Source: Polyangiaceae bacterium (GTDB lineage Bacteria; Myxococcota_A; Polyangia; Polyangiales; Polyangiaceae). From it: 64,000 nucleotides of DNA. Below the pieces are notes generated by a model. That model saw only the letters and a list, made by a program, of their open reading frames with translations. It had not been told where the DNA came from and searched no databases. Shown here one piece after another: positions 1-64,000 of this stretch. The stretch lies in assembly GCA_020848455.1 (NCBI GenBank), contig JADLAB010000265.1, positions 1 through 64,000 of the forward strand. Reading direction: 5' to 3'. Position numbers and translations under genes: made by a program. How positions within the stretch are numbered: the stretch's first letter is position 1; each line of letters opens with the position of its first letter.

Positions 1-274
1 CGAGCACCTGGATCTCGAGCCGGTCGCGCGGGTAGTCGAGCGCGGCCACCCTGCGCACGAGGCGCGCGGCGACCGTCGACTCGTTGAAGATCGGCAGCTG
101 CACGGTGACGTGCGGCAGCTCGTCGTCGGCGCGCGCCGGTCCCGCGTGCGCGGCGACGCCGAGGAGACGACGACCGTGGCGCCAGCAGGCGGCGACGAGC
201 GCGAAGCGGTGGACACCGTAGGCGCCGAGAAGGACGAGCACCGCGGCGTAGGCGATGCAGAGCAACGTGACCAT
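1..274 (-). CDS. Family 2 glycosyltransferase, N-terminal part (runs off left edge)
   Basis: Only the first 91 codons lie in the window. The reading frame starts at an ATG (complement of 272-274), has one hydrophobic N-terminal helix and a basic stretch, then reads ELPHVTVQLPIFNE followed by RLVRRVAALDYPRDRLEIQVL. That is the start of the GT-A nucleotide-sugar domain of processive, cellulose-synthase-like GT2 enzymes, where the Q-LP-x-(Y/F)-NE strand and the LDYP-x-x-x-L-E-I-Q-V-L strand bind the nucleotide sugar. An N-terminal membrane helix fits an inner-membrane enzyme. It is divergent from the lipoprotein gene starting at 454. Acceptor and sugar cannot be told from this fragment; the DxD and QxxRW motifs would lie beyond the edge. 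Confidence 0.8.
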   Translation of the reverse strand, partial: MVTLLCIAYAAVLVLLGAYGVHRFALVAACWRHGRRLLGVAAHAGPARADDELPHVTVQLPIFNESTVAARLVRRVAALDYPRDRLEIQVL

Positions 275-453
275 GGCAATCGGGGCGGCCCCGGAGGCCG
301 CGGGGCCGGGTGTAGCGCGCGCGGACGGCCCGATTGTCAGGCGCCTGTAATTGTTTGCACCGGGATGTCAGCGGCGACCGCGAGCGCGCCCGGCGCGCAC
401 GGCCCTTGCGGCCCGAGCGCCGCCCCGCTTACATCGCGGTGAGGGAGATCGGC

Positions 454-3400
454 ATGTCCTCGAGCGCACCCCTACCCGCCCACGACTCGGAGCGAGACGC
501 TACCCAGCCCGGCGCTGGCCCCGCGTCACGACCTCGGCCTCGCCCCGCGGCACGCGGGCGCGCGCGCGCGCTGCGCGTCGGGCTCGTCGCCGCCGGCGTG
601 CTCGCGGCCCTCGCCGTTCCGGCGGGCTGCCTCGACCAGATCCCCGACGGCCTCCGGAAGACCCCGGCCGGCCCCGGCGCGCACGTGCGCTTCGACCTCA
701 CCGCCCGGCCTCTGCCCTCGATCCCGCTGCCCAACGACACCGCGACCTGGCCCGACCCGACCAGCCGCACGGGGCTGCGCATCAACGCGAGCCTCATCGC
801 CCCGACCAACATCGAGGTGCAGGCGCGCCACCGCTTCTCGCAGATGGAGGGCTGGGGCACCTTCTCGCCGATCTCGGTCGGCTTCGACCTCGACCGCAGC
901 GACCCCGAGTACGCGGCCTACACCGGCCCCGCGCTCGACCTCGAGAACGTCAAGCGCCGCCACCAGGGGGACGACTACGACTTCCAGGACGACGCCGTCT
1001 ACCTCGTCAACCTCGACACGGGCGTGCCGCAGCTGCTCGACCTCGGCTCGGGCAACTTCGACTACATCCTGAAGAAGCTCGACCGCTACTGGGCCAACGA
1101 CACGCGCCAGAGCGAGCGCAACCTGCTCTTCGAGACCATCGACGAGACGCAGGGTGGCCAGGTGACGAGCTACTCGCCCGAGGTCGACAGCGACTTCGAC
1201 GGCGTGCTCGACAAGCCGAACACCGACAGCCTGAAGGCCTGTCCGCCCCCCGACGCCCTGTGCGACAACCCGGAGAGCGGGGACGCGTACTACACGCAGG
1301 CGTGCCTCGACATGCGCCGCTCGCGCGACCGGTGCATCGCCGACCACCTGTTGACCTGGTACGAGCGCGAGACGGACACGCTGCTCGTGCGGCCGCTCCT
1401 GCCGCTCGACGAGATGTCGCACTACGCGATCGTGCTCACCGACCGGCTCGTCGACGGCCGGGGCCACGCGGTCAAATCGCCCTTCGACTTCGTCTACCAC
1501 GCGACCCAGCGCGAGGCCGCCGCGCGCGTCACCGACATCCTCAACGACGGCCGCTTCGCGAGCTACTTCGGCGACCTCGCCGGCACCGGCCTCGACCACG
1601 TGGCCTTCCTCTGGAGCTTCACGACCCAGCCCACGGTCGACGACATGAAGCGCCTGCGCGACGGCCTGTACGGTCAGGGCGAGTTCGAGCGCTGGGCGAC
1701 CGAGTACCCGCCCTCCGTCGAGATGTGGCGCGCCGTCGGGCTCACGCCGAACCTCGACCAGGGTGCGGTGGACGTGCCGGGCTGGCAGACGAGCCCCGAC
1801 GGCATCGAGCGCGACTGCCCGACCAAGGCCGAGAACATGTTCGTCGTCGACTGGGACGGCCTCAAGGCCCAGGCCCGCGACCTCTTCACCGAGGGCTTCG
1901 ACGTCGACGGCGGCCCCGATCTCGAGCTCCTGCTGCACCTCTACGACTCGATCGACCACATGGTGATCGGGACCTACAAGACGCCCTACCTGCTCGAGGG
2001 CGGGCCGCAGTCGAGCGACCCCAACGCGTCGTTCAACGTCAACTTCGCGACCGGCGAGGGCGAGGTGACGACCGACACGGTGCAGTTCTGGATCATCGTG
2101 CCAAAGGTGACCGACGCGCACCAGCAGCCCTTCGACGTCAACATCTACGGCCACGGCTACACCGGCAACTTCGTCGAGATGCTGCTCTACGCCGGCAACA
2201 TGGCCAAGCACGGCATCGCCACCGTGGGCATCAACGCGCCCTTCCACGGGCTCACCTTCGACGAGGAGGGCACCAAGTTCGCGGCGCGCAGCATCCTCGG
2301 CGGCGCCTGTTACGCCCCGTTCTTCGACGCCGTGACGCAGGGCCGCACGCGCGACCTCAACGCCGACGGCTACACCGACTCCGGCGGCGACTTCTGGTCG
2401 AGCTACCTCTTCCACACGCGCGACGGCGTGCGCCAGGCGATCCTCGACCACCTGCAGCTCGTGCGCATCCTGCGCGCCTTCGGGCAGACCACCGAGGGCA
2501 TGGGCTGCCGCGACAACGCCGACAAGACCACGCCGGTCAAGGCGTGCGACGGCGATGGCGACGGCGTGGCGGACCTGCTCGGGGACTTCGACGCCGACGG
2601 CGTGCCCGACATCGGCGGCCCGAGCGTCAAGTACGGCACCTGGGGCGAGTCGCTCGGCGGCATCCTGTCGGGCATCCACGGCGCCATCGACGCCTACGTG
2701 ACGAGCGCCGTGCCCACCTCGGGCGGCGGCGGCCTGTCCGACATCGGCATCCGCTCCTTCCAGGGCGGCGTCATCGAGGCCGTGCTCTTGCGCATGTGGG
2801 GACCGCTGCTCGTGACCGTGCCGGCCAGCACCCGCAAGGTGTGCAACTCGGCCTCGAAGGACAAGGACCGGTGCACCATCTGCCCGGCCGACGACCTGTC
2901 GCTTCGCTGGGTGCTGCCGGACGTGAACGGCACCGGGGAGGTCGAGGTCGACTGCATCAAGCCCGAGGACATCGCCGACAGCACCGTGCTCGTGCGCAAC
3001 CTCGCGAACGACCAGGTGCGCTGCGCGAGCGTGGACGACAAGCAGCGTTTCCGCGTGGGCCTGCCCTCGACCTTCGGCGACGGCGTCATCGTGTCGTTCT
3101 GGAAGGGACGCGACCGGGTCGAGAGCTACGCCAGCTGCCTCTTGACGGGCGCGCCCGAGCTGCTCAAGACGGTCGAGACGTGGGGTGCGGGTCGCTTCGG
3201 CATGGGGGCCAGCAACGGCGCCGGTACGGCCAGCTGCGAGTACACCACGTGCAGCGGCTTCCAGGGCACGTTCTTCGGCCAGGGCACGCAGCTCGTGGCG
3301 CCCGGCGCCGGCTACGGCGAGATCCGGCAGTCGCCGGCCCTGCGGCGCTTCATCATGCTGGCGCAGAGCGCCCTCGAGCCGGGGGACCCCATCAGCTTCG

Positions 3401-4338
3401 CGCCCTACTACGCGCTCAAGCCGATGACCGACCCCTTCGGCGCCGTCATCCAGCCGCACGCGCTCATCGCCCTCAACACCATCGGCGACATGAACGTGCC
3501 GCTCAACAGCGGCATCGCGTTCGGACGCGCCGCGGGCGCCCTGCCCTTCCTGCGCCCCGACCAGGCGCAGAAGTACCCCGACTACCTCGACTACGTGACG
3601 CCCCAGGAGCTCTACGACGAGCTCGGCGGCCGCACGCCGAACCAGGAGCTCATCGAGCGGCACGTCGTCGAGGGCATCACGGCCCTGGCGCGTCATCCCG
3701 CGGAGGCAGCGTGCGCGGGGAGCCAGAATGCCGCACCGCTCGGCGCGACGTTCACCGACTCGAACGGACAGCAGCAGGCGTGCTACCCCACCGGGTGCAC
3801 GGCCGAGACCGAGTCGACCGCCGAGACCCGCATCTGCTACTCGGACACGCACTGCGAGATCCCGGCCGGCGCGACGAGCGGCAGCTGCCGGCCGAACCTG
3901 CTCGGCCAGCAGACCTGCGACGAGGCCCTGTGGGACGCGGACGACGTCGACGAGGGCAAGATGCTCTACTACGAGCAGCACTCCGCGGTGCCGCTGCGCC
4001 TGGCCCGCCTCACCGGCTCGGCGCACGCGGCCGGGCTCGAGGCCGTGTGGAAGCCGCGCATCCTCGGCAAGCCCTACGGCTCCGACCTCGCCTGGGCCCC
4101 CGGCGCGCCGCCGAACGGCCGCATCACCGCGCTCCTCGACGCGTACATCATCCCCGAGGGCAAGCACTGCTTCGAGAACGGACGGCCGTGCCAGGCCTTC
4201 GACATCTCGACCTACCTCACGAACCTGGTGGCGCGCTTCTTCCAGTCGGACGGGACGGACCTCTACTACCTGTCCCACCCGACGAGCCACCACTGCCTCG
4301 AGACGGCGACGCCCACCTGTGACTACTTCCAGCCCTGA
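454..4338 (+). CDS. Large lipoprotein with alpha/beta-hydrolase (lipase-like) domain
   Basis: A 1294-residue protein. The ATG at 454 is preceded at good spacing by GAGGGAG and is preferred to an in-frame start at 334. After an Arg-rich N-terminus comes a hydrophobic segment ending VPAGC (Cys59), an imperfect lipobox. Residues about 95-140 hold an IPLPND motif like that before the catalytic domain of VolA-type surface lipases. The hydrolase part shows IYGHGY (His567, possible oxyanion region), GINAPFHG, the nucleophile elbow G-E-S-L-G (Ser733) and GDMNVP (Asp1012, candidate acid); the catalytic His is uncertain (His1176 possible). Asp/Gly-rich loops near 247-252, 633-640 and 700-720 look like calcium-binding repeats. 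Many cysteines in the C-terminal third suggest an exported protein. Probably an envelope esterase or lipase; substrate unknown. It overlaps the next gene by 20 bp. Confidence 0.75.
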   Translation: MSSSAPLPAHDSERDATQPGAGPASRPRPRPAARGRARALRVGLVAAGVLAALAVPAGCLDQIPDGLRKTPAGPGAHVRFDLTARPLPSIPLPNDTATWPDPTSRTGLRINASLIAPTNIEVQARHRFSQMEGWGTFSPISVGFDLDRSDPEYAAYTGPALDLENVKRRHQGDDYDFQDDAVYLVNLDTGVPQLLDLGSGNFDYILKKLDRYWANDTRQSERNLLFETIDETQGGQVTSYSPEVDSDFDGVLDKPNTDSLKACPPPDALCDNPESGDAYYTQACLDMRRSRDRCIADHLLTWYERETDTLLVRPLLPLDEMSHYAIVLTDRLVDGRGHAVKSPFDFVYHATQREAAARVTDILNDGRFASYFGDLAGTGLDHVAFLWSFTTQPTVDDMKRLRDGLYGQGEFERWATEYPPSVEMWRAVGLTPNLDQGAVDVPGWQTSPDGIERDCPTKAENMFVVDWDGLKAQARDLFTEGFDVDGGPDLELLLHLYDSIDHMVIGTYKTPYLLEGGPQSSDPNASFNVNFATGEGEVTTDTVQFWIIVPKVTDAHQQPFDVNIYGHGYTGNFVEMLLYAGNMAKHGIATVGINAPFHGLTFDEEGTKFAARSILGGACYAPFFDAVTQGRTRDLNADGYTDSGGDFWSSYLFHTRDGVRQAILDHLQLVRILRAFGQTTEGMGCRDNADKTTPVKACDGDGDGVADLLGDFDADGVPDIGGPSVKYGTWGESLGGILSGIHGAIDAYVTSAVPTSGGGGLSDIGIRSFQGGVIEAVLLRMWGPLLVTVPASTRKVCNSASKDKDRCTICPADDLSLRWVLPDVNGTGEVEVDCIKPEDIADSTVLVRNLANDQVRCASVDDKQRFRVGLPSTFGDGVIVSFWKGRDRVESYASCLLTGAPELLKTVETWGAGRFGMGASNGAGTASCEYTTCSGFQGTFFGQGTQLVAPGAGYGEIRQSPALRRFIMLAQSALEPGDPISFAPYYALKPMTDPFGAVIQPHALIALNTIGDMNVPLNSGIAFGRAAGALPFLRPDQAQKYPDYLDYVTPQELYDELGGRTPNQELIERHVVEGITALARHPAEAACAGSQNAAPLGATFTDSNGQQQACYPTGCTAETESTAETRICYSDTHCEIPAGATSGSCRPNLLGQQTCDEALWDADDVDEGKMLYYEQHSAVPLRLARLTGSAHAAGLEAVWKPRILGKPYGSDLAWAPGAPPNGRITALLDAYIIPEGKHCFENGRPCQAFDISTYLTNLVARFFQSDGTDLYYLSHPTSHHCLETATPTCDYFQP

Positions 4339-5380
4339 GCCCGGCCCGGCGCTCGACGCCGCGCTGCTCGGCCGGCTCGGCCGCGCGCAAGCCACCTTGG
4401 TCGCCGCGGCGCTCGTGTCCGAGGAGGCGCGCGCCGGCTTCGGCGCGCTCGTCGCGGGCGCCCTCGCCGCGGTCCTCGCCCGGCCGGTGGGCGAGTTCGT
4501 GGACGTGGGCGCGCTCGGCCGCGCGCTCGACGCGGCCATCGCGGCGCAGACGGCCGAGCGCTCGCTCGCGCCCCTCTGCGCCGAGATCGGTCGGCGCGCC
4601 GCGCGCGCCATCGCGCGACGCCCCGAGCCGCTCGGCGCCTTCGTCCCGGACGCCGCGCGGCGCGAGCTCGACGCCCTGCTCGGCGAGCCGGGCATCGTGG
4701 ACGCCGCCCTGGTGCGCGCCGTGGCGGAGGATCCGGCCATCGAGGCCGCCATGCGCGACGTCCTCTACGACGCGCTCTCCGAGTTCAGCCGCAACGTGAA
4801 CCCCTTCACCGCGGACTGGGGCCTGCCGGGCCTGCTCGACAAGCTCTTCCCGCTCGGCAAGGGCGCGCTCAAGAAGGCGCTCACGGGCATGCGCGAGGAC
4901 TTCGAGCGGCGCCTCGAGCCCGAGACCCGGAAGTTCATCGGCGGCTTCGCGCGCCGCGCGCTCCGCAAGCTGGCCGAGAGCGCCATCGACAAGAGCGACG
5001 AGCCCGAGGCGGTGGCCCTGCGCCGGCGCATCGCGGCGCTGGTGCTCGCGCGCAAGCTCGACGAGCTCGCGTGGCCGGCGGACGATCCGAAGACCGCACG
5101 CCTGCGCGCCGTGGCGGGCGGCGTGCTCGGCGCGACGCTGTCGTCCGCGCCCTTTCGCGAGGAGCTCGTGAGGGAGCTCGGGGTGCTCGTCGGCGAAGAC
5201 GGCGCGCTCGGCCTCGGCGCGCTCCTCGCACGCTGGGGCGTGGCGCCCCCGGACCCGCAGCCGCTCGCGGCCGCCCTGTGGCCGGTGGCGCGCGCCGCGC
5301 TCGGCAGCGACGCCGTGCGGAGCGCGCTCGAGGTGCTCCTCACGGCCAGCCTGGTCGAGGCGGCAGCGCGGGGCGACTGA
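4319..5380 (+). CDS. Conserved hypothetical protein, coupled to upstream lipoprotein
   Basis: I do not recognise this 353-residue protein. The reading frame is open far upstream, but the GTG at 4319, 20 bp inside the end of the preceding gene, is the natural start because upstream residues are only the shadow of that gene. The sequence is almost entirely helical: Ala/Leu/Arg-rich amphipathic segments, a central NPFTADWGLPGLLDKLFPLGKG loop near residue 165, and no signal peptide or clear membrane span. The overlap implies translational coupling, so it may help fold, export or regulate the hydrolase-like lipoprotein. It converges with the minus-strand lipoprotein gene ending at 5396. Confidence 0.75.
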   Translation: MTTSSPEPGPALDAALLGRLGRAQATLVAAALVSEEARAGFGALVAGALAAVLARPVGEFVDVGALGRALDAAIAAQTAERSLAPLCAEIGRRAARAIARRPEPLGAFVPDAARRELDALLGEPGIVDAALVRAVAEDPAIEAAMRDVLYDALSEFSRNVNPFTADWGLPGLLDKLFPLGKGALKKALTGMREDFERRLEPETRKFIGGFARRALRKLAESAIDKSDEPEAVALRRRIAALVLARKLDELAWPADDPKTARLRAVAGGVLGATLSSAPFREELVRELGVLVGEDGALGLGALLARWGVAPPDPQPLAAALWPVARAALGSDAVRSALEVLLTASLVEAAARGD

Positions 5381-5395
5381 GGCGCGAGGCCGCCC

Positions 5396-6448
5396 TCACG
5401 GGGCCGCGATGGTGAGGGTGAACTCGCCCGATTTCCCGAGGAACGGCACGTCCACGGCGAGCGCGACCGTGCACAGGCCACCCGCGAGGAACAGCGTGTC
5501 GAGCGACGCGCCCTGGTAGGAGGAGGGCGCCGGTGCGACCGACTCGCAGCCCTCGGCGCGCCAGAACGCGTCGCGGCGCGAGATCGGCACGAGCGTGCCG
5601 TCGGGGAGCTTGGCCGCGAGCGCGACCACGAACCCGTCGCCGAGCTGGATCGTGCCGGGCAGCGTCACGGGCGGCAGCGGCTCGTCCGAGAACATCGACA
5701 GGGCGGTCGCGGTCGCGACGAGCTCGCCCGCGTCGGCCTCGGACACGACCTCGAAGCCGTGGCGCACGAGCTCCCAGCCCTCGCTGCGCTCGACGCCGAC
5801 GATCCGGGCCGCCCCGACGAGCGCCGTGCGGAGGCTCGCCGTCCCCTCGCGGTCCGCGTAGACCGCACCCGCCTCGGGCGGCTCGACGCTCCAGCCGAGG
5901 AAGCCGTGCCCGACGAGGCGGCAGCCCTCGAGGTTGTCGGTGTCGGGGTCGAGCGCGCACGCGCCGTAGGTCTCGCCGATCGCGACGTCGAGCGTCCCGC
6001 CGCGGAACACGCGCGGCGCGGTCGCGTAGTGGACGAGGCGCGCGACGTCGGCGCGGAAGGTGATCGTGTCGAAGCTGCCGCCGTCCGGCAGCGTCACGAC
6101 GAGCCGGCTCTCCCCGACGGCGTGGGCGCGAAGATCCACGGTGCCGGGCGCCTCGCCGGGCGTCACGTCGATGATCTCGGGTGACTCGCTCAGCGCGCCG
6201 AGACCGTCGGGAAGGGGCGCGGTGCTCGCGCTCTCGATGGTGAAGGTCTCGCTGGCGCCGACGGCCAGCGTGACCGAGCTCGTGCAGCCACCGCCCGTGA
6301 AGCGCACGCGGCCCGCGTCGCCGACCCTGGGGTCGAGGTCGAAGTCGAGCCGCTGACAGGCGCTGGCGCCGAGCACGCAGAGGCCGAGCACGAGGGCCGC
6401 GCGATGGGAGAGTCGAGGATGCCTTCGGGGGGAAGCGAGTTGGTTCAT
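5396..6448 (-). CDS. Lipoprotein of unknown function
   Basis: A 350-residue protein. The ATG at 6448-6446 has a GGTGG just upstream; a GTG three codons earlier is possible. The N-terminus has a basic region, a hydrophobic core and a lipobox LGASAC, so it is expected to be lipid-anchored. The mature part starts QRLDFDLDP and is made of beta-rich Ig-like stretches (for example a CTSSVTLAVGASETFTI segment), which fits a surface beta-sandwich protein. No catalytic motif is visible. It converges with the unknown gene ending at 5380 and is divergent from the formylglycine-enzyme-like gene at 6754. Confidence 0.75.
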   Translation of the reverse strand: MNQLASPRRHPRLSHRAALVLGLCVLGASACQRLDFDLDPRVGDAGRVRFTGGGCTSSVTLAVGASETFTIESASTAPLPDGLGALSESPEIIDVTPGEAPGTVDLRAHAVGESRLVVTLPDGGSFDTITFRADVARLVHYATAPRVFRGGTLDVAIGETYGACALDPDTDNLEGCRLVGHGFLGWSVEPPEAGAVYADREGTASLRTALVGAARIVGVERSEGWELVRHGFEVVSEADAGELVATATALSMFSDEPLPPVTLPGTIQLGDGFVVALAAKLPDGTLVPISRRDAFWRAEGCESVAPAPSSYQGASLDTLFLAGGLCTVALAVDVPFLGKSGEFTLTIAAP

Positions 6449-6753
6449 GCCCGCCACCTAGAGCAGCCCGCGTGCCACGAGCCGCGGTGTGCGGCCGTGC
6501 GAAGCGCGCTTCGCGCGAGCGTCGCGTCCATGCTCCACCCTGGACCCGGCGTGAGGCCGATGCCAGCCGGGCGCGCCCGGCGCGACCGATTCTCGACGCC
6601 GCGCGGGGGCCGCGGGGCGCGAGCGCGGCGCCGCGGTGTCTCCGGCTTGCGGCAGTGTGAATGCGTGTCACGCTCGGGCGCCGCCGCATTCTTGCCGCCG
6701 CGCCCCGGCGGCGCGATGAAGTGCGCCGCACGAGCGTTCCAGTGCACGTGGTG

Positions 6754-7884
6754 ATGAGCATGGGTACGAAGACCGGCGGGTGGGCCATGCTCGGCGTGCT
6801 CGCCGCACTCGCGGTCGGTGGCTGTGCGGCCGACACCTCGGGGCAGGCCCCGGGCCAGGCCCTGGCCGCGGAGCGACCGGACGCTCCGGCCGAGGCGAGC
6901 GGAAGCGCGGCGAGCTCCGGCACGAACGTGCCCGCGGCGCTCGCCCTCGGCGGCTCGGCGACGCCCGGTGCGAGCGCTTCGGCCCCGCCGGGCCTGGCGA
7001 GCGCGAGCGCGAGCGCGAGCGCGCCGCCCGCGCCCCCGGCGCTCGTCGACGGCTGCCCGCCGGAGATGACCCGCATCGCCAAGTACTGCGTGGACCGCTG
7101 GGAGGCGCACCTCGTCACGCGCGCCCCCGACGGGGGCGTCGTGCCCCACCCGCACAACCACCGGCCCGACCAGGGCGTGCGGTACGAGGCGCGCAGCGAG
7201 GCCGGCGTCTTCCCCCAGGCCTACATCAGCCGCGTCGAGTCCGAGGCGGCCTGCAAGAACGCCGGCAAGCGCCTGTGCACCTTTCCGGAGTGGCGCCGCG
7301 CCTGCCAGGGCACGCGCTGGGGGCGCTACCCCTACGGCGGTCGCGCGCGCAGCACCATCTGCAACAGCGGCAAGGACCACCTGCTCACGCGCTTCTTCGG
7401 GCCGAACGCGAACCACTGGAAATACGAGGAGAACTTCAACGCCCCGGAGCTCGACGTCGAGCCCGGGTTCCTCGCCAGGACGGGCGAGCACCAGGGCTGC
7501 GTGAGCACCGAGGGAGCCTACGACCTCGTCGGCAACCTGCACGAGTGGGTGAGCGGCATCGTGGACGACCGGTTCATGGAGATCCTCGAGCGCGACGACG
7601 TCGAGCGCAAGAAGCAGCACTGGAACACGGGCAACGGCATCTTCATGGGCGGCTTCTTCTCCACCACCGACCAGCTCGGTCCGGGCTGTCTCTACACCAC
7701 CGTCGCGCACGAGCCGCGCTACCACGACTACTCGACGGGCTTCCGCTGCTGCGCCAAGGCGGTGGTCGACGAGCCGCCGAAGCCGCCGCCTGCCGCCAAG
7801 AAGCCGCCGGGCAAGCCGAAGCCGAAGCCGAAGCCCCAGCCCACGGCCGCGGCCTCCGTCCCGGCATCGCCGGGCAAGCCGTAG
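6754..7884 (+). CDS. Lipoprotein with formylglycine-generating-enzyme (SUMF1-like) domain
   Basis: 376 residues from the ATG at 6754 (another ATG two codons later; no convincing Shine-Dalgarno). A signal peptide ends in LAVGGC (Cys24), then comes a Pro/Ala/Ser linker of about 70 residues. The folded part carries family landmarks: CPPEMTRIAKYCVDRWE, ESEAACKNAGKRLCTFPEWRRAC, YDLVGNLHEWV and STGFRCC. SUMF1-family enzymes oxidise a sulfatase cysteine to formylglycine through a Cys pair near the C-terminus; here a GPGC and a terminal Cys-Cys are present but spaced differently, so catalysis is doubtful. Many bacterial members are non-catalytic or modify other substrates, such as EgtB. The tail is a Lys/Pro-rich low-complexity stretch. 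The YdcF-like gene follows after 8 bp. Confidence 0.8.
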   Translation: MSMGTKTGGWAMLGVLAALAVGGCAADTSGQAPGQALAAERPDAPAEASGSAASSGTNVPAALALGGSATPGASASAPPGLASASASASAPPAPPALVDGCPPEMTRIAKYCVDRWEAHLVTRAPDGGVVPHPHNHRPDQGVRYEARSEAGVFPQAYISRVESEAACKNAGKRLCTFPEWRRACQGTRWGRYPYGGRARSTICNSGKDHLLTRFFGPNANHWKYEENFNAPELDVEPGFLARTGEHQGCVSTEGAYDLVGNLHEWVSGIVDDRFMEILERDDVERKKQHWNTGNGIFMGGFFSTTDQLGPGCLYTTVAHEPRYHDYSTGFRCCAKAVVDEPPKPPPAAKKPPGKPKPKPKPQPTAAASVPASPGKP

Positions 7885-7892
7885 GCTCGAGG

Positions 7893-8837
7893 ATGACGCG
7901 GACCGACGCCGCCGCCCCGGCCGCTCTGCCCCGTCGGGTCGCCGCACGCACCTGGCTCGGCGCCGCCTTCGACGGGCTCGCCATCGCGCTCGCGCTCGCG
8001 CTCGTCGTCGACACGAGCCGTGCATGGTTCAGGGCCGGCGGCTCGCTGCTCGGGACGCTCGTGTCCCTCCCCGGTGGACACCCGCTGCCGTCGCTCGATG
8101 CGCTGGTGCTCGCGCTCGCGCTGCTCCTGCGGGGCCGCGTCGCCGCCACCGTGCTCGGCGCCCACGCGCTCCTCGCCCTCGCCAACGCGGTCGAGTTCTA
8201 CCTGCTCCGCGTCCGGGGCCTGCCGGGCGGCGCCGTGCCGTTCTCGCTCCTCGCGGCGGGGATCTTCGCCGTCGCGGCGCTCCGCGCACCGGGCGCGCGG
8301 CGCCGCGGCCGGGTGGTCGCCCGCCTCGCCGGAGCGGCCGTCGGCTCGGTCGCGCTCCTGCTCGCGCACCTCGCATCCTTCGGCGCGACCGACTACGCGC
8401 GCCCGGCAGACGCCATCGTGGTGTTCGGTGCCCGCGTCTACCCGGACGGCACCGCGTCCCTGTCGCTCGCCGACCGCGTGGCCCACGGCGTCCACCTCTA
8501 CGAGCAGGGGCTCGCGCCGGTGCTGGTCCTTTCCGGCGCCGCGGACGAAGTGCCCGCCATGCGCCGGCTGGCCCTCGCGGCCGGCGTGCCGGAGGCCGCG
8601 CTCGAGCTCGATCCGCTCGGCGTCAACACCCACGCGACGGTCGCCAACCTGCGCCACCGCCGCGTGCTCGCGGTGAGCCACTACTACCACCTGGCGCGCA
8701 TCAAGCTCGCCGCCGAGACGCGCGGCCTCACGGTCTACACGTCCCCGTGCCCGATGACGCGCCGGCTGGCGCGCGAGCCATATTTCGTGGCCCGCGAGTG
8801 TGCCGCCCTGCTCGCCTACTACCTCGCCGCGGGCTGA
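7893..8837 (+). CDS. YdcF/SanA/ElyC-family (DUF218) membrane protein
   Basis: 314 residues. The ATG at 7893 lies 8 bp after the preceding stop; the frame is open upstream only as a shadow of that gene. The N-terminal half has four or five hydrophobic segments. The C-terminal half, from about residue 170, shows the DUF218 pattern: ADAIVVFGARVYPDGT, the RV-x-x-x-x-x-LYEQG helix, VLVLSGA, DPLGVNTHATVANL and VLAVSHYYHLARIKL. Members such as SanA and ElyC affect envelope integrity and peptidoglycan or lipid-carrier metabolism in Gammaproteobacteria; the enzymatic reaction is not settled. Co-transcription with the upstream lipoprotein is likely. The glmU gene follows in the same direction, another link to cell-wall synthesis. 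Confidence 0.85.
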   Translation: MTRTDAAAPAALPRRVAARTWLGAAFDGLAIALALALVVDTSRAWFRAGGSLLGTLVSLPGGHPLPSLDALVLALALLLRGRVAATVLGAHALLALANAVEFYLLRVRGLPGGAVPFSLLAAGIFAVAALRAPGARRRGRVVARLAGAAVGSVALLLAHLASFGATDYARPADAIVVFGARVYPDGTASLSLADRVAHGVHLYEQGLAPVLVLSGAADEVPAMRRLALAAGVPEAALELDPLGVNTHATVANLRHRRVLAVSHYYHLARIKLAAETRGLTVYTSPCPMTRRLAREPYFVARECAALLAYYLAAG

Positions 8838-8896
8838 CCGGGTGAGGCGCGCGCGGCCGGTGGAAAGGCGCGCGCGGCGGGGCTAGGGTGGCCGCG

Positions 8897-10360
8897 ATGA
8901 CAGAGCTCACCGCGATCGTCCTCGCCGCCGGTCAAGGCACGCGCATGAAGAGCAGCCGCGCCAAGGTGCTGCACGAGCTGTGCGGGTGCCCCATGATCGA
9001 CTTCCCCGTGCGCGCGGCCCTCGCCGCCGGTGCGCGCGAGGTCGTGGTGGTCGTCGGACGCGATCGCGACGAGGTCACCGCCCACCTCGTGCGCACCTTC
9101 GGCGCCTCGGTGCGGACGGCCATCCAGGCCGAGCAGCGCGGGACCGGCGACGCCGTGCGCGCGGCCTTGCCGTCCGTGCCCGACGACGCCACGGCGGCGC
9201 TCGTGCTCTGCGGCGACACGCCGCTCGTGCCCGCGGCCGCGCTGGCCGAGCTCGCCGCCGAGCGCGCCCGCGGCGATCGGCGCCTCGCGTTGCTCACCTT
9301 CGAGGTCGCCGATCCGACGGGCTACGGTCGCATCCTGCGCGGCGCGTCCGGCGAGGTGCGCGCCGTGCGCGAGCACCGCGACGCGAGCGCCGCCGAGCGC
9401 GCCATTCGCGAGTGCAACGCCGGCATGTACTGCGCACGGCTCGACTTCCTGCGCGCCGCCGTCGGGGCCCTCGGGACCGACAACGCCCAGCGCGAGCTCT
9501 ACCTCACCGACATCGTCGCCGCGGCCGACGGCGACGCCGCCTCGCTCTGCGCCGATGCCACGAGCCTCACCGGCGTGAACGATCGCGTCCAGCTCGCGGC
9601 CGTCGAGGCCGAGCTCCACCGGCGCATCGCCGACGGCTGGCGCCGGGCCGGCGTCACGGTGCGCGAGAGCGCCCGCATCGACGCCAGCGTCGCGCTCGAG
9701 CCCGACGCGACGATCGAGCACGGCGTCGTGCTGCGCGGCTCGACCCGCGTCGGGCGCGGCGCGCGCATCGACGTCGGCGCGGTGCTCGTCGACACCGACG
9801 TGGCCGAGGGCGCCCTCGTCAAGCCGTACTCGGTGTGCACCAGGGCGCGCATCGGCCCGCGCGCCGAGATCGGCCCCTTCGCGCATCTGCGGCCCGACTC
9901 CGACATCGGCCCGGAGGCGCACATCGGCAACTTCGTCGAGACGAAGAAGACCCGCCTCGGCCGCGGCGCCAAGGCGAACCACCTCGCGTACCTCGGCGAC
10001 GGCGAGGTCGGCGAGGGCGCGAACGTCGGGGCCGGGACGATCTTCTGCAACTACGACGGCTTCTCGAAGCACCCGACGATCATCGGCGCCCGGGCGTTCA
10101 TCGGCAGCGATTCGCAGCTCGTGGCGCCGGTCACCGTCGGCGAGGGCGCCTACGTCGCGACGGGCACGACCGTCACGAAGGACGTCCCGCCGGACGCGCT
10201 CGCCATCGCGCGCGCGCCGCAGGAGAACAAGCTCGGCTACGGCCCGCGCCTGCGCGCGCGGCTCTCCGCGCGCGCCAAGGCGGCGAAGGAAGCCGGGGCC
10301 AGGGCCCCCGCGCCCGTCGTGCCGGCGACCGGCGCGACGGAGCCCGGCAAGCGGGACTAG
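8897..10360 (+). CDS. glmU: Bifunctional GlmU: UDP-GlcNAc pyrophosphorylase / GlcN-1-P acetyltransferase
   Basis: 487 residues; E. coli GlmU has 456. The ATG at 8897 follows AGGG by 8 bp; an in-frame GTG lies three codons earlier. The N-terminal Rossmann-like domain has LAAGQGTRMKSSRAKVLH, the uridyltransferase signature, and LCGDTPL. From about residue 250 the left-handed beta-helix of hexapeptide repeats begins, with the acetyltransferase region RPDSDIGPEAHIGNFVETKK and KANHLAYLGD; His362 matches the catalytic base (His363 in E. coli). The product UDP-N-acetylglucosamine feeds peptidoglycan and LPS synthesis in the cytoplasm. The last 35 residues are an Ala/Lys/Pro tail. A TAGGGT element sits 7 bp before the start. 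The gene converges with ribA with a 2-bp gap. Confidence 0.97.
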   Translation: MTELTAIVLAAGQGTRMKSSRAKVLHELCGCPMIDFPVRAALAAGAREVVVVVGRDRDEVTAHLVRTFGASVRTAIQAEQRGTGDAVRAALPSVPDDATAALVLCGDTPLVPAAALAELAAERARGDRRLALLTFEVADPTGYGRILRGASGEVRAVREHRDASAAERAIRECNAGMYCARLDFLRAAVGALGTDNAQRELYLTDIVAAADGDAASLCADATSLTGVNDRVQLAAVEAELHRRIADGWRRAGVTVRESARIDASVALEPDATIEHGVVLRGSTRVGRGARIDVGAVLVDTDVAEGALVKPYSVCTRARIGPRAEIGPFAHLRPDSDIGPEAHIGNFVETKKTRLGRGAKANHLAYLGDGEVGEGANVGAGTIFCNYDGFSKHPTIIGARAFIGSDSQLVAPVTVGEGAYVATGTTVTKDVPPDALAIARAPQENKLGYGPRLRARLSARAKAAKEAGARAPAPVVPATGATEPGKRD

Positions 10361-10362
10361 CG

Positions 10363-11061
10363 CTACTCGGCGTCGCCGCCGGGCACGCAGAAGCCGCCGG
10401 CGGCCGCGTGCTCGAGCGCGAGCTCCGGCAGCTGGTGCCCCATGCGGCGCCGCTTGGTCTCGAGGTACAGGGCGGCGAGCTCGCTCGGCTGCGTGATCGA
10501 GGGCTCGCGCGCGCTCACCTCGACGCCGAGCCGGCGCAGCGCCCCGACCTTGTCGGGGTTGTTCGTGAGCAGGCGCACGCTCGCCACGCCGAGGTGCGCG
10601 AGCATGGCGGCCGCCGCGCCGTAGTCGCGCGCATCGTCGGGCAGCCCGAGCAGGCGGTTCGCGTCCACGGTGTCGGCCCCCGCCGACTGCAGCTCGTAGG
10701 CCCGGATCTTGTTCGCGAGGCCGATGCCTCGGCCTTCCTGCCGCAGGTACAGCACGACCCCTTGGCCTTGGTCGGCGATAGCGCGCTGCGCCGCCTCGAG
10801 CTGGTCGCGGCAGTCGCACTTGAGCGACCCGAAGACCTCGCTCGTGAGGCACTCGGAGTGGACCCGCGCCAGGACGTCGCGCTCGCCGCGGAGCTCGCCC
10901 ATGACGAGCGCCACGTGGTCGGGCGAGAGCCCCTTGCGCGGGTCGGCTGCAGCCTGCCCCCACCGGAATACGTACATCTCGAACGTGCCGAAATGCGTGG
11001 GGACGGGCGCGCGGGCGATCACCTCGAGCTGAGGCCGGATCACCCCTTCGGGGACGTGCAT
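10363..11061 (-). CDS. ribA: GTP cyclohydrolase II
   Basis: 232 residues. The start is fixed by AGGAGAG five bases before the ATG. GTP cyclohydrolase II converts GTP to 2,5-diamino-6-ribosylamino-pyrimidinone 5'-phosphate, formate and pyrophosphate, the first step of riboflavin synthesis. The zinc ligands are Cys71, Cys82 and Cys84 in CLTSEVFGSLKCDC, and the GTP loop is LRQEGRGIGL; NANK/TNNPDK-type segments follow. It is the stand-alone RibA form without a fused DHBP synthase. It is separated from meaB by 156 bp that carry a plausible promoter and a hairpin, so it is probably its own transcription unit. The N-terminal FEMYVFRWG strand is typical of the family. Confidence 0.96.
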   Translation of the reverse strand: MHVPEGVIRPQLEVIARAPVPTHFGTFEMYVFRWGQAAADPRKGLSPDHVALVMGELRGERDVLARVHSECLTSEVFGSLKCDCRDQLEAAQRAIADQGQGVVLYLRQEGRGIGLANKIRAYELQSAGADTVDANRLLGLPDDARDYGAAAAMLAHLGVASVRLLTNNPDKVGALRRLGVEVSAREPSITQPSELAALYLETKRRRMGHQLPELALEHAAAGGFCVPGGDAE

Positions 11062-11129
11062 CTCGCTCTCCTGTCGGTTCTTGGCTGCAAGGATTCACGC
11101 TGCTCCGCAAAAAGCGACGCAACGGAACT

Positions 11130-11158
11130 ATTTTGGGGCCGGTCCGCCGGCTGGTCAA
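11130..11158 (-). promoter_or_regulatory. Likely sigma-70 promoter of ribA
   Basis: On the minus strand TTGACC (11158-11153) and CAAAAT (11135-11130) are separated by exactly 17 bp, matching the -35/-10 layout with five and four consensus positions. The -10 box sits in the only AT-rich island of this gap and is 68 bp upstream of the ribA start. Confidence 0.6.
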
Positions 11159-11192
11159 CCCTTGGTCCGAAAATACCGCATCTGCGTGCGAT

Positions 11193-11218
11193 GCGAAACG
11201 GGCGCAAGCGCCCTTCGT
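11193..11218 (-). terminator. Hairpin at the end of meaB
   Basis: GGGCGC-AA-GCGCCC flanked by GCGAA / TTCGT forms a hairpin of about 11 bp with a 2-nt bulge. It begins at the meaB stop codon and is followed on the minus strand only by GTTTCGC, a poor uridine tract, so intrinsic termination is possible but weak. Confidence 0.4.
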
Positions 11219-12264
11219 CAGGTGGCAGGGTCTCGCCCTCCCGCCGCGGCCGAGCTGCGGAAGGCGGCCACGAGCTCGTCGGCGGCGCTGTACGGATCGA
11301 TCTCGCGCGCCGCCACCTTCGCCACGGCGCGCTCGACCTCCGGTCCGATGGCGCGCAGGGCCGCGTCGAGCAGGGCCGCGCGAAGGTCCTGGCGCATCGC
11401 CTCGGAGAGCCGCTCGCGCCGCCGCGCTGCGCCGGCCTCGGTGCCGTGGAGCCACGCCCGGTGCGCCTCGAGCGCGGTCGCGAGCTCGTCCACGCCCGTG
11501 CCGGCGGTCGCGACGCAGCGCACGATCGGCGGCTCCCAGCGACCGCCCGAGTCCCCAGCGACCGGGCTGCCCGACGAGGGAGCGTGAGCGCCCACGTGGC
11601 CGAGCGGCGGTGCCGTGACCTCGTGGCCGAGGGCGAGCATGAGCTCGAGGTGCCGGACGGCTGCGTCGGCCCCCTCGCGGTCCGCCTTGTTCACGGCGAA
11701 GGTGTCGGCGCATTCGAGGATGCCCGCCTTGATCGCCTGGACGTCGTCGCCCATGCCGGGCGCGACCACCACGAGCGTCGTGTCGACGCGGCGCGTGACC
11801 TCGAGCTCGTCCTGCCCGACGCCGACGGTCTCGACCACCACGACGTCCGCGTGCCAGGCGTCCACGACCCGGATGAGGTCGGCGGCGGACCGCGACAGGC
11901 CGCCGAGCGCGCCGCGGGTCGCCAGCGAGCGGATGAACACCTGCTCGTCGAGCCCGTGGCGCTGCATGCGGATGCGGTCGCCGAGGATCGCGCCCCCCGT
12001 GAAGGGGCTCGTGGGGTCCACGCACAGGACACCGACGCGCCGCCCGCGCGCACGGTGCCAGGCGATGAGCTGGTCCGTGAGCGTGCTCTTGCCCGCGCCG
12101 GGCACGCCGGTGATGCCGATCGTCCAGGCGTGTCCCGTCGCGGGGAAGAGGTCCTTCAAGATGGTGCGGTACGCGCCGAGACCGTCGTCGACGAGACGGC
12201 ACACCCGCGCCAGCGCGCGCACGTCACCCGCGACGAGCCGCTCGGCCAGGGGGTGCATGGTCAC
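11218..12264 (-). CDS. meaB: MeaB/ArgK-type GTPase, methylmalonyl-CoA mutase chaperone
   Basis: 348 residues from a GTG at 12264 (GGGGAG four bases upstream); an ATG two codons later is equally possible. G3E-family P-loop GTPase: Walker A GVPGAGKST at residues 53-61, VDPTSPFTGGAILGDRIRM (switch region), VVVVETVGVGQDE with the G3 site, and NKAD as the guanine-specificity motif. MeaB protects and reloads adenosylcobalamin-dependent methylmalonyl-CoA mutase in propionate and succinyl-CoA metabolism. A His/Gly/Ser-rich insert near residue 220 is unusual. It lies 16 bp after pntAA in a minus-strand cluster with accB and accC. No mutase gene is in the window. Confidence 0.92.
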   Translation of the reverse strand: MTMHPLAERLVAGDVRALARVCRLVDDGLGAYRTILKDLFPATGHAWTIGITGVPGAGKSTLTDQLIAWHRARGRRVGVLCVDPTSPFTGGAILGDRIRMQRHGLDEQVFIRSLATRGALGGLSRSAADLIRVVDAWHADVVVVETVGVGQDELEVTRRVDTTLVVVAPGMGDDVQAIKAGILECADTFAVNKADREGADAAVRHLELMLALGHEVTAPPLGHVGAHAPSSGSPVAGDSGGRWEPPIVRCVATAGTGVDELATALEAHRAWLHGTEAGAARRRERLSEAMRQDLRAALLDAALRAIGPEVERAVAKVAAREIDPYSAADELVAAFRSSAAAGGRDPAT

Positions 12265-12280
12265 GCCGCTCCCCGAGCCG

Positions 12281-13441
12281 TCACGGCGCCGCCTCGCAGA
12301 GCTTGCGGGTGGCCTCGTGCACCACGGCGCCCTCGTGGGTCACGAGGCAGCCCTTGACCACCTCGTCCTCGCGCTGGAGGACGACCTTGCCGTCCTTCAC
12401 CTGCTCGCTCACGAGTGCCCACACGTTGCGGGCGTAGAGCATGCTCGCGTCGCCGGGCATCGTGGCCGCGAGGTTCGGGTGCCCGACGATCGTCACCCCG
12501 TGGCGCACCACGTCCTCGCCGCACACGCTGAGCTCGCAGTTGCCGCCCTGCTCGACCGCGAGGTCCACGATCACCGAGCCGGGCCGCATCTTCTCGACCG
12601 TCTCGGCCGTGACGAGCACGGGCGCCTTCTTGCCGGGGACGAGCGCGGTCGTGATGACACAGTCGGCGACGAGGACGTGCTCGCGCACGATCTTCTGCTG
12701 CTCCCGCAGGTACTCGGCGCTCACCTCGCGAGCGTAGCCGCCCTGCCCCTCGCCGCTCTCGGCCGTCACGGGCGGCTCGATGAACTTGCCGCCGAGCGAC
12801 TCGACCTGCTCCTTGACCGCAGGCCGCACGTCGCTCGCCTCGACGATGGCCCCGAGGCGCCGGGCCGTGGCGATCGCCTGCAGGCCCGCGACGCCCGCGC
12901 CCATCACCACGATGCGGGCGGGCTTGACGGTGCCCGCGGCCGTCATGAGCAGCGGGAAGTACTTGGGCAGCCGCCAGGCCGCGACGAGCACCGCCTTGTA
13001 GCCCGCGATGCTCGCCTGCGAGCTCAGGGCGTCCATCTTCTGGGCACGCGTGATGCGCGGCACGAGCTCCATCGCGAGGGCGCTCGCGCCGTGCGCCGCG
13101 AGCCGCCGCACGACCTCGGGCCGCTGCAGGGGCGAGAGGAGCCCGACGAGCACCGCGCCGGGTCGCAGCATCGTCACCTCGTCCCCGTGCCCGGCATCGC
13201 TCGGGCAAGGCCCCCGCACCTTGAGCACGAGGTCGGCCTCGCCGTAGGCAGCCGCGAGATCGGTGGCGAGCTCGGCGCCGGCCTCGACGTAGGCGCCATC
13301 GAGGCAGTAGGCCTCGGCCCCCGCACCCGCCTCGACGAGCACACGCAGGCCGGCCTTCTTCATGTGCTTGACGGTCTCGGGCGTCGCAGCGACGCGCGTC
13401 TCGCCGGGGGTGCGCTCCTTCGGCACGAACACCGTGGGCAT
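12281..13441 (-). CDS. pntA: NAD(P) transhydrogenase subunit alpha, soluble part (PntAA type)
   Basis: 386 residues. The ATG at 13441 is preceded by AGGAGCG. It matches the NAD(H)-binding domain I of proton-translocating transhydrogenase: an alanine-dehydrogenase-like N-terminus (PKERTPGETRVAATP), the Rossmann motif GAGVAG at 181-186 followed by ATARRLGAIVEASDVRP, then EQVESLGGKFIE, GGYAREVSAEYLREQQKI, ITTALVPGKKAPVLV and GVTIVGHPNL. The last motifs separate it from alanine dehydrogenase. It ends after domain I, as in three-subunit enzymes. The membrane subunits PntAB and PntB, needed to couple hydride transfer to protons, are not next to it: meaB is downstream and accC upstream. A TATAGG element 10 bp before the Shine-Dalgarno could give it its own promoter. 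Confidence 0.9.
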   Translation of the reverse strand: MPTVFVPKERTPGETRVAATPETVKHMKKAGLRVLVEAGAGAEAYCLDGAYVEAGAELATDLAAAYGEADLVLKVRGPCPSDAGHGDEVTMLRPGAVLVGLLSPLQRPEVVRRLAAHGASALAMELVPRITRAQKMDALSSQASIAGYKAVLVAAWRLPKYFPLLMTAAGTVKPARIVVMGAGVAGLQAIATARRLGAIVEASDVRPAVKEQVESLGGKFIEPPVTAESGEGQGGYAREVSAEYLREQQKIVREHVLVADCVITTALVPGKKAPVLVTAETVEKMRPGSVIVDLAVEQGGNCELSVCGEDVVRHGVTIVGHPNLAATMPGDASMLYARNVWALVSEQVKDGKVVLQREDEVVKGCLVTHEGAVVHEATRKLCEAAP

Positions 13442-13546
13442 GGGTCGCTCCTATAGCCCCTCCGCGCCACGGCCGGAACGGCACGGCGCAGCCCCGAATC
13501 GTCCTGAAGCCCGAAGCCCCCGCGCTGGCGCCGGATCCGGCCTCGG

Positions 13547-14893
13547 CTAGAAGCCCTTCTTCACCAGCTCCTCGATGGTGCGCGTGGACAGACGCCCCTC
13601 GAGGACGTCGGGCTCGCGCAGCAGCGCCTGGTGGAGCGGGATGTTGGTGCGGATGCCGCCGATGATGAACTCGTCGAGCGCGCAGCGCATCTTGGCAAGC
13701 GCCTCCGCCCGGTTCTGCCCGTAGGCGATGACCTTGGCGATGAGCGAGTCGTAGCAGGCCGGCACGCGCCAGCCGCCGTACACGCCGCTGTCGACCCGCA
13801 CGCCGCCGCCGCCCGGCGGGTGGTACTCGGTGATGAGACCGGGCCACGGCGCGAAGGTCTTCGGATCCTCGGCGTTGATCCGGCACTCGATGGCGTGCCC
13901 GCGAAAGCGCCACGGGCGCGTGTCGGGCAGCTGCACCTTCTCGCCGGCGGCGGCGAGCAGCTGCTGCTCGACCAGGTCGACGCCGGTGACCGCCTCGGTG
14001 ACCGGGTGCTCGACCTGGATGCGCGTGTTCATCTCCATGAAGTAGAGCTCGCCGCCCTCATCCATCAGGAACTCGAGCGTGCCGACGGTGGTGTAGCCGG
14101 TCTGGCCGATGGCCACGCGGATGCGCTCGCAGAGGGCGGCGCGCTGCGCGTCGGTGAGGACCGGGCTCGGCGCCTCCTCCATCACCTTCTGGTGGCGGCG
14201 CTGCAGCGAGCACTCGCGCTCGCCCAGCGTCCAGACGCCGCCGTGCGCATCGGCCACCACCTGGAACTCGATGTGACGAGGGCGCTCGATGAAGCGCTCG
14301 AGGTACACGTCGGGGTTCGAGAAGGCCTTCTGTGCCTCGCCCTGCGCGAGGCAGAAGGCCCGCGCGAGCTCGTCCTCGTCACGCACGACCCGCATCCCGC
14401 GCCCACCGCCGCCGCCCGAGGCCTTGAGGATGACGGGGAAGCCCACCTCGCGCGCCCGCGCGATGGCCTCGTCCGCGTCGCGAAGCACGCCGGTGCCCGG
14501 CAAGAGCGGCAGGCCGTGCGAAACGGCGTTCCGGCGGGCGCTCACCTTGTCGCCCCAGGCCCGCATCGCGGCCGGGCTCGGGCCGATGAACGTGAGGTGA
14601 CAGCGCCGGCACACCTCGGCGAAGTGAGCGTTCTCGGAGAGAAAGCCGTAGCCCGGGTGCACGGCGTCGGCGTTGGTCACCTCGGCCGCGGCGATGATCG
14701 CCGGGACGTTGAGGTAGCTCCTCGCGGCCTCGGCCGGCCCCACGCACACCGCCTCGTCGGCGAAGCGCACGTGCAGCGCGCCCGCGTCGACCTGGGAGTG
14801 GATCGCGACCGTCCGGATGCCGAGGGCACGGCAGGTGCGGATGACCCGCATCGCGATCTCGCCGCGATTGGCGATCAACACCTTCTTGAACAT
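13547..14893 (-). CDS. accC: Biotin carboxylase
   Basis: 448 residues, the usual length. The frame is open for 22 codons upstream, but MFKKVLIANRGEIAMRVIR at 14893 is the conserved family start. The enzyme carboxylates biotin on AccB with ATP and bicarbonate. The ATP-grasp fold is clear: HPGYGFLSEN, the glycine-rich lid KASGGGGGRGMRVV, ERPRHIEFQV, LGERECSLQRRHQKV, the metal and bicarbonate site FMEMNTRIQVEHPVTE, and GHAIECRINAEDP. It lies 66 bp after accB in the same operon. The carboxyltransferase subunits AccA and AccD are not in the window. Confidence 0.97.
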   Translation of the reverse strand: MFKKVLIANRGEIAMRVIRTCRALGIRTVAIHSQVDAGALHVRFADEAVCVGPAEAARSYLNVPAIIAAAEVTNADAVHPGYGFLSENAHFAEVCRRCHLTFIGPSPAAMRAWGDKVSARRNAVSHGLPLLPGTGVLRDADEAIARAREVGFPVILKASGGGGGRGMRVVRDEDELARAFCLAQGEAQKAFSNPDVYLERFIERPRHIEFQVVADAHGGVWTLGERECSLQRRHQKVMEEAPSPVLTDAQRAALCERIRVAIGQTGYTTVGTLEFLMDEGGELYFMEMNTRIQVEHPVTEAVTGVDLVEQQLLAAAGEKVQLPDTRPWRFRGHAIECRINAEDPKTFAPWPGLITEYHPPGGGGVRVDSGVYGGWRVPACYDSLIAKVIAYGQNRAEALAKMRCALDEFIIGGIRTNIPLHQALLREPDVLEGRLSTRTIEELVKKGF

Positions 14894-14959
14894 GGCTCGC
14901 TCACGCGACCCCGCGCCCACGCGCTCCCGTCGGGAGCCGCGCTCGGCGACACGGGGCAC

Positions 14960-15415
14960 TCAGCTCTTCTTGATCTTGAACAGCGGCTGCCCGAACTCGA
15001 CCGGCTTGCCGTTCTCGACGAGGATGTCGACGATGCTGCCCGCGAAATCGGCCTCGATCTCGGTCATCAGCTTCATCGCCTCGACGATGCACAGGGTCTG
15101 GCCTTCGCGCACCACGCTGCCGAGCTCCACGAAGGGCGGCGCGTCGGGCGACGGGGCGCGGTAGAACGTGCCGACGAACGGCGACGACACGACGTGGGCG
15201 TCGCCCTCCTTCGCGGCGGCAGGCCCCTCGGGAGCGGCAGCGGCGGGGGCCACCGGCGGCGCGAGCGCCACGAACGGCGCGCCGGTTGCCGCGAGCGGTC
15301 GAGCCCCGCGGCACAGGCGCATGCGCACCTGCTCGTCCTCGAACTCGAACTCCGAGACGTCACCTTCGTCGAGCACACGCAGTAGCGCGCGCAGCTTCTT
15401 GAGATCGATGTCCAT
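14960..15415 (-). CDS. accB: Biotin carboxyl carrier protein
   Basis: 151 residues, starting [26 protein letters not shown], the typical AccB N-terminal helix-strand. An Ala/Pro linker (residues about 50-70) joins it to the C-terminal biotinyl domain, which has the family thumb segment [19 protein letters not shown] and the biotinylation motif EAMKLM with Lys115. It carries carboxylated biotin between AccC and the carboxyltransferase in the first step of fatty acid synthesis. A TAGCGT element lies 13 bp before the start. The Roadblock gene is upstream with a 100-bp gap and accC follows. Confidence 0.97.
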
Positions 15416-15515
15416 GCGTGGGGGCGCACGCTAGCAGGCTCGCCGCCAAAGTTCGCGCGTTATTCGCGCACGCGCGCGGGCCGGGGAACGGTGCGTAACG
15501 GGCTTCGCGCAGCGC

Positions 15516-15875
15516 TCAGGCGAGCTCGCGCGCCATGTCGGCGACGCGGGTGCGGAGCACGAAGCGCGCCTTGCCGAGGTTGCCGCGGGGATCGAGCGAC
15601 AGGGCGACGAAATAGTTCGGCGTCACCATGCGGACGAGCGTGGTGAACTGCTCGGCGACGATGGCCACCTCGTGGGCCTCGCCCGCGTCGAGCATCTTGG
15701 CGGCCGTGCAGATCTGCTTGACCACGATGCTGAGCTCGATGCCGATGTTCTTGATGTCGAACGTCGAATCCGGCTTGGAGTAGCTCTCGAGGGGCACGCC
15801 CTCGAGCTCCATGACGCACGACGCGACCGCCCCCTCGGTCGCGTCCACGACCTCTTTCAGGACTGACTCGAACAT
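15516..15875 (-). CDS. Roadblock/LC7 domain protein
   Basis: 119 residues, a single domain. MFESVLKEVVDATEGAVASCVMELEGVPLESY is the first helix and two strands of the Roadblock fold, and VAEQFTTLVRMVTPNYFVALSLDPRGNLGKARFVLR gives the central helix and last two strands. In bacteria such proteins are partners or GAPs of small Ras-like GTPases (MglB with MglA in Myxococcus). No MglA-like GTPase lies in the window. It is first in the accB-accC-pntAA-meaB direction, and a TAGGCT box sits 6 bp upstream of the ATG. The function here is unknown; the link to the acc genes is positional. Confidence 0.85.
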   Translation of the reverse strand: MFESVLKEVVDATEGAVASCVMELEGVPLESYSKPDSTFDIKNIGIELSIVVKQICTAAKMLDAGEAHEVAIVAEQFTTLVRMVTPNYFVALSLDPRGNLGKARFVLRTRVADMARELA

Positions 15876-16240
15876 CCGCGTAGCCTAGCGAAAGCCGCGG
15901 AACAGGGAAAGCGACCTGCCGCCGGGCCCCTGCCGGATTCCTTCTCTCTTGCATCCCGCATGCAGCCGGGCGATTCCCGCAGGGACGGTCCCGCCTGCTC
16001 TGCGCCTGCGACATGCCTTGACCCTACTCGGGGCGAGGGACTAACTTTGCGCGTCATCGGCCGGGAACGAGCGGAAGCTCGACCGGTTGGCGCGCTCTCT
16101 CTCGGGCGAGCGCAGGCACGACACGGGCGGCTGCCGACCATTCGCGCAGTCCGCCAGCGACAGGGGGCGCCCGGCGGCGAGCCGCGCGCGCCGCCCAGCG
16201 CGCGCCAAGCGCACTGCCCAGAACGAGGACCAACACACAC
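15876..16240 (+). other. Intergenic region between divergent genes
   Basis: 365 bp without a credible gene. It separates the Roadblock gene (minus) from the aconitase-like gene (plus). The left end holds a TAGGCT box for the minus-strand gene. A TTGACC / TAACTT pair at 16018-16047 could drive the plus-strand gene with a 190-nt GC-rich leader. Short reading frames here have compositions typical of noncoding high-GC DNA. Confidence 0.6.
16018..16047 (+). promoter_or_regulatory. Possible promoter of the aconitase-like gene
   Basis: TTGACC at 16018-16023 and TAACTT at 16042-16047, spacer 18 bp. The -35 box is good and the -10 box matches only three positions. The distance to the start (193 bp) is long. 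Confidence 0.3.
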
Positions 16241-18040
16241 ATGCGCGCACGAGCCGGGGATCCTCCGCGCACGATGCCCCAGAAGGTGCTGGCCGGACGC
16301 GCCAGCGATCCGCAGCTGAAGGGCGACATCGTCAGGGTCAAGGTCGACCAGGTGATCCTGTCGCGGGCCCCGTCACGGACGCTGGCCGAGGCGCTGGCTG
16401 CCGGGCTGAAGAGGGCCATACCCGAGGTGTCGATCGCCTACGACGGGACGGCCGTCACCACCCGCGCCAACGTGCCGACCGACGGGACGCTGTCGAACGG
16501 GCTGCCGCAGTACGGCGTGCTCGTCGCTCGCCCCGGCATCGGCTTCCCGGCGCCCGTCCACATCGAGCGCTTCGCGGCACCCGCGCGCCTGGCGCTCACC
16601 GACGACCCGCGGCTCGCCCCGGTCGGGGGCGTGGGCATGCTGTGCCTCGTCGTGTCGCCGACCCAGCTCGGTCAGGCGCTCGCGACGGGCAGCGTGTCGC
16701 TGCGGCCACCGCGGAGCATCCAGATCCACCTGTCGGGGCGCACGCGCCCCTTCGTGTGCGCGCGCGACGTCGCGCTCGAGCTGCTCCGGCGCGGCATCCC
16801 GGAGATCGTCCGGCGCATCGAGGCGGAGCACGCCGCGCCCGTCGTGCTGGAGTTCGCAGGGCCGACCGCGCGCATGCTGTCCGTCGGCACGCGCTCGGTC
16901 CTGTGCGGCATCGCGCCCCAGGTCGGGGCGGCCGCGGCCCTGTTCATCAGCGACGACAAGACCGAGGTGTTCCTGCGCGACCAGCGCCGCTCCAAGGCGC
17001 ACCGCGCGCTCCTGCCCGATCCCGGAGCGCCGTGCGAGGAGGTGCTCACCATCGATCTGGCCACGGTCGATCCGCTCGTGATGGACCTCGACGGTCGGGT
17101 CCGCACGGCGCGCGAGCTCACCGGACAGCCGGTGGGACAGGTCGTGCTCGGCGGTGACTCGGGCGTGACCCTGCGCGACATGCTCGCCGCGGCGAGCCTG
17201 CTCAAGAGCAAGCGCATCCCGCCGCGGCTCGACCTGTTGCTCGCGCCACCATCGCGCCAGGTGCTCGAGGTGCTCGGCCAGAGCGGCGCGCTCGTCGACC
17301 TCGTGGCGACGGGCGCACGCATCGTCGAGCCGGACCGGCGCGTCATGACCGGGGAGCTGTACCCGCCGACCGAGGAGGGCCTGTCCATGCGCTGCGCGGA
17401 TCCGGACCCGCGCATGCCCGGCTTCCGGCCGTACCTCGTCGCCTCGGCCGAGACGCTCTCGTACGCGGTCGCGCACGGCATCGTGGGCGACCCGCGCGCC
17501 TTCAAGCGCCCGGCGCGCGTGACGGTGCCGCGCGTGCTGCCGACCGAGGACGTGCTCGTCGTCCGGCAGAAGAACAAGAAGAAGGGCCCCGGCGGCAGTG
17601 TGTTCGTGCCGCCCAAGTCGGCGCCGCTGCCGAGCTGGAAGAACCCGACCACCCTCGAGCTCGCCGTGGGAGTGCCGGTGGAAGCGGTGCTCACCGGCGC
17701 GAAGGAGCTCGCCGTCGTGCTGACCGAGCTCGACGACGTGCGCGCCCTCGGCGACGCCGTCGCGCTGGGCAGCAACGTGCGGGCACTCATCGCGCCCTAC
17801 GTGCCGAGCCAGATGGTCTCGACGCTCGCCGCCGAGGGCGTGGCGTGCTTCGCGGTCGAGCCGAGCGCGCTCGGCGCCTTCAAGGGACAGGGCCAGCTCG
17901 CGCTGCCGAAGATCGGCAGCTGGGGCGACAAGACCCCGGCAGCTGCCGGCAAGAACAAGGTCGAGCTGCGCTGGCTCGCGATCGACCAGGAGCTCGCCTG
18001 GCTGAACGACGGCCGCGCGCGCATCCCCGCGGTCAAGTAG
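16241..18040 (+). CDS. Aconitase-family protein lacking iron-sulphur cluster ligands
   Basis: 599 residues from the ATG at 16241; the ATG at 16274 (MPQKVLAGRAS) looks like a family start and is possible. The order of conserved blocks follows LeuC/aconitase: KVLAGRA at the start, GVGMLCLVVSPTQLGQALATG, RPPRSIQIHLSG, CARDVALELLRRG, then GAAAALFISDDKTEVFL, TIDLATVDPLV, and a C-terminal LVASAETLSYAVAHGIVGDPR plus a swivel-like SNVRALIAPYVP segment. The catalytic parts are lost. The first cluster motif, normally GSCTNG, reads GGDSGV with Asp306 in place of Cys. The CxxC motif is replaced by EPDRRVMTG (363-371), and the Asp-Ser-His site near the N-terminus reads TDDP. It cannot hold the usual 4Fe-4S cluster. 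A binding, regulatory or different catalytic role is inferred. It is followed by the sulfatase-fold gene. Confidence 0.8.
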   Translation: MRARAGDPPRTMPQKVLAGRASDPQLKGDIVRVKVDQVILSRAPSRTLAEALAAGLKRAIPEVSIAYDGTAVTTRANVPTDGTLSNGLPQYGVLVARPGIGFPAPVHIERFAAPARLALTDDPRLAPVGGVGMLCLVVSPTQLGQALATGSVSLRPPRSIQIHLSGRTRPFVCARDVALELLRRGIPEIVRRIEAEHAAPVVLEFAGPTARMLSVGTRSVLCGIAPQVGAAAALFISDDKTEVFLRDQRRSKAHRALLPDPGAPCEEVLTIDLATVDPLVMDLDGRVRTARELTGQPVGQVVLGGDSGVTLRDMLAAASLLKSKRIPPRLDLLLAPPSRQVLEVLGQSGALVDLVATGARIVEPDRRVMTGELYPPTEEGLSMRCADPDPRMPGFRPYLVASAETLSYAVAHGIVGDPRAFKRPARVTVPRVLPTEDVLVVRQKNKKKGPGGSVFVPPKSAPLPSWKNPTTLELAVGVPVEAVLTGAKELAVVLTELDDVRALGDAVALGSNVRALIAPYVPSQMVSTLAAEGVACFAVEPSALGAFKGQGQLALPKIGSWGDKTPAAAGKNKVELRWLAIDQELAWLNDGRARIPAVK

Positions 18041-18213
18041 CGGCGCCGGGGCACCGCCGCGCGCCCCAGCCCTTGGGCGGGAGCCCGCGCTCGACCTCGG
18101 TCCGGAGCCGCGCACGCGCACCGGCACCGGCCGCGAGGCGCCGGACGACGACGGCAGCGATCGCGCACGCCCGGGTTGCCGAACGGCCTCGGCGGTCGTA
18201 ACTAACGCGTCTC

Positions 18214-19620
18214 ATGCCCACGACGTCCCGACCGAACGACGCCCTCGGGCGCGCTGCCCTCGCCGGCGTCGCGCTCGGCCTTCTCGCCTGCTCCACGCCT
18301 CCGGCGCCGCTGTCGGTCCCGCCACCCACGGCCACGCCCGCGGCGCCCCCGAGCGCGGCCGCGGTCGCGGGACCGACCGCGAGCGCGAGCCCCGGCGCCC
18401 CCCCGGCCGCGTCCGTCGCCGCGCCCGCCCCCGCTCCCGCCGGCGAGGGCCCGTACAACGTGATCGTGGTGAGCGTCGACGCGATGCGCGCCGACATGCC
18501 CTGGGCGGGCTATCCGCGCGACATCGCGCCCAACCTGCAGAAGCTCGAGAAGCAGAGCGTGAGCTACACGCGCGCCTACTCCGTCTCCTCGTACACGGCC
18601 ATGAGCTTCGGCGGCTTCCTGTCCGGTCGCTACCCGAGCGAGATCCGTCGCAGCGGCAGCTTCTTCAGCGCCTACCCGGACGAGGTCGTGATGTTTCCGG
18701 AGCTCCTGCAGGCGGCGGGCGTCCACACGCTGTCGGCCCAGGCGCACTTCTACTTCGACCAGAAGGCGGGGTTCCACCAGGGCTTCGACGTCTACCGCAT
18801 GGTCCCCGGCCTCAAGGCCGACAACAAGACCGACGACAACGTGACGAGCCCCGCGCACCTCGCGCTCGCGCTCGAGATCCTCGGCACGCCTGCGAACACG
18901 GCCGGCCGCTTCTTCGCGTGGTTCCACTTCATGGACCCGCACGACAAGTACGTGACCCACGAGGGCCTCGACTTCGGCAAGCGCAGCCGCGACCGCTACG
19001 ACAGCGAGATCGCCTTCGTGGACCGGCACATCGCAGAGCTGCTCGCGTTCGTGCGCAGCCAACCCTGGGGCGAGCGCACCGCCGTCCTCGTGACGGCCGA
19101 CCACGGCGAGGCCTTCGGCGAGCACGATCGCCACCGCCACGGCTTCGAGATCTGGGAGCCGCTCGTGCGCGTGCCCCTCATCGTGAACATCCCCGGCGTG
19201 GCGCCGCGGCGCATCGACGAGCCGCGCAGCGCCATCGATCTGCCGCGCACGATCCTGGAGCTGCTCGACGTCCCGTCGGATCCGGGGTTCCAAGGTCGCA
19301 GCCTGCTCGCCGAGATGCGCGGCGACGAGACCCCGCAGCCGCGCGACGTGGTGGTCGATCTACCCCGCACCACGGACAACGACCGGCGCCGCGCGCTCAT
19401 CCACGGCCGCTACAAGATCGTGAGCTACGGCAGCGACTACCGCTACGAGCTCTACGACCTCGAGACCGACCCGGAGGAGCGGCGCAATCTCGTCAAGGCG
19501 GACAAGAAGCTCTACGAGGACATGCGCCGGCGCTACGACGCCGCCAAGGAGACGATCCACGACATCTGCCCGGATCGCCGCGACTGGCTGATGTCGGTGC
19601 CGAAGGGCAAGGACTGCTGA
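18214..19620 (+). CDS. Sulfatase/alkaline-phosphatase-fold lipoprotein
   Basis: 468 residues with a lipobox LLAC (Cys26) and a Pro/Ala-rich linker to about residue 80. The catalytic fold follows: VIVVSVDAMRAD (metal ligand Asp89), YSVSSYTAMSFGGFLSGRYPSE at the nucleophile loop, HFMDPHDKY, the second metal site TADHGEAFGEH (Asp296, His297), GFEIWEPLVRVPLIV and DLPRTILELLDV. True sulfatases have Cys/Ser-x-Pro-x-Arg at the nucleophile; here it reads S-S-Y-T-A, so the formylglycine mechanism is unlikely and a Ser/Thr nucleophile (phosphatase- or phosphotransferase-like) is more plausible. The second canonical metal-binding Asp after the first is also missing. Probably lipid-anchored in the envelope. 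A TAACTA box lies 9 bp upstream of the start; there is no Shine-Dalgarno. Confidence 0.82.
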   Translation: MPTTSRPNDALGRAALAGVALGLLACSTPPAPLSVPPPTATPAAPPSAAAVAGPTASASPGAPPAASVAAPAPAPAGEGPYNVIVVSVDAMRADMPWAGYPRDIAPNLQKLEKQSVSYTRAYSVSSYTAMSFGGFLSGRYPSEIRRSGSFFSAYPDEVVMFPELLQAAGVHTLSAQAHFYFDQKAGFHQGFDVYRMVPGLKADNKTDDNVTSPAHLALALEILGTPANTAGRFFAWFHFMDPHDKYVTHEGLDFGKRSRDRYDSEIAFVDRHIAELLAFVRSQPWGERTAVLVTADHGEAFGEHDRHRHGFEIWEPLVRVPLIVNIPGVAPRRIDEPRSAIDLPRTILELLDVPSDPGFQGRSLLAEMRGDETPQPRDVVVDLPRTTDNDRRRALIHGRYKIVSYGSDYRYELYDLETDPEERRNLVKADKKLYEDMRRRYDAAKETIHDICPDRRDWLMSVPKGKDC

Positions 19621-19627
19621 CGGTCCC

Positions 19628-19851
19628 ATCAGTTGTCAGTCGTCAGTTGTCAGTCATCAGCCCCTGAGTCGGAGAGGGGGCGCCCCGCTCGGCCCGCTGG
19701 CATCAGTTGTCAGTCGTCAGTTGTCAGTCATCAGCCCCTGAGTCGGAGAGGGAGCGAGCCCGCTCGGCCCGCTGGCATCAGTTGTCAGTCGTCGGTTGTC
19801 AGTCATCAGCCCCTGCGTCGGAGAGGGAGCGAGCCCGCTCGGCGCGCAGGG
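19628..19851. repeat. Three tandem 75-bp repeats with TCAGTTG-type heptamers
   Basis: Units lie at 19628-19701 (74 bp), 19702-19776 and 19777-19851 (75 bp each) and are almost identical. Each begins with about 4.6 heptamers of the form TCAGT(T/C)(G/A) and continues with a shared GC-rich stretch beginning CCCCTGAGTCGGAGAGGG. It fills the space between the convergent sulfatase-fold gene and rsmA, and no gene spans it. Confidence 0.95.
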
Positions 19852-19860
19852 CCGTCTCCA

Positions 19861-19895
19861 ACTGAGAACTGAGAACTGACAACTGACAACTGAGA
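19861..19895. repeat. Five ACTGANA heptamers, inverted relative to the 75-bp repeats
   Basis: ACTGAGA, ACTGAGA, ACTGACA, ACTGACA, ACTGAGA in perfect 7-bp register, ending one base before the rsmA stop codon. They are the reverse complement class of the TCAGTTG heptamers upstream, so the transcript of either strand could fold into a long hairpin. Confidence 0.9.
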
Positions 19896-19896
19896 G

Positions 19897-20844
19897 CTAG
19901 CGAATGGCCCGGGCGGCGAGCTCGCCCGCCATCCTGGCGAAGTCCTCGACCGCGAGCTCCTCGGCACGCCGATCGAGCGACACGCCGGCACGCGCCGCCG
20001 CAGCCGCGAGCTCGCCCTCGGGCAGCGCGAGCGCTCGCCAGGCATTGCGCAGGGTCTTGCGGCGCGTCGCGAACGCGCTCTTCACGACGCGCGCAAAGTC
20101 CTCGGTCTCGACGGCGCGCGGGACGGCGTGGGGCACGAGCGCGACCACCACCGACTCGACCTGCGGGGGCGGCAGGAACACGGCGGCCGGCACGCGGCAC
20201 ACGCGCTCGACCGCGAACGCCGCCTGGACGAACACCGTGAGCAGCCCGTAGTCGCGCCCCCCGGGCGCCGCCGTCAGCCGCTCGCCGACCTCGCGCTGCA
20301 CCATCACGACGGCGCGCGCGATGGAGCGCGCGTGGCCCACGATCTGCGAGACGAGCCGGCCGGTGATGGCGTACGGCAGGTTGCCGGCGATGGCGTGGGG
20401 GCGCGGCTCGCCGGCGAGGAGCGCCGCCCAGTCGAGCGCGAGCGCGTCGCCGGGCACGAGGCGCAGGCGCGACTCGTCCCCGAACACCTCCTCGAGCACG
20501 GCGCAGAGCTCGCGGTCGCGCTCGATCGCCACGACGCGCTCGGCGCGCTCGAGCAGCGCGCGCGTCAGCGCGCCCAGGCCCGCACCGATCTCGAGCACCG
20601 TCCCGCCCTCGGGCGCGGCCGCCGCCGCGATGCGCTCGGCCACGCGACGGTCGCAGAGGAAGTTCTGCCCCAGCGCCTTTTTCGGCCGCAGCCCGTGCGC
20701 GCGCAAGAGAGCCCCGCTGCCGAGCTCGGCGGGCGCGCCCGGCTCGGGAGCGTCGGCCCCGGCCCCGCGGCGCGGTTCGGGCGCCGCGGGGGTCGCCCCG
20801 CGCGTCGACCCCCGCTCGCGTCGGCGCCCGGGCCCGTGCCTCAC
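19897..20844 (-). CDS. rsmA: 16S rRNA dimethyladenosine transferase RsmA (KsgA)
   Basis: 315 residues from the GTG at 20844-20842, which overlaps the DUF58 stop codon as GTGA, a coupling arrangement that decides the start. After an Arg/Pro-rich extension of about 50 residues the family start LRPKKALGQNFLCDRRVAERI appears, then the SAM motif VLEIGAGLGALT, IERDRELC, DALALDW and the catalytic GNLPYAIT, with FLPPPQVES further on. It dimethylates two adjacent adenines near the 3' end of 16S rRNA during ribosome assembly. It is last in an operon with DUF4350-like, MoxR and DUF58 genes, an unusual partnership. A heptamer repeat array abuts its stop codon. Confidence 0.93.
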   Translation of the reverse strand: MRHGPGRRRERGSTRGATPAAPEPRRGAGADAPEPGAPAELGSGALLRAHGLRPKKALGQNFLCDRRVAERIAAAAAPEGGTVLEIGAGLGALTRALLERAERVVAIERDRELCAVLEEVFGDESRLRLVPGDALALDWAALLAGEPRPHAIAGNLPYAITGRLVSQIVGHARSIARAVVMVQREVGERLTAAPGGRDYGLLTVFVQAAFAVERVCRVPAAVFLPPPQVESVVVALVPHAVPRAVETEDFARVVKSAFATRRKTLRNAWRALALPEGELAAAAARAGVSLDRRAEELAVEDFARMAGELAARAIR

Positions 20845-22454
20845 GCGCTCGCCTCGTCGCCCGGCTCGGCCGCGACGGGCGGACGGGTCGGAGCGGGCCG
20901 CTCGCGCAGCGGATGCACGATCCGGGCGCCCATGCGCCGGAGCGCTGCCTCGCCGCGCCGCTGCGCCGCCCGGGCGCGCAGCACCACGGCCTCCTCCGCC
21001 GCCAGCCACAGGCGCTCGCCACGCGCCACCGGCGCGGCGTCGCCGGGTGCCGCGGCGGGAGGCAGGGACCAGCGGAGCCCGATGGCCGCGCCACGGAGCT
21101 TGCGCGCGGCCGCGGCGACCGACTCCCACAGCTCCTCGGGCGGGGGCGGCCCGACCACGTGCACGAGGCTGGCGCGGGGGCGCTTCTCGCGCGCGAGCTG
21201 CAGGAGCGCGTCGCGCAGCACGGCGGCGCTGCGCGGCCGGTCCGGCTCGAGCCGCGGTGGCACGTGCAGCCCGAAGCACGCGGCGTAGCGGCGCAGGCGG
21301 GCCTCGCGCTGGCTGCGGGCCTGCGGCGGTGGGCGGTCGAAGGGCGCGTAGCCGCGCGCCGCCGAGGCGCGGCGCGCGAGCTTCTCGAGATCACCGGCGC
21401 CTAGCCCCTCGACGGCGCGGGGATCGAGGGGGCGCAGGTGCTCGACGACCTGCAGCGCGAGGTCACCCTCGTCCCAGCCCGAGCGGTCGGTGTCGTGGAC
21501 GCCGGTGTGCTCGAGCAGCGCCGTCGTGATGCGCTTGAGCTGGCGGCGACCGCCGTCGGGGGCGAGCCGCGCGAGCTCGCGGCCGCCGACCACGCGCAGC
21601 CCGACGAGGTCGCCGTTGCCGAGGTGCTGCGCCGCCACGGCCGCGGCCATCTCGATGGCGCGGTCGAGCGGCGCGCCGCCCATCGGCCCGCCCCACAGCT
21701 CGACCGAGGCGTCGAGCACGATCCACACGACGTCACGCTCCTCGCGCTCGAACTCTCGGACCACGAGGACACCGCGCTTGGCGCTCGCCTTCCACGCGAT
21801 CCGTCGGAAGGGGTCGCCGGGCAGGTGCTCGCGCAGCTCGCGCAGCTCGGTGCCGTCGCCGCGGCGGTTGCCGCTGCGCCCCGACGACGCCACGGCGCGC
21901 GCCCGACCGCCCACCGGCGTGGCGAGCGCGAGCCCGAGCGCCCGCGGAAGCACCTCGACCCCGAAGGGGTTGGCGAAGGTGAGCGGCACCTCGAACAGGC
22001 TCGGGGCCCCGCGCACCTCGAGTGCCAGGCCGTAGATGCCGTGGTAGCCGACGCGCAGCGGGCGCACGCGCACGCGCAGCCGCACCGACCCCGAGGCCAT
22101 GACCTCGCCCGCCGGCGGCTCCATGGCGCAGTCGAGAGCGGGCGAGGCCACGACCCGCAGCCGGTCGTAGCGGGCCGCCAGGGTGTCGCGGTTGCGCACC
22201 TCGGCCTCGAGCTCGATGACGCTCCCGAGCGGCACGCGCGCCAGGCGGCCGGCGCCGTTCCACAGCATCTCGAAGCCGGCCGCGCGGATGCGCATCACGC
22301 TGACGAGCGTGACGGCGCGCGCCAGGGCGACCCCGAACACGAGCGCGCCGCCCCACGCCACGATGGCCGGCACGCGCGCCGCGATGCCGATGGCGAAGAC
22401 GACGAGCCCGCTCACCGCGAGGTGCGAGGCGGTGCGCGTGGGGTAGACGTTCAT
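20841..22454 (-). CDS. DUF58 domain protein (MoxR partner)
   Basis: 537 residues. Two hydrophobic segments near the N-terminus (about 12-50) anchor it. The DUF58 core is seen as ELRELREHLPGDPFRRIAWKASAKRGVLVVREFEREE, followed by a von Willebrand A-like strand DVVWIVLDASVELWGG and a helical C-terminal half. DUF58 proteins are usually encoded next to MoxR AAA ATPases and are thought to act with them in assembly or maturation of other proteins. It starts 19 bp after the MoxR stop and overlaps rsmA by 4 bp. The C-terminal 200 residues are longer than in most DUF58 proteins. Confidence 0.9.
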   Translation of the reverse strand: MNVYPTRTASHLAVSGLVVFAIGIAARVPAIVAWGGALVFGVALARAVTLVSVMRIRAAGFEMLWNGAGRLARVPLGSVIELEAEVRNRDTLAARYDRLRVVASPALDCAMEPPAGEVMASGSVRLRVRVRPLRVGYHGIYGLALEVRGAPSLFEVPLTFANPFGVEVLPRALGLALATPVGGRARAVASSGRSGNRRGDGTELRELREHLPGDPFRRIAWKASAKRGVLVVREFEREERDVVWIVLDASVELWGGPMGGAPLDRAIEMAAAVAAQHLGNGDLVGLRVVGGRELARLAPDGGRRQLKRITTALLEHTGVHDTDRSGWDEGDLALQVVEHLRPLDPRAVEGLGAGDLEKLARRASAARGYAPFDRPPPQARSQREARLRRYAACFGLHVPPRLEPDRPRSAAVLRDALLQLAREKRPRASLVHVVGPPPPEELWESVAAAARKLRGAAIGLRWSLPPAAAPGDAAPVARGERLWLAAEEAVVLRARAAQRRGEAALRRMGARIVHPLRERPAPTRPPVAAEPGDEASA

Positions 22455-22473
22455 CGGCGGAGCCCGCGCGGCG

Positions 22474-23442
<969 letters not shown>

Positions 23443-23542
23443 CCTGCCTGGCGCGCTCCGGTTGGTTGGGCGGGCATCTTACTCAATGTCGGTCCGAGCC
23501 GCTCTACCTGTCGGCGCACGCCCCGAGGCCCGCCCCTCGAGG

Positions 23543-25090
23543 TCACTCGTTCGCTCGCCCCGCGACGAGCTCGGGGGGTGGGATCGAGTGGCGGCGCGCG
23601 CCGGCGCCCGCGCGCCGGGACACCGGGCCGGACACGCCGAAGTGGCGGTCGAGCGCCTCGAGCGCGCGGCGCACGACGCCGGTCGCGCGCTCGACGTCGC
23701 CGCGCCCGATGCGGCCGGCCGACCCGCCGATGACCGCGGTCTCGGCCTCGTTCATGAGCACGAGCACCTGCCGCAGCTCGCCGACCGCCGCGTCGTCGAG
23801 CACGGCGCGCGCCGCGAGCTCGTCGAGCAGCACCTCGGGCCGTACCGGCGTCGGCGCGAACGGCGGGGGACGCGAGACCGGACCCGCCGACCCGGTCCCC
23901 GAGCGGTCCGGGGGGTGCAGGGCGAGCCACTCGCCCGCCGTCTCGCAGAAGGCACTGCGGAGCTCGAGCAGCGTCATGGCCGGCGGCGAGGTCGGCGCGC
24001 TCAGCATGGCCACACGCCCCGGCGCCCCGCCCTGCGCCAGGAGCGACACGGGGCGCGCGAACCGCGGCAGTCGGTTCCGGTAGGCGCGCAGCAGCACCCG
24101 CCCGGTCCAGAGGAGCAGGAGCAGCCCCGTCGCCGCCGCGACGGCCACGTGCAGGAACCACGGCAGGCCGTCCTTGCGGGCCTCCGCGAGCGCCTCGGCG
24201 ATCGCCTTGAGCTTGCGGTCGATGGCCTTGCGCAGGGGGGTCGTGCCGCCGAAGGCGCCCTTCTCCTCGAACTTGTTGACGTGGAGGAACAGCCGCCCCG
24301 CCCCGCCCTCGGCGTCGCGATCGACCAGGTACTGCACGAGCCCGCTCGCGAAACGGCGGTTGCCGGGGTAGCGCAGCATCTGGTTGATGAGCGCCGAGGG
24401 ATCGCCCATGGCGAAGAGGCGCCCCTTCTCGACCTGCCCCGCGACCGCGACCACCACGTCCTTGCCGTCCACCGAGCGGACCTCGAGCACCGGCGTGAGC
24501 TCCGGATGCACGAGCCCGGTGCCGTGGTTCAGCATGACGCGGTCGACCCGGGCGACGGTCGGGTGCAGGCCCATGACGCGCCCACCCGAGGTGTCGACGG
24601 CCGGCTCGGCGATGGGCAAGGCCGGGTTGCCCCGGAGATACAGGATCGGGCGCTCCGGCAGGCTCGCGCGCTGGATCTTGAAGTGCGACAGCAGCTCGTC
24701 GCCCGAGGCGTAGTCGTCGAGCACCGCGAGCCGGCCGCCCGCCTTCATGAACGCCGCTGCCTCCTCGGAGTCGAGCGACTGCTCGGGATGCAGGAGCAGG
24801 AGGCCGTCGTTCGGGCCGAGCTCCGTCCAGTCGAGCGATGCGCGCACGAGCACGCGCGCCTCGCCGAGCTCGTTCTGCGCCAGCTCGAGCAGCTGCGAGC
24901 AGCCCTCCCAGGTCTCGTCGGAGAGCTCGAACCCACCGGCGCGCGCCGCGCCCATGCCGAGCCCCCAACCGATCGCCACGAAGACCACGGCGGCGCACCA
25001 CCTGCGCAGGCGTGGGGACGGGCGACGGCGCTCGGCCGGGCGCGTGGGGCGGCTCGACGTGGCGCAGTGCGGCATTGCGTCGTGCATCAT
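23543..25090 (-). CDS. DUF4350-like membrane protein of a MoxR operon
   Basis: 515 residues starting MMHDAMPHC at 25090; the reading frame is open upstream but without support. An N-terminal hydrophobic segment ending in ARAGG looks like a cleavable signal or anchor. Residues about 60-260 resemble a DUF4350/GATase-like fold (LLLLHPEQSLDSEEAAAFMKAGGRLAVLDDYASGDELL). A membrane helix near 325-345 (WFLHVAVAAATGLLLLLWTG) is followed by a helical cytoplasmic domain. Such proteins are commonly found in the MoxR-DUF58 context. It is the first gene of the operon, with 100 bp before moxR. TATGAT overlaps the two start codons, so the third in-frame ATG (MPHC) could also be the true start. Confidence 0.8.
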   Translation of the reverse strand: MMHDAMPHCATSSRPTRPAERRRPSPRLRRWCAAVVFVAIGWGLGMGAARAGGFELSDETWEGCSQLLELAQNELGEARVLVRASLDWTELGPNDGLLLLHPEQSLDSEEAAAFMKAGGRLAVLDDYASGDELLSHFKIQRASLPERPILYLRGNPALPIAEPAVDTSGGRVMGLHPTVARVDRVMLNHGTGLVHPELTPVLEVRSVDGKDVVVAVAGQVEKGRLFAMGDPSALINQMLRYPGNRRFASGLVQYLVDRDAEGGAGRLFLHVNKFEEKGAFGGTTPLRKAIDRKLKAIAEALAEARKDGLPWFLHVAVAAATGLLLLLWTGRVLLRAYRNRLPRFARPVSLLAQGGAPGRVAMLSAPTSPPAMTLLELRSAFCETAGEWLALHPPDRSGTGSAGPVSRPPPFAPTPVRPEVLLDELAARAVLDDAAVGELRQVLVLMNEAETAVIGGSAGRIGRGDVERATGVVRRALEALDRHFGVSGPVSRRAGAGARRHSIPPPELVAGRANE

Positions 25091-25185
25091 AGTGCCCCGC
25101 GGGCCGCGGCGCGACTCCGGCCCGCGCGGGCCGGCGACGGCACGAATTCCGCGCGGAACGGCGCGCCGGCGAGGATCCACGAAGC

Positions 25186-25213
25186 TTGACCGCTCGGAGG
25201 GCGTTGCTAGATT
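25186..25213 (+). promoter_or_regulatory. Likely promoter of the 60-residue protein
   Basis: TTGACC (25186-25191) and TAGATT (25208-25213) with a 16-bp spacer, about 41 bp upstream of the ATG at 25255. It is one of the best promoter matches in the window. Confidence 0.6.
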
Positions 25214-25254
25214 GATGTCAAGGACACTCTTCGCGGCGCGAGCGCGGAGCCGCC

Positions 25255-25437
25255 ATGTTACCGCCGTTCATCATCGAGCAGATCAGACAGCGTGAGGAGC
25301 GCGAGCGGCTGCGCCACGAGGAGAGCCGTCCGCGTCTCGAGCTGCCGCTCCCGATGCCGATGCCTGCTCCGCCCGCGGGAGAAGAGGCCGAGGACGACGC
25401 CGACCGAGGCGTCATCATCGTCGACCTGATGAGCTGA
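25255..25437 (+). CDS. Small conserved-looking hypothetical protein (60 residues)
   Basis: A 60-residue protein with its own CGGAG Shine-Dalgarno 5 bp before the ATG and a promoter upstream. The sequence starts MLPPFIIEQIRQREERER, a charged amphipathic helix, then a Pro/Met stretch and an acidic tail ending RGVIIVDLMS. The ordered charge pattern (basic/acidic helix, proline hinge, acidic end with a hydrophobic terminal strand) and the signals argue that it is translated. No signal peptide or membrane span. I do not recognise a function. It is divergent from the DUF4350-like gene and 53 bp before the lipoprotein gene at 25491. Confidence 0.75.
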   Translation: MLPPFIIEQIRQREERERLRHEESRPRLELPLPMPMPAPPAGEEAEDDADRGVIIVDLMS

Positions 25438-25490
25438 GCCGAGGCCGTGCGCGGTTGCACAACGACGCGCCGTCATTTACGGTGCCGCGC

Positions 25491-27071
25491 GTGAAACCGC
25501 ACCGCCGCTCGACCACCGCTTGCGCCAGCGCCGCTCTCGCGCTGCTCGGCGCCTCGGCGTCGGCGTGCTTCACGGGCTCGTCGGGGCGCGAGCCTTCGCC
25601 GGACGAGCTCTACTTCCCGACCGGGCTCGTGACGTCGCCCGGACGCACGACGCTCTACGTGACGAACAGCGACTTCGATCTGCGCTACAGCGCGGGCTCG
25701 GTGCAGGCGCTCGACCTCGCCGCCCTGCGCGGCGCGACGCGGCCCATCGTGGACGCGCTCGCCGCCGCCCCCGACGACGTCGTCGCAGCCTGCGGCGCCG
25801 CGGGGCGAGGTCTCAACGACGACGACTGGCTGACGCCCGGCCCGTGCAGCCCCTTCGAGCTGCCGCCGCTCGTGCGCGCCTACGCCTTCATCGGTGCGTT
25901 CGCCTCGGGCGCGCTGCTCGTGCACGCGCCGGACGACGAGCACGCGCGCCTGTTCGTGCCCGTGCGCGGCGACCCCTCGATCACGTACTTCGAGGTGGAG
26001 GACGACCGCGCGGCCGCGGGCGGCGCAGCCTTCGCCCCGTCCTTCCGGCTCGACTGTGGCGCCGAGGAGGACGGCAAATGCGCCGCCGCGTTCCGCATCG
26101 GACAGGATCCGGAGCAGGCGCTGCGCGGCATCCGGCTCCCGGCCGACCCGGTCGGGATCGCCGCCTCCGACGACGGGTCGGTCATCGTGACGGCGCACCA
26201 GACGACCGCCTCGGCGAGCCTGCTGATGAACGACTGGCACGACCCGAGCCCGCCGTGGCTGGCGTATTTCGCGTCGGGGCTGCCCGTCGGACCGATGGAG
26301 CTCGCGAGCATCCCCGCCCCCGCGCTCGCGGCGGCCGCCGGCCCGGACTTCGGCTACGGCGCGAGCTTCGCGCTCACCTACCGTTCCTCGGCCGAGGTCG
26401 ACGTGCTGCGCTTCAACCCCGACTCGGGCTCCGTCCCGCCGCGCCCCTTCGTGCAGCGCATCGGCGCAACGCTCGTCGGCACCAACGCCTCGGGCGTGGA
26501 CTCGCGCGGCATCGGCATCGTGGCCGACCGCCGGCAGGCCTGCGAGGCGAGCTGCGCGGCGAACGACCTCGCCTGCCTCGAGCACTGCGCCGAGGAGGTG
26601 CCGCTCGAGGTGTTCGTCGCGAACCGCACGCCCCCGAGCCTGGTGCTCGGTCAGTTCGACAGCGTGCTCGGTCACTCGGGCGCCGTCGCCTCGAGCGCCT
26701 TCGATGCCTTGACGCTCTACGACGCGGTGCCGCTCGCGACCGGCGTCTCGCGGGTGCGCGTCGGCAAGGTGATCGACGCCGACGGCGCGCTCGCGACGCG
26801 CGTCTTCGCCGTGTGCTTCGACTCGCGCGCCGTCTACTCCTTCGACCCCGTCCTCGGGCGCGTCGACGCCGTGATCCGCACCGGGCGCGGGCCGCACGAC
26901 CTCGCCTTCGACTGGGGCGAGGTCGGCGGCGAGCCGTACGCGCAGGTCTACGTCGCGCACTTCACCGACTCGTACCTCGGGGTCGTCGACCTCGACATGC
27001 GCCACGGCGCGACCTTCGGGCTCATGTACGCGACCGTCGGTGTCCCCCGGCCGCCCGAGGAGTCGAACTGA
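25491..27071 (+). CDS. Lipoprotein with beta-propeller-like (YVTN) repeats
   Basis: 526 residues from a GTG at 25491; starts 3 and 12 codons further upstream (GTG, TTG) are less likely. The signal peptide ends at a SASAC lipobox. The mature part opens with DELYFPTGLVTSPGRTTLYVTNSDFDLRYSAGSVQALDL, the YVTN-type blade of beta-propellers, and similar blades recur (VGIAASDDGSVIVTAHQT, PHDLAFDWGEVGGEPYAQVYVAHFTDSYLGVVDLDM). Several Cys pairs, for instance CEASCAANDLACLEHC, imply an exported disulfide-bonded protein. It is followed after 1 bp by a second lipoprotein gene of the same style, so both are made together. Ligand or partner unknown. Confidence 0.8.
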   Translation: MKPHRRSTTACASAALALLGASASACFTGSSGREPSPDELYFPTGLVTSPGRTTLYVTNSDFDLRYSAGSVQALDLAALRGATRPIVDALAAAPDDVVAACGAAGRGLNDDDWLTPGPCSPFELPPLVRAYAFIGAFASGALLVHAPDDEHARLFVPVRGDPSITYFEVEDDRAAAGGAAFAPSFRLDCGAEEDGKCAAAFRIGQDPEQALRGIRLPADPVGIAASDDGSVIVTAHQTTASASLLMNDWHDPSPPWLAYFASGLPVGPMELASIPAPALAAAAGPDFGYGASFALTYRSSAEVDVLRFNPDSGSVPPRPFVQRIGATLVGTNASGVDSRGIGIVADRRQACEASCAANDLACLEHCAEEVPLEVFVANRTPPSLVLGQFDSVLGHSGAVASSAFDALTLYDAVPLATGVSRVRVGKVIDADGALATRVFAVCFDSRAVYSFDPVLGRVDAVIRTGRGPHDLAFDWGEVGGEPYAQVYVAHFTDSYLGVVDLDMRHGATFGLMYATVGVPRPPEESN

Positions 27072-27072
27072 C

Positions 27073-29895
27073 ATGGCGCCTTCGAGACCCGAGACGGACC
27101 TGCGGCGCGCGCGGCGCCTCCGGCGCGCGGTGCGCCTCGCGGGCGGCGGGCTGCTGCTCGGCACGGCCGGGCTCGCCCTCGGACCGGGCTGCTCGGCCGA
27201 GCCGACCACGGTGCTCATCCCCTCGCTCGGCAGCGCGGGGGCCATCGCCTTCGTGTGCCTCGACGATCCGGCCCTCGGTGCAGCCGCCGCGCGCCCGATG
27301 AGCGACTGCAGCGAAGCGCGCACCATCGACCGCTTCGACTACTCGGTGCCCCACATCTACGCGCTCGTCCTGCAGCCGACCCGGGGCGAGGTCGCGGTGG
27401 TCGACCTCACGACCGCCGACAACGACGCCGTCCTCGACCAGGATCCGCTGGTGCCGGGTGCGAACTTCCTGCCCATCGGGGCGCAGCCGACCGACCTCGT
27501 GGCGACGCCGGGCGGCACGACCGCCTTCGCCGCGGCCGCGGAGATCGGGCGCCCCGGGATCTACGCGCTGCCCACGACGGCGATCCGCGGCTCGGCCCCG
27601 CGCCTGTCCTCGTGGCCTGCGTGTGCGTTGCCGGCGGCACCGGGCTCCATGGTGCTCGTGCGCGATCCGGCCGACGCGAACGGCGAGCTGCGCCCGGGCT
27701 GCGACGCGGCCTACGGCGCGGACGATCCGGGCTGCGGAGACGGCGAGCACTGTCACGGAGACCTCGCGGCCGACGCCGCCGCCGTCGGCGACGCCGCGCG
27801 CTACAAGCTCCTCGTGGCGCTCCCGGGCGCGGGAGGCGTCGCGGTGATCGACGCCCAGGCCGTGCTCGACACCGAGCCCGGGGCCTACCCGCCATGCCAC
27901 GTCGAGCGCTGGCTGCAGCTCGACCCGAACCCGCCGGTCCTGCCCGTCCCGCCTCCCCCCGTGCCGACCGCCGGGTGCGTGAACCCACCGGCCGCCGGGC
28001 TCGGCGTGCAGAGCTACGTGTCGGAGCCAGCCGGTCTCGCCCTGCAGGGCGAGCACCTGTACGTGGCGGACACGGCGGCGCCCGTGATCCACCGCATCGC
28101 CGTCGCCGACCCGTGCGACCCGGTCGAGGGGCCGCCGCTCTTGCCCGCCTCCGTGGAGGATCCGACGCGGGTCGTCACGACCCGCCGCATCGCCGTCGGC
28201 CCGCTCGACCTCGACCTCGACCGCTACCTCTACGCGATCGACGAGATCGACGGCAGCATCATGGTGTTCGACGTGAGCGATGGCGCCGCGGTGCGCACGC
28301 CCCTCGTCCGCTCGCACCCGGAGCGCAACCCGTTCCAGCCGGCCGATCGCATCCGGTTCCAGGCCCCGCCGCGCGACATCGTGATGGTGGCGCACCAGGT
28401 CGATGTCCCGGACCCGCAGACCGGCGCCACGGCGCCGGTGCGCTGCGACCCGGACCCGGCCAGCACGGGGCCGGGGACGGCCTACCGCACCTCGGCCGGC
28501 TACGACTCGGGCGCGGGGCCCGCGAAGCTGCGCGGCGTGTTCGCCATGGCGGTGCTGTCCTCGGGCGAGGTCGTCGTGCTCGACGTCGACGACTACGACG
28601 CTCCGTGTCGCGGCCCGTCGGACCGACACGCTCTCTACGGGTGCAGCGACGAGACGACGGACCTCGCCACCTCGGGCGAGTTCAGCTGCGCGACCGTGGT
28701 GCCGCACCAGACGCGCGCCAGCGGCTACCTCGTCAACGCCGACGGCGTCGCAGCCAACACGCCGGGTGTGGCCGCGCTGCCCATCCTGTTCGACTCCGAC
28801 GGCTCGGTGCTCACCCCCGACGACGACGCCGGGGCCGAGGTGCCACGCATGCGCGCCACGGCGCCGGTCGACGCGCCGCCGAGCTTCGAGCTCGCCGTCG
28901 CCGGCAAGCTGACGAGCCTCGACCCGAGCACGGGCGCGCTGAAGGACGGCGAGATCAAGTCGCACACGCTCGCCTTCAACCTCGAGGACCCGCGCGCGCA
29001 CATCCTCGACCAGGGCTGGAGCGTCACCTACGAGGGCGCCCTGCCCGGCTTCGACAAGCGCTTCGCGGCGCTCAACCCCATCGACCCCGGCCCCTTCGAG
29101 CTGCGCGATGCGGCGAGCCGCTTCTGCGACCGCGGCGTGCACAGCCAGGAGGCCGTGCGGCTCGCGCTCGTCGGCGATCCGACCGTCGCCGACCCGGCGG
29201 CCGCGGCCCGCGACCTCGCCGACTACGTGCAGATCGCGTCATCGACGCCCGTCGACAGCGACGTGTACTGGCAGAGCGCCGCCTGCACCTACGACGCCTG
29301 CCGCAGCGCCTACGGCTCATACGAGCAACCCCGTCCGGCGCGCGACTTCCGCATCCTCGAGGCCTACCAGGACCGGCTCGAGCTCGAGCCGCGCGCCACC
29401 ATTCCGGCGAGCGCGCCCGACATCGAGTGCTGCTTCCCGTACGCCGTCGAGTTTCGCGTACGCGCCGGCCGTCAGTGGCTCGCCGTGGGCGACTCGGTGG
29501 GCATGCTCCACCACGTGATCCAGGACGACGCGGGCCGCTGCCGCGACAGCTGCGATCCGAACCGGGCGCGCGAGAACGCGCGCGCCCGCGAGGTCCCGCA
29601 GGACGAGAACGCGCTCGACGGCGACCCGCGCGCGCTCGTCAATCCCGCGTTCCGCCTGGCCATCCACGGCGGCAAGAGCGGCGCACCGAGCGCGCGCGAT
29701 CTGCGCTTCCGCTTCTCGACCCAGGGTGCCTTCCACCCGATGGTGCTGTCCTTTCCCATCGCCAAGGACGAGGCGCAGCCCCAGTTCACGACCTACCTGC
29801 CGCAGACCGGCGAGCTCGTGGTGGCCGACGGCGCGTTCGCAGGCATCGCGTTCCTGAGCCTGAGCGCCCTGGCCGGCACGCGTCAGTACAACTGA
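27073..29895 (+). CDS. Large lipoprotein, partner of the upstream YVTN lipoprotein
   Basis: 940 residues. The ATG at 27073 follows the previous stop by one base (TGACATG). A twin-arginine-rich N-terminus (DLRRARRLRRAVRLAGGG) leads to a hydrophobic core and LGPGC, a plausible lipobox. The mature protein has repeated strands of the type HIYALVLQPTRGEVAVVDLTT, GLALQGEHLYVADTAAPVIHRIAV and RYLYAIDEIDGSIMVFDVSDG, again beta-propeller-like, with scattered cysteines toward the C-terminus. No catalytic motif is visible. The pair is probably an outer-surface complex. The reading frame has a shadow start at 27040. Confidence 0.8.
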   Translation: MAPSRPETDLRRARRLRRAVRLAGGGLLLGTAGLALGPGCSAEPTTVLIPSLGSAGAIAFVCLDDPALGAAAARPMSDCSEARTIDRFDYSVPHIYALVLQPTRGEVAVVDLTTADNDAVLDQDPLVPGANFLPIGAQPTDLVATPGGTTAFAAAAEIGRPGIYALPTTAIRGSAPRLSSWPACALPAAPGSMVLVRDPADANGELRPGCDAAYGADDPGCGDGEHCHGDLAADAAAVGDAARYKLLVALPGAGGVAVIDAQAVLDTEPGAYPPCHVERWLQLDPNPPVLPVPPPPVPTAGCVNPPAAGLGVQSYVSEPAGLALQGEHLYVADTAAPVIHRIAVADPCDPVEGPPLLPASVEDPTRVVTTRRIAVGPLDLDLDRYLYAIDEIDGSIMVFDVSDGAAVRTPLVRSHPERNPFQPADRIRFQAPPRDIVMVAHQVDVPDPQTGATAPVRCDPDPASTGPGTAYRTSAGYDSGAGPAKLRGVFAMAVLSSGEVVVLDVDDYDAPCRGPSDRHALYGCSDETTDLATSGEFSCATVVPHQTRASGYLVNADGVAANTPGVAALPILFDSDGSVLTPDDDAGAEVPRMRATAPVDAPPSFELAVAGKLTSLDPSTGALKDGEIKSHTLAFNLEDPRAHILDQGWSVTYEGALPGFDKRFAALNPIDPGPFELRDAASRFCDRGVHSQEAVRLALVGDPTVADPAAAARDLADYVQIASSTPVDSDVYWQSAACTYDACRSAYGSYEQPRPARDFRILEAYQDRLELEPRATIPASAPDIECCFPYAVEFRVRAGRQWLAVGDSVGMLHHVIQDDAGRCRDSCDPNRARENARAREVPQDENALDGDPRALVNPAFRLAIHGGKSGAPSARDLRFRFSTQGAFHPMVLSFPIAKDEAQPQFTTYLPQTGELVVADGAFAGIAFLSLSALAGTRQYN

Positions 29896-29920
29896 CGGAC
29901 GGGCGACGCCCGCGGGGAGC

Positions 29921-31030
29921 TCACGGTCGAAGCCTGCGGCGCGCCTCCGCCAGCGCGCCGCGCACCCGGTCGGCGTGGGCGTAGCCCGCGTGCCGCGCGA
30001 GCACGAGCTCGAAGCACTCGACCGCGGCCGCGAGCTCCTGCGCCTCGGCGAGGAATCGGCCCGCCACCTCGAGCAGCTCCGGCAGCCACGCGTCGGTGCG
30101 CGCGAGCCAGGCGGCGAGCTCGGGCCGGCGCACGCCCACGACGGGGTCGGGCCGGTCGTCGCCGGTCCAGTCGGGCTCGGCGACGCCCATGGCCCCGAGC
30201 TCGAGGGCCTCGGCGCGGAGCGCGCCCGCGCCGTCCGTCAGCAGGCGGGACACGGCCTCGAGCGCCGGCAGAAAGCGCCCGGCGCGCGACTCGCTCCAGG
30301 CGAGCTTGTAGCCGGCGACGGGGCGCACCGCGCTCGCCGGCGGCAGGGCCGCGAGGGCGCGGCGATAGGCGTCGCTCGCGGCGTCGAGCGCCCCGGCCTC
30401 GAAGGCCGCCTCGCCGAGCTGCCACAGCGCGCGCCCGCGCTCCTCGTCGCTCGCGCCGGGGAGCGGGGCGCACCCTGGGAGCGGACGCAAGCGCTCGGTC
30501 CCGCCGACGGCCGGTGCCGCGCGCTCGAGGCAGGTGAGCAGCCCGAGCGCGTGGGCCGCGGCGCGCTCGTCGCCGAGCAGCGCGTGGACGCGCGCGCGCT
30601 CGAGCTCGACCGTGCTGCGACGCGGGTGGTCGGCGAAGCGCGCGGCGAAGGTCTCGAGCAGCGGCAGCTCGCGCGCCGGGTCGTCGGTGAGCAGGGCGAG
30701 GCGCAGGAGCGCGTCGGGCGTCGTCTGCGGATCGTCCGGATGCGCGCGCACGAAGGCCTCGAGCGCACGACGCGCCTCCACGGTGCGCACGGCGAGCTCG
30801 GCCGAGGCCACGGCGACGGCGTCCACGGTCGCGGCGCCGCCCGGGGCGGGCGTGGGCTCGGCCGGAGCCGCGGGCGCGCCCGCCTGCGCCGGGGTCGGAG
30901 CAAAGGTCACGGGCACCGCCACGACGGGCGCCGTCCCGGCGGGCGCCACCGGCTCGGCACGCGGCGCGCACGCGGCGAGCGCCAGCCCGAGCACGGGCGC
31001 CGCGGCGCAGGTCTTGCGACGGCAGGGCAT
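29921..31030 (-). CDS. Lipoprotein with TPR-like helical repeats
   Basis: 369 residues. The ATG at 31030 is preceded by GAGGGGG; the frame is open further upstream but the signal peptide MPCRRKTCAAAPVLGLALAAC fits this start. The lipobox LALAAC is clear, followed by a Pro/Ala linker of about 60 residues. The rest is pairs of amphipathic helices (ALWQLGEAAFEAGALDAASDAYRRALAALP and ELAAAVECFELVLARHAGYAHADRVRGALAEA) typical of tetratricopeptide repeats. Likely a scaffold in the envelope. It converges with the lipoprotein pair and is divergent from mutS. Confidence 0.8.
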   Translation of the reverse strand: MPCRRKTCAAAPVLGLALAACAPRAEPVAPAGTAPVVAVPVTFAPTPAQAGAPAAPAEPTPAPGGAATVDAVAVASAELAVRTVEARRALEAFVRAHPDDPQTTPDALLRLALLTDDPARELPLLETFAARFADHPRRSTVELERARVHALLGDERAAAHALGLLTCLERAAPAVGGTERLRPLPGCAPLPGASDEERGRALWQLGEAAFEAGALDAASDAYRRALAALPPASAVRPVAGYKLAWSESRAGRFLPALEAVSRLLTDGAGALRAEALELGAMGVAEPDWTGDDRPDPVVGVRRPELAAWLARTDAWLPELLEVAGRFLAEAQELAAAVECFELVLARHAGYAHADRVRGALAEARRRLRP

Positions 31031-31217
31031 GCAACCCCCTCGCACGGGCGGCGCGCCGCCGACAGGACGGCGCACGACGCCGGCGGCGCGCAGGCGTCGT
31101 CGAGGTCGACGCCCGGTCGGCGCGTCGCTAGGACCGGTCGGCGCCACGCGGCGCGACCCGCGTCGCCACGGCGCGAGGGCGCGAGGGCGCAGCGAGCGAA
31201 GCGAGCAAGCGAAGGCG

Positions 31218-33851
31218 ATGGCGGCGGGCAAGAAGCAGACGCCGGTGATGCGGCAGTACGAGGAGGCGAAGGCCGAGTTCCCGGACGCCATCCTCTTCTT
31301 CCGCCTCGGCGACTTCTACGAGATGTTCCACACGGACGCCGTCCTCGTGGCGCGCGAGCTCGGCCTCACGCTGACGAGCCGCAACAAGAACGCGGCCGAC
31401 GAGATCCCGATGGCGGGCGTGCCCTACCACGCGGCCGCCGGCTACGTCGCGAAGCTCCTCGCGCGCGGGCACAAGGTCGCGATCTGCGAGCAGCTCGCCG
31501 ATCCGAGCAAGTGCAAGGGCATCGTGCCGCGCAAGGTCGTGCGCGTCGTCACGCCCTCGCTCACCACCGACGAGTCGCAGCTCGACGCGCGACGCAACAA
31601 CCACCTCGTCGCGATCGACGCCGGGGTCGACGCCGGCGGTCTGCCCCGCGGACCCTTCGGCGTGGCCACGCTCGACCTGTCCACCGGCGAGCTCGCCGCC
31701 GGCGAGCTCCCCGCCGCGACCCTGCTCCTCGCCCAGATCGCCCGCGCCGACCCGAGCGAGCTCCTGCTGGCCGAGGCCTCTGCCGCGGCGCTCGGGGCGC
31801 TCGTCGCCGGCGTCGCGCCGCGCGCCGCCGTGCGCACGGACGCCGCGCTCGAGGCGGCCGAGGTCCGGGCCGTGCTCGACCGCGCCCCCGAGACACCGCT
31901 CGCGGCCGAGGCCGAGCTGCAGCACGGCGAGCCGGCGCTCCGGGCCGCGGCGCGCGCGCTGCGCTTCGCCGAGCGGCACCTGCCCGGCACGCGCCTGCCG
32001 GTGCGACGCGTGCGCAGCCTCGATGCCGAGAGCGCCATGCACATCGACGACACCGCGCAGCGTCACCTCGAGCTCGTGCGCGGTGCGGACGGCGGACCCG
32101 AGGGCGCCCTGCTCGGCGCCATCGACTTCAGCGTGACCGCGGGCGGGGCGCGCCTCCTGCGCCGGCGCCTGCTCGCGCCGCTGTGCGACGTCGGCGCCAT
32201 CCGGCGGCGCCTCGACGCGGTGGAGCTGCTGGTCGCGCACGCCCGGGCGCGCGAGGAGCTGCGACGCGCGCTCGGTCGCGTGGGCGATCTCGAACGGCTC
32301 GCCGTCCGCGCCGCGCTCGGCGAGGCGAGCCCGCGCGACCTCGGCGGTCTGCGCGACAGCCTCGGCGCCGTGCCGGACGTGCGCGCCGCCGTGGCCACCA
32401 TCCCGGAGCCCGGCGCCGTCGCCCTGCTCGAGGCAGGCGAGCTCGACGATCCCCGCGCGCGCGCGCTCGCCGAGCTGCTCCTCTGCGCGCTCGTGCCGAC
32501 ACCGCCGCCGCGCGCCAGCGACGGCGACATCGTCTGCACCGGCTACGCGCCCGAGCTCGACACCCTGCGCCGCCTCCGGCAGGACGGCGAGAAGCTGATG
32601 AGCGAGCTCGAGGCGCGCCTCCGCGCCGAGGCGGGCATCGCGACCCTGAAGGTGCGCTTCACGCGCGTCTTCGGCTGGTACATCGAGGTCACGAAGACGC
32701 ACCTCGGCAAGGTGCCGCCGGGGTGGCGCCGCAAGCAGACCGTCGCGGGTGCCGAGCGCTACGGCTGCGCGGAGCTCGACGAGCTGGCCGAATCGCTCGG
32801 CACGGCCGAGGAGCGCTGCGCGGAGCTCGAAGCGCGGCTGTTCCGCGAGCTCGTGGCGGCTGCCGCAGCCGCCTCGGAGCCCGCGCTGCGCCTCGGGGCG
32901 ACCATCGCGCGCCTCGACGTCGCGGCGGCGCTCGCCGAGCTCGCCCATCGCCACGACTACGCCCGACCCGAAGTGGACGACGGGCCGCGCCTCGAGCTCG
33001 GCGGGGCGCGCCACCCGGTCGTCGAGCGCAGCGTGCCCTTCGGCGCCTTCGTGCCGAACGACACCGCGCTCGACCTCGAAGGCGAGCGCCTGCTGCTCGT
33101 GACCGGCCCCAACATGGCCGGCAAGTCGACGCTCATGCGCCAGGTCGCGCTGTGCTGCGTGCTCGCCCAGATGGGCAGCTTCGTGCCGGCGCGGTCGGCC
33201 CGCGTGGGCATCGTCGACCGCTTGCTGTCGCGCGTGGGCGCCAGCGACAACCTCGCCGCGGGCGAGAGCACCTTCATGGTCGAGATGCGCGAGACGACGG
33301 CGATCCTGCGCGACGCGACCCCGCGCTCGCTCGTCATCCTCGACGAGATCGGCCGCGGCACGAGCACCTTCGACGGGCTCGCGATCGCGTGGGCGGTGAC
33401 CGAGTACCTCGACGAGGTGGTGCGCTGTCGCGCGCTCTTCGCCACGCACTACCACGAGCTCACCGACATCGCGCGCGAGCGGCCGCAGATCGCGAACTAC
33501 TCGGTGTCGGCGCGCGAGCACGCGGGCGGCATCGTGTTCCTGCACCGCCTGGCACGCGGGGCCGCGAGCAAGAGCTACGGCGTCGCGGTGGCGAAGCTCG
33601 CCGGCCTGCCCGACGTCGTGGTGCGGCGCGCGCGCGCCATCCTCGCCGAGCTCGAGCGCGGCGGCCGGGCGCCCGCGCACGCCACCACAGCTGTCGCGGG
33701 CGGCGACCGGCAGCTCGATCTGTTCGCGAGCGCCGGCGAGCGCGCCGAGCGCGAGGTGTGCGCCGAGCTGCGGGCCATCGACCCCGAGCACACGACGCCG
33801 CTCGAGGCGCTCGCCCTGCTCGCGCGGCTGCGGAGCGCGCTCGGCAGCTGA
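31218..33851 (+). CDS. mutS: DNA mismatch repair protein MutS
   Basis: 877 residues, close to E. coli MutS (853). The ATG at 31218 fits the family start (MRQYEEAKAEFPDAILFFRLGDFYEMF); the open frame upstream is a shadow. The mismatch-binding motif is GDFYE with Phe33 and Glu35. Connector and lever domains follow, then the ATPase: TGPNMAGKSTLMRQ (Walker A, about 629-638), SRVGASDNLAAGESTFMVEM (signature), LVILDEIGRGTSTFDGLAIAWAV (Walker B) and ATHYHEL. It recognises base mismatches and recruits MutL. The Phe-x-Glu motif marks it as repair MutS1 rather than MutS2. No mutL in the window. Confidence 0.97.
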   Translation: MAAGKKQTPVMRQYEEAKAEFPDAILFFRLGDFYEMFHTDAVLVARELGLTLTSRNKNAADEIPMAGVPYHAAAGYVAKLLARGHKVAICEQLADPSKCKGIVPRKVVRVVTPSLTTDESQLDARRNNHLVAIDAGVDAGGLPRGPFGVATLDLSTGELAAGELPAATLLLAQIARADPSELLLAEASAAALGALVAGVAPRAAVRTDAALEAAEVRAVLDRAPETPLAAEAELQHGEPALRAAARALRFAERHLPGTRLPVRRVRSLDAESAMHIDDTAQRHLELVRGADGGPEGALLGAIDFSVTAGGARLLRRRLLAPLCDVGAIRRRLDAVELLVAHARAREELRRALGRVGDLERLAVRAALGEASPRDLGGLRDSLGAVPDVRAAVATIPEPGAVALLEAGELDDPRARALAELLLCALVPTPPPRASDGDIVCTGYAPELDTLRRLRQDGEKLMSELEARLRAEAGIATLKVRFTRVFGWYIEVTKTHLGKVPPGWRRKQTVAGAERYGCAELDELAESLGTAEERCAELEARLFRELVAAAAAASEPALRLGATIARLDVAAALAELAHRHDYARPEVDDGPRLELGGARHPVVERSVPFGAFVPNDTALDLEGERLLLVTGPNMAGKSTLMRQVALCCVLAQMGSFVPARSARVGIVDRLLSRVGASDNLAAGESTFMVEMRETTAILRDATPRSLVILDEIGRGTSTFDGLAIAWAVTEYLDEVVRCRALFATHYHELTDIARERPQIANYSVSAREHAGGIVFLHRLARGAASKSYGVAVAKLAGLPDVVVRRARAILAELERGGRAPAHATTAVAGGDRQLDLFASAGERAEREVCAELRAIDPEHTTPLEALALLARLRSALGS

Positions 33852-33955
33852 CGCCCCGACCCGACCGTCGGCGCCTGACGCGTGCTGCGCGGCACCACAA
33901 AACGCGCGCGGGCGCGGCGACGACTCGCCACGCCCGCTCGCTCGACCGAGGTCGC

Positions 33956-35443
33956 TCAGTAACCGGGGTAGCCCGGGCCCTGCCCACCCTGCGGGGGCGC
34001 ACCGTAGCCGCCACCCGGAGGCGGGCCACCCTGCGGCGGGCCACCGTAGCCGCCGCCCGGAGGCGGACCACCCTGGGGCGGGCCGCCGAAGCCGCCGCCC
34101 GGAGGCGGACCACCCTGGGGCGGGCCGCCGAAGCCGCCGCCCGGAGGGGCCGCCGGCGGCAGCGCGCTCGGCGTCGCGCCGGCCGCCATGGCGTCGGCCA
34201 TCTCGTTGAGGTCGTTCGCGGCCGCCCACGCGGGGATGACGAAGTACATCCACTGATCCTGCGGCGCCTTCAGACCCAGCATCTGCTTGGCCTTGACGAC
34301 CTCGGGATACAGCACGACGCCGCTGACGACCGGAATCGCCGCGACCATCGGATTGAAGCCCGCGTTCTGCGTGACGCTCTTCACCTCCTTGCAGAGCGGC
34401 ATCATGAGGAAGATCCAGGCGACGAGCCACACGAGGTAGAAGATGCCGTAGAGCGCGCTCGCCAGCGTGTAGAGCGTCAGGATGATGAGCACGCGCCAGA
34501 GCACGTTGTTGATGACCACCATGGCCACCTGAACGAGCAGCAGCGTGACGACCGGGTTGCGCTTGGACGGCTTGTCGCCGCCCCCGAGCGCACCACCGAG
34601 CCCCGCCTTGAAGGCGCCGAACCCGGCACCCTGGTCAGCAGCAGGCGCTGGTGCCGGCGCGGGCCCGCCGGAGAACGCCCCGGGAGCGGCGCCGGGCGGC
34701 GCGCCGCCGAAGCCGCCGGGTGCCCCTTGCTGGGGCGCGCCGCCGAAGCCTTGGGGCGCCTGCGGGGGCGGCGCGCCGAAGCCGCCGCCCTGAGGCTGAG
34801 GCGCGCCGCCGAAGCCGCCGCCTTGAGGCGGAGGCGCACCGCCGAAGCCGCCGCCTTGAGGCGGAGGCGCACCGCCGAAGCCGCCGCCTTGAGGCGGAGG
34901 CGCACCGCCGAAGCCGCCGCCCGGAGGCGGCGCACCGGCCGCGGGAGGGGGCGCGCCGTAGCCGCCGGGGGAGCCGTAGCCCCCGCCCGCCGTGGGCGCG
35001 AGCCCGGGGACCTGATCGATCGCGAGCGTCGCGCCGAGGCTGTCGGCGGGCATCCCGCCGCCGTAGGGTGACGGAGGCTGGGCGCCGTAGCCCCCGGGCG
35101 CCGGAGCTGCCGGGGGCGGCGGGGCGCCGTACGCGGGCTGGGGCGCCGGCGGGGCGCCGTAGCCGCCGGGTGCTGGAGGTGCGGGAGGCGCACCGTAGCC
35201 GCCGGGCGCCGGAGGTGCCGGCGGAGCGCCGTAGCCACCGGGGGCCGGGGGTGCCGGCGGAGCCGGCGGAGCCGGCGGCGCGCCGTAGGGCGCCGCGGGC
35301 GGCCCGCCCGGAGGCACCGCGCCCTGCCCCATCAACATCGTGCCCTTGAACTTCGGCGTAGCCGCACCGGCGACATTGAAGCCGCACTTCACGCACGCGG
35401 CCACGGTGTCGACATTCTGCGTGCCACAGTTGGGACAGAACAC
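33956..35443 (-). CDS. Zinc-ribbon membrane protein with long Gly/Pro repeats
   Basis: 495 residues. The GTG at 35443 is fixed by AGGAGGTGA seven bases upstream. Domains: a zinc ribbon (CPNC at 3-6 and CVKC at 17-20), then about 250 residues of PPAPGGYGA and GGFGGAPPPQ repeats, a hydrophobic region from about residue 300 with three predicted membrane helices (VVTLLLVQVAMVVINNVLW, RVLIILTLYTLASALYGIFY, LVWLVAWIFLMMPL), a cytosolic or periplasmic segment containing VVAAIPVVSGVVLYPEVVKAKQMLG, and a second Gly/Pro repeat tail. The low-complexity arms resemble phase-separating or adhesive linkers. Function unknown. It converges with mutS. Confidence 0.85.
   Translation of the reverse strand: MFCPNCGTQNVDTVAACVKCGFNVAGAATPKFKGTMLMGQGAVPPGGPPAAPYGAPPAPPAPPAPPAPGGYGAPPAPPAPGGYGAPPAPPAPGGYGAPPAPQPAYGAPPPPAAPAPGGYGAQPPSPYGGGMPADSLGATLAIDQVPGLAPTAGGGYGSPGGYGAPPPAAGAPPPGGGFGGAPPPQGGGFGGAPPPQGGGFGGAPPPQGGGFGGAPQPQGGGFGAPPPQAPQGFGGAPQQGAPGGFGGAPPGAAPGAFSGGPAPAPAPAADQGAGFGAFKAGLGGALGGGDKPSKRNPVVTLLLVQVAMVVINNVLWRVLIILTLYTLASALYGIFYLVWLVAWIFLMMPLCKEVKSVTQNAGFNPMVAAIPVVSGVVLYPEVVKAKQMLGLKAPQDQWMYFVIPAWAAANDLNEMADAMAAGATPSALPPAAPPGGGFGGPPQGGPPPGGGFGGPPQGGPPPGGGYGGPPQGGPPPGGGYGAPPQGGQGPGYPGY
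33985..34149. repeat. Tandem 42-bp repeats coding the C-terminal Gly/Pro tail
   Basis: About four copies of a 42-bp unit that encodes PPPGGGFGGPPQGG on the minus strand, with a few synonymous changes. Coding is kept in frame because the unit is a multiple of three. Confidence 0.85.
34775..34936. repeat. Tandem 33-bp repeats coding GGFGGAPPPQG
   Basis: Three identical 33-bp copies (34808-34840, 34841-34873, 34874-34906) with diverged copies on either side. Identity at the DNA level points to recent expansion by slippage or unequal exchange within the zinc-ribbon membrane protein gene. Confidence 0.9.
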
Positions 35444-35446
35444 CAG

Positions 35447-35455
35447 TCACCTCCT
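35447..35455 (-). promoter_or_regulatory. Strong Shine-Dalgarno deciding a GTG start
   Basis: AGGAGGTGA on the minus strand, complementary to the 16S rRNA 3' end over nine bases, placed just before the GTG of the zinc-ribbon membrane protein. Confidence 0.8.
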
Positions 35456-35754
35456 CATGAGCCCGTGAACGCAGCCCGCGCGCGGGACGCGTGGGGAAGA
35501 GAGCGCCCTGAACCGGACCGGCTCAGCAGCGCTCGCTCGTGGCCTTCCCCGCTGGCCGGCCTCCCGGCGCCCCGAGGGCGCCGAGCGGCTGAACGTTCGC
35601 ACCCCGCCGAGCGCGAGGTGGGCGCAGCGTACTCAAACGTGGCGCCGGACCTCAAGCGAAAGCCGCGGGCGTGGCGCGGCGCGGCCAAAAAAAACCGCCG
35701 TGGTGCCACGACTTGCGCGCACGGCGCCGCATGCGCGGCGACGGTGGTCCGGCC

Positions 35755-35781
35755 TTGACAGCGTCGGTGCACGGTTACTAG
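35755..35781 (+). promoter_or_regulatory. Candidate promoter of the nuo cluster
   Basis: Consensus TTGACA at 35755-35760 and TACTAG at 35776-35781, spacer 15 bp, giving a leader of about 160 nt before nuoE. The -35 box is perfect, but the spacer is short and the -10 box weak. Confidence 0.4.
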
Positions 35782-35947
35782 CGTCGCGGCGCTCTCATGC
35801 TCCGCCGCAGCTCCGGCCGCGTGCCCGGAGCCGGGGCGAGCGCTCGTCTCTCCAGGACCGGCCTCGGCCGCCGAGAGCCTCCACCACCTGCAGGTCGCCT
35901 CGCGCTGCGGCGCGAGCCCCACCCCCACGAACGATGCCGAGCGACCG

Positions 35948-36427
35948 ATGACCTTCGCCCTGACCCCGGAGCGCCAGCAAGAGCTCGCGCGGATCGTCGC
36001 CCGCTACCCGAACAAGCAAGCCGCGTGCATCCCCGTGCTCCACCTCTGCCAGGAGCAGCACGGCTGGATCAGCGACGAGGTCACGAGGTTCGTCGCCGAC
36101 ACGCTCGGCATGCCCGCGGCCCAAGTCGTGGGCGTCGTGACGTTCTACTCGATCTTCAACCAGCAGCCGGTGGGGCGGCACCAGGTCTGGGTGTGTCGGA
36201 CGCTCTCGTGCGCCCTGCGCGGTGCCGAGGGGCTGCTCCACCAGTGCGAGAAGCACCTCGGGATCCACGCCGGCCAGACGACGCCCGACGGCGCGATCAC
36301 GCTGCGCACGGCCGAGTGCCTCGCCTCGTGCGGGACGGCGCCCGTCATGCAGGTCGACAAGACGTACCACGAGAACCTCACGCCCGAGCGCGCCCGCGAG
36401 ATCCTCGACGGGCTGCGGAGCCGCTAA
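35948..36427 (+). CDS. nuoE: NADH-quinone oxidoreductase subunit NuoE
   Basis: 159 residues, usual length. The thioredoxin-like 2Fe-2S subunit of the NADH dehydrogenase module. Ligands Cys83, Cys88, Cys124 and Cys128 lie in VCRTLSC and ECLASC. The N-terminal helical bundle reads LARIVARYPNKQAACIPVLHLCQEQHGWIS and the YSIF-x-x-x-P-VGRH segment leads into the cluster domain. With NuoF and NuoG it takes electrons from NADH. First gene of the nuo cluster here; nuoF follows after 21 bp. NuoC, NuoD and NuoG are not adjacent. Confidence 0.96.
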   Translation: MTFALTPERQQELARIVARYPNKQAACIPVLHLCQEQHGWISDEVTRFVADTLGMPAAQVVGVVTFYSIFNQQPVGRHQVWVCRTLSCALRGAEGLLHQCEKHLGIHAGQTTPDGAITLRTAECLASCGTAPVMQVDKTYHENLTPERAREILDGLRSR

Positions 36428-36448
36428 CCCACTCCCGCACCGCACACC

Positions 36449-37801
<1,353 letters not shown>

Positions 37802-37838
37802 TCGCGGAAGATCGCGGAGTCGCGCGGTAGGTCAAGCG

Positions 37839-38471
37839 ATGGGCAAATTCGAAATAGCTCTGTTCGCGTTGTGCGCAGCCATCGGCATCGCCGGTGCGCT
37901 CGTGACGGTCGGCGCACGCCGGCCGATCCGGAGTGCGCTCGGGCTGCTCGCCACCATCCTCGGCGTGGCCGGCTGCTACCTCCTGCTCGAGGCGCAGTTC
38001 CTCGCGGCCATCCAGCTCATCGTCTACGCGGGCGCGGTCGTCGTGCTCTTCATCTTCGTGGTGATGCTGCTCGGCTCCGCCTCCACCTCGCCGCGCGACG
38101 CGAAGAGCGCCATCCCGCGCTACATCGGCGCCGGGCTGTTCCTCGCGGGCAGCAGCGCCGCGCTCCTGCTCATCCTGCGCGTCGGCACCAAGGTCGAAGC
38201 GCTGCTGCCACCGGCGCCCGCCGGGTTCGGCTCGGTCGAGGGCGTGGGCGGCGAGCTGTTCACGCGCTACGTCGTGCCCTTCGAGCTGGCGGGCGCGCTG
38301 CTCATCGTCGCCGTCATCGGCGCGATGGCGGTGGCGCGCGGCAAGCAGCCCGATCCGACGCTGCGGCCCGCCGCCGATGCTGCGGGCGCGGCGCCGCCCG
38401 GCGCGAGCGAGCACGGCGCGACGGAGCCCGCCCCGGGCGGCAAGGCCGCCGAGCCCCACGGAGGAGCGTGA
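37839..38471 (+). CDS. nuoJ: NADH-quinone oxidoreductase subunit NuoJ
   Basis: 210 residues with five hydrophobic helices: ALFALCAAIGIAGALVTVGAR, ALGLLATILGVAGCYLLLEAQFLAAIQLIVYAGAVVVLFIFVVMLLG (the conserved Glu and the YAGAVVVLFIFVVML helix of NuoJ), a third at about 90-108, and a last near 145-165. This membrane subunit sits next to NuoA, K and H in the proton-pumping arm. A GEHGATEP-rich tail of about 35 residues follows the last helix. The stop overlaps the nuoK start by one base. Confidence 0.95.
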   Translation: MGKFEIALFALCAAIGIAGALVTVGARRPIRSALGLLATILGVAGCYLLLEAQFLAAIQLIVYAGAVVVLFIFVVMLLGSASTSPRDAKSAIPRYIGAGLFLAGSSAALLLILRVGTKVEALLPPAPAGFGSVEGVGGELFTRYVVPFELAGALLIVAVIGAMAVARGKQPDPTLRPAADAAGAAPPGASEHGATEPAPGGKAAEPHGGA

Positions 38472-38782
38472 TGAGCGCGGTACCCGTCCCCTACTTCCTG
38501 GTCCTCGCGGCCGTCCTGTTCCTGATCGGCGCGGGTGGTTTCCTGCTGCGCCGCAACCTGCTCGTGCTGCTCATGAGCATCGAGCTCATGCTGAACGCGG
38601 TCAACCTGACCCTGGTCGCCTTCAACCGCCTGCACCCGCAGAGCCACGGCGGGCAGATCTTCGCGTTCTTCGTCGTGGCGGTGGCCGCGGCCGAGGCGGC
38701 GGTGGGTCTCGCCATCGTGCTCTCGTTCTTCCGCCTCCGGAACACGGTGCGCGCCGACGAAGCCAACACTTTGAAGAATTGA
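38471..38782 (+). CDS. nuoK: NADH-quinone oxidoreductase subunit NuoK
   Basis: 103 residues, usual length (100 in E. coli), from the ATG at 38471 sharing a base with the nuoJ stop, with GGAGGAG just upstream. Three helices: YFLVLAAVLFLIGAGGFLL, NLLVLLMSIELMLNAVNLTLVAF (with the proton-path Glu of SIELMLNAVNL) and IFAFFVVAVAAAEAAVGLAIVLSFF (second conserved Glu). It forms part of the E-channel of complex I. nuoL begins 55 bp later. Confidence 0.96.
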   Translation: MSAVPVPYFLVLAAVLFLIGAGGFLLRRNLLVLLMSIELMLNAVNLTLVAFNRLHPQSHGGQIFAFFVVAVAAAEAAVGLAIVLSFFRLRNTVRADEANTLKN

Positions 38783-38837
38783 ACGCCAGCCGCGTAGCGC
38801 ACCGGCCACGGGCGGTGCGACGCGGGTCGAGCCCAAG

Positions 38838-41504
38838 ATGTTGTCAACCATCAAGCAGCAGTTCCCGGCGACCAACTTCGCCCTGCTCGCCCTCATCCTG
38901 CTCATGCCGGCGCTCGGCGCGCTCATCAACGGGCTGTTCGGCAAGCGCATGGGCAAGGACGCGGTGCGACTCACCGCGCTGGCGAGCATCGGCGGCTCCT
39001 TCCTCGCGAGCCTCGTCACCTTCATCGTGGTGGCGAGCGAGCCAGGCAGCCGTGTCGCCTGGACGGCGTGGCGCTGGTTCTCGGTGACGGGCCGCATGCG
39101 GCAGGACGTCGGCATCGACCTCGCCTTCAGCGCGGACGGCCTGTCGGCGACGATGCTGCTCATCGTCACGGGCGTCGGCTTCCTCATCCACCTGTACTCG
39201 ACCGGGTACATGGCGAAGGACAAGGGCTTCCACCGCTTCTTCGCCTATCTGAACCTGTTCATCTTCGCGATGTTGACGCTGGTGCTCGGCGACAACATGG
39301 CGGTCATGTTCATCGGCTGGGAGGGCGTGGGCCTGGCGAGCTACCTGCTCATCGGCTTCTGGTACGAGGACGAGAAGAAGGCAGCCGCCGGCAAGAAGGC
39401 CTTCATCGTCAACCGCATCGGCGACTTCGGGCTCATCATGGCGATGGTGCTGCTCGTCTGGTACTCGGGCTCGCTGCGCTTCGAGGACATGCAGCAGCGC
39501 TCGAGCGGCCTGCTCACGCAGGTCACGCTGTGGCCCGTCACCGACCTCCACCAGACGATCATGCCCCACTGGCTGGCGAGCGCGCTCACGCCCGCCAGCC
39601 CCTGGCGCGTCTCGGCAGCGACGCTGATCGGCATCTTCCTGTTCCTCGGCTGCGCGGGCAAGAGTGCGCAGATCCCCCTCTACGTGTGGCTCCCCGACGC
39701 CATGGCGGGCCCGACCCCCGTCTCGGCGCTCATCCACGCCGCGACCATGGTCACGGCCGGCGTCTACCTCGTGGCGCGCACGTCGTTCGTGTTCGTGCTG
39801 TCGCCTGCGGCGCTCACCATCGTGCAGACGACGGGCGCGCTGACGGCCCTGTTCGCGGCCAGCATCGCCTTTGCGCAGACGGATCTGAAGAAGGTGCTCG
39901 CCTACTCCACGGTGAGCCAGCTCGGCTTCATGTTCATCGGCGTCGGCTCGGGCGCCTTCGGCGCCGGCATGTTCCACGTCATCACGCACGCCTTCTTCAA
40001 GGGCTGCCTCTTCCTCTGCGCCGGCAGCGTGATCCATGCGATGCACCACCGCATCCACGACGACGTCGCGTCGCAGGACATGCGCAACATGGGCGGGCTG
40101 CGGCGCTACCTGCCGCTCACCCACGCGACCTTCCTCCTGTCGTGCATCGCGATCGCGGGCATTCCGCCGCTGGCCGGCTTCTGGTCGAAGGACGAGATCC
40201 TGTTCCGCGCGTTCGCGAGCCACATCGCGCCCGCGAGCGCGGCCGTGTGGGTGCCGCCCGCGTGGTGGGGCAAGATGATCTTCTTCGTGGGCCTCACGGC
40301 GGCCGTGTGCACCGCGTTCTACATGTTCCGCGCCTACTTCCTCACCTTCTGGGGCGAGTTCCGCGGCTGGCGCGTGGTGGCGAACTTCCGCCCGAAGAAG
40401 CACGGCGGCCACGGCCACGGCGCGGGCGCGCTCGCCGGACCTCCGCCGCACGAGTCGCCAGGCGTCATGACGGTGCCGCTCGTCATCCTGGCCGGTCTCG
40501 CGGTCGTCGGCGGCTTCCTCTACGCCGAGCCCATCCACGTCGCGCCGCTCGCCCACGTGCTCGAGCCGGTGTTCCAGAAGGCGAGCCAGAGCGTGATCGT
40601 CCCCGAGGCGGCGCACGGCCTGGTCTGGCCGCTCATGGGCGCGGGCGTGCTCGCGGGCGTCGTCGGCGTCGCCGCGGCCTACTACGTCTACCAGGTGCGC
40701 GGCGGAGCGCCGGCGCGGGCGTTCGCGACGAGCACCGGGTGGTTCTACCGGCTGGTGCGCGACAAGTGGCGCATCGACGAGCTCTACCAGCACACCATCG
40801 TCGCGGCCACGCACGCCGTCGCCGAGACCGCGGCCGCGTTCGACCGCTGGGTCATCGACGGCATCATCGCGCGGCTCACGGCGGGGACCGTCGCCCTCGG
40901 GGGAGCCCTGCTGCGCGCCGCGCACACGGGCCGGGTGCAGGTGTACGCCGCCAGCATGGTGGCGGGCGTCGTCGGCGTGGGCTGGTTCCTGGTGCGTCCG
41001 CACGCGGACGCGCTCGTCGACACGAGCGGCCTGCGCTCGAGCGGCCGCGTGTCGCTCACCGCCGCGAGCGGTCACGGCTACAGCTACCGCTGGCGGACGC
41101 AGGACGACGACGAGAGCGTCGCCTACGGCAACGACAAGAGCTACGCCGTCGATCTCGAGCTCTGCGAGAAGCGCACCGTCTTCCTGGGCGTGAAGAACGC
41201 ATTCAACCAGGCGGCGGAGCGCAAGTACGACCTGTGCCGCGACGCCAACGTGCCGCGCGCACCGGGCAGCCAGGAGGCGGCCGCGTGCTGCTCGCTCGAC
41301 GACGCCGGGCGCGAGACCGCCCGCGAGTGGGTGCGCTCCAAGCTGAAGGAGCTCGACGACACGCAGAAGCGCCTCGAGGAGACGAAGCGCGCGCCCGAGG
41401 GCCTGTTGAAGTCGCTCGAGCAGCGCGGCATCAAGGTCGAGCAGCTACCGGGCCCACCGCCAGCGCCGCAGCCACCCTCGCAGGGTCCGGGAGGTAGGCC
41501 ATGA
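38838..41504 (+). CDS. nuoL: NADH-quinone oxidoreductase subunit NuoL with extra C-terminal domain
   Basis: 888 residues against about 613 in E. coli. The antiporter-like core is normal: GWEGVGLASYLLIGFWYE, KSAQIPLYVWLPDAMAGPTPVSALIHAATMVTAGVYLVART, AQTDLKKVLAYSTVSQLGFM and HAFFKGCLFLCAGSVIHAM. After the last helix (VYAASMVAGVVGVGWFLVR) a soluble part of about 162 residues starts near residue 726. It has a beta-rich stretch (GRVSLTAASGHGYSYRW), four cysteines, a charged helix EWVRSKLKELDDTQKRLEE and a Pro-rich end. I know no such domain in standard NuoL. The gene overlaps nuoM by 4 bp (ATGA). Confidence 0.95.
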   Translation: MLSTIKQQFPATNFALLALILLMPALGALINGLFGKRMGKDAVRLTALASIGGSFLASLVTFIVVASEPGSRVAWTAWRWFSVTGRMRQDVGIDLAFSADGLSATMLLIVTGVGFLIHLYSTGYMAKDKGFHRFFAYLNLFIFAMLTLVLGDNMAVMFIGWEGVGLASYLLIGFWYEDEKKAAAGKKAFIVNRIGDFGLIMAMVLLVWYSGSLRFEDMQQRSSGLLTQVTLWPVTDLHQTIMPHWLASALTPASPWRVSAATLIGIFLFLGCAGKSAQIPLYVWLPDAMAGPTPVSALIHAATMVTAGVYLVARTSFVFVLSPAALTIVQTTGALTALFAASIAFAQTDLKKVLAYSTVSQLGFMFIGVGSGAFGAGMFHVITHAFFKGCLFLCAGSVIHAMHHRIHDDVASQDMRNMGGLRRYLPLTHATFLLSCIAIAGIPPLAGFWSKDEILFRAFASHIAPASAAVWVPPAWWGKMIFFVGLTAAVCTAFYMFRAYFLTFWGEFRGWRVVANFRPKKHGGHGHGAGALAGPPPHESPGVMTVPLVILAGLAVVGGFLYAEPIHVAPLAHVLEPVFQKASQSVIVPEAAHGLVWPLMGAGVLAGVVGVAAAYYVYQVRGGAPARAFATSTGWFYRLVRDKWRIDELYQHTIVAATHAVAETAAAFDRWVIDGIIARLTAGTVALGGALLRAAHTGRVQVYAASMVAGVVGVGWFLVRPHADALVDTSGLRSSGRVSLTAASGHGYSYRWRTQDDDESVAYGNDKSYAVDLELCEKRTVFLGVKNAFNQAAERKYDLCRDANVPRAPGSQEAAACCSLDDAGRETAREWVRSKLKELDDTQKRLEETKRAPEGLLKSLEQRGIKVEQLPGPPPAPQPPSQGPGGRP

Positions 41505-43636
41505 ACCTCGCCGCGCTCATCCAGTTCTGGCCCGCGGTCGTCGCGGGCATCGTCGGGGCATCCATCCCGCGCCAGGCGAAGGTCCGCCACCGCCTCGGCC
41601 TGGCCTGCGTCGCGGCCTTCGCCGTGCTCACGGTGATGTGGCTGTGGCCCGACGCGGACGCCGCCAAGGAGGCGACCGACAAGGCCGCCGGCGAGTGGCC
41701 CTACCTGCTCGATCTGCTCGTCGGCCTGCCGATCTTCGGCGCCGTCGTGATCCTGTTCCTGCCCCGGCAGATGCTGAGCACGCTGCGCGCCTTCACCTAC
41801 GGCATCTTCGGCGTGAGCTTCCTCGCCTCTTTGTGGCTGCTGCGCGTGCCGATGACCGAGGGCTGGCACTTCGTGCACACGAAGGACTGGATTCCCTCGG
41901 CCGGCATCCGCTGGCACGTCGCGGTCGACGGCATGAGCGTGTGGCTCGTCGTGCTCACGACCTTCACGACGCCCATCGCGGCCTTCGCGTCGTTCGGCTC
42001 GGTCAAGACGCGGGTCAAGGAGCTGTGCGTGTCGTTCCTGCTCATGCAGGGCGCCATGCTGGGCGCCTTCGTGGCGCTCGACATGTTCCAGTTCTACGTG
42101 TTCTGGGAGCTGATGCTGGTGCCGATGTTCCTCATGATCGGCATCTGGGGAGGCGTCGAGAAGATCAAGGCCTCGGTGAAGTTCTTCCTCTTCACCATGG
42201 CCGGCTCGGTGCTGATGCTCGCGGCGCTGCTCTACCTCGTGTGGACGCACCACGAGCTCACCGGGGTGTGGTCCTGGGACTACCTCGACCTCGTGCGCGT
42301 GGTGCTGCGCGGCGACTCGACCCTCTCGTTCCACCCGCAGATGCTCGGCTTCCTCGGGCTATCGCTCGCCTTCTTCATCAAGGTGCCGATGTTCCCGTTC
42401 CACACGTGGTTGCCCGACGCCCACGTGCAGGCGCCGACGGGCGGCTCGGTGGTGCTGGCCGCCATCATGCTGAAGCTCGGCACGTACGCGTACATGCGCT
42501 TCTCGATGCAGCTCTTCCCGGGGCCGGCGCACTCCATGGCGGCCACGCTCGCGGGGGTCGCGATCATGGGCGGCATCATCTACGGCGCCTTCTGCGCGTG
42601 GAAGCAGGGCGACATCAAGCGCCTGGTCGCCTACTCGTCGGTGGCGCACCTCGGCTTCGTGATGCTGGGCCTGTTCGGCGCGACGACCGGCGGCATGCAG
42701 GGCGCCATCCTGCAGATGGTGAACCACGGCATCGCGACGGGCGCGCTCTTCATGCTGGTCGGCGTCATCTACGACCGCCGCCACACGCGCGAGCTGTCGG
42801 AGTTCGGCGGGCTCGCCAAGGTCATGCCCGTCTACGCCACGCTGTTCATCATCGTGACCATGGCGTCGATCGGCGTGCCGGGCACGAACGGCTTCGTGGG
42901 CGAGTTCATGATCATCGCGGGCACCTTCGTGTCGGAGCCGCTCTCGCAGCTCGCCGGGCTGCAGGCCTTCGGCGCGGCCCTCGGGGTCATCTTCGCGGCC
43001 GTGTACATGCTGGGCGCCGTCCAGAAGATGTTCTTCGGTCCGCTCACGAACCCGAAGAACAAGCACCTGTCCGACATCTCGCCGCGCGAAGCAGTCGCCC
43101 TGTCGCCGTTCATCGTCATGATCTTCGTGATCGGTCTCTTCCCGAGCCTGTTCCTCGACCGCATGAAGCCCGCGGTCGACATGAACCGCGAGCTGTTCAA
43201 GGAGTCGGGCGGGCAAGCGCTGCGCTTCGCCAAGCGGGCCGACGGGTCCCTGCTCGACGAGTCGCACTTCCCGCCGGCCTTCCTCGCGGGCTCGCTCGTC
43301 AAGGATCTCGCCGCGCGCGCGGCCGCCGACAAGGCGCAGGCGGTCGAGACGGCGCCGGCCCCGTCGCCCGCTCCCGCACCGACGCCGGCGCCCACGCCGA
43401 ACGTGCAGCGCCTCCCGGCACCGACCGCGGCGCCACCGACCGCGAGCGCCTCGGTCGCCATACCGCCCGCGGGCGCCTCCGGCTCCGCCGCCGCGGCGCC
43501 ACCGACCGCGAGCGCGGCCGTGCCGCCCGGCGGTCCGGGCAAGGCCCCCGGTCAGCCCCCACCGCCACCCGTCAGTCCCAAGGCACCCCCGGCCGAGCCC
43601 AAGGCACCCCCGGCGCCCCCCGGAGGTGCACCGTGA
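41501..43636 (+). CDS. nuoM: NADH-quinone oxidoreductase subunit NuoM with long Pro/Ala tail
   Basis: 711 residues against about 509 in E. coli. The ATG at 41501 overlaps the nuoL stop. Core features: VFWELMLVPMFLMIGIWGG (conserved Glu), KVPMFPFHTWLPDAHVQAPTGGSVVLAAIMLKLGTYAYMRF, KQGDIKRLVAYSSVAHLGFVMLGLF, and GVPGTNGFVGEFMIIAG. It is one of three antiporter-like proton pumps. Two departures: an N-terminal stretch with an AAKEATDKAAGEWPY loop, and a C-terminal tail of about 130 residues rich in Pro/Ala (APSPAPAPTPAPTP) after the last helix. nuoN overlaps by one base. Confidence 0.95.
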   Translation: MNLAALIQFWPAVVAGIVGASIPRQAKVRHRLGLACVAAFAVLTVMWLWPDADAAKEATDKAAGEWPYLLDLLVGLPIFGAVVILFLPRQMLSTLRAFTYGIFGVSFLASLWLLRVPMTEGWHFVHTKDWIPSAGIRWHVAVDGMSVWLVVLTTFTTPIAAFASFGSVKTRVKELCVSFLLMQGAMLGAFVALDMFQFYVFWELMLVPMFLMIGIWGGVEKIKASVKFFLFTMAGSVLMLAALLYLVWTHHELTGVWSWDYLDLVRVVLRGDSTLSFHPQMLGFLGLSLAFFIKVPMFPFHTWLPDAHVQAPTGGSVVLAAIMLKLGTYAYMRFSMQLFPGPAHSMAATLAGVAIMGGIIYGAFCAWKQGDIKRLVAYSSVAHLGFVMLGLFGATTGGMQGAILQMVNHGIATGALFMLVGVIYDRRHTRELSEFGGLAKVMPVYATLFIIVTMASIGVPGTNGFVGEFMIIAGTFVSEPLSQLAGLQAFGAALGVIFAAVYMLGAVQKMFFGPLTNPKNKHLSDISPREAVALSPFIVMIFVIGLFPSLFLDRMKPAVDMNRELFKESGGQALRFAKRADGSLLDESHFPPAFLAGSLVKDLAARAAADKAQAVETAPAPSPAPAPTPAPTPNVQRLPAPTAAPPTASASVAIPPAGASGSAAAAPPTASAAVPPGGPGKAPGQPPPPPVSPKAPPAEPKAPPAPPGGAP

Positions 43637-45144
43637 TGAGCTCGTTCCTCGTGGCCCTCGCTCCGCTGCTCGTCGTCGGGCTCGGCGGCCTGCTCCTCAT
43701 GCTCGGCGAGGCCTTTGCCCACCGCGAGCGAGGCGGCAGCGGTCCCTCGGCCGACCTCGCCATCGGCAGCTTCGTGACGCTGGCGGCCGGAGCCGTCGTG
43801 GCCTTCTCGCTGTGGCTCGTCGGGCCCGAGAACCTCGGCGGCGCGGCCGGGGTCGCGCCCTTCCTCATCGTCGACCGCTTCACGCTGTTCTTCGACATCG
43901 TGCTCTGCGTCGGCGGCGCGCTCGCGGCCCTGCTCGCGGGCGGCTACCTGCCCGAGCACAAGCTCGACCGCGGCGAGTTCTACCCGCTGCTCATCTTCTC
44001 GACCCTCGGCGCCATGGTGCTCGCGAGCGCGGGTGATCTGCTGAGCCTGTTCATCGGGCTCGAGACCATGTCGCTCGGCGTCTACGCCCTCGTCGGCTTC
44101 CGCCGCGGCTCGGCCCGGAGCGCCGAGGGAGCGGTGAAGTACTTCCTGCTCGGCTCCTTCGCGGCCGCGCTCCTGCTCTACGGCGGCGCGATGCTCTACG
44201 GCGCCACCGGGCACACGGACCTCGCGGGCATCGGGGCGGCACTGCGCGGCGGGACGCTGACCGGCGCCGACTACGGTCTCGCGATCGTGGCGATGGTGCT
44301 GGTGCTCGCGGGGCTCGCCTTCAAGGTGAGCGCCGTGCCGTTCCACATGTGGACGCCGGATGCGTACGAGGGCGCCCCGACGCCGGCGACGAGCTTCATG
44401 GCGGTGGCGGTCAAGAGCGCGGCCTTCGCGACGCTGCTGCGCGTGCTCGTGTCCGCCTTCGGCGACCCGGCCTCGATGTCGTGGGGCACGGGCTGGCCGC
44501 CGGTCGTGGCACTGCTCGCCGTGATGACCATGACCGTCGCGAATCTCGTCGCGGGGCGGCAGGAGTCGGTCAAGCGCATGCTCGCGTACTCGAGCATCGC
44601 CCACGCCGGCTACCTGCTCGTGGCCGTGGTCGCGCTCATGACCCAGCCCGGGATCGCGCAGGGCAGCATCCTCTTCTACTTGCTCGCCTACACGGTCTCG
44701 ACCGCGGGGGCCTTCGGCGCCCTCATCCTCTGCGGCAGCCGCGGCAAGGAGGCCGTGAGCTACGAGGATCTCGCGGGCATCGGCCACCGGCACCCGGTCG
44801 CGGCCGCGGCCTTCGCGCTCTTCCTCCTGTCGCTCACGGGCGTGCCGCCCACGGCCGGCTTCTTCGCGAAGCTCTACGTGGTGCGCGCCGCCATCGGCGG
44901 CGGGTTCCTGCCGCTCGCCATTCTCCTGCTCCTGAACAGCGTCGTGGCCGCCTATTACTACCTGCGCGTGCTCGTCTACATGTACATGCGCGAGCCGGCG
45001 CCGGGAGCTCCGGTCGCCGTGCCGATGCGCTCGGGCTACGTCACCGCGGCGCTCCTCATCTGCGCGGCGGGCGTGATGCTGCTCGGCCTGTGGCCGACCC
45101 GCTCGCTCGAGCTCGCCATCGACGCGGCGCTCGCGGCGCGGTGA
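43636..45144 (+). CDS. nuoN: NADH-quinone oxidoreductase subunit NuoN
   Basis: 502 residues, normal length. The ATG at 43636 shares a base with the nuoM stop; GGAGGTG lies 10 bp upstream. Antiporter-like landmarks: DLLSLFIGLETMSLGVYALVGF (conserved Glu), AEGAVKYFLLGSFAAALLLYG, LAFKVSAVPFHMWTPDAYEGAPTPATSFMAVAVKSAAFATLLR (lysines on the proton path), QESVKRMLAYSSIAHAGYLLVA and LTGVPPTAGFFAKLYV. It is the last nuo gene of the cluster. A lipoprotein gene follows 44 bp downstream. Confidence 0.96.
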   Translation: MSSFLVALAPLLVVGLGGLLLMLGEAFAHRERGGSGPSADLAIGSFVTLAAGAVVAFSLWLVGPENLGGAAGVAPFLIVDRFTLFFDIVLCVGGALAALLAGGYLPEHKLDRGEFYPLLIFSTLGAMVLASAGDLLSLFIGLETMSLGVYALVGFRRGSARSAEGAVKYFLLGSFAAALLLYGGAMLYGATGHTDLAGIGAALRGGTLTGADYGLAIVAMVLVLAGLAFKVSAVPFHMWTPDAYEGAPTPATSFMAVAVKSAAFATLLRVLVSAFGDPASMSWGTGWPPVVALLAVMTMTVANLVAGRQESVKRMLAYSSIAHAGYLLVAVVALMTQPGIAQGSILFYLLAYTVSTAGAFGALILCGSRGKEAVSYEDLAGIGHRHPVAAAAFALFLLSLTGVPPTAGFFAKLYVVRAAIGGGFLPLAILLLLNSVVAAYYYLRVLVYMYMREPAPGAPVAVPMRSGYVTAALLICAAGVMLLGLWPTRSLELAIDAALAAR

Positions 45145-45188
45145 GCGTGGCCAAGCGCGCCGCGCCGCGCTATCGCTCGGGAGCACGC

Positions 45189-46103
45189 ATGAGGAACATC
45201 CAGACCTGGGTCGCGCTCGCGCTCGGCACGTGGGCCAGCGCGTGCGGCTCGCCGGCGGCCGAGCCCGGCGCTCCGTCCACCAGCGCGAGCGTCGGCGCGG
45301 CGCCGACGACCGCGTCGGCGAGCGGCACCACCACGGGCTCCACGGCTGCGACCGCGAGCTCCGCCACGGTCGATCCGAGCGACCCGGCCCAGGTGGTCAA
45401 TCCCACCGGAGAGAAGCCCTACGCGGGACCGACCGCGACGCTGCGCGGCACGGTGCGCGTGACGGGCGATCCGCCGCCCGACATGCCCGAGCGCATTCCG
45501 GCCGACTGCGCGGCCGCCGCCGCGACTCACGGCAAGCTCTTCCGGGTGGGGCAGGACGGCGCCCTCGCCGACGTGCTCGTGGCCGTGACCGGCTACCCCG
45601 GCTACGTGCCGGCCGAGGGGCCCGCGCGCAAGATCACGATCGAGGGCTGTGCGTTCTCGGCCCGCACCGTGGGCATGACCTTCGGGCAGTACCTCGAGGT
45701 CGAGAACCGCGACCCGCGCAACACCTACATCCCGTACCTCGTCGGGGGACGTCAGGCGGCGCAGCTCGTCGCCATGCCGCGCGGCGAGCCCGTGAAGCTC
45801 TACGCGAAGCAGCCGGCCCGCTACCCGCTCATCGACGAGCAGGGGCGGAGGTTCATGACGGCCGATCTCTTCGTCCTCAAGTTCGCGACCTTCGACGTGA
45901 CGCGCCTCGACGGACGCTACGAGATCCGCGGGATCCCGGTCGGCGACGTGAAGGTGAGCGCGCTCTTGCCCGCGGCCAAGATGAAGGTGAAAAACGAGAA
46001 GCTGAAGCTCGTGCCGGGCGACAACACCCTCGACTTCACGCTCGAGTTCGACGCGAAGACCGACACGCCGCCGCCGCCCGCTCCGCCCTCGCCGAGCCCC
46101 TGA
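45189..46103 (+). CDS. Lipoprotein with cupredoxin-like or regulatory beta-sandwich fold
   Basis: 304 residues from the ATG at 45189. Signal peptide with lipobox ASAC, then a Thr/Ser/Ala-rich linker to about residue 75. The folded part starts ATLRGTVRVTGDPPPDMP, then CAAAAATHGKLFRVGQDGALADVLVAVTGYPGY, ITIEGCAFSARTVGMTFGQYLEVENRD and RYEIRGIPVGDVKVSALLP, the pattern of plastocyanin-like proteins followed by a carboxypeptidase-regulatory-like strand pair. Typical copper ligands (His, Cys, His, Met) are not clear, so metal binding is doubtful. It is 44 bp behind nuoN in the same direction and may be transcribed with the nuo genes. A TATCGC box lies 12 bp upstream of the start. Confidence 0.75.
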   Translation: MRNIQTWVALALGTWASACGSPAAEPGAPSTSASVGAAPTTASASGTTTGSTAATASSATVDPSDPAQVVNPTGEKPYAGPTATLRGTVRVTGDPPPDMPERIPADCAAAAATHGKLFRVGQDGALADVLVAVTGYPGYVPAEGPARKITIEGCAFSARTVGMTFGQYLEVENRDPRNTYIPYLVGGRQAAQLVAMPRGEPVKLYAKQPARYPLIDEQGRRFMTADLFVLKFATFDVTRLDGRYEIRGIPVGDVKVSALLPAAKMKVKNEKLKLVPGDNTLDFTLEFDAKTDTPPPPAPPSPSP

Positions 46104-46206
46104 GGCCGGCACACCTCTGCGGCCTCTGCGGTCTCTGGGTGTCTGCAGAGCCCGGCGCCTCGCTTCGGCGCCTCCGCCGACGGCAGCACGCCGCGGGCTC
46201 TGGGGC

Positions 46207-46234
46207 TGACGACTGACGACTGACGACTGACGAC
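46207..46234. repeat. Four tandem TGACGAC heptamers
   Basis: Perfect 7-bp units at 46207-46213, 46214-46220, 46221-46227 and 46228-46234, just before the stop codon of the convergent lipoprotein gene. The TGACGAC unit is of the same class as the heptamers near 19.6-19.9 kb (reverse complement GTCGTCA). Confidence 0.95.
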
Positions 46235-46236
46235 CC

Positions 46237-48270
46237 TCAGGGTGCCGCGACCGTCGCGCGCTCGAGCGTCGAGATGAGCTCGTCGCGCCGCTGGCGCAGG
46301 CCGTCCAGGGCCTCGAGCTCCGCCTCGACCCAGCGCGGACCCGCATCGGCGCCGAGCGCCGCGTGCACGAGCTCGGGCAGCGGGACGCCGGACTCGTAGA
46401 CGAGGTCGCCCCCGAGACCCGAGCCGGCCTCACCGAGCTCGAGCCGCTCCACGTGCAGGGCGACGCGGCCGAAGCGCTTGCGCCGCGTGAGCTCCTCGGC
46501 GGCGAGGCGCTGCACCATGGCGCGCTTGCGGCTCGCGTGCTCGGCCTCGACGCTCGCGAGCTCGGCGAGCTCCTTCTGGTGCGCCGGATCGGCGCCGAGC
46601 GCCGGGCTCGGCTGGAAGGCCGGCCGGTCACCCTCGAGCAGCTGCGCGAGCGGCCCCACGCTCTCGAGCGCACCGGCGCCGACCTCGAAGCCGAGATCGG
46701 CACCGCGCGGCTCGGCGCCCGCGCCCACGCTCGCCAGGGCACTCGTGAGGGTGTACGGCGTCGCGCCCTCACCGGGCTTCCTGCCGGCAAAGCCCGGATC
46801 GGTCGAGGCGACGAGGCGCCCTGGGGCGACGACGATCTCGAGCGCGGCGCCGCTCGGCAGGGTCAGCGCGTAGCCGGCGTCGCTCTTGCTGCGCGTGAGC
46901 ACACCGAGCTCGGAGAGGGTGTCGAGCAGGGCCTTGGCCTTGTCGGCGTCCTTCACGCCGAGCACGACGTGCACCCCGAGGGCGGCGGCGTCGAGGAACG
47001 GCGGCTCGGGCGACAGCTCGAGCGGGTGGGTCAGCGCCCAGGCGACGTCGCCGTCGAGCGCCGCGACGGCGAGCTCGCGCACGGCGCCCGTCACGATGGT
47101 CGCCAGCTTGCCTTGCTGCTCGAGCCAGGGCGCCAGCATGTCCGCGAGGACGGTGAGATCGAGGCGCATCTGCACGAGGGCGACGGGGCGGCTGTCGACG
47201 AGCGCGCCGAGCCAGGGCTGCGCCGGCGCGGGCCCGACGAGCTTGGCGACGCGCGAGCGATCGCGCAGCCACACCTTGAAGCTGCCGCGCGCACCCGCCG
47301 CGTCGACGTCGAGGCCGAACACGAGACCGCCGAGGCCACCGAAGGCGCGGCGCAGAGGATCGTCCGCGAGGCTCTCCTGCTCGGCGCGGTAGGTGTCGTC
47401 GACCGCGACGAGCTCGTCGACCGAGGCGCCGCGGCGCCGGGCGGCCGAGAGCGCGCGGCTGCGCACGCGCTCGAGCTCGACCGCGGCGTCGCCGGTGGTC
47501 TCTCCACCGAAGCGCCCGTCCACGCCGCCGCGCTCGAAGAGCAGCCGGCGCAGGTTGAGGTAGCCGGTGACGTCGCTCGTCCCCGCGCCGCGGTACGCCG
47601 CGTAGAGGTAGTCGGGCGTCTCGTAGAGCGACTCCTCGCCGCCCTGCGCGGCGAGCTCGCGGGCGACGTCGCCGGCGGAGCGGTCGCCGTCGCTCCACAC
47701 GCACAGGGCCGAGCGCCCGCGCACGGCGAAGGAGAGGCTCCCGTCGAGCACGATGAGCAGGCCCTTGCCGACCACCTCGGGCTCGGCCCGCGCGCCCGTC
47801 ATCGCGGCAGCGCGGTAGATGGCCGTCTTGAAGCGCTCCTCGCTCCGCAGCGCGGCGACGAGCACGAAGGTGCGCTCGCGCGGCCCGAGCCAGGCGAGGG
47901 CGGCGTCGGCCTCGGGGTCGAGGCCGACCTCACGCAGGCCGTCCGCGCGCAGGAGGTCGACGCCGAAGCGGTGGGTCAGATCGGCCACGAGCGACTCGTA
48001 GGCCTGGCGGTTCGCCTGGCGGAGCCCGCGCCGCCCGAGGGTGTCGGCCAGGGTGAGCGGGTCGCGCGCCGCCACGAAGGCGGTCGTGTACCAGGGCAGC
48101 CGGCGCGCGAGCGCGAGGCGATCCGAGGTCGGGGTCTCGGGGATCCACTCGCGCGGAGCCTCGGCCTGCGGCGGCGGCGCAGCGCTGCACGCGCCCACCG
48201 CCAGCAAGAGCCAGCAGAGGCCGATGACGCGCCCGAGCCCGCCGCGCTCTCCCGTCGCCCTCGCCTTCAT
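46237..48270 (-). CDS. Large lipoprotein of unknown function
   Basis: 677 residues. The start at 48270 is fixed by GGAGGTGATC directly upstream. A signal peptide ends in the lipobox AVGAC. The mature part begins SAAPPPQAEAPREWIPETP and alternates strands and helices (GLLIVLDGSLSFAVRGRSALCVWSDGD, GVHVVLGVKDADKAKALLDTLSELGVLT, EIVVAPGRLVASTDPGFAG); a long charged helix rich in Glu/Arg appears at about 570-600, and the end is a coiled-coil-like WVEAELEALDGLRQRRDELISTLER. No catalytic motif recognised. It is divergent from the channel gene at 48458. Confidence 0.75.
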   Translation of the reverse strand: MKARATGERGGLGRVIGLCWLLLAVGACSAAPPPQAEAPREWIPETPTSDRLALARRLPWYTTAFVAARDPLTLADTLGRRGLRQANRQAYESLVADLTHRFGVDLLRADGLREVGLDPEADAALAWLGPRERTFVLVAALRSEERFKTAIYRAAAMTGARAEPEVVGKGLLIVLDGSLSFAVRGRSALCVWSDGDRSAGDVARELAAQGGEESLYETPDYLYAAYRGAGTSDVTGYLNLRRLLFERGGVDGRFGGETTGDAAVELERVRSRALSAARRRGASVDELVAVDDTYRAEQESLADDPLRRAFGGLGGLVFGLDVDAAGARGSFKVWLRDRSRVAKLVGPAPAQPWLGALVDSRPVALVQMRLDLTVLADMLAPWLEQQGKLATIVTGAVRELAVAALDGDVAWALTHPLELSPEPPFLDAAALGVHVVLGVKDADKAKALLDTLSELGVLTRSKSDAGYALTLPSGAALEIVVAPGRLVASTDPGFAGRKPGEGATPYTLTSALASVGAGAEPRGADLGFEVGAGALESVGPLAQLLEGDRPAFQPSPALGADPAHQKELAELASVEAEHASRKRAMVQRLAAEELTRRKRFGRVALHVERLELGEAGSGLGGDLVYESGVPLPELVHAALGADAGPRWVEAELEALDGLRQRRDELISTLERATVAAP

Positions 48271-48280
48271 GATCACCTCC
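48271..48280 (-). promoter_or_regulatory. Strong Shine-Dalgarno of the large lipoprotein
   Basis: GGAGGTGATC immediately before the ATG at 48270 on the minus strand. It chooses this start over several in-frame upstream codons. Confidence 0.75.
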
Positions 48281-48445
48281 GGAGCTCGCCCGCCGGGCGG
48301 GCCGGGTGGCCCCGGACGCCCTACGGCACGCGCGCGCGGAGCATAGCCCAAACCGTCGCCGGCCGCGGGGCCGACCGAGCTTTGTTGGCCCCGGCGGTGG
48401 CCCCTCTCGATGATCCCGCGCGACCGCGCAGGGGGCGCGGCGAGC

Positions 48446-48451
48446 GAGGAG
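48446..48451 (+). promoter_or_regulatory. Shine-Dalgarno deciding the channel protein start
   Basis: GAGGAG six bases before the ATG at 48458, favouring MDWLRQQ over the in-frame ATG at 48410. Confidence 0.7.
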
Positions 48452-48457
48452 CACCCG

Positions 48458-50233
48458 ATGGACTGGCTGAGGCAACAGGCACTGGATCTCTGGGAGCGCG
48501 TGAAGGACCACCTGCCCAGCATCGGCGCGGCCGTGGGCGTCCTCATCCTCGGGTGGATCGTCGCCCTCTTGCTCCGGCGCATGATGTTCGCCCTGCTCAA
48601 GCGCACCACGCTCGACGACAAGCTCGCGCAGGCGATGGGCATCGAGACCGGCGGCGAGCGGGGCGCGCGCATCGAGCGCATCATCGCCTCGGGCGTCTAC
48701 TACCTGGCCCTCGTCGCGGTCTTCATCGTCTTTTTCACGATCCTCGGCGTCGACCAGATCACCCAGCCGCTCGTCACCGTGCTGAACGGCCTGGCGGGCT
48801 CGGTGCCCAACATCTTCAAGGCCCTGGCCATCGGCCTCGTCGGCGTGCTCGTGGCCTACATGGTCCGCACCCTCCTGCGCCGCGCGCTCAAGGCCTTCCG
48901 CTTCGACGAGCGCGTGGCGCGCCTCGAGGACAAGCCCCTCGACAAGACCCCTGCCCCGCCGGCCGCCGCGCCGGCCGAGGACGCAGCGCGCGAAGCCGCC
49001 GCCGAGCCGACCGAGGCCCGACGCGAGGTCGAGCGGGACAAGAAGGCGAAGAAGAAGAAGGCGCGCGCCGAGGACCCGAGCGGCAAGCAGAAGGTGCAGG
49101 CCGGCGGCTTCAGCGACATCATCTCGAACCTCGCGTTCTGGGCCATCCTCATCGTCACGGCCGTCGGCGTGCTCGAGGCGCTCGACATCACCATGCTGGC
49201 CGGCCCGCTGAAGACGGCGGTCGAGAAGGTCACCGAGTACCTGCCGCGCGTGCTCGGCGCGGCCCTCATCCTGGCCATCGGGTACGTGATCGCCCGCGCC
49301 GCGCGCAGCGTCGTCGCGACGCTGCTCCGCCAGATCGGCCTCGACCGGGCGATCGAGCGCCTGGGCCTCGGCAAGGCGTTCCGCACCCAGCCCCTCAGCC
49401 GGGTCCTCGGCACGCTCGCCCTCGCCTTCGTGCTCCTGCACGCCGTCATCAGCGCGGTCGACAAGCTCGACGTGCCCGCGATCAGCGAGCCGGCCCGCCA
49501 GATCCTCGACCAGTTCTATGCCTACTTACCGAAGCTCTTCGTGGGCGGCCTCTTGCTCGTCGTCGGTGTCGCCGTGGCGCGCGTCGTCGGCAATCTGGTC
49601 GCGCGCATCGCCGCGGCGCTCGGCCTCGACGCCCTCGCGCGCCACCTCGGCACGAAGAAGGCGGCCACCGACGCCGCCGCGGCCGCGACGGCCGAGGTCG
49701 CGGCCGAGCCCGAGCCCGAGGCGGAGCCCGAGGCGGAGCAGCCCGAGGAGGTGCGGCGCCTGCTCGAGGCCGGCAAGGCCATCAAGAAGCCGAGCGATCT
49801 GCTCGGCGTGCTCGTCGGCGCGGTCATCATCCTGCTCTTCGCGCGCCAGGTGCTGTCGACCGTCGGGCTGCCCGACCTCGCGAAGCTCTTCGACGTCCTG
49901 CTCGCCTACCTGCCGCAGGTCGCCATCGCCGCCGTGCTCGTCGGCGCGGGCCTGTGGGCGGGCCGCTGGGCGGGCGAGCGCATCCGCGAGATGACCCAGA
50001 AGAGCCAGGACCGCGCCGCGCGTGCCCTCGCCCCCGTCGCGCGCGTCGGCATCATCGCCTTCGCCTGCATGATGGCCCTGCAGCAGCTCGGCGTCGGCGA
50101 GCGGCTCATCACGGTCGGTTTCGCGCTCGTGCTCGGCGCCGTGTGCGTGGCGGCCGCCCTCGCCTTCGGGCTCGGCGGACGCGACGTCGCGGCGAAGATC
50201 CTCGACAAGGAGTACGAGCGACGGCAGAAGTAG
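48458..50233 (+). CDS. CmpX-like mechanosensitive ion channel family protein
   Basis: 591 residues. Four similar membrane units recur: a helical YLP-x-x-x-G-A-hydrophobic pattern at about 20-50 (LPSIGAAVGVLILGWIVALLLRRMMF), 255-290 (YLPRVLGAALILAIGYVIARAA), 350-380 (YLPKLFVGGLLLVVGVAVARVVG) and 485-510 (YLPQVAIAAVLVGAGLWAGRWAG). This is the conserved TM-helix family (TM_helix, CmpX type) related to small-conductance mechanosensitive channels; a classical MscS beta domain is not seen. A highly charged Lys/Arg/Glu linker (about 185-210) and an acidic linker near 420 are cytoplasmic. Likely an inner-membrane channel or osmotic/envelope-stress protein. Confidence 0.85.
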   Translation: MDWLRQQALDLWERVKDHLPSIGAAVGVLILGWIVALLLRRMMFALLKRTTLDDKLAQAMGIETGGERGARIERIIASGVYYLALVAVFIVFFTILGVDQITQPLVTVLNGLAGSVPNIFKALAIGLVGVLVAYMVRTLLRRALKAFRFDERVARLEDKPLDKTPAPPAAAPAEDAAREAAAEPTEARREVERDKKAKKKKARAEDPSGKQKVQAGGFSDIISNLAFWAILIVTAVGVLEALDITMLAGPLKTAVEKVTEYLPRVLGAALILAIGYVIARAARSVVATLLRQIGLDRAIERLGLGKAFRTQPLSRVLGTLALAFVLLHAVISAVDKLDVPAISEPARQILDQFYAYLPKLFVGGLLLVVGVAVARVVGNLVARIAAALGLDALARHLGTKKAATDAAAAATAEVAAEPEPEAEPEAEQPEEVRRLLEAGKAIKKPSDLLGVLVGAVIILLFARQVLSTVGLPDLAKLFDVLLAYLPQVAIAAVLVGAGLWAGRWAGERIREMTQKSQDRAARALAPVARVGIIAFACMMALQQLGVGERLITVGFALVLGAVCVAAALAFGLGGRDVAAKILDKEYERRQK

Positions 50234-50349
50234 GCGCGCGCGAGCGCCTCGGCGACGCGCCGCTCTCCGGTCGGGGGGCGGCGCGTTGCGGTTGTGTGGG
50301 GGAGCGGGCCTCGCTTGTAGCAGGGGTGCGCGTCGGCTAGCGCTCGGTC

Positions 50350-50877
50350 GTGCGCGAGGTGCACGTCGTCGTCACGCGGTCGACCTTCTGGATGCGGCTC
50401 CGGCTGCACGCCCGGCTCTTCTTGGCGCGCCTGCCCTGGCTCGTCGTCGGCGCGCTCGTGCTGCCGTTCCTGTTCTGGCTCCTGACGCTCGCCGTCGACG
50501 GCGAGCTCTTCGGCGTCAGCCGCGGGCGCCTGTTCCTCTACGCCGCGGCCGGGTGCGTCGGACTCACCGTGCTCCTCGTGCTCGGCGTCGCCGTCGGGCG
50601 CAGTGTCGGCCCATCGCCGCTCGAGCGGCATCTGCCGCGCGCGCTCACCTTCCGCGTGGACGGCCTCACGGTCGTCCCGCGCGACCGCCCGGCGTACGAG
50701 ACGAGCTGGCACTGGCTCGAGCGCGCCGTGGACCGCGGCGCGACCGTCGACCTCGTCATCGGCACGGATCCGCTCCTCGTCGTCACCCTCGCGAGCGCCA
50801 CGCTCGGAGAGGACCGCCTCGAGCAGATCCGCATCTGGTTGCGGCGGAACGACAAACTGCCGCGGCGACCGGCCTAG
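50350..50877 (+). CDS. Small membrane protein, possibly YcxB-like
   Basis: 175 residues from a GTG at 50350. Two hydrophobic helices (LPWLVVGALVLPFLFWLLTLAV and LFLYAAAGCVGLTVLLVLGVAV) and a soluble C-terminal domain of about 90 residues: LTFRVDGLTVVPRDRPAYETSWHWLERAVDRGATVDLVI and DRLEQIRIWLRRN. This layout and the SWHWLERAVD segment resemble YcxB-like (DUF) membrane proteins. A TAGCGC box ends 6 bp before the start. It precedes the FHA regulator in the same direction; function unknown. Confidence 0.75.
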   Translation: MREVHVVVTRSTFWMRLRLHARLFLARLPWLVVGALVLPFLFWLLTLAVDGELFGVSRGRLFLYAAAGCVGLTVLLVLGVAVGRSVGPSPLERHLPRALTFRVDGLTVVPRDRPAYETSWHWLERAVDRGATVDLVIGTDPLLVVTLASATLGEDRLEQIRIWLRRNDKLPRRPA

Positions 50878-50965
50878 GCCCCGAGCGGGGCGCCCGCTCC
50901 CGCGCCCGCCCCCGCCCTCTGCCTCCTGTTGCCTCCGCCCCGACGCGGTCGTAAGCGCTCGACCC

Positions 50966-52402
50966 ATGGCGCGGCACGACAGCGCGGCCGAGACCGTCGA
51001 GCAGCGAACCCCGCGGCGGGTGCGCGCCGCGCGCCAGCTGCCCGCGGTCCTGCACGTCGTGCACCCGCCCGAGCTCGTCACGACGGTCGTCCTCGGCAAG
51101 GAGACCCTCGTCGTGGGGCGCCGCCCGGGCGCCGCGGACGCGGCCGCGGCCGAGCGCGAGCTGCGCCTCGACCACCCGACCGTGTCGCGCCGCCACTTCG
51201 CCATCGGCTACGACGCCGCGCGCCGCCGCCACCTCGGGCGCGATCTCGGCAGCCGCAACGGCTCGCGCGTGGACGGTCGTTTCGTCGACGCGAGCGCGCC
51301 ACGCCCGCTCGGCCACGGCGCCGTGCTGCGCATCGGCGACGCGCTCGCCGTGTACGAGTGCGGGCCCGACGTCGAGGCGCCCGACCCCGAGGCGGTCGAC
51401 CGCACCGCCCTGCCCGGCGCGAGCGCCGCGATGCGCCAGCTCCGGACCGCCGTGCACGAGCTCGCGCGCGATCCGGCCCCGGTGCTGCTGCTCGGCGAGA
51501 CCGGTACGGGCAAGGAGTTCGTGGCGCGCGAGATCCACCGGCTGAGCGGCCGGCGCGGACCGATGCTCGCGATCAACTGCGCGGCGCTCGCGCGCGAGCT
51601 CGTCGAGAGCCAGCTCTTCGGGCACGCGCGCGGCGCGTTCACGGGGGCCCACACCCCGACGACCGGCCTCTTCCGGGCGGCCGAGGGCGGCAGCCTCTTG
51701 CTCGACGAGATCGGCGAGCTGCCGCTCGATCTGCAGCCGAAGCTCCTGCGGGCGCTCGAAGAGAGCGAGGTGCAGCCGGTCGGAGACACGCGCCCGGTGC
51801 GCATCGACGTGCGCGTGATCGCCGCGACCCTGCAGCCGCTCGGCGAGCTGGCGCGCGCCGGGCGCTTCCGGCTCGATCTGTACGCGCGCCTCGCGCTCTG
51901 GGAGGTGGCGGTGCCGCCGCTGCGCGAGCGCCGGAGCGATGTGCTCGAGTGGGTCGCGCGCCTGCGCGCGCGCTTCTTCGCGGAGCGCGGACAGGGCTCG
52001 GTCCCGCCGCTCGAGCTCGACGCGGACGTGTGCGAGCGGCTCCTGCTCGCGGCCTGGCCCGACAACCTGCGCGGCCTGTCGCGCTTCGTCCACCGCGTGG
52101 CCCAGCACGGCGGCCAGGAGATCGAGGTGGCGGACCTCGACGCGTGGCTCGGGCCGGAGGCGAAGGGCGAGGCGTCGGACCCCGACGGCGACGTCACGAA
52201 GCCGGAGGTCGCGGGCGTCGCGGAGGCGCTGCGCGCGGCGAGCGCGGCTGCCGCGGGCGCGCGTCCGTCGCAGGCGGAGCTCGAGCGCGTGCTCGCGGCG
52301 ACCGAGGGCAGCGTGCGCGCGACCGCGAAGCACTTCGGCCGCGACCGCCGCCAGATCTACCGCTGGCTCGAGCACTACGGGCTGCGCGCGAGCAAGGGCT
52401 GA
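50966..52402 (+). CDS. FHA-domain sigma-54-dependent transcriptional activator
   Basis: 478 residues. The ATG at 50966 gives an N-terminal FHA domain (about 45-140: GRRPG, HPTVSRRHFAI, DLGSRNGSRVDG, GHGAVLRIGD) that binds phosphothreonine. It is followed by the AAA+ activator domain: LLGETGTGKEFVAREIH (Walker A, Lys183), the sigma-54 loop GAFTGA at 223-228, GGSLLLDEIGELPLDLQPKLLRALEE (Walker B) and the PPLRERRSDV region. The C-terminus has a Fis-type helix-turn-helix (SVRATAKHFGRDRRQIYRWLEHYGL). There is no response-regulator receiver domain, so it probably responds to Ser/Thr kinases, as is common in myxobacteria. Targets are unknown. Confidence 0.93.
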   Translation: MARHDSAAETVEQRTPRRVRAARQLPAVLHVVHPPELVTTVVLGKETLVVGRRPGAADAAAAERELRLDHPTVSRRHFAIGYDAARRRHLGRDLGSRNGSRVDGRFVDASAPRPLGHGAVLRIGDALAVYECGPDVEAPDPEAVDRTALPGASAAMRQLRTAVHELARDPAPVLLLGETGTGKEFVAREIHRLSGRRGPMLAINCAALARELVESQLFGHARGAFTGAHTPTTGLFRAAEGGSLLLDEIGELPLDLQPKLLRALEESEVQPVGDTRPVRIDVRVIAATLQPLGELARAGRFRLDLYARLALWEVAVPPLRERRSDVLEWVARLRARFFAERGQGSVPPLELDADVCERLLLAAWPDNLRGLSRFVHRVAQHGGQEIEVADLDAWLGPEAKGEASDPDGDVTKPEVAGVAEALRAASAAAAGARPSQAELERVLAATEGSVRATAKHFGRDRRQIYRWLEHYGLRASKG

Positions 52403-52424
52403 GCCGGGCGGTACACCGGCGGGC

Positions 52425-53246
52425 CTACGGGACCGGGGCCAGCCAGTCGCGCGGCGCCCGGCCGACTCCGTGGCGCGTCACCCACGCGCCGAAGAGATCG
52501 AACCACTCGAGCCCGGGCAGCAGCCGCACGCGCGCCTCGATGGCAGCGATCTCGGTGCCCTCGGCGCCGTCGAAAAGAAAGCAGAGCGCGTGGCGCGCCT
52601 CCTCGGGCGCGCTCATGCCGAGGCCCACGGGTCGCCAGCCGATGCGCAGGGCCGTCGACACCACCCGGCGCGCGTGCGCGTCCGCGCCGAGGCGCCGCTC
52701 CGCCTCGCGGTAGTAGTACGCGAAGTGCCGCAGCTCCTGCTTGCCGATGCGCTCGCACAGGACGGCGAGCTCCGGGTGGCCGGCGCGCGCCCCGAGCGCG
52801 CGGTACGCGTGGTAGGTCGTGAGCTCCTGGATCGCACCCCACACCATGTGGACGGCGGGCCAGGCGCCGGGCCAGAAGCGCGAGAGCGCGCGCTGACCGA
52901 GCTCGTCGAAGCGCTCGCCGAAGCTGCGCGCGTCGACGACGGCGGGGCGCGCCGCGGCGGGGACCGAATCGCCGTACGCCCGGAGGAAGCGCCGGAAGGC
53001 GCGCCCGTGGAACTCCTCCTCGTAGAGCCACGCCGTCACGAAGGACGACAGTTCGGGGTCGCGCCACGAGCTCGTGCCCGTGAGCACGCGCACGTAGTGC
53101 AGCGTCGAGCTCTCGACGAGCTGGAAGTAGCGCACCGTGCGGAGCGCGGCGTCGTGGAGGCGCCGCTCGGGGACGGCGTGCCACGCGACGTCGGCGAGAT
53201 CGACCTGGGCCGACGTCTCGAGGAACCTGTCGAGATCGATGCCCAC
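52425..53246 (-). CDS. Ferritin-like di-iron protein (desaturase/AurF-like)
   Basis: 273 residues. The four-helix di-iron set is complete: Glu45 (FQLVESSTLHY), Glu77-x-x-His80 (YEEEFHG), Glu141 (IQELTTYHAY) and Glu171-x-x-His174 (GKQELRHFAYYY). That is the E...ExxH...E...ExxH pattern of acyl-ACP desaturases and the N-oxygenase AurF. It probably activates oxygen or reduces an oxidised substrate. There is no signal peptide. It starts 7 bp after the rhodanese-MoeB gene, which follows a flavin reductase gene, so the three are likely one transcript. Its substrate cannot be told. Confidence 0.85.
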   Translation of the reverse strand: MGIDLDRFLETSAQVDLADVAWHAVPERRLHDAALRTVRYFQLVESSTLHYVRVLTGTSSWRDPELSSFVTAWLYEEEFHGRAFRRFLRAYGDSVPAAARPAVVDARSFGERFDELGQRALSRFWPGAWPAVHMVWGAIQELTTYHAYRALGARAGHPELAVLCERIGKQELRHFAYYYREAERRLGADAHARRVVSTALRIGWRPVGLGMSAPEEARHALCFLFDGAEGTEIAAIEARVRLLPGLEWFDLFGAWVTRHGVGRAPRDWLAPVP

Positions 53247-53253
53247 CGGCCGC

Positions 53254-54417
<1,164 letters not shown>

Positions 54418-54465
54418 GCGGTCTCCGAGCTTCGGTGGGGGTGCGCTCTTCGTCAAGCGCGCCGA

Positions 54466-54951
54466 TCAGCCGCGCGGCGCGACGTCGCCGTAGCGCCCCT
54501 GGAAGTAGACGAGCGGCAGCGCGTCGCGGGTCGTCACGGTCTCGACCGACGCGATCAGGATGTCGTGATCGCCGCCCCCCAGAAAATCGACGATGCGGCA
54601 CTCCAGGCTGGCGACGACGCCCTCGAGCAAGGGCGAACCGGTGACGGGGCCCGGCGCCCATGCGACCCCGGCGAACTTGTCCTCGAGCTTGCTGGCGAAG
54701 CGCGCCGACAGCTCTTGCTGGTCCGCCGCGAGCATGTTCACGCCGAGCTTGCGGCTCGCGCGGAAGACCTCGAGGCTCGCGGCGCGCCGGTCGATGCACG
54801 CGAGGCAGAGCGGCGGCTCGAGCGACACCGAGCTGAACGCCGTGACCGTGAGGCCCCACGCCTTGCCGGTCGCGTCCATGGTCGTGACCACGGTGACGCC
54901 CGCGGCGAAGCGGCCCATCGCGGCCTTGAACTCGGTCGGGGTGACTGGCAT
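54466..54951 (-). CDS. Flavin reductase family protein (FMN-binding split barrel)
   Basis: 161 residues. It begins MPVTPTEFKAAMGRFAAGVTVVTTMDATGKAWGLTVTAFSSVSLEPPLCLACIDR, the signature of short-chain NAD(P)H:flavin reductases (HpaC/DIM6/NTAB family), with SFxSVSLxPPL-type flavin-binding strands and DHDILIASVETVTT. It would provide reduced FMN or FAD to a partner oxygenase. First gene of the trio with the rhodanese-MoeB fusion (48 bp downstream) and the di-iron protein. The start follows CAGGGC. Confidence 0.93.
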   Translation of the reverse strand: MPVTPTEFKAAMGRFAAGVTVVTTMDATGKAWGLTVTAFSSVSLEPPLCLACIDRRAASLEVFRASRKLGVNMLAADQQELSARFASKLEDKFAGVAWAPGPVTGSPLLEGVVASLECRIVDFLGGGDHDILIASVETVTTRDALPLVYFQGRYGDVAPRG

Positions 54952-55051
54952 GCGCCCTGTTTTGGCACGCGCCGCGCGCCGGTGCGAGCCGCGTTCGTCT
55001 CTTGTCGTCCCGCCGCTGGCCACGTAGGCTGGGTTCCCGAAGGCAGCGGAT

Positions 55052-57139
55052 GTGAGCGAGCAAAGGCCGGCCCAGAACGACGCTCCCGCCGGCGCGTCGA
55101 GTGTGCCGGGGTCTCCAGCCCCTCCGCAGGGCAGCGGCGTGTCGCCGGCGTCGCGGTCCGCGATGCCGCCCCCGCCGCCGCGCCGCAATCCGGGCAGCCT
55201 CGCGCCCCCGCCGCCACCGCGCTCGACGAGCGGCCTCGGGGGCGGGGCGGGCAGCGTCCGCCCGCCACCGGCACCCGGGACCTTGCGCCCGCCACCCCTG
55301 CCAGCGGCGCCCACGGCGCAGCCGGCCCCCGCCACGCTCCGCCCGCCCGCGCGCGCTCCGACGAGCACCGGGGTCCCCGCCACGCCCGAGCGGCGCTCGG
55401 GGACGCTGGGGAGCAGCAGCGGCTTCGACCGCGCGGCCCTCGAGGCCGCCGCGGCCGCGGCAGCGACCGAGGCGCCCGCGCCGCCCACCGGGGCGCCCGG
55501 CAGCTCGCCCCACACGCTCGATCCGGAGGCGCTCGCGGAGGCGCTGCGGCTCCTGCAGCCGACGCCCCAGGTCAATGCCGTCGCCGCGACCGCACGGGCT
55601 CCGGCGCCGCCGTACGGCACCGCGAGCGCGACCGAGGGCGAGACGTCGCGGACGAGCGACTTCGGGCCCCCGCGCACGGAGCGCAACCCGAGTAGCGCGG
55701 AGGCCATCGTGGTGCCCGCCCACGTTCTCTCCGTCGCCATCGCCGCCGTGACCCCCGCCGCGCCGGCCGGCGAGCCGGCGCGCAGCAGCGACGCCGCCCC
55801 GCGCGCGCGCCGCGCCGAGGAGCTCGCCGGCGAGGCGCGCACCTCCGCCCAGCGCGGCGCCGACAGCGAGCTCGCGGAGCGCGTGACGGCCGTGCCGTCG
55901 ACGGCCCCGTACGACCCCGCCGCCGTGTCCTTCACCCCGGCGCCCTCGTCGCCGACCGGGCGCACGGCGCCGCCGGCCACCCAGCCCAGCCCTGCCGCGC
56001 TCGCCGAGCACCCGCTGCTCGCGCCGCGCCAGGCGGAGCTCCTGCGCGACATGGAGCTCGTGCGCGGTGCCTTCGAGCGGAGCCAGGCGGAGCTCGCCGC
56101 GACGCGCAGCGAGCTCGCCGCGCTCCGGGCGGCGCTCGCCGCGCGCGAGACCGAGCTCGAGGCGGCGCGTGCCGCGCCGGCGGGCAAGCCGGGCGCCGCC
56201 GAAGCGGCGCTGCGCGAGAGCCTGGCGGAGCGCGGTCGGATGCTCGACGCCGTCCAGCGCGAGCTCGCCACCGCACGGCGCGCGCTCGAGACCGCGCAGG
56301 CGCACGCCCAGCGCGAGGCGGCGGGGCCGCGCGCCGAGCTCGCGGCGGCGCAGCGCGAGCGCGACGCCCTGCGCGAGAGCCTGGGGGAGCGTGGCCGCCT
56401 GCTCGACGCCGTCCAGCGCGAGCTCGCGGCGGCGCGCGCCAACGTCGAGTTCGGGGAGCACGCGCTCGTCGACGCCCGCGCTGCGACCGCGGCGGCCGAG
56501 CGCGAGCGGGACGCACTCGCGGCGGCGCTCGACGAGCGCGTGGGCGAGCTCGCCCACGTGCGCAAGGAGCTCGAGGCGGCCCGGCACCGGGTCGCGACGG
56601 TGGAGGCGCCGCTCGTGACGCTGCGCGCCGACCTGACGACCCTGCAGCGCGAGCGGGTCGTCCTGCGCGACGGCCTCGCGGAGCGCAGCCGGCAGGTCGA
56701 GCGCGCGAGCGCCGAGCGCGACCGCGCGCGCGCGGAGCTCGCGCCGCTCGCCGAGGAGCTCGCGGCTCTGCGCCAGGAGCACGCGGCGACCGCGACCGCG
56801 CGGGCCGAGCTCGAGGCGACGCTCGCGGCGCGGGACGCGCGGGTCGCCGAGCTCGAGGCGACGCTCGCGGCGCGGGAGGTGCAAGGCGCCGAGCGCGCCA
56901 GAGCGCCCGCGGCGCAGGCCCCACCGGACGATCTGCGACGCATCAAGGGCATCGGGCCCAAGTTCGCCGAGCGGCTCGGCGCGCTCGGTGTGGCGAGCTA
57001 CGCGGCCATCGCCGCCTGGCAGGAGGGCGACGTGCAGAGCTTCGCCGACGCGCTCGGCATCAAGGCCGCGCGCATCCGGCGCGAGCAGTGGGTGGAGCGC
57101 GCCCGCGAGCTCGCCGCCGGGGCCGCGCCTCGGGGCTGA
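55052..57139 (+). CDS. Coiled-coil protein with C-terminal helix-hairpin-helix domain
   Basis: 695 residues from the GTG at 55052. Residues 1-320 are disordered: Pro/Ala/Arg-rich, with many PPPP and APP runs. From about 325 to 620 a long coiled coil (heptads of Ala, Leu, Glu, Arg; for example ELAATRSELAALRAALAARETELEA). The C-terminal 70 residues (about 625-690) are DDLRRIKGIGPKFAERLGALGVASYAAIAAW..., a helix-hairpin-helix domain of the kind found in DNA- or scaffold-binding proteins. No signal peptide. Roles could be chromosome organisation or a cytoplasmic scaffold. It converges with the epimerase gene. Confidence 0.85.
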   Translation: MSEQRPAQNDAPAGASSVPGSPAPPQGSGVSPASRSAMPPPPPRRNPGSLAPPPPPRSTSGLGGGAGSVRPPPAPGTLRPPPLPAAPTAQPAPATLRPPARAPTSTGVPATPERRSGTLGSSSGFDRAALEAAAAAAATEAPAPPTGAPGSSPHTLDPEALAEALRLLQPTPQVNAVAATARAPAPPYGTASATEGETSRTSDFGPPRTERNPSSAEAIVVPAHVLSVAIAAVTPAAPAGEPARSSDAAPRARRAEELAGEARTSAQRGADSELAERVTAVPSTAPYDPAAVSFTPAPSSPTGRTAPPATQPSPAALAEHPLLAPRQAELLRDMELVRGAFERSQAELAATRSELAALRAALAARETELEAARAAPAGKPGAAEAALRESLAERGRMLDAVQRELATARRALETAQAHAQREAAGPRAELAAAQRERDALRESLGERGRLLDAVQRELAAARANVEFGEHALVDARAATAAAERERDALAAALDERVGELAHVRKELEAARHRVATVEAPLVTLRADLTTLQRERVVLRDGLAERSRQVERASAERDRARAELAPLAEELAALRQEHAATATARAELEATLAARDARVAELEATLAAREVQGAERARAPAAQAPPDDLRRIKGIGPKFAERLGALGVASYAAIAAWQEGDVQSFADALGIKAARIRREQWVERARELAAGAAPRG

Positions 57140-57154
57140 GCGCGCCGACCCGGC

Positions 57155-58168
57155 TCAGCCCCACAACGCGGACGGCGCCGGGCCGAGGCGGCCGGCCTGC
57201 GCGCGCATCCCCGCGGGCCGGTCGCGCGCGAGCCACAGCGCACCGTCGAGGTCGGCCCAGCGGGCCTGCGCGGCCACGAGGAGCGCCGGAGCGATCGCGA
57301 GCGAGCTCGACACCATCGACCCCACCATGAGCTCGAAGCCCGCGGCGCGCGCGGCGGCTGCGAGCGCGAGCGCCGCGGTGAGCCCACCGGCCTTGTCGAG
57401 CTTCACGTTGACCGCCTCGTAGCGACCCGCGAGCGCCGCGAGCGAGCTGCGGTCGTGGCACGACTCGTCCGCGCACACGGGCACCGGATGCGCCAGGCCC
57501 GCGAGCGCCGCGTCGTCCGCCGCGGGCAGGGGCTGCTCGCAGAGCTCGACGCCGAGAGCCGCGAGCTCGGGCGCGACCGAGGCGTAGAGCTCGGCCGTCC
57601 AGGCCTCGTTCGCGTCGACGACGAGGCGCGCGCGCGGCGCGGCGGCCCGGACGGTGCGCACGCGCTCGCACACGCCCTCGCGCCCGCCCTCGCGCCCGAG
57701 CTTGACCTTGAGCAGCGGCAGCTCGGCGTGCGCGCCCGCCGCCGCGGCCATCGCCGCCGGCTCGTCGAGGCTCACCGTGAAGGCCGTCACGATCGGCGCG
57801 GGGGGTGCGAGCCCCGCGAGCTGCCACGCGGGCCGCCCCGTCGACTTCGCCTCGAGGTCCCAGAGCGCACAGTCGATGGCGTTGCGCGCCGGCCCCGGCC
57901 CGAGGGCCGCCCCGAGCGCGGTGCGGTCCATGCCGTGCTCGAGCGCGCGGAGCACCGTTCGCGCCGCGGCGAGCTCCCCCTCGGGGCTCTGGCCGTAGCG
58001 ACGGAGCGGGGCGCCTTCGCCCCGTCCCGTCGCACTGCCCTGCTCGATCTCGCAACACACGACCTCGACCTCGCGCTTCTCGTCGCGCGACGTCCGGAAG
58101 ACTCCGGCCACCGCAAAGCGCTCGAGCGCGAGGCGCACCCGCCGCTGGCTCGTCGATCCGCTGGACAC
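57155..58168 (-). CDS. L-Ala-D/L-Glu-type dipeptide epimerase
   Basis: 337 residues from a GTG at 58168. It belongs to the enolase superfamily, muconate-lactonizing subgroup: RNAIDCALWDLEAKSTGRP, the KVK pair Lys154/Lys156, metal ligands Asp185 (VVDANEAW), Glu211 (CEQPLP) and Asp234 (CADESCHD), the opposite lysines in VNVKLDKAGG (Lys256/Lys259), and GSMVSSSLAIAPALLVAAQ. This fits Ala-Glu epimerases used in peptidoglycan peptide recycling; other dipeptide specificity is possible. TAGCGT lies just upstream of the start. It is divergent from the acetyltransferase gene. Confidence 0.9.
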   Translation of the reverse strand: MSSGSTSQRRVRLALERFAVAGVFRTSRDEKREVEVVCCEIEQGSATGRGEGAPLRRYGQSPEGELAAARTVLRALEHGMDRTALGAALGPGPARNAIDCALWDLEAKSTGRPAWQLAGLAPPAPIVTAFTVSLDEPAAMAAAAGAHAELPLLKVKLGREGGREGVCERVRTVRAAAPRARLVVDANEAWTAELYASVAPELAALGVELCEQPLPAADDAALAGLAHPVPVCADESCHDRSSLAALAGRYEAVNVKLDKAGGLTAALALAAAARAAGFELMVGSMVSSSLAIAPALLVAAQARWADLDGALWLARDRPAGMRAQAGRLGPAPSALWG

Positions 58169-58261
58169 GGCCGCACGCTACCTCGGCGTGTACGCCGCCG
58201 CACCCCGGCGGTCGCGGCCCTCGCCCCGGCCCGCCCGTGGACAGGGCTGCTCGCCCGCCCT

Positions 58262-58795
58262 ATGCCCGTCCGCATGGCGATCCTGGAGCTCAGGCAGGCC
58301 ACGCTGCGCCCGTGGCGCGCGAGCGACGCGGCCGCGCTCGTCCCGCACGCCAACAACCGGGCCGTGTGGCGCAACGTGCGCGATCGCTTTCCGCACCCCT
58401 ACACGCCGGCCGACGCCGAGGCGTGGGTCGCGTTCGCCTCGAGCCAGACTCCGATGCAGACCTTCGCGGTGGACGTCGGGGGCGAGGCCGTGGGCGGCAT
58501 CGGCATCGGAATCGGCGACGACGTCCACCGCCGCTCGGCCGAGATCGGCTACTGGTTGGGCGAGCGGTTCTGGGGTCGCGGCATCGCCACCGAGGCCGTC
58601 GTGGCCGTGAGCTCGTGGGCGTTCGCCACCTTCGACCTGTGCCGTCTCTACGCGCTCGTGTTCGAGTGGAACCAGGCGTCGTGCCGCGTGCTCGAGAAGG
58701 CGGGCTACGGCCGCGAGGGGCTGCTGCGCCGCAGCGTTCACAAGGACGGGCAGACCATCGACGCCTTTCTCTACGCGCTCGTTCGACCCGACTGA
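58262..58795 (+). CDS. GNAT-family N-acetyltransferase (RimJ/RimL type)
   Basis: 177 residues from the ATG at 58262 (another ATG four codons later). The GNAT fold is clear: LRQATLRPWRASDAAALVPHANN at the first strand, HPYTPADAEAWVAFASS, SAEIGYWLGERFWGRGIATEAV with the acetyl-CoA loop R/Q-x-x-G-x-G/A region (GERFWGRGIATEA), CRLYALVFEWNQASCRVLEKAGYGREGLLRRS (N-x-x-S-x-x-V-L-E-K-x-G-F motif) and DAFLYALV. Such enzymes acetylate protein N-termini, antibiotics or small amines; the substrate is unknown. Confidence 0.92.
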   Translation: MPVRMAILELRQATLRPWRASDAAALVPHANNRAVWRNVRDRFPHPYTPADAEAWVAFASSQTPMQTFAVDVGGEAVGGIGIGIGDDVHRRSAEIGYWLGERFWGRGIATEAVVAVSSWAFATFDLCRLYALVFEWNQASCRVLEKAGYGREGLLRRSVHKDGQTIDAFLYALVRPD

Positions 58796-59015
58796 CGCCG
58801 CCGGCGGCGCGCGACGCGGGCCGGGATGAGCCGAAGCGGGGGGGAGGTGCGTCTGAGGGTCGCACGGAGGCGCCGTCCGGTCCGACCGGCGGCGTCGTGG
58901 GGCGCCATGTAGGCGCGGGGGGTTTTGCGGTTTACATGACGTCGGAACTGCGGCATGTGTCCGTCCGGTTCGCGCCGCCGACTCACGGGCCGCGGAACCG
59001 CCGAGGCGGCAAGCC

Positions 59016-59036
59016 GCGGGGGGCTTCGACCCCCGC
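59016..59036 (+). other. Perfect GC hairpin in the leader
   Basis: GCGGGGG, loop GCTTCGA, CCCCCGC. It sits about 120 bp before the start of the Cys-rich lipoprotein with no uridine tract, so more likely RNA structure in a leader than a terminator. Confidence 0.6.
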
Positions 59037-59143
59037 CGTCGATCCCACCCTGCTCGCCGAGCGCGCCGAGGTGATCCCTCGACGCGCCTCGCCGGTCCGC
59101 AGCACGAGCCTCGAACAACGCGACACACCCAACGGAATCGATC

Positions 59144-59149
59144 GGAGGA
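59144..59149 (+). promoter_or_regulatory. Strong Shine-Dalgarno of the Cys-rich lipoprotein
   Basis: GGAGGA five bases before the ATG at 59155; the frame is open far upstream, and this site decides the start. Confidence 0.8.
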
Positions 59150-59154
59150 CACCC

Positions 59155-60297
59155 ATGAGCTTGAATCGCTGGAACCTGCTCGCCGCGCCCGCGCTGACCC
59201 TGGGCCTGGCCATGCCTTTCCTCGCCAACTGCAAGGCGCTCGGCAACATCGTCCCGGGCATGAGCTGCGACGAGCTCGACAACGGCAACTTCGCCGCGCT
59301 CAAGTTCGAGGGCGACGCCAGCGTACAGGGCAAGCTCAAGGGCTTCCTCGAGGCCGTCTACAACCTCGACAAGCTCGCCGCCGACGCCGAGGTGGGCCTC
59401 ATCGCCTCCTGCGCCGAGCTCGGCAAGGCCGCCGGCCTGCCCGAGGCGGAGCTCAAGGCCGACCCGAGCGGCGGCGAGGGCGCCAAGAAGGTGTGCTTCG
59501 CGGTCGCCGCGAAGATCGAGAACATCCTGAAGGGTGGCGTGACCCTGTCGGTCGAGGTCAAGGAGCCCAAGTGCTACGCCGACGTCGACGCCATGATGAA
59601 GTGCTTCGGCGAGTGCGGCGCCACCATCAAGCCGGGCGAGCTCGACGTGGCCTGCGAGGGCGGCAAGATCTCGGGCGAGTGCAAGGGCGAGTGCAAGGGC
59701 AGCTGCACCCTCGAGGCGGGCGCCAAGTGCGAGGGTAGCTGCGGCGGCAGCTGCGAGGGCAAGTGCGACGGCAAGGAGTCGCACGGCTCGTGCGCCGGCA
59801 AGTGCGACGGCACCTGCTCGGGCAGCTGCACCGTCACCGGCAAGGCCGAGTGCAGCGGCAGCTGCGAGGGCGGTTGCTCGGTCGACGTCCAGGCACCGAA
59901 GTGCTCGGGCACCTTCAAGCCCCCGAGCGTGAGCGTCGACTGCCAGACCTCGTGCGGTGCCAAGGCCGCGGCCTCGTTCAAGTGCGATCCGCCGGGCCTC
60001 TCGGTGACGCTCGACGGCAAGGCCGCCGACGAGGTCAAGGCGCTCGCCAAGGGCCTCGAGGTCGCGCTGCCGAAGATCATCGACATCAACGTGCGCCTCG
60101 GCAAGAAGCTCGCGGGCACCATCGAGGGCGTCGTCAAGATGGGCGCCGAGCTGCCCAGCGTCGCGGCGAACGCCGGCACGAAGGCCATCGGGTGCATCGG
60201 CGCCGCGGTCGACATGGCCGCGAGCGCGTCGGGCTCGATCGGCGTGAGCGTGAGCGCGAGCGTGAAGGTGAGCGGCTCGGTCGGCGCGAGCATGTGA
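59155..60297 (+). CDS. Cysteine-rich repeat lipoprotein
   Basis: 380 residues. The signal peptide ends in the lipobox LANC (Cys26). Residues 27-170 are ordinary helices with a few cysteines (CDELDNGNF, CAELGKAAG, CFGECGATIKPG). Residues about 175-255 are a repeat of Gly/Lys/Glu/Ser with Cys every three or four positions: GECKGECKGSC, KCEGSCGGSCEGKCDG, SCAGKCDGTCSGSC, ECSGSCEGGCS. This could be a disulfide ladder or metal-binding array. Then helices (ADEVKALAKGLEVALPKIIDINVRLGKKL) and a Ser/Val/Gly-rich C-terminus. Exported and lipid-anchored; function unknown. The MYXO-CTERM gene follows. Confidence 0.85.
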   Translation: MSLNRWNLLAAPALTLGLAMPFLANCKALGNIVPGMSCDELDNGNFAALKFEGDASVQGKLKGFLEAVYNLDKLAADAEVGLIASCAELGKAAGLPEAELKADPSGGEGAKKVCFAVAAKIENILKGGVTLSVEVKEPKCYADVDAMMKCFGECGATIKPGELDVACEGGKISGECKGECKGSCTLEAGAKCEGSCGGSCEGKCDGKESHGSCAGKCDGTCSGSCTVTGKAECSGSCEGGCSVDVQAPKCSGTFKPPSVSVDCQTSCGAKAAASFKCDPPGLSVTLDGKAADEVKALAKGLEVALPKIIDINVRLGKKLAGTIEGVVKMGAELPSVAANAGTKAIGCIGAAVDMAASASGSIGVSVSASVKVSGSVGASM

Positions 60298-60464
60298 CCG
60301 TACGAGCGGTGGGACGACGCGGCCGGCTCTGCCGGTGACGGCGTCCCCTCGGAGCGGCGGGTGCCGCGCGGGTGACCGCGCGCCCCGCCGTTTCGCATTT
60401 CGGGGCCGCAGCGCCCGCGGATTGCGCGCCCGCGCGGGGCGGCGCGTGATAGCCTGGCTTCATC

Positions 60465-61850
60465 ATGCGCCACGTGCTCGTCCTTGCCGGTGCGTGCGCG
60501 GGCGGTGTGCTCTGCGCGCCGAGCCTCGCCCATGCTTACGATGTGCTCGCAGAGGGCTGCGCGGTCGAGCCCTTGTACTGCAAGATCGCCCCCATCGCGT
60601 TCGCTCGCAAGGACACGCTACCCATCGAGTGGTCCTTCGACACGGGGTGGATCCCGTCGGGGTCGCCCCTGCAGGTGCACCTCTACGCGGGGGTGTACGC
60701 CAACACCTGGGTCGAGCTCGCCGGGCAGCTCGAGACGAGCTGGCCCGACACGCTCACCCTGCGCGCGCCGGGCAAGCGCGAGGGAGGCGCGATCGGCTAC
60801 CACTACGGGCTCGAGGTCGGCGCGCAGGCCTCCGTCACCATCACGGTGCTCGGGCAGAGCTTCCACTGGACCGGCGACATCCCCTACATCCCGCAGATCG
60901 ACTTCCAGGTGGAGGGCGCGCAGATCTTCGACGCCTGGGGCTGGAGCCCCGGCGGCACCGTCTCGTCCCAGACCCAGACGGTGACGCTCGCGCAGGTGGG
61001 CATCGGCGACATCATCGGCGGCAGCATCCCCGAGATCGACGGCGGCTTCGAGCTCGACGCGGCCATGGAGCTCGCCGCGACGTGGACCAACCACGCGATC
61101 GCGATCCGCACGACCGACGGCGCGCCCGTGAGCGGCGGGCCGATCGTGGTCGAGGACGGCGCGACGACCTCGGACTACCCGGGCGGCCCCAGCATCGAGT
61201 TCGACGTCAACCCGGAGGGCGTCGTCAGCTACGACGGCACGGTCCACCTCATCCCGGCGTTCTACGTCGAGCTGCTCGGCCAGTCGTGGAGCATCCCGAT
61301 CGCGGACATCCCGATCTCGTTCCCGATCACGGACCTCGACTGGAGCTTCGACGCCGAGCGCGTGCACGTACCGCTGCCCGACGTCGTCGTGCAGGTGCAG
61401 GAGCTCGACTTCGGCGAGGTCACGGTCGGCGAGGAGCGCTACGGCGGCTACCCGATCGGCAACGTCGGCGAGGCCGAGGCCGAGGTGGCCGTCGGCGTCA
61501 CCGACCCGGACAACTTCCCGCTCTGGGACGAGAGCCTGTGGCTCGAGCCGGGTATCGACCTCGAGGGCGCGCTGCGCTTCGCGCCGAAGTCGGAGGGGCA
61601 TTTCGAGGCGGAGCTGTACCTCACTTCGAACGATCCGGACGCGCCGCAGCAGGTGATCATCCTGAAGGGCGACGGCATCGCGGCGCCGGTGCCGCCCGGC
61701 GCCCCCGCCGGCCCGGAGAGCCCCGAGGAGAGCGCGGGCTGCGGCTGCAGCGTGCCGGGCGGGTCGACCCAGGGCGAGCTCGCGCTCGCGCTCGCCGGGC
61801 TGGGCCTCGGCGCGGTCGGCCTGCGGCGCCGGCGCCGCCACGCCCGCTGA
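60465..61850 (+). CDS. Exported protein with MYXO-CTERM-type anchor
   Basis: 461 residues. A cleavable signal peptide (GACAGGVLCAPSLAHAYD) is followed by beta-rich domains; residues about 310-400 (LDFGEVTVGEERYGGYPIGNVGEAEAEV, LTSNDPDAPQQVIILKGDG) resemble Ig-like ASH/choice-of-anchor folds. The C-terminus ends with CGCSVPGG, a hydrophobic helix ELALALAGLGLGAVGL and RRRRR, the Cys-motif, membrane helix and basic tail of MYXO-CTERM proteins, which are cut and anchored by a myxosortase. Surface protein; role unknown. A TAGCCT box ends 9 bp before the ATG. Confidence 0.85.
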   Translation: MRHVLVLAGACAGGVLCAPSLAHAYDVLAEGCAVEPLYCKIAPIAFARKDTLPIEWSFDTGWIPSGSPLQVHLYAGVYANTWVELAGQLETSWPDTLTLRAPGKREGGAIGYHYGLEVGAQASVTITVLGQSFHWTGDIPYIPQIDFQVEGAQIFDAWGWSPGGTVSSQTQTVTLAQVGIGDIIGGSIPEIDGGFELDAAMELAATWTNHAIAIRTTDGAPVSGGPIVVEDGATTSDYPGGPSIEFDVNPEGVVSYDGTVHLIPAFYVELLGQSWSIPIADIPISFPITDLDWSFDAERVHVPLPDVVVQVQELDFGEVTVGEERYGGYPIGNVGEAEAEVAVGVTDPDNFPLWDESLWLEPGIDLEGALRFAPKSEGHFEAELYLTSNDPDAPQQVIILKGDGIAAPVPPGAPAGPESPEESAGCGCSVPGGSTQGELALALAGLGLGAVGLRRRRRHAR

Positions 61851-61957
61851 CCGAGGGCGTCTGCTGCGTTCTCGTCGGCCGGCGAACAAACCGCTATGCT
61901 GACCGAGGTCGCAGACGCGGGCTCCGTCGCGAGCTCGACCTCTGCCCGAGGACCCAC

Positions 61958-63361
61958 GTGAACACCTCCGAAAGAGTCGCCCTGCTCGAGAAGCTGCTCG
62001 ATCGCGTCAAGAGCCGGCCCCCGCGCCGCAAGGCCGACGCCGGCAGCGACCGCCTCATCACGGCCTCGGAGCTCGAGGCGAAGCACCCCGAGCACGCCCG
62101 CGCGCCCGAGCGCGTCGAGCCGCCCGCGAGCGACGCCAAGGCAACGCTGATCTCGAACACCGAGACGAGCGCGGCGGCCCGGGCGGCCCGAGCGCTCGAG
62201 CCGGTGCGCGTGATCGCGGCGGACGAGATTCCGCCCGCGGAGCCGTCTGCGGAGGCGTCGGTCGCGGCGCTAGCGGCGGCCGGGTTCTTCGAGGGGCGGG
62301 GCGACCTCGCCGCCAAGGTCCTTGCCCCGGTACCGGCACCGAGCGTCGAGGCGAAGCCCGCGGCGGTCCCCGTCGAGCCCGCTGCGACCGCCGTCCCCAC
62401 GCCCGAGGCGCGCGCCGCCGAGCCGAAGTCGGCGTTCGAGCTGCTCGCCGAGGTCAAGGCCGCGAAGTCGCGCGCGCCGGCACCGCCGGTCAAGCCCGCG
62501 GTCGATGCCGGCGCACGACCGGCCCCCACCGAGCCGGCGGTGCCGAAGCCCGCGCTGGCCCTCGACGAGGAGCCCGCGCGTGCGGACGAGGCCACGCGGC
62601 GCCCCGAGGCTGCCAGGCCCGCCGAGGTGGCGAAGCCCGTCGAGCCCGTGCCGGCACCTGCGCCGCAGGTCGCGGCCGAGCCGCTGCGACGTCCCGCGCC
62701 CCCACCCCTACCTCGCGCCGAGGAGGAGGGCCGCCGATCCGCACCGCCGCCCTTGCCGGTCTCTCCTCGCCCGGCCGCGGCCGTGGCCGCGCCGCGCGCC
62801 GAGGAGGCGCTCGACGAGGGCGACGAGCCCACGGCGATCCACTCGCGCAAGGAGCTCGCCGCGCTGCAGACCCTGCTCGCCAAGGGCCCCAAGCCGATCG
62901 AGGACGAGATCACATCCGAGGCGCCGATCGAGGCGCCGAAGCTCGCCCCGGTGCCGAGCCCCGCGGCGCCACCGGTTCTGCTCGCCCCGAGGGAGGCTCC
63001 GACGCCCGTCGTCGCCCCGCCGACGCCCGTCGTCGCCCCGCCGACGCCCGTCGCCGCCCCGCCGGCGCCCGTCGTCGCCCCGGTTGCCCGAGAGGCGGCT
63101 CCCGCACCGCTCGCCGCGGCGGCACCCGCCGTCGCGCCGGCGGCGGCGAAGAGGGTGGCCGAGCTCGTCGCCGAGCCTCCGCCGGCGCCCGCGCCCGCGT
63201 TGAGCGCGCGCCCGGAGCTCGTCACCGTTCGCCCCGAGCTCATCAAGCCGGTGATCGTGGCGACGGGGCGCGTCGGCGAGTTCATCGGAGAGGTGGAGCA
63301 GCCACCGCCCCCTCGCTTCGGCGATCTCCTCGACGCGACGCTCGACCTCGGCTTCGACTGA
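61958..63361 (+). CDS. Pro/Ala-rich low-complexity protein
   Basis: 467 residues from the GTG at 61958, with GAGGA five bases upstream; the frame is open far upstream. The N-terminus NTSERVALLEKLLDRVKSRPPRRK is a basic helix. The rest is mostly disordered Pro/Ala/Val/Glu sequence, with a few ordered helices (SAFELLAEVKAAKS, SRKELAALQTLLA) and a conserved-looking end (RVGEFIGEVEQPPPPRFGDLLDATLDLGFD). No signal peptide or membrane span is seen. The RKELAALQTLL region could be an interaction motif. Cytoplasmic scaffold or linker; function unknown. A TATGCT box lies 57 bp before the start. The ROK kinase gene follows by 28 bp. Confidence 0.7.
   Translation: MNTSERVALLEKLLDRVKSRPPRRKADAGSDRLITASELEAKHPEHARAPERVEPPASDAKATLISNTETSAAARAARALEPVRVIAADEIPPAEPSAEASVAALAAAGFFEGRGDLAAKVLAPVPAPSVEAKPAAVPVEPAATAVPTPEARAAEPKSAFELLAEVKAAKSRAPAPPVKPAVDAGARPAPTEPAVPKPALALDEEPARADEATRRPEAARPAEVAKPVEPVPAPAPQVAAEPLRRPAPPPLPRAEEEGRRSAPPPLPVSPRPAAAVAAPRAEEALDEGDEPTAIHSRKELAALQTLLAKGPKPIEDEITSEAPIEAPKLAPVPSPAAPPVLLAPREAPTPVVAPPTPVVAPPTPVAAPPAPVVAPVAREAAPAPLAAAAPAVAPAAAKRVAELVAEPPPAPAPALSARPELVTVRPELIKPVIVATGRVGEFIGEVEQPPPPRFGDLLDATLDLGFD
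63001..63084. repeat. Four 21-bp repeats coding TPVVAPP
   Basis: Units at 63001-63021, 63022-63042, 63043-63063 and 63064-63084 with few changes, within the Pro/Ala-rich protein gene. In-frame heptapeptide expansion. Confidence 0.85.
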
Positions 63362-63389
63362 CGATGCCTGCGGCCTCGGCCACCGGCGC

Positions 63390-64000
63390 ATGCACATCGG
63401 AATCGACCTCGGCGGCACCAAGATCGAGCTGCGAGCGCTGGAGCTCGCGGCCGGGACGGGGCCGCACGCCCCGGGCCGCGAGCTGTGGCGTCAGCGCGTG
63501 CCCACCCCGCGCGCGGACGCCGAGGCGATCGTCGCCGCCGTCGCGGAGCTCGTGCGCCGTGCGGAGCACGAGGTCGGTCCGGCGGCGAGCGTCGGCATCG
63601 GGATCCCGGGCTCGCCTTCGCCCCGCACCGGCCTCGTGCGCGACGCCAACACGACCGCCCTGAACGGCCGGCCGCTCGGGCAGATGCTCGCCAGGGCGTT
63701 GGGCCGCTCCGTCCACCTCGAGAACGACGCCAACTGCTTCGCGCTCTCCGAGGCGAGCGACGGCGCCGGCGCCGACGCCGCGGTGGTGTTCGGCGTCATC
63801 CTGGGGACCGGCGTCGGAGGCGGCCTCGTCGTACGCGGCGAGCTGTGGCGCGGGCGGAACGGCATCGCGGGCGAATGGGGTCACAACCCCCTGCCCTGGC
63901 CCGAGCCGGAGGATGGGCCCGCGCCGAGCTGCTACTGCGGCAAGTCGGGCTGCATCGAGACGTACCTCTCCGGGCCGGGGCTCGTTCGCGACTACGTGGC
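63390..64000 (+). CDS. ROK-family sugar kinase (partial, runs off right edge)
   Basis: 203 codons seen. It starts MHIGIDLGGTKIELRALE, the ATP phosphate loop (DLGGTK) of the ROK family. Further motifs are GIGIPGSPSPRTGLV, LENDANCFALSEA (sugar-binding Asn-Asp), GVILGTGVGGGLV, GEWGHNPL and the zinc motif CYCGKSGCIETYLSG. The combination fits fructokinase, glucokinase or N-acetylglucosamine kinase (NagK-like). No helix-turn-helix precedes it, so it is an enzyme rather than a ROK repressor. The C-terminus is beyond the window. Confidence 0.93.
   Translation, partial: MHIGIDLGGTKIELRALELAAGTGPHAPGRELWRQRVPTPRADAEAIVAAVAELVRRAEHEVGPAASVGIGIPGSPSPRTGLVRDANTTALNGRPLGQMLARALGRSVHLENDANCFALSEASDGAGADAAVVFGVILGTGVGGGLVVRGELWRGRNGIAGEWGHNPLPWPEPEDGPAPSCYCGKSGCIETYLSGPGLVRDYV

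Follow-up and report, generated by a model that had tools for sequence, protein, structure and literature searches.

RNA binding is a second job of aconitase, and a switchable one. In apo-aconitase/IRP1 and in the bacterial RNA-binding aconitases, the protein switches between a holo form that is an enzyme and an apo form that binds RNA, and the cysteines are kept. Apo-AcnA of M. tuberculosis, for example, binds an IRE-like RNA (PMC7527780), and those members of the aconitase superfamily that two other papers characterise carry an Fe-S cluster (PMC8184944, PMC10040528). In the open-access literature, we found no description of a conserved bacterial aconitase family without a cluster. Searches there for Polyangiaceae aconitases that have degenerated, or for aconitase pseudoenzymes in general, gave nothing relevant. 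Here, we focus on such a family, starting from one gene in a window of 64,000 nucleotides from a Polyangiaceae bacterium (contig JADLAB010000265.1, positions 1 to 64,000). A conserved lineage that has genetically lost both cluster and chemistry, with its fold still strongly selected, uncouples the second job from the enzymatic one and provides a clean system for asking what the aconitase fold does without its cluster.

The gene is an uninterrupted open reading frame on the forward strand. Its features, in window coordinates, are as follows.

16241..18040 (stop included), plus strand: cluster-less aconitase-fold protein of 599 aa (Pfam match of 3.8e-26, orthologues, model)
16241..16276, plus strand: N-terminal signature MRARAGDPPRTM, residues 1-12, near-invariant in 50 members and absent from genuine aconitases
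16598..16612, plus strand: T120-D-D-P-R124, replacing the GSDSH motif (alignment)
16973..17005, plus strand: basic loop L245-R-D-Q-R-R-S-K-A-H-R255, (nearly) invariant and poorly modelled
17150..17158, plus strand: G304-G305-D306, replacing GSC, the first of the cluster motifs (49 of 50 members have D here and one has a gap)
17327..17347, plus strand: E363-P-D-R-R-V-M369, replacing CxxC, with E363, P364 and D365 invariant (50/50)
17486..17533, plus strand: basic conserved end of domain 3, G416-D-P-R-A-F-K-R-P-A-R-V-T-V-P-R431
17636..18037, plus strand: LeuD-like swivel domain in degenerate form (residues 466-599), under weak constraint (model against LeuD 2pkp, Z 10.3)

The first-pass annotation took the product for an aconitase-family paralogue with its fold kept, and both profiles and predicted structure agree. 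The protein matches Pfam Aconitase (PF00330) significantly, with an E-value of 3.8e-26 and 92.5 bits (cut-off 28.7), as do all 32 family members scanned, and a Pfam-based annotation would label it an aconitase. The top NCBIfam models are PRK07229 (E 3.4e-52) and TIGR01342. However, a score of 177.9 bits against the 612 required places the protein outside the PRK07229 equivalog (aconitate hydratase), and its TIGR01342 score is likewise far under the cut-off (169 of 719 bits). By sequence alone, it retrieves solved LeuC/HacA-type large subunits and mitochondrial aconitase. An AlphaFold2 model built on the family alignment (mean pLDDT 81.7, pTM 0.87) superposes on 4kp1 over 402 residues of domains 1-3 with a Z of 29.8, and the whole chain (1-599) matches mitochondrial aconitase over 581 residues with a Z of 28, so that the earlier claim of a conserved block order including the swivel-like end is borne out by the model. 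The earlier suggestion of a swivel profile search fared less well: the Pfam scan gave no Aconitase_C match for this end, and it is the predicted model that shows residues 466-599 to be LeuD-like, with a Z of about 10 against LeuD small subunits. The Pfam match, the predicted-model Z of 28-30 and the tree described below make the protein a member of the aconitase superfamily by fold and descent.

In aconitase, some of the catalytic residues come from the swivel domain. Seven members of the family (L104-L110), three of them from one-contig genomes, lack this domain, their sequence stopping at the position of Arg442 or soon beyond it. This absence of a domain that contributes to catalysis fits the loss of aconitase chemistry; together with the weak constraint on the swivel where it is present, it indicates that the kept function resides in domains 1-3. 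A single-sequence model of one naturally short member (L105) reached a pLDDT of 33, too low to inform on its fold.

To read the motifs, we aligned the protein with 13 aconitases of PRK07229 type from its own phylum. GSC has become G304-G305-D306, C421 and C424 (mitochondrial numbering) have become R366 and M369 so that CxxC reads RRVM, and SDSH has become D121-D122-P123-R124; the first-pass readings GGDSGV (Asp306), EPDRRVMTG and TDDP were thus accurate. The equivalents of Q72, D100/H101, H147, N258, E262, N446/R447 and R452 are also replaced, the blocks YVDHN, QDAT, CHQ, NMGAE and RNFxGRSG are absent, and so are the swivel motifs TTDHI and GSSREHA with their SSRE and TTDH residues. Across the 15 catalytic and ligand positions of domains 1-3, counted by the literature numbering of mitochondrial aconitase, 14 are replaced and one is kept, the equivalent of Asp165, which is still acidic (D in 36 and E in 14 of 50). 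This is in contrast to the core positions that are invariant in the 13 relatives, of which the family keeps 35 of 73, including numerous glycines, prolines and acidic residues of structural appearance (Fisher p 3e-4 for 35/73 against 1/15; this figure is rough, since the 15 include a few, the GSC cysteine among them, that vary between the 13 relatives).

None of the 50 distinct orthologues retains any of the three cluster cysteines, and not one of them therefore holds the three-cysteine set of the [4Fe-4S] aconitase, IPMI and homoaconitase enzymes. All 50 share the same degenerate motifs and have no invariant cysteine in common, so that neither an assembly error nor chance accounts for them. 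No cluster ligand and hardly any catalytic residue is left in the family, as had been claimed from the single sequence, and the loss of the old aconitase function is well supported. Judged by these residues, the proteins would bind no Fe-S cluster and catalyse no dehydration of the aconitase type.

The first-pass annotation had also argued against a pseudogene, and about 100 orthologues and the selection on them bear this out. In a search of 377 genomes of the phylum, close orthologues were confined to Polyangiaceae and one further family of the order (f6). By the counts of a 32-row profile search, they occur in 94 of 108 Polyangiaceae genomes and in five genomes of f6. Among good-quality Polyangiaceae genomes, 54 of 61 have the gene and seven lack it, and it is therefore not essential throughout the lineage. 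There is a single copy per genome, although in G071, G276 and G411 the gene appears split in two. Pairwise dN/dS for the core (residues 1-442) is 0.01-0.18 in 15 pairs, while the C-terminal part (443 on) gives 0.09-0.43. The core is under purifying selection and the gene is retained as a single copy across Polyangiaceae, which are soil myxobacteria; from this strong conservation, we infer that the family has acquired a different job. As a side observation, one orthologue found as two matches (L052, G071:C237:34738-36435, gap near residues 281-306) is a single open frame of 575 residues, and the gap looks like a local deletion or an error.

In a maximum-likelihood tree, the cluster-less family is monophyletic (100/100), and the branch leading to it measures 2.1 changes per site. 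It is placed among the PRK07229 aconitases with a support of 80/78, which is modest given the long branch, and the ancestor was most likely a PRK07229-type aconitase. The PRK07229/TIGR01342 aconitases, single chains with the arrangement 1-2-3-linker-4, share the domain order of the family and are its nearest profiles. The cluster-less proteins differ from them in lacking the cluster ligands and nearly all catalytic residues, and in having a basic core, an optional swivel and an N-terminal signature of their own. A PRK07229 aconitase above the model cut-off is found in two of 59 Polyangiaceae genomes. The window's own genome also encodes further superfamily proteins, two of which show GSC, CxxC and DSH, and an AcnA that shows DSH, so that aconitase activity need not depend on the cluster-less gene. 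The best explanation for the 599-aa protein is a neofunctionalised aconitase paralogue that was fixed for another task in Polyangiaceae. Two f6 sequences nest inside the Polyangiaceae clade, in a weakly resolved part, and have a different gene neighbourhood; their origin could be horizontal, by transfer.

What this task might be is suggested by the residues that are new. The alignment holds 56 family-specific invariant core positions, including 12 Arg and 2 Lys, and the end of domain 3 has the family-wide form GDPRxFKRPxRVTVPR. The calculated pI of the core is 7.7-9.7 in eight members, compared to 5.3-5.8 in five genuine relatives, two of which (L040 and L041) come from genomes of f6, the other family with the cluster-less gene. 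Residues 239-254 are one of the parts with low model confidence, yet 245-255 ranks with the best-conserved segments of these proteins; a loop that is invariant and yet poorly modelled could be expected to become ordered upon binding a partner. At the N-terminus, the codons of R4, G6, P9 and R10 are highly conserved and the others are near expectation, which puts codon conservation only mildly above that of the rest of the gene and the constraint mainly at the protein level. A DNA-level element at this site was considered and rejected on these grounds, and the genome has no further copy of the N-terminal peptide MRARAGDPPRTM.

Our preferred reading, to which we give a probability of roughly 0.45, is that this aconitase-fold protein, having no cluster, has ceased to be an isomerase and that its cleft has been rebuilt to hold an anionic partner, for instance RNA or a small acid. 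In this scenario, an ancestor gave up its [4Fe-4S] ligands along with the acid-base residues, after which the protein became fixed in Polyangiaceae for a new task. Its former active-site cleft, which now carries new conserved Arg and Asp/Glu, would bind the anionic partner together with the basic loop 245-255, and this partner may be RNA in the first place or else a small anionic metabolite. RNA is the leading candidate because apo-aconitases bind RNA, the core is basic and the invariant basic loop is poorly modelled; basic composition alone is no proof of nucleic-acid binding. The protein would thus be a binding or regulatory protein resembling apo-aconitase/IRP1 but locked in the cluster-free state. 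As proposed, it would resemble apo-aconitase/IRP1 and M. tuberculosis AcnA (PMC7527780) in having an aconitase fold that is free of a cluster and takes up an anionic partner at the open cleft or close to it. Unlike in IRP1-like proteins, the cysteines are permanently gone and RNA binding is putative. The profiles, predicted structure, about 100 orthologues and dN/dS also support the more general first-pass proposal of a retained non-isomerase role, and the candidate roles that it named, RNA or metabolite binding or a new reaction, would agree with these data. A narrower version, in which Polyangiaceae have a dedicated and permanently cluster-free regulator that binds RNA or a metabolite full-time and is possibly tied to the adjacent cell-polarity gene mglC, is tentative and rather doubtful.

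The main rival to the binding of an anionic partner is a new enzyme without an Fe-S cluster, in which the carboxylates D121, D122/E122, D306, E363 and D365 would hold a divalent metal or act in acid-base catalysis and the new arginines would bind a carboxylated or phosphorylated substrate. D121, D306, E363 and D365, conserved acidic residues close to where the cluster used to be, would also suit a metal-dependent enzyme. A cluster cysteine has given way to D306 in 49 of 50 members, with a gap in the remaining one, the invariant E363-P364-D365 immediately precedes the lost CxxC, and R42 and R124 occupy old active-site positions with R46 next to them. Moreover, the chemistry of the superfamily has changed before, as the cluster and substrate sites of aconitase X differ (PMC8184944). 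On the other hand, the swivel, a contributor to the active site in aconitase, is absent in seven members, and no metabolic gene cluster suggests a substrate. Such an enzyme is possible, but we would not expect it.

A second alternative comes from the gene neighbourhood, which contains the following genes.

15516..15875, minus strand: divergent neighbour, a Roadblock/LC7 protein homologous to the motility polarity protein MglC of Myxococcus xanthus (profile match)
14960..15415, minus strand: AccB-like biotin carboxyl carrier protein of the mglC-(aroQ)-accB-accC cluster (Biotin_lipoyl 3.3e-21)
13547..14959, minus strand: AccC-like biotin carboxylase (Biotin_carb_N 3.5e-46 and other domains)

A profile of six Roadblock neighbours matches M. 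xanthus MglC (PDB 7ct3) at 1.4e-32, and Robl_LC7 was found in five of six of the neighbour's orthologues. The mglC gene is divergently adjacent to the cluster-less gene in all 39 Polyangiaceae loci inspected; in one locus (L119), the called frame overlaps the Roadblock/LC7 gene. Beyond mglC there are usually aroQ, accB and accC, and the genes downstream of the cluster-less gene differ between lineages. In the window's lineage, aroQ was not found in the mglC cluster. An Rfam RNA was considered and rejected, as no Rfam family matched at the locus. The adjacency to mglC is real and kept within Polyangiaceae, but by itself it assigns no function.

This neighbourhood would suit a structural or scaffold protein that uses its rigid three-domain fold as a platform for a protein partner, for example the MglC homologue, with a cleft that holds no ligand. 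In favour of this, mglC stays beside the gene even at loci with no accB or accC found close by (L064, L070), in contrast to the varying downstream genes, and the swivel is optional. However, mglC with aroQ, and mostly with accB-accC, is an older cluster that other families have without the cluster-less gene, and it therefore points to no pathway; mglC also occurs in a Polyangiaceae genome that lacks the cluster-less gene, and the f6 orthologues are not beside it. New conserved charged residues at old active-site positions favour an active cleft instead, and a pure scaffold seems unlikely. The f6 orthologues (L073, L074, L116 and L117) follow a gene for a glutaredoxin-like-domain protein, preceded in three of the four loci by an ABC-F ATPase, and in three of four they face pyrB-tsf (neighbour names assigned by eye from sequence).

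The least probable explanations by far are an Fe-S hydro-lyase with unusual ligands, for which one could invoke the partly different ligands of aconitase X (PMC8184944, PMC10040528) and the two to six cysteines that the core retains, four of which are common in the family, and a decaying pseudogene; no cysteine is invariant, these four being present in 47, 42, 39 and 31 of 50 members and all four together in 22, and the core dN/dS of 0.01-0.18 excludes decay in nearly all pairs tested. Aconitase X is also a superfamily branch with a rebuilt active site and gives a partial fold match (Z about 12). However, it keeps a cysteine-bound cluster and dehydratase activity (PMC8184944), its domain order differs and no sequence relation was seen beyond the superfamily. 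With no invariant cysteine in the family and no AcnX among the Pfam and NCBIfam matches of the 599-aa protein, we do not place it in aconitase X.

A separate variant was seen among the PRK07229-type aconitases of another family of the phylum, f25. In three of these proteins (L046, L047 and L050), GSCTNS is replaced by GSSANP and CxxC is kept, and in the two shown in full (L046 and L047) TTDHI reads TTDEI. From its sequence, this two-cysteine variant may be functionally different.
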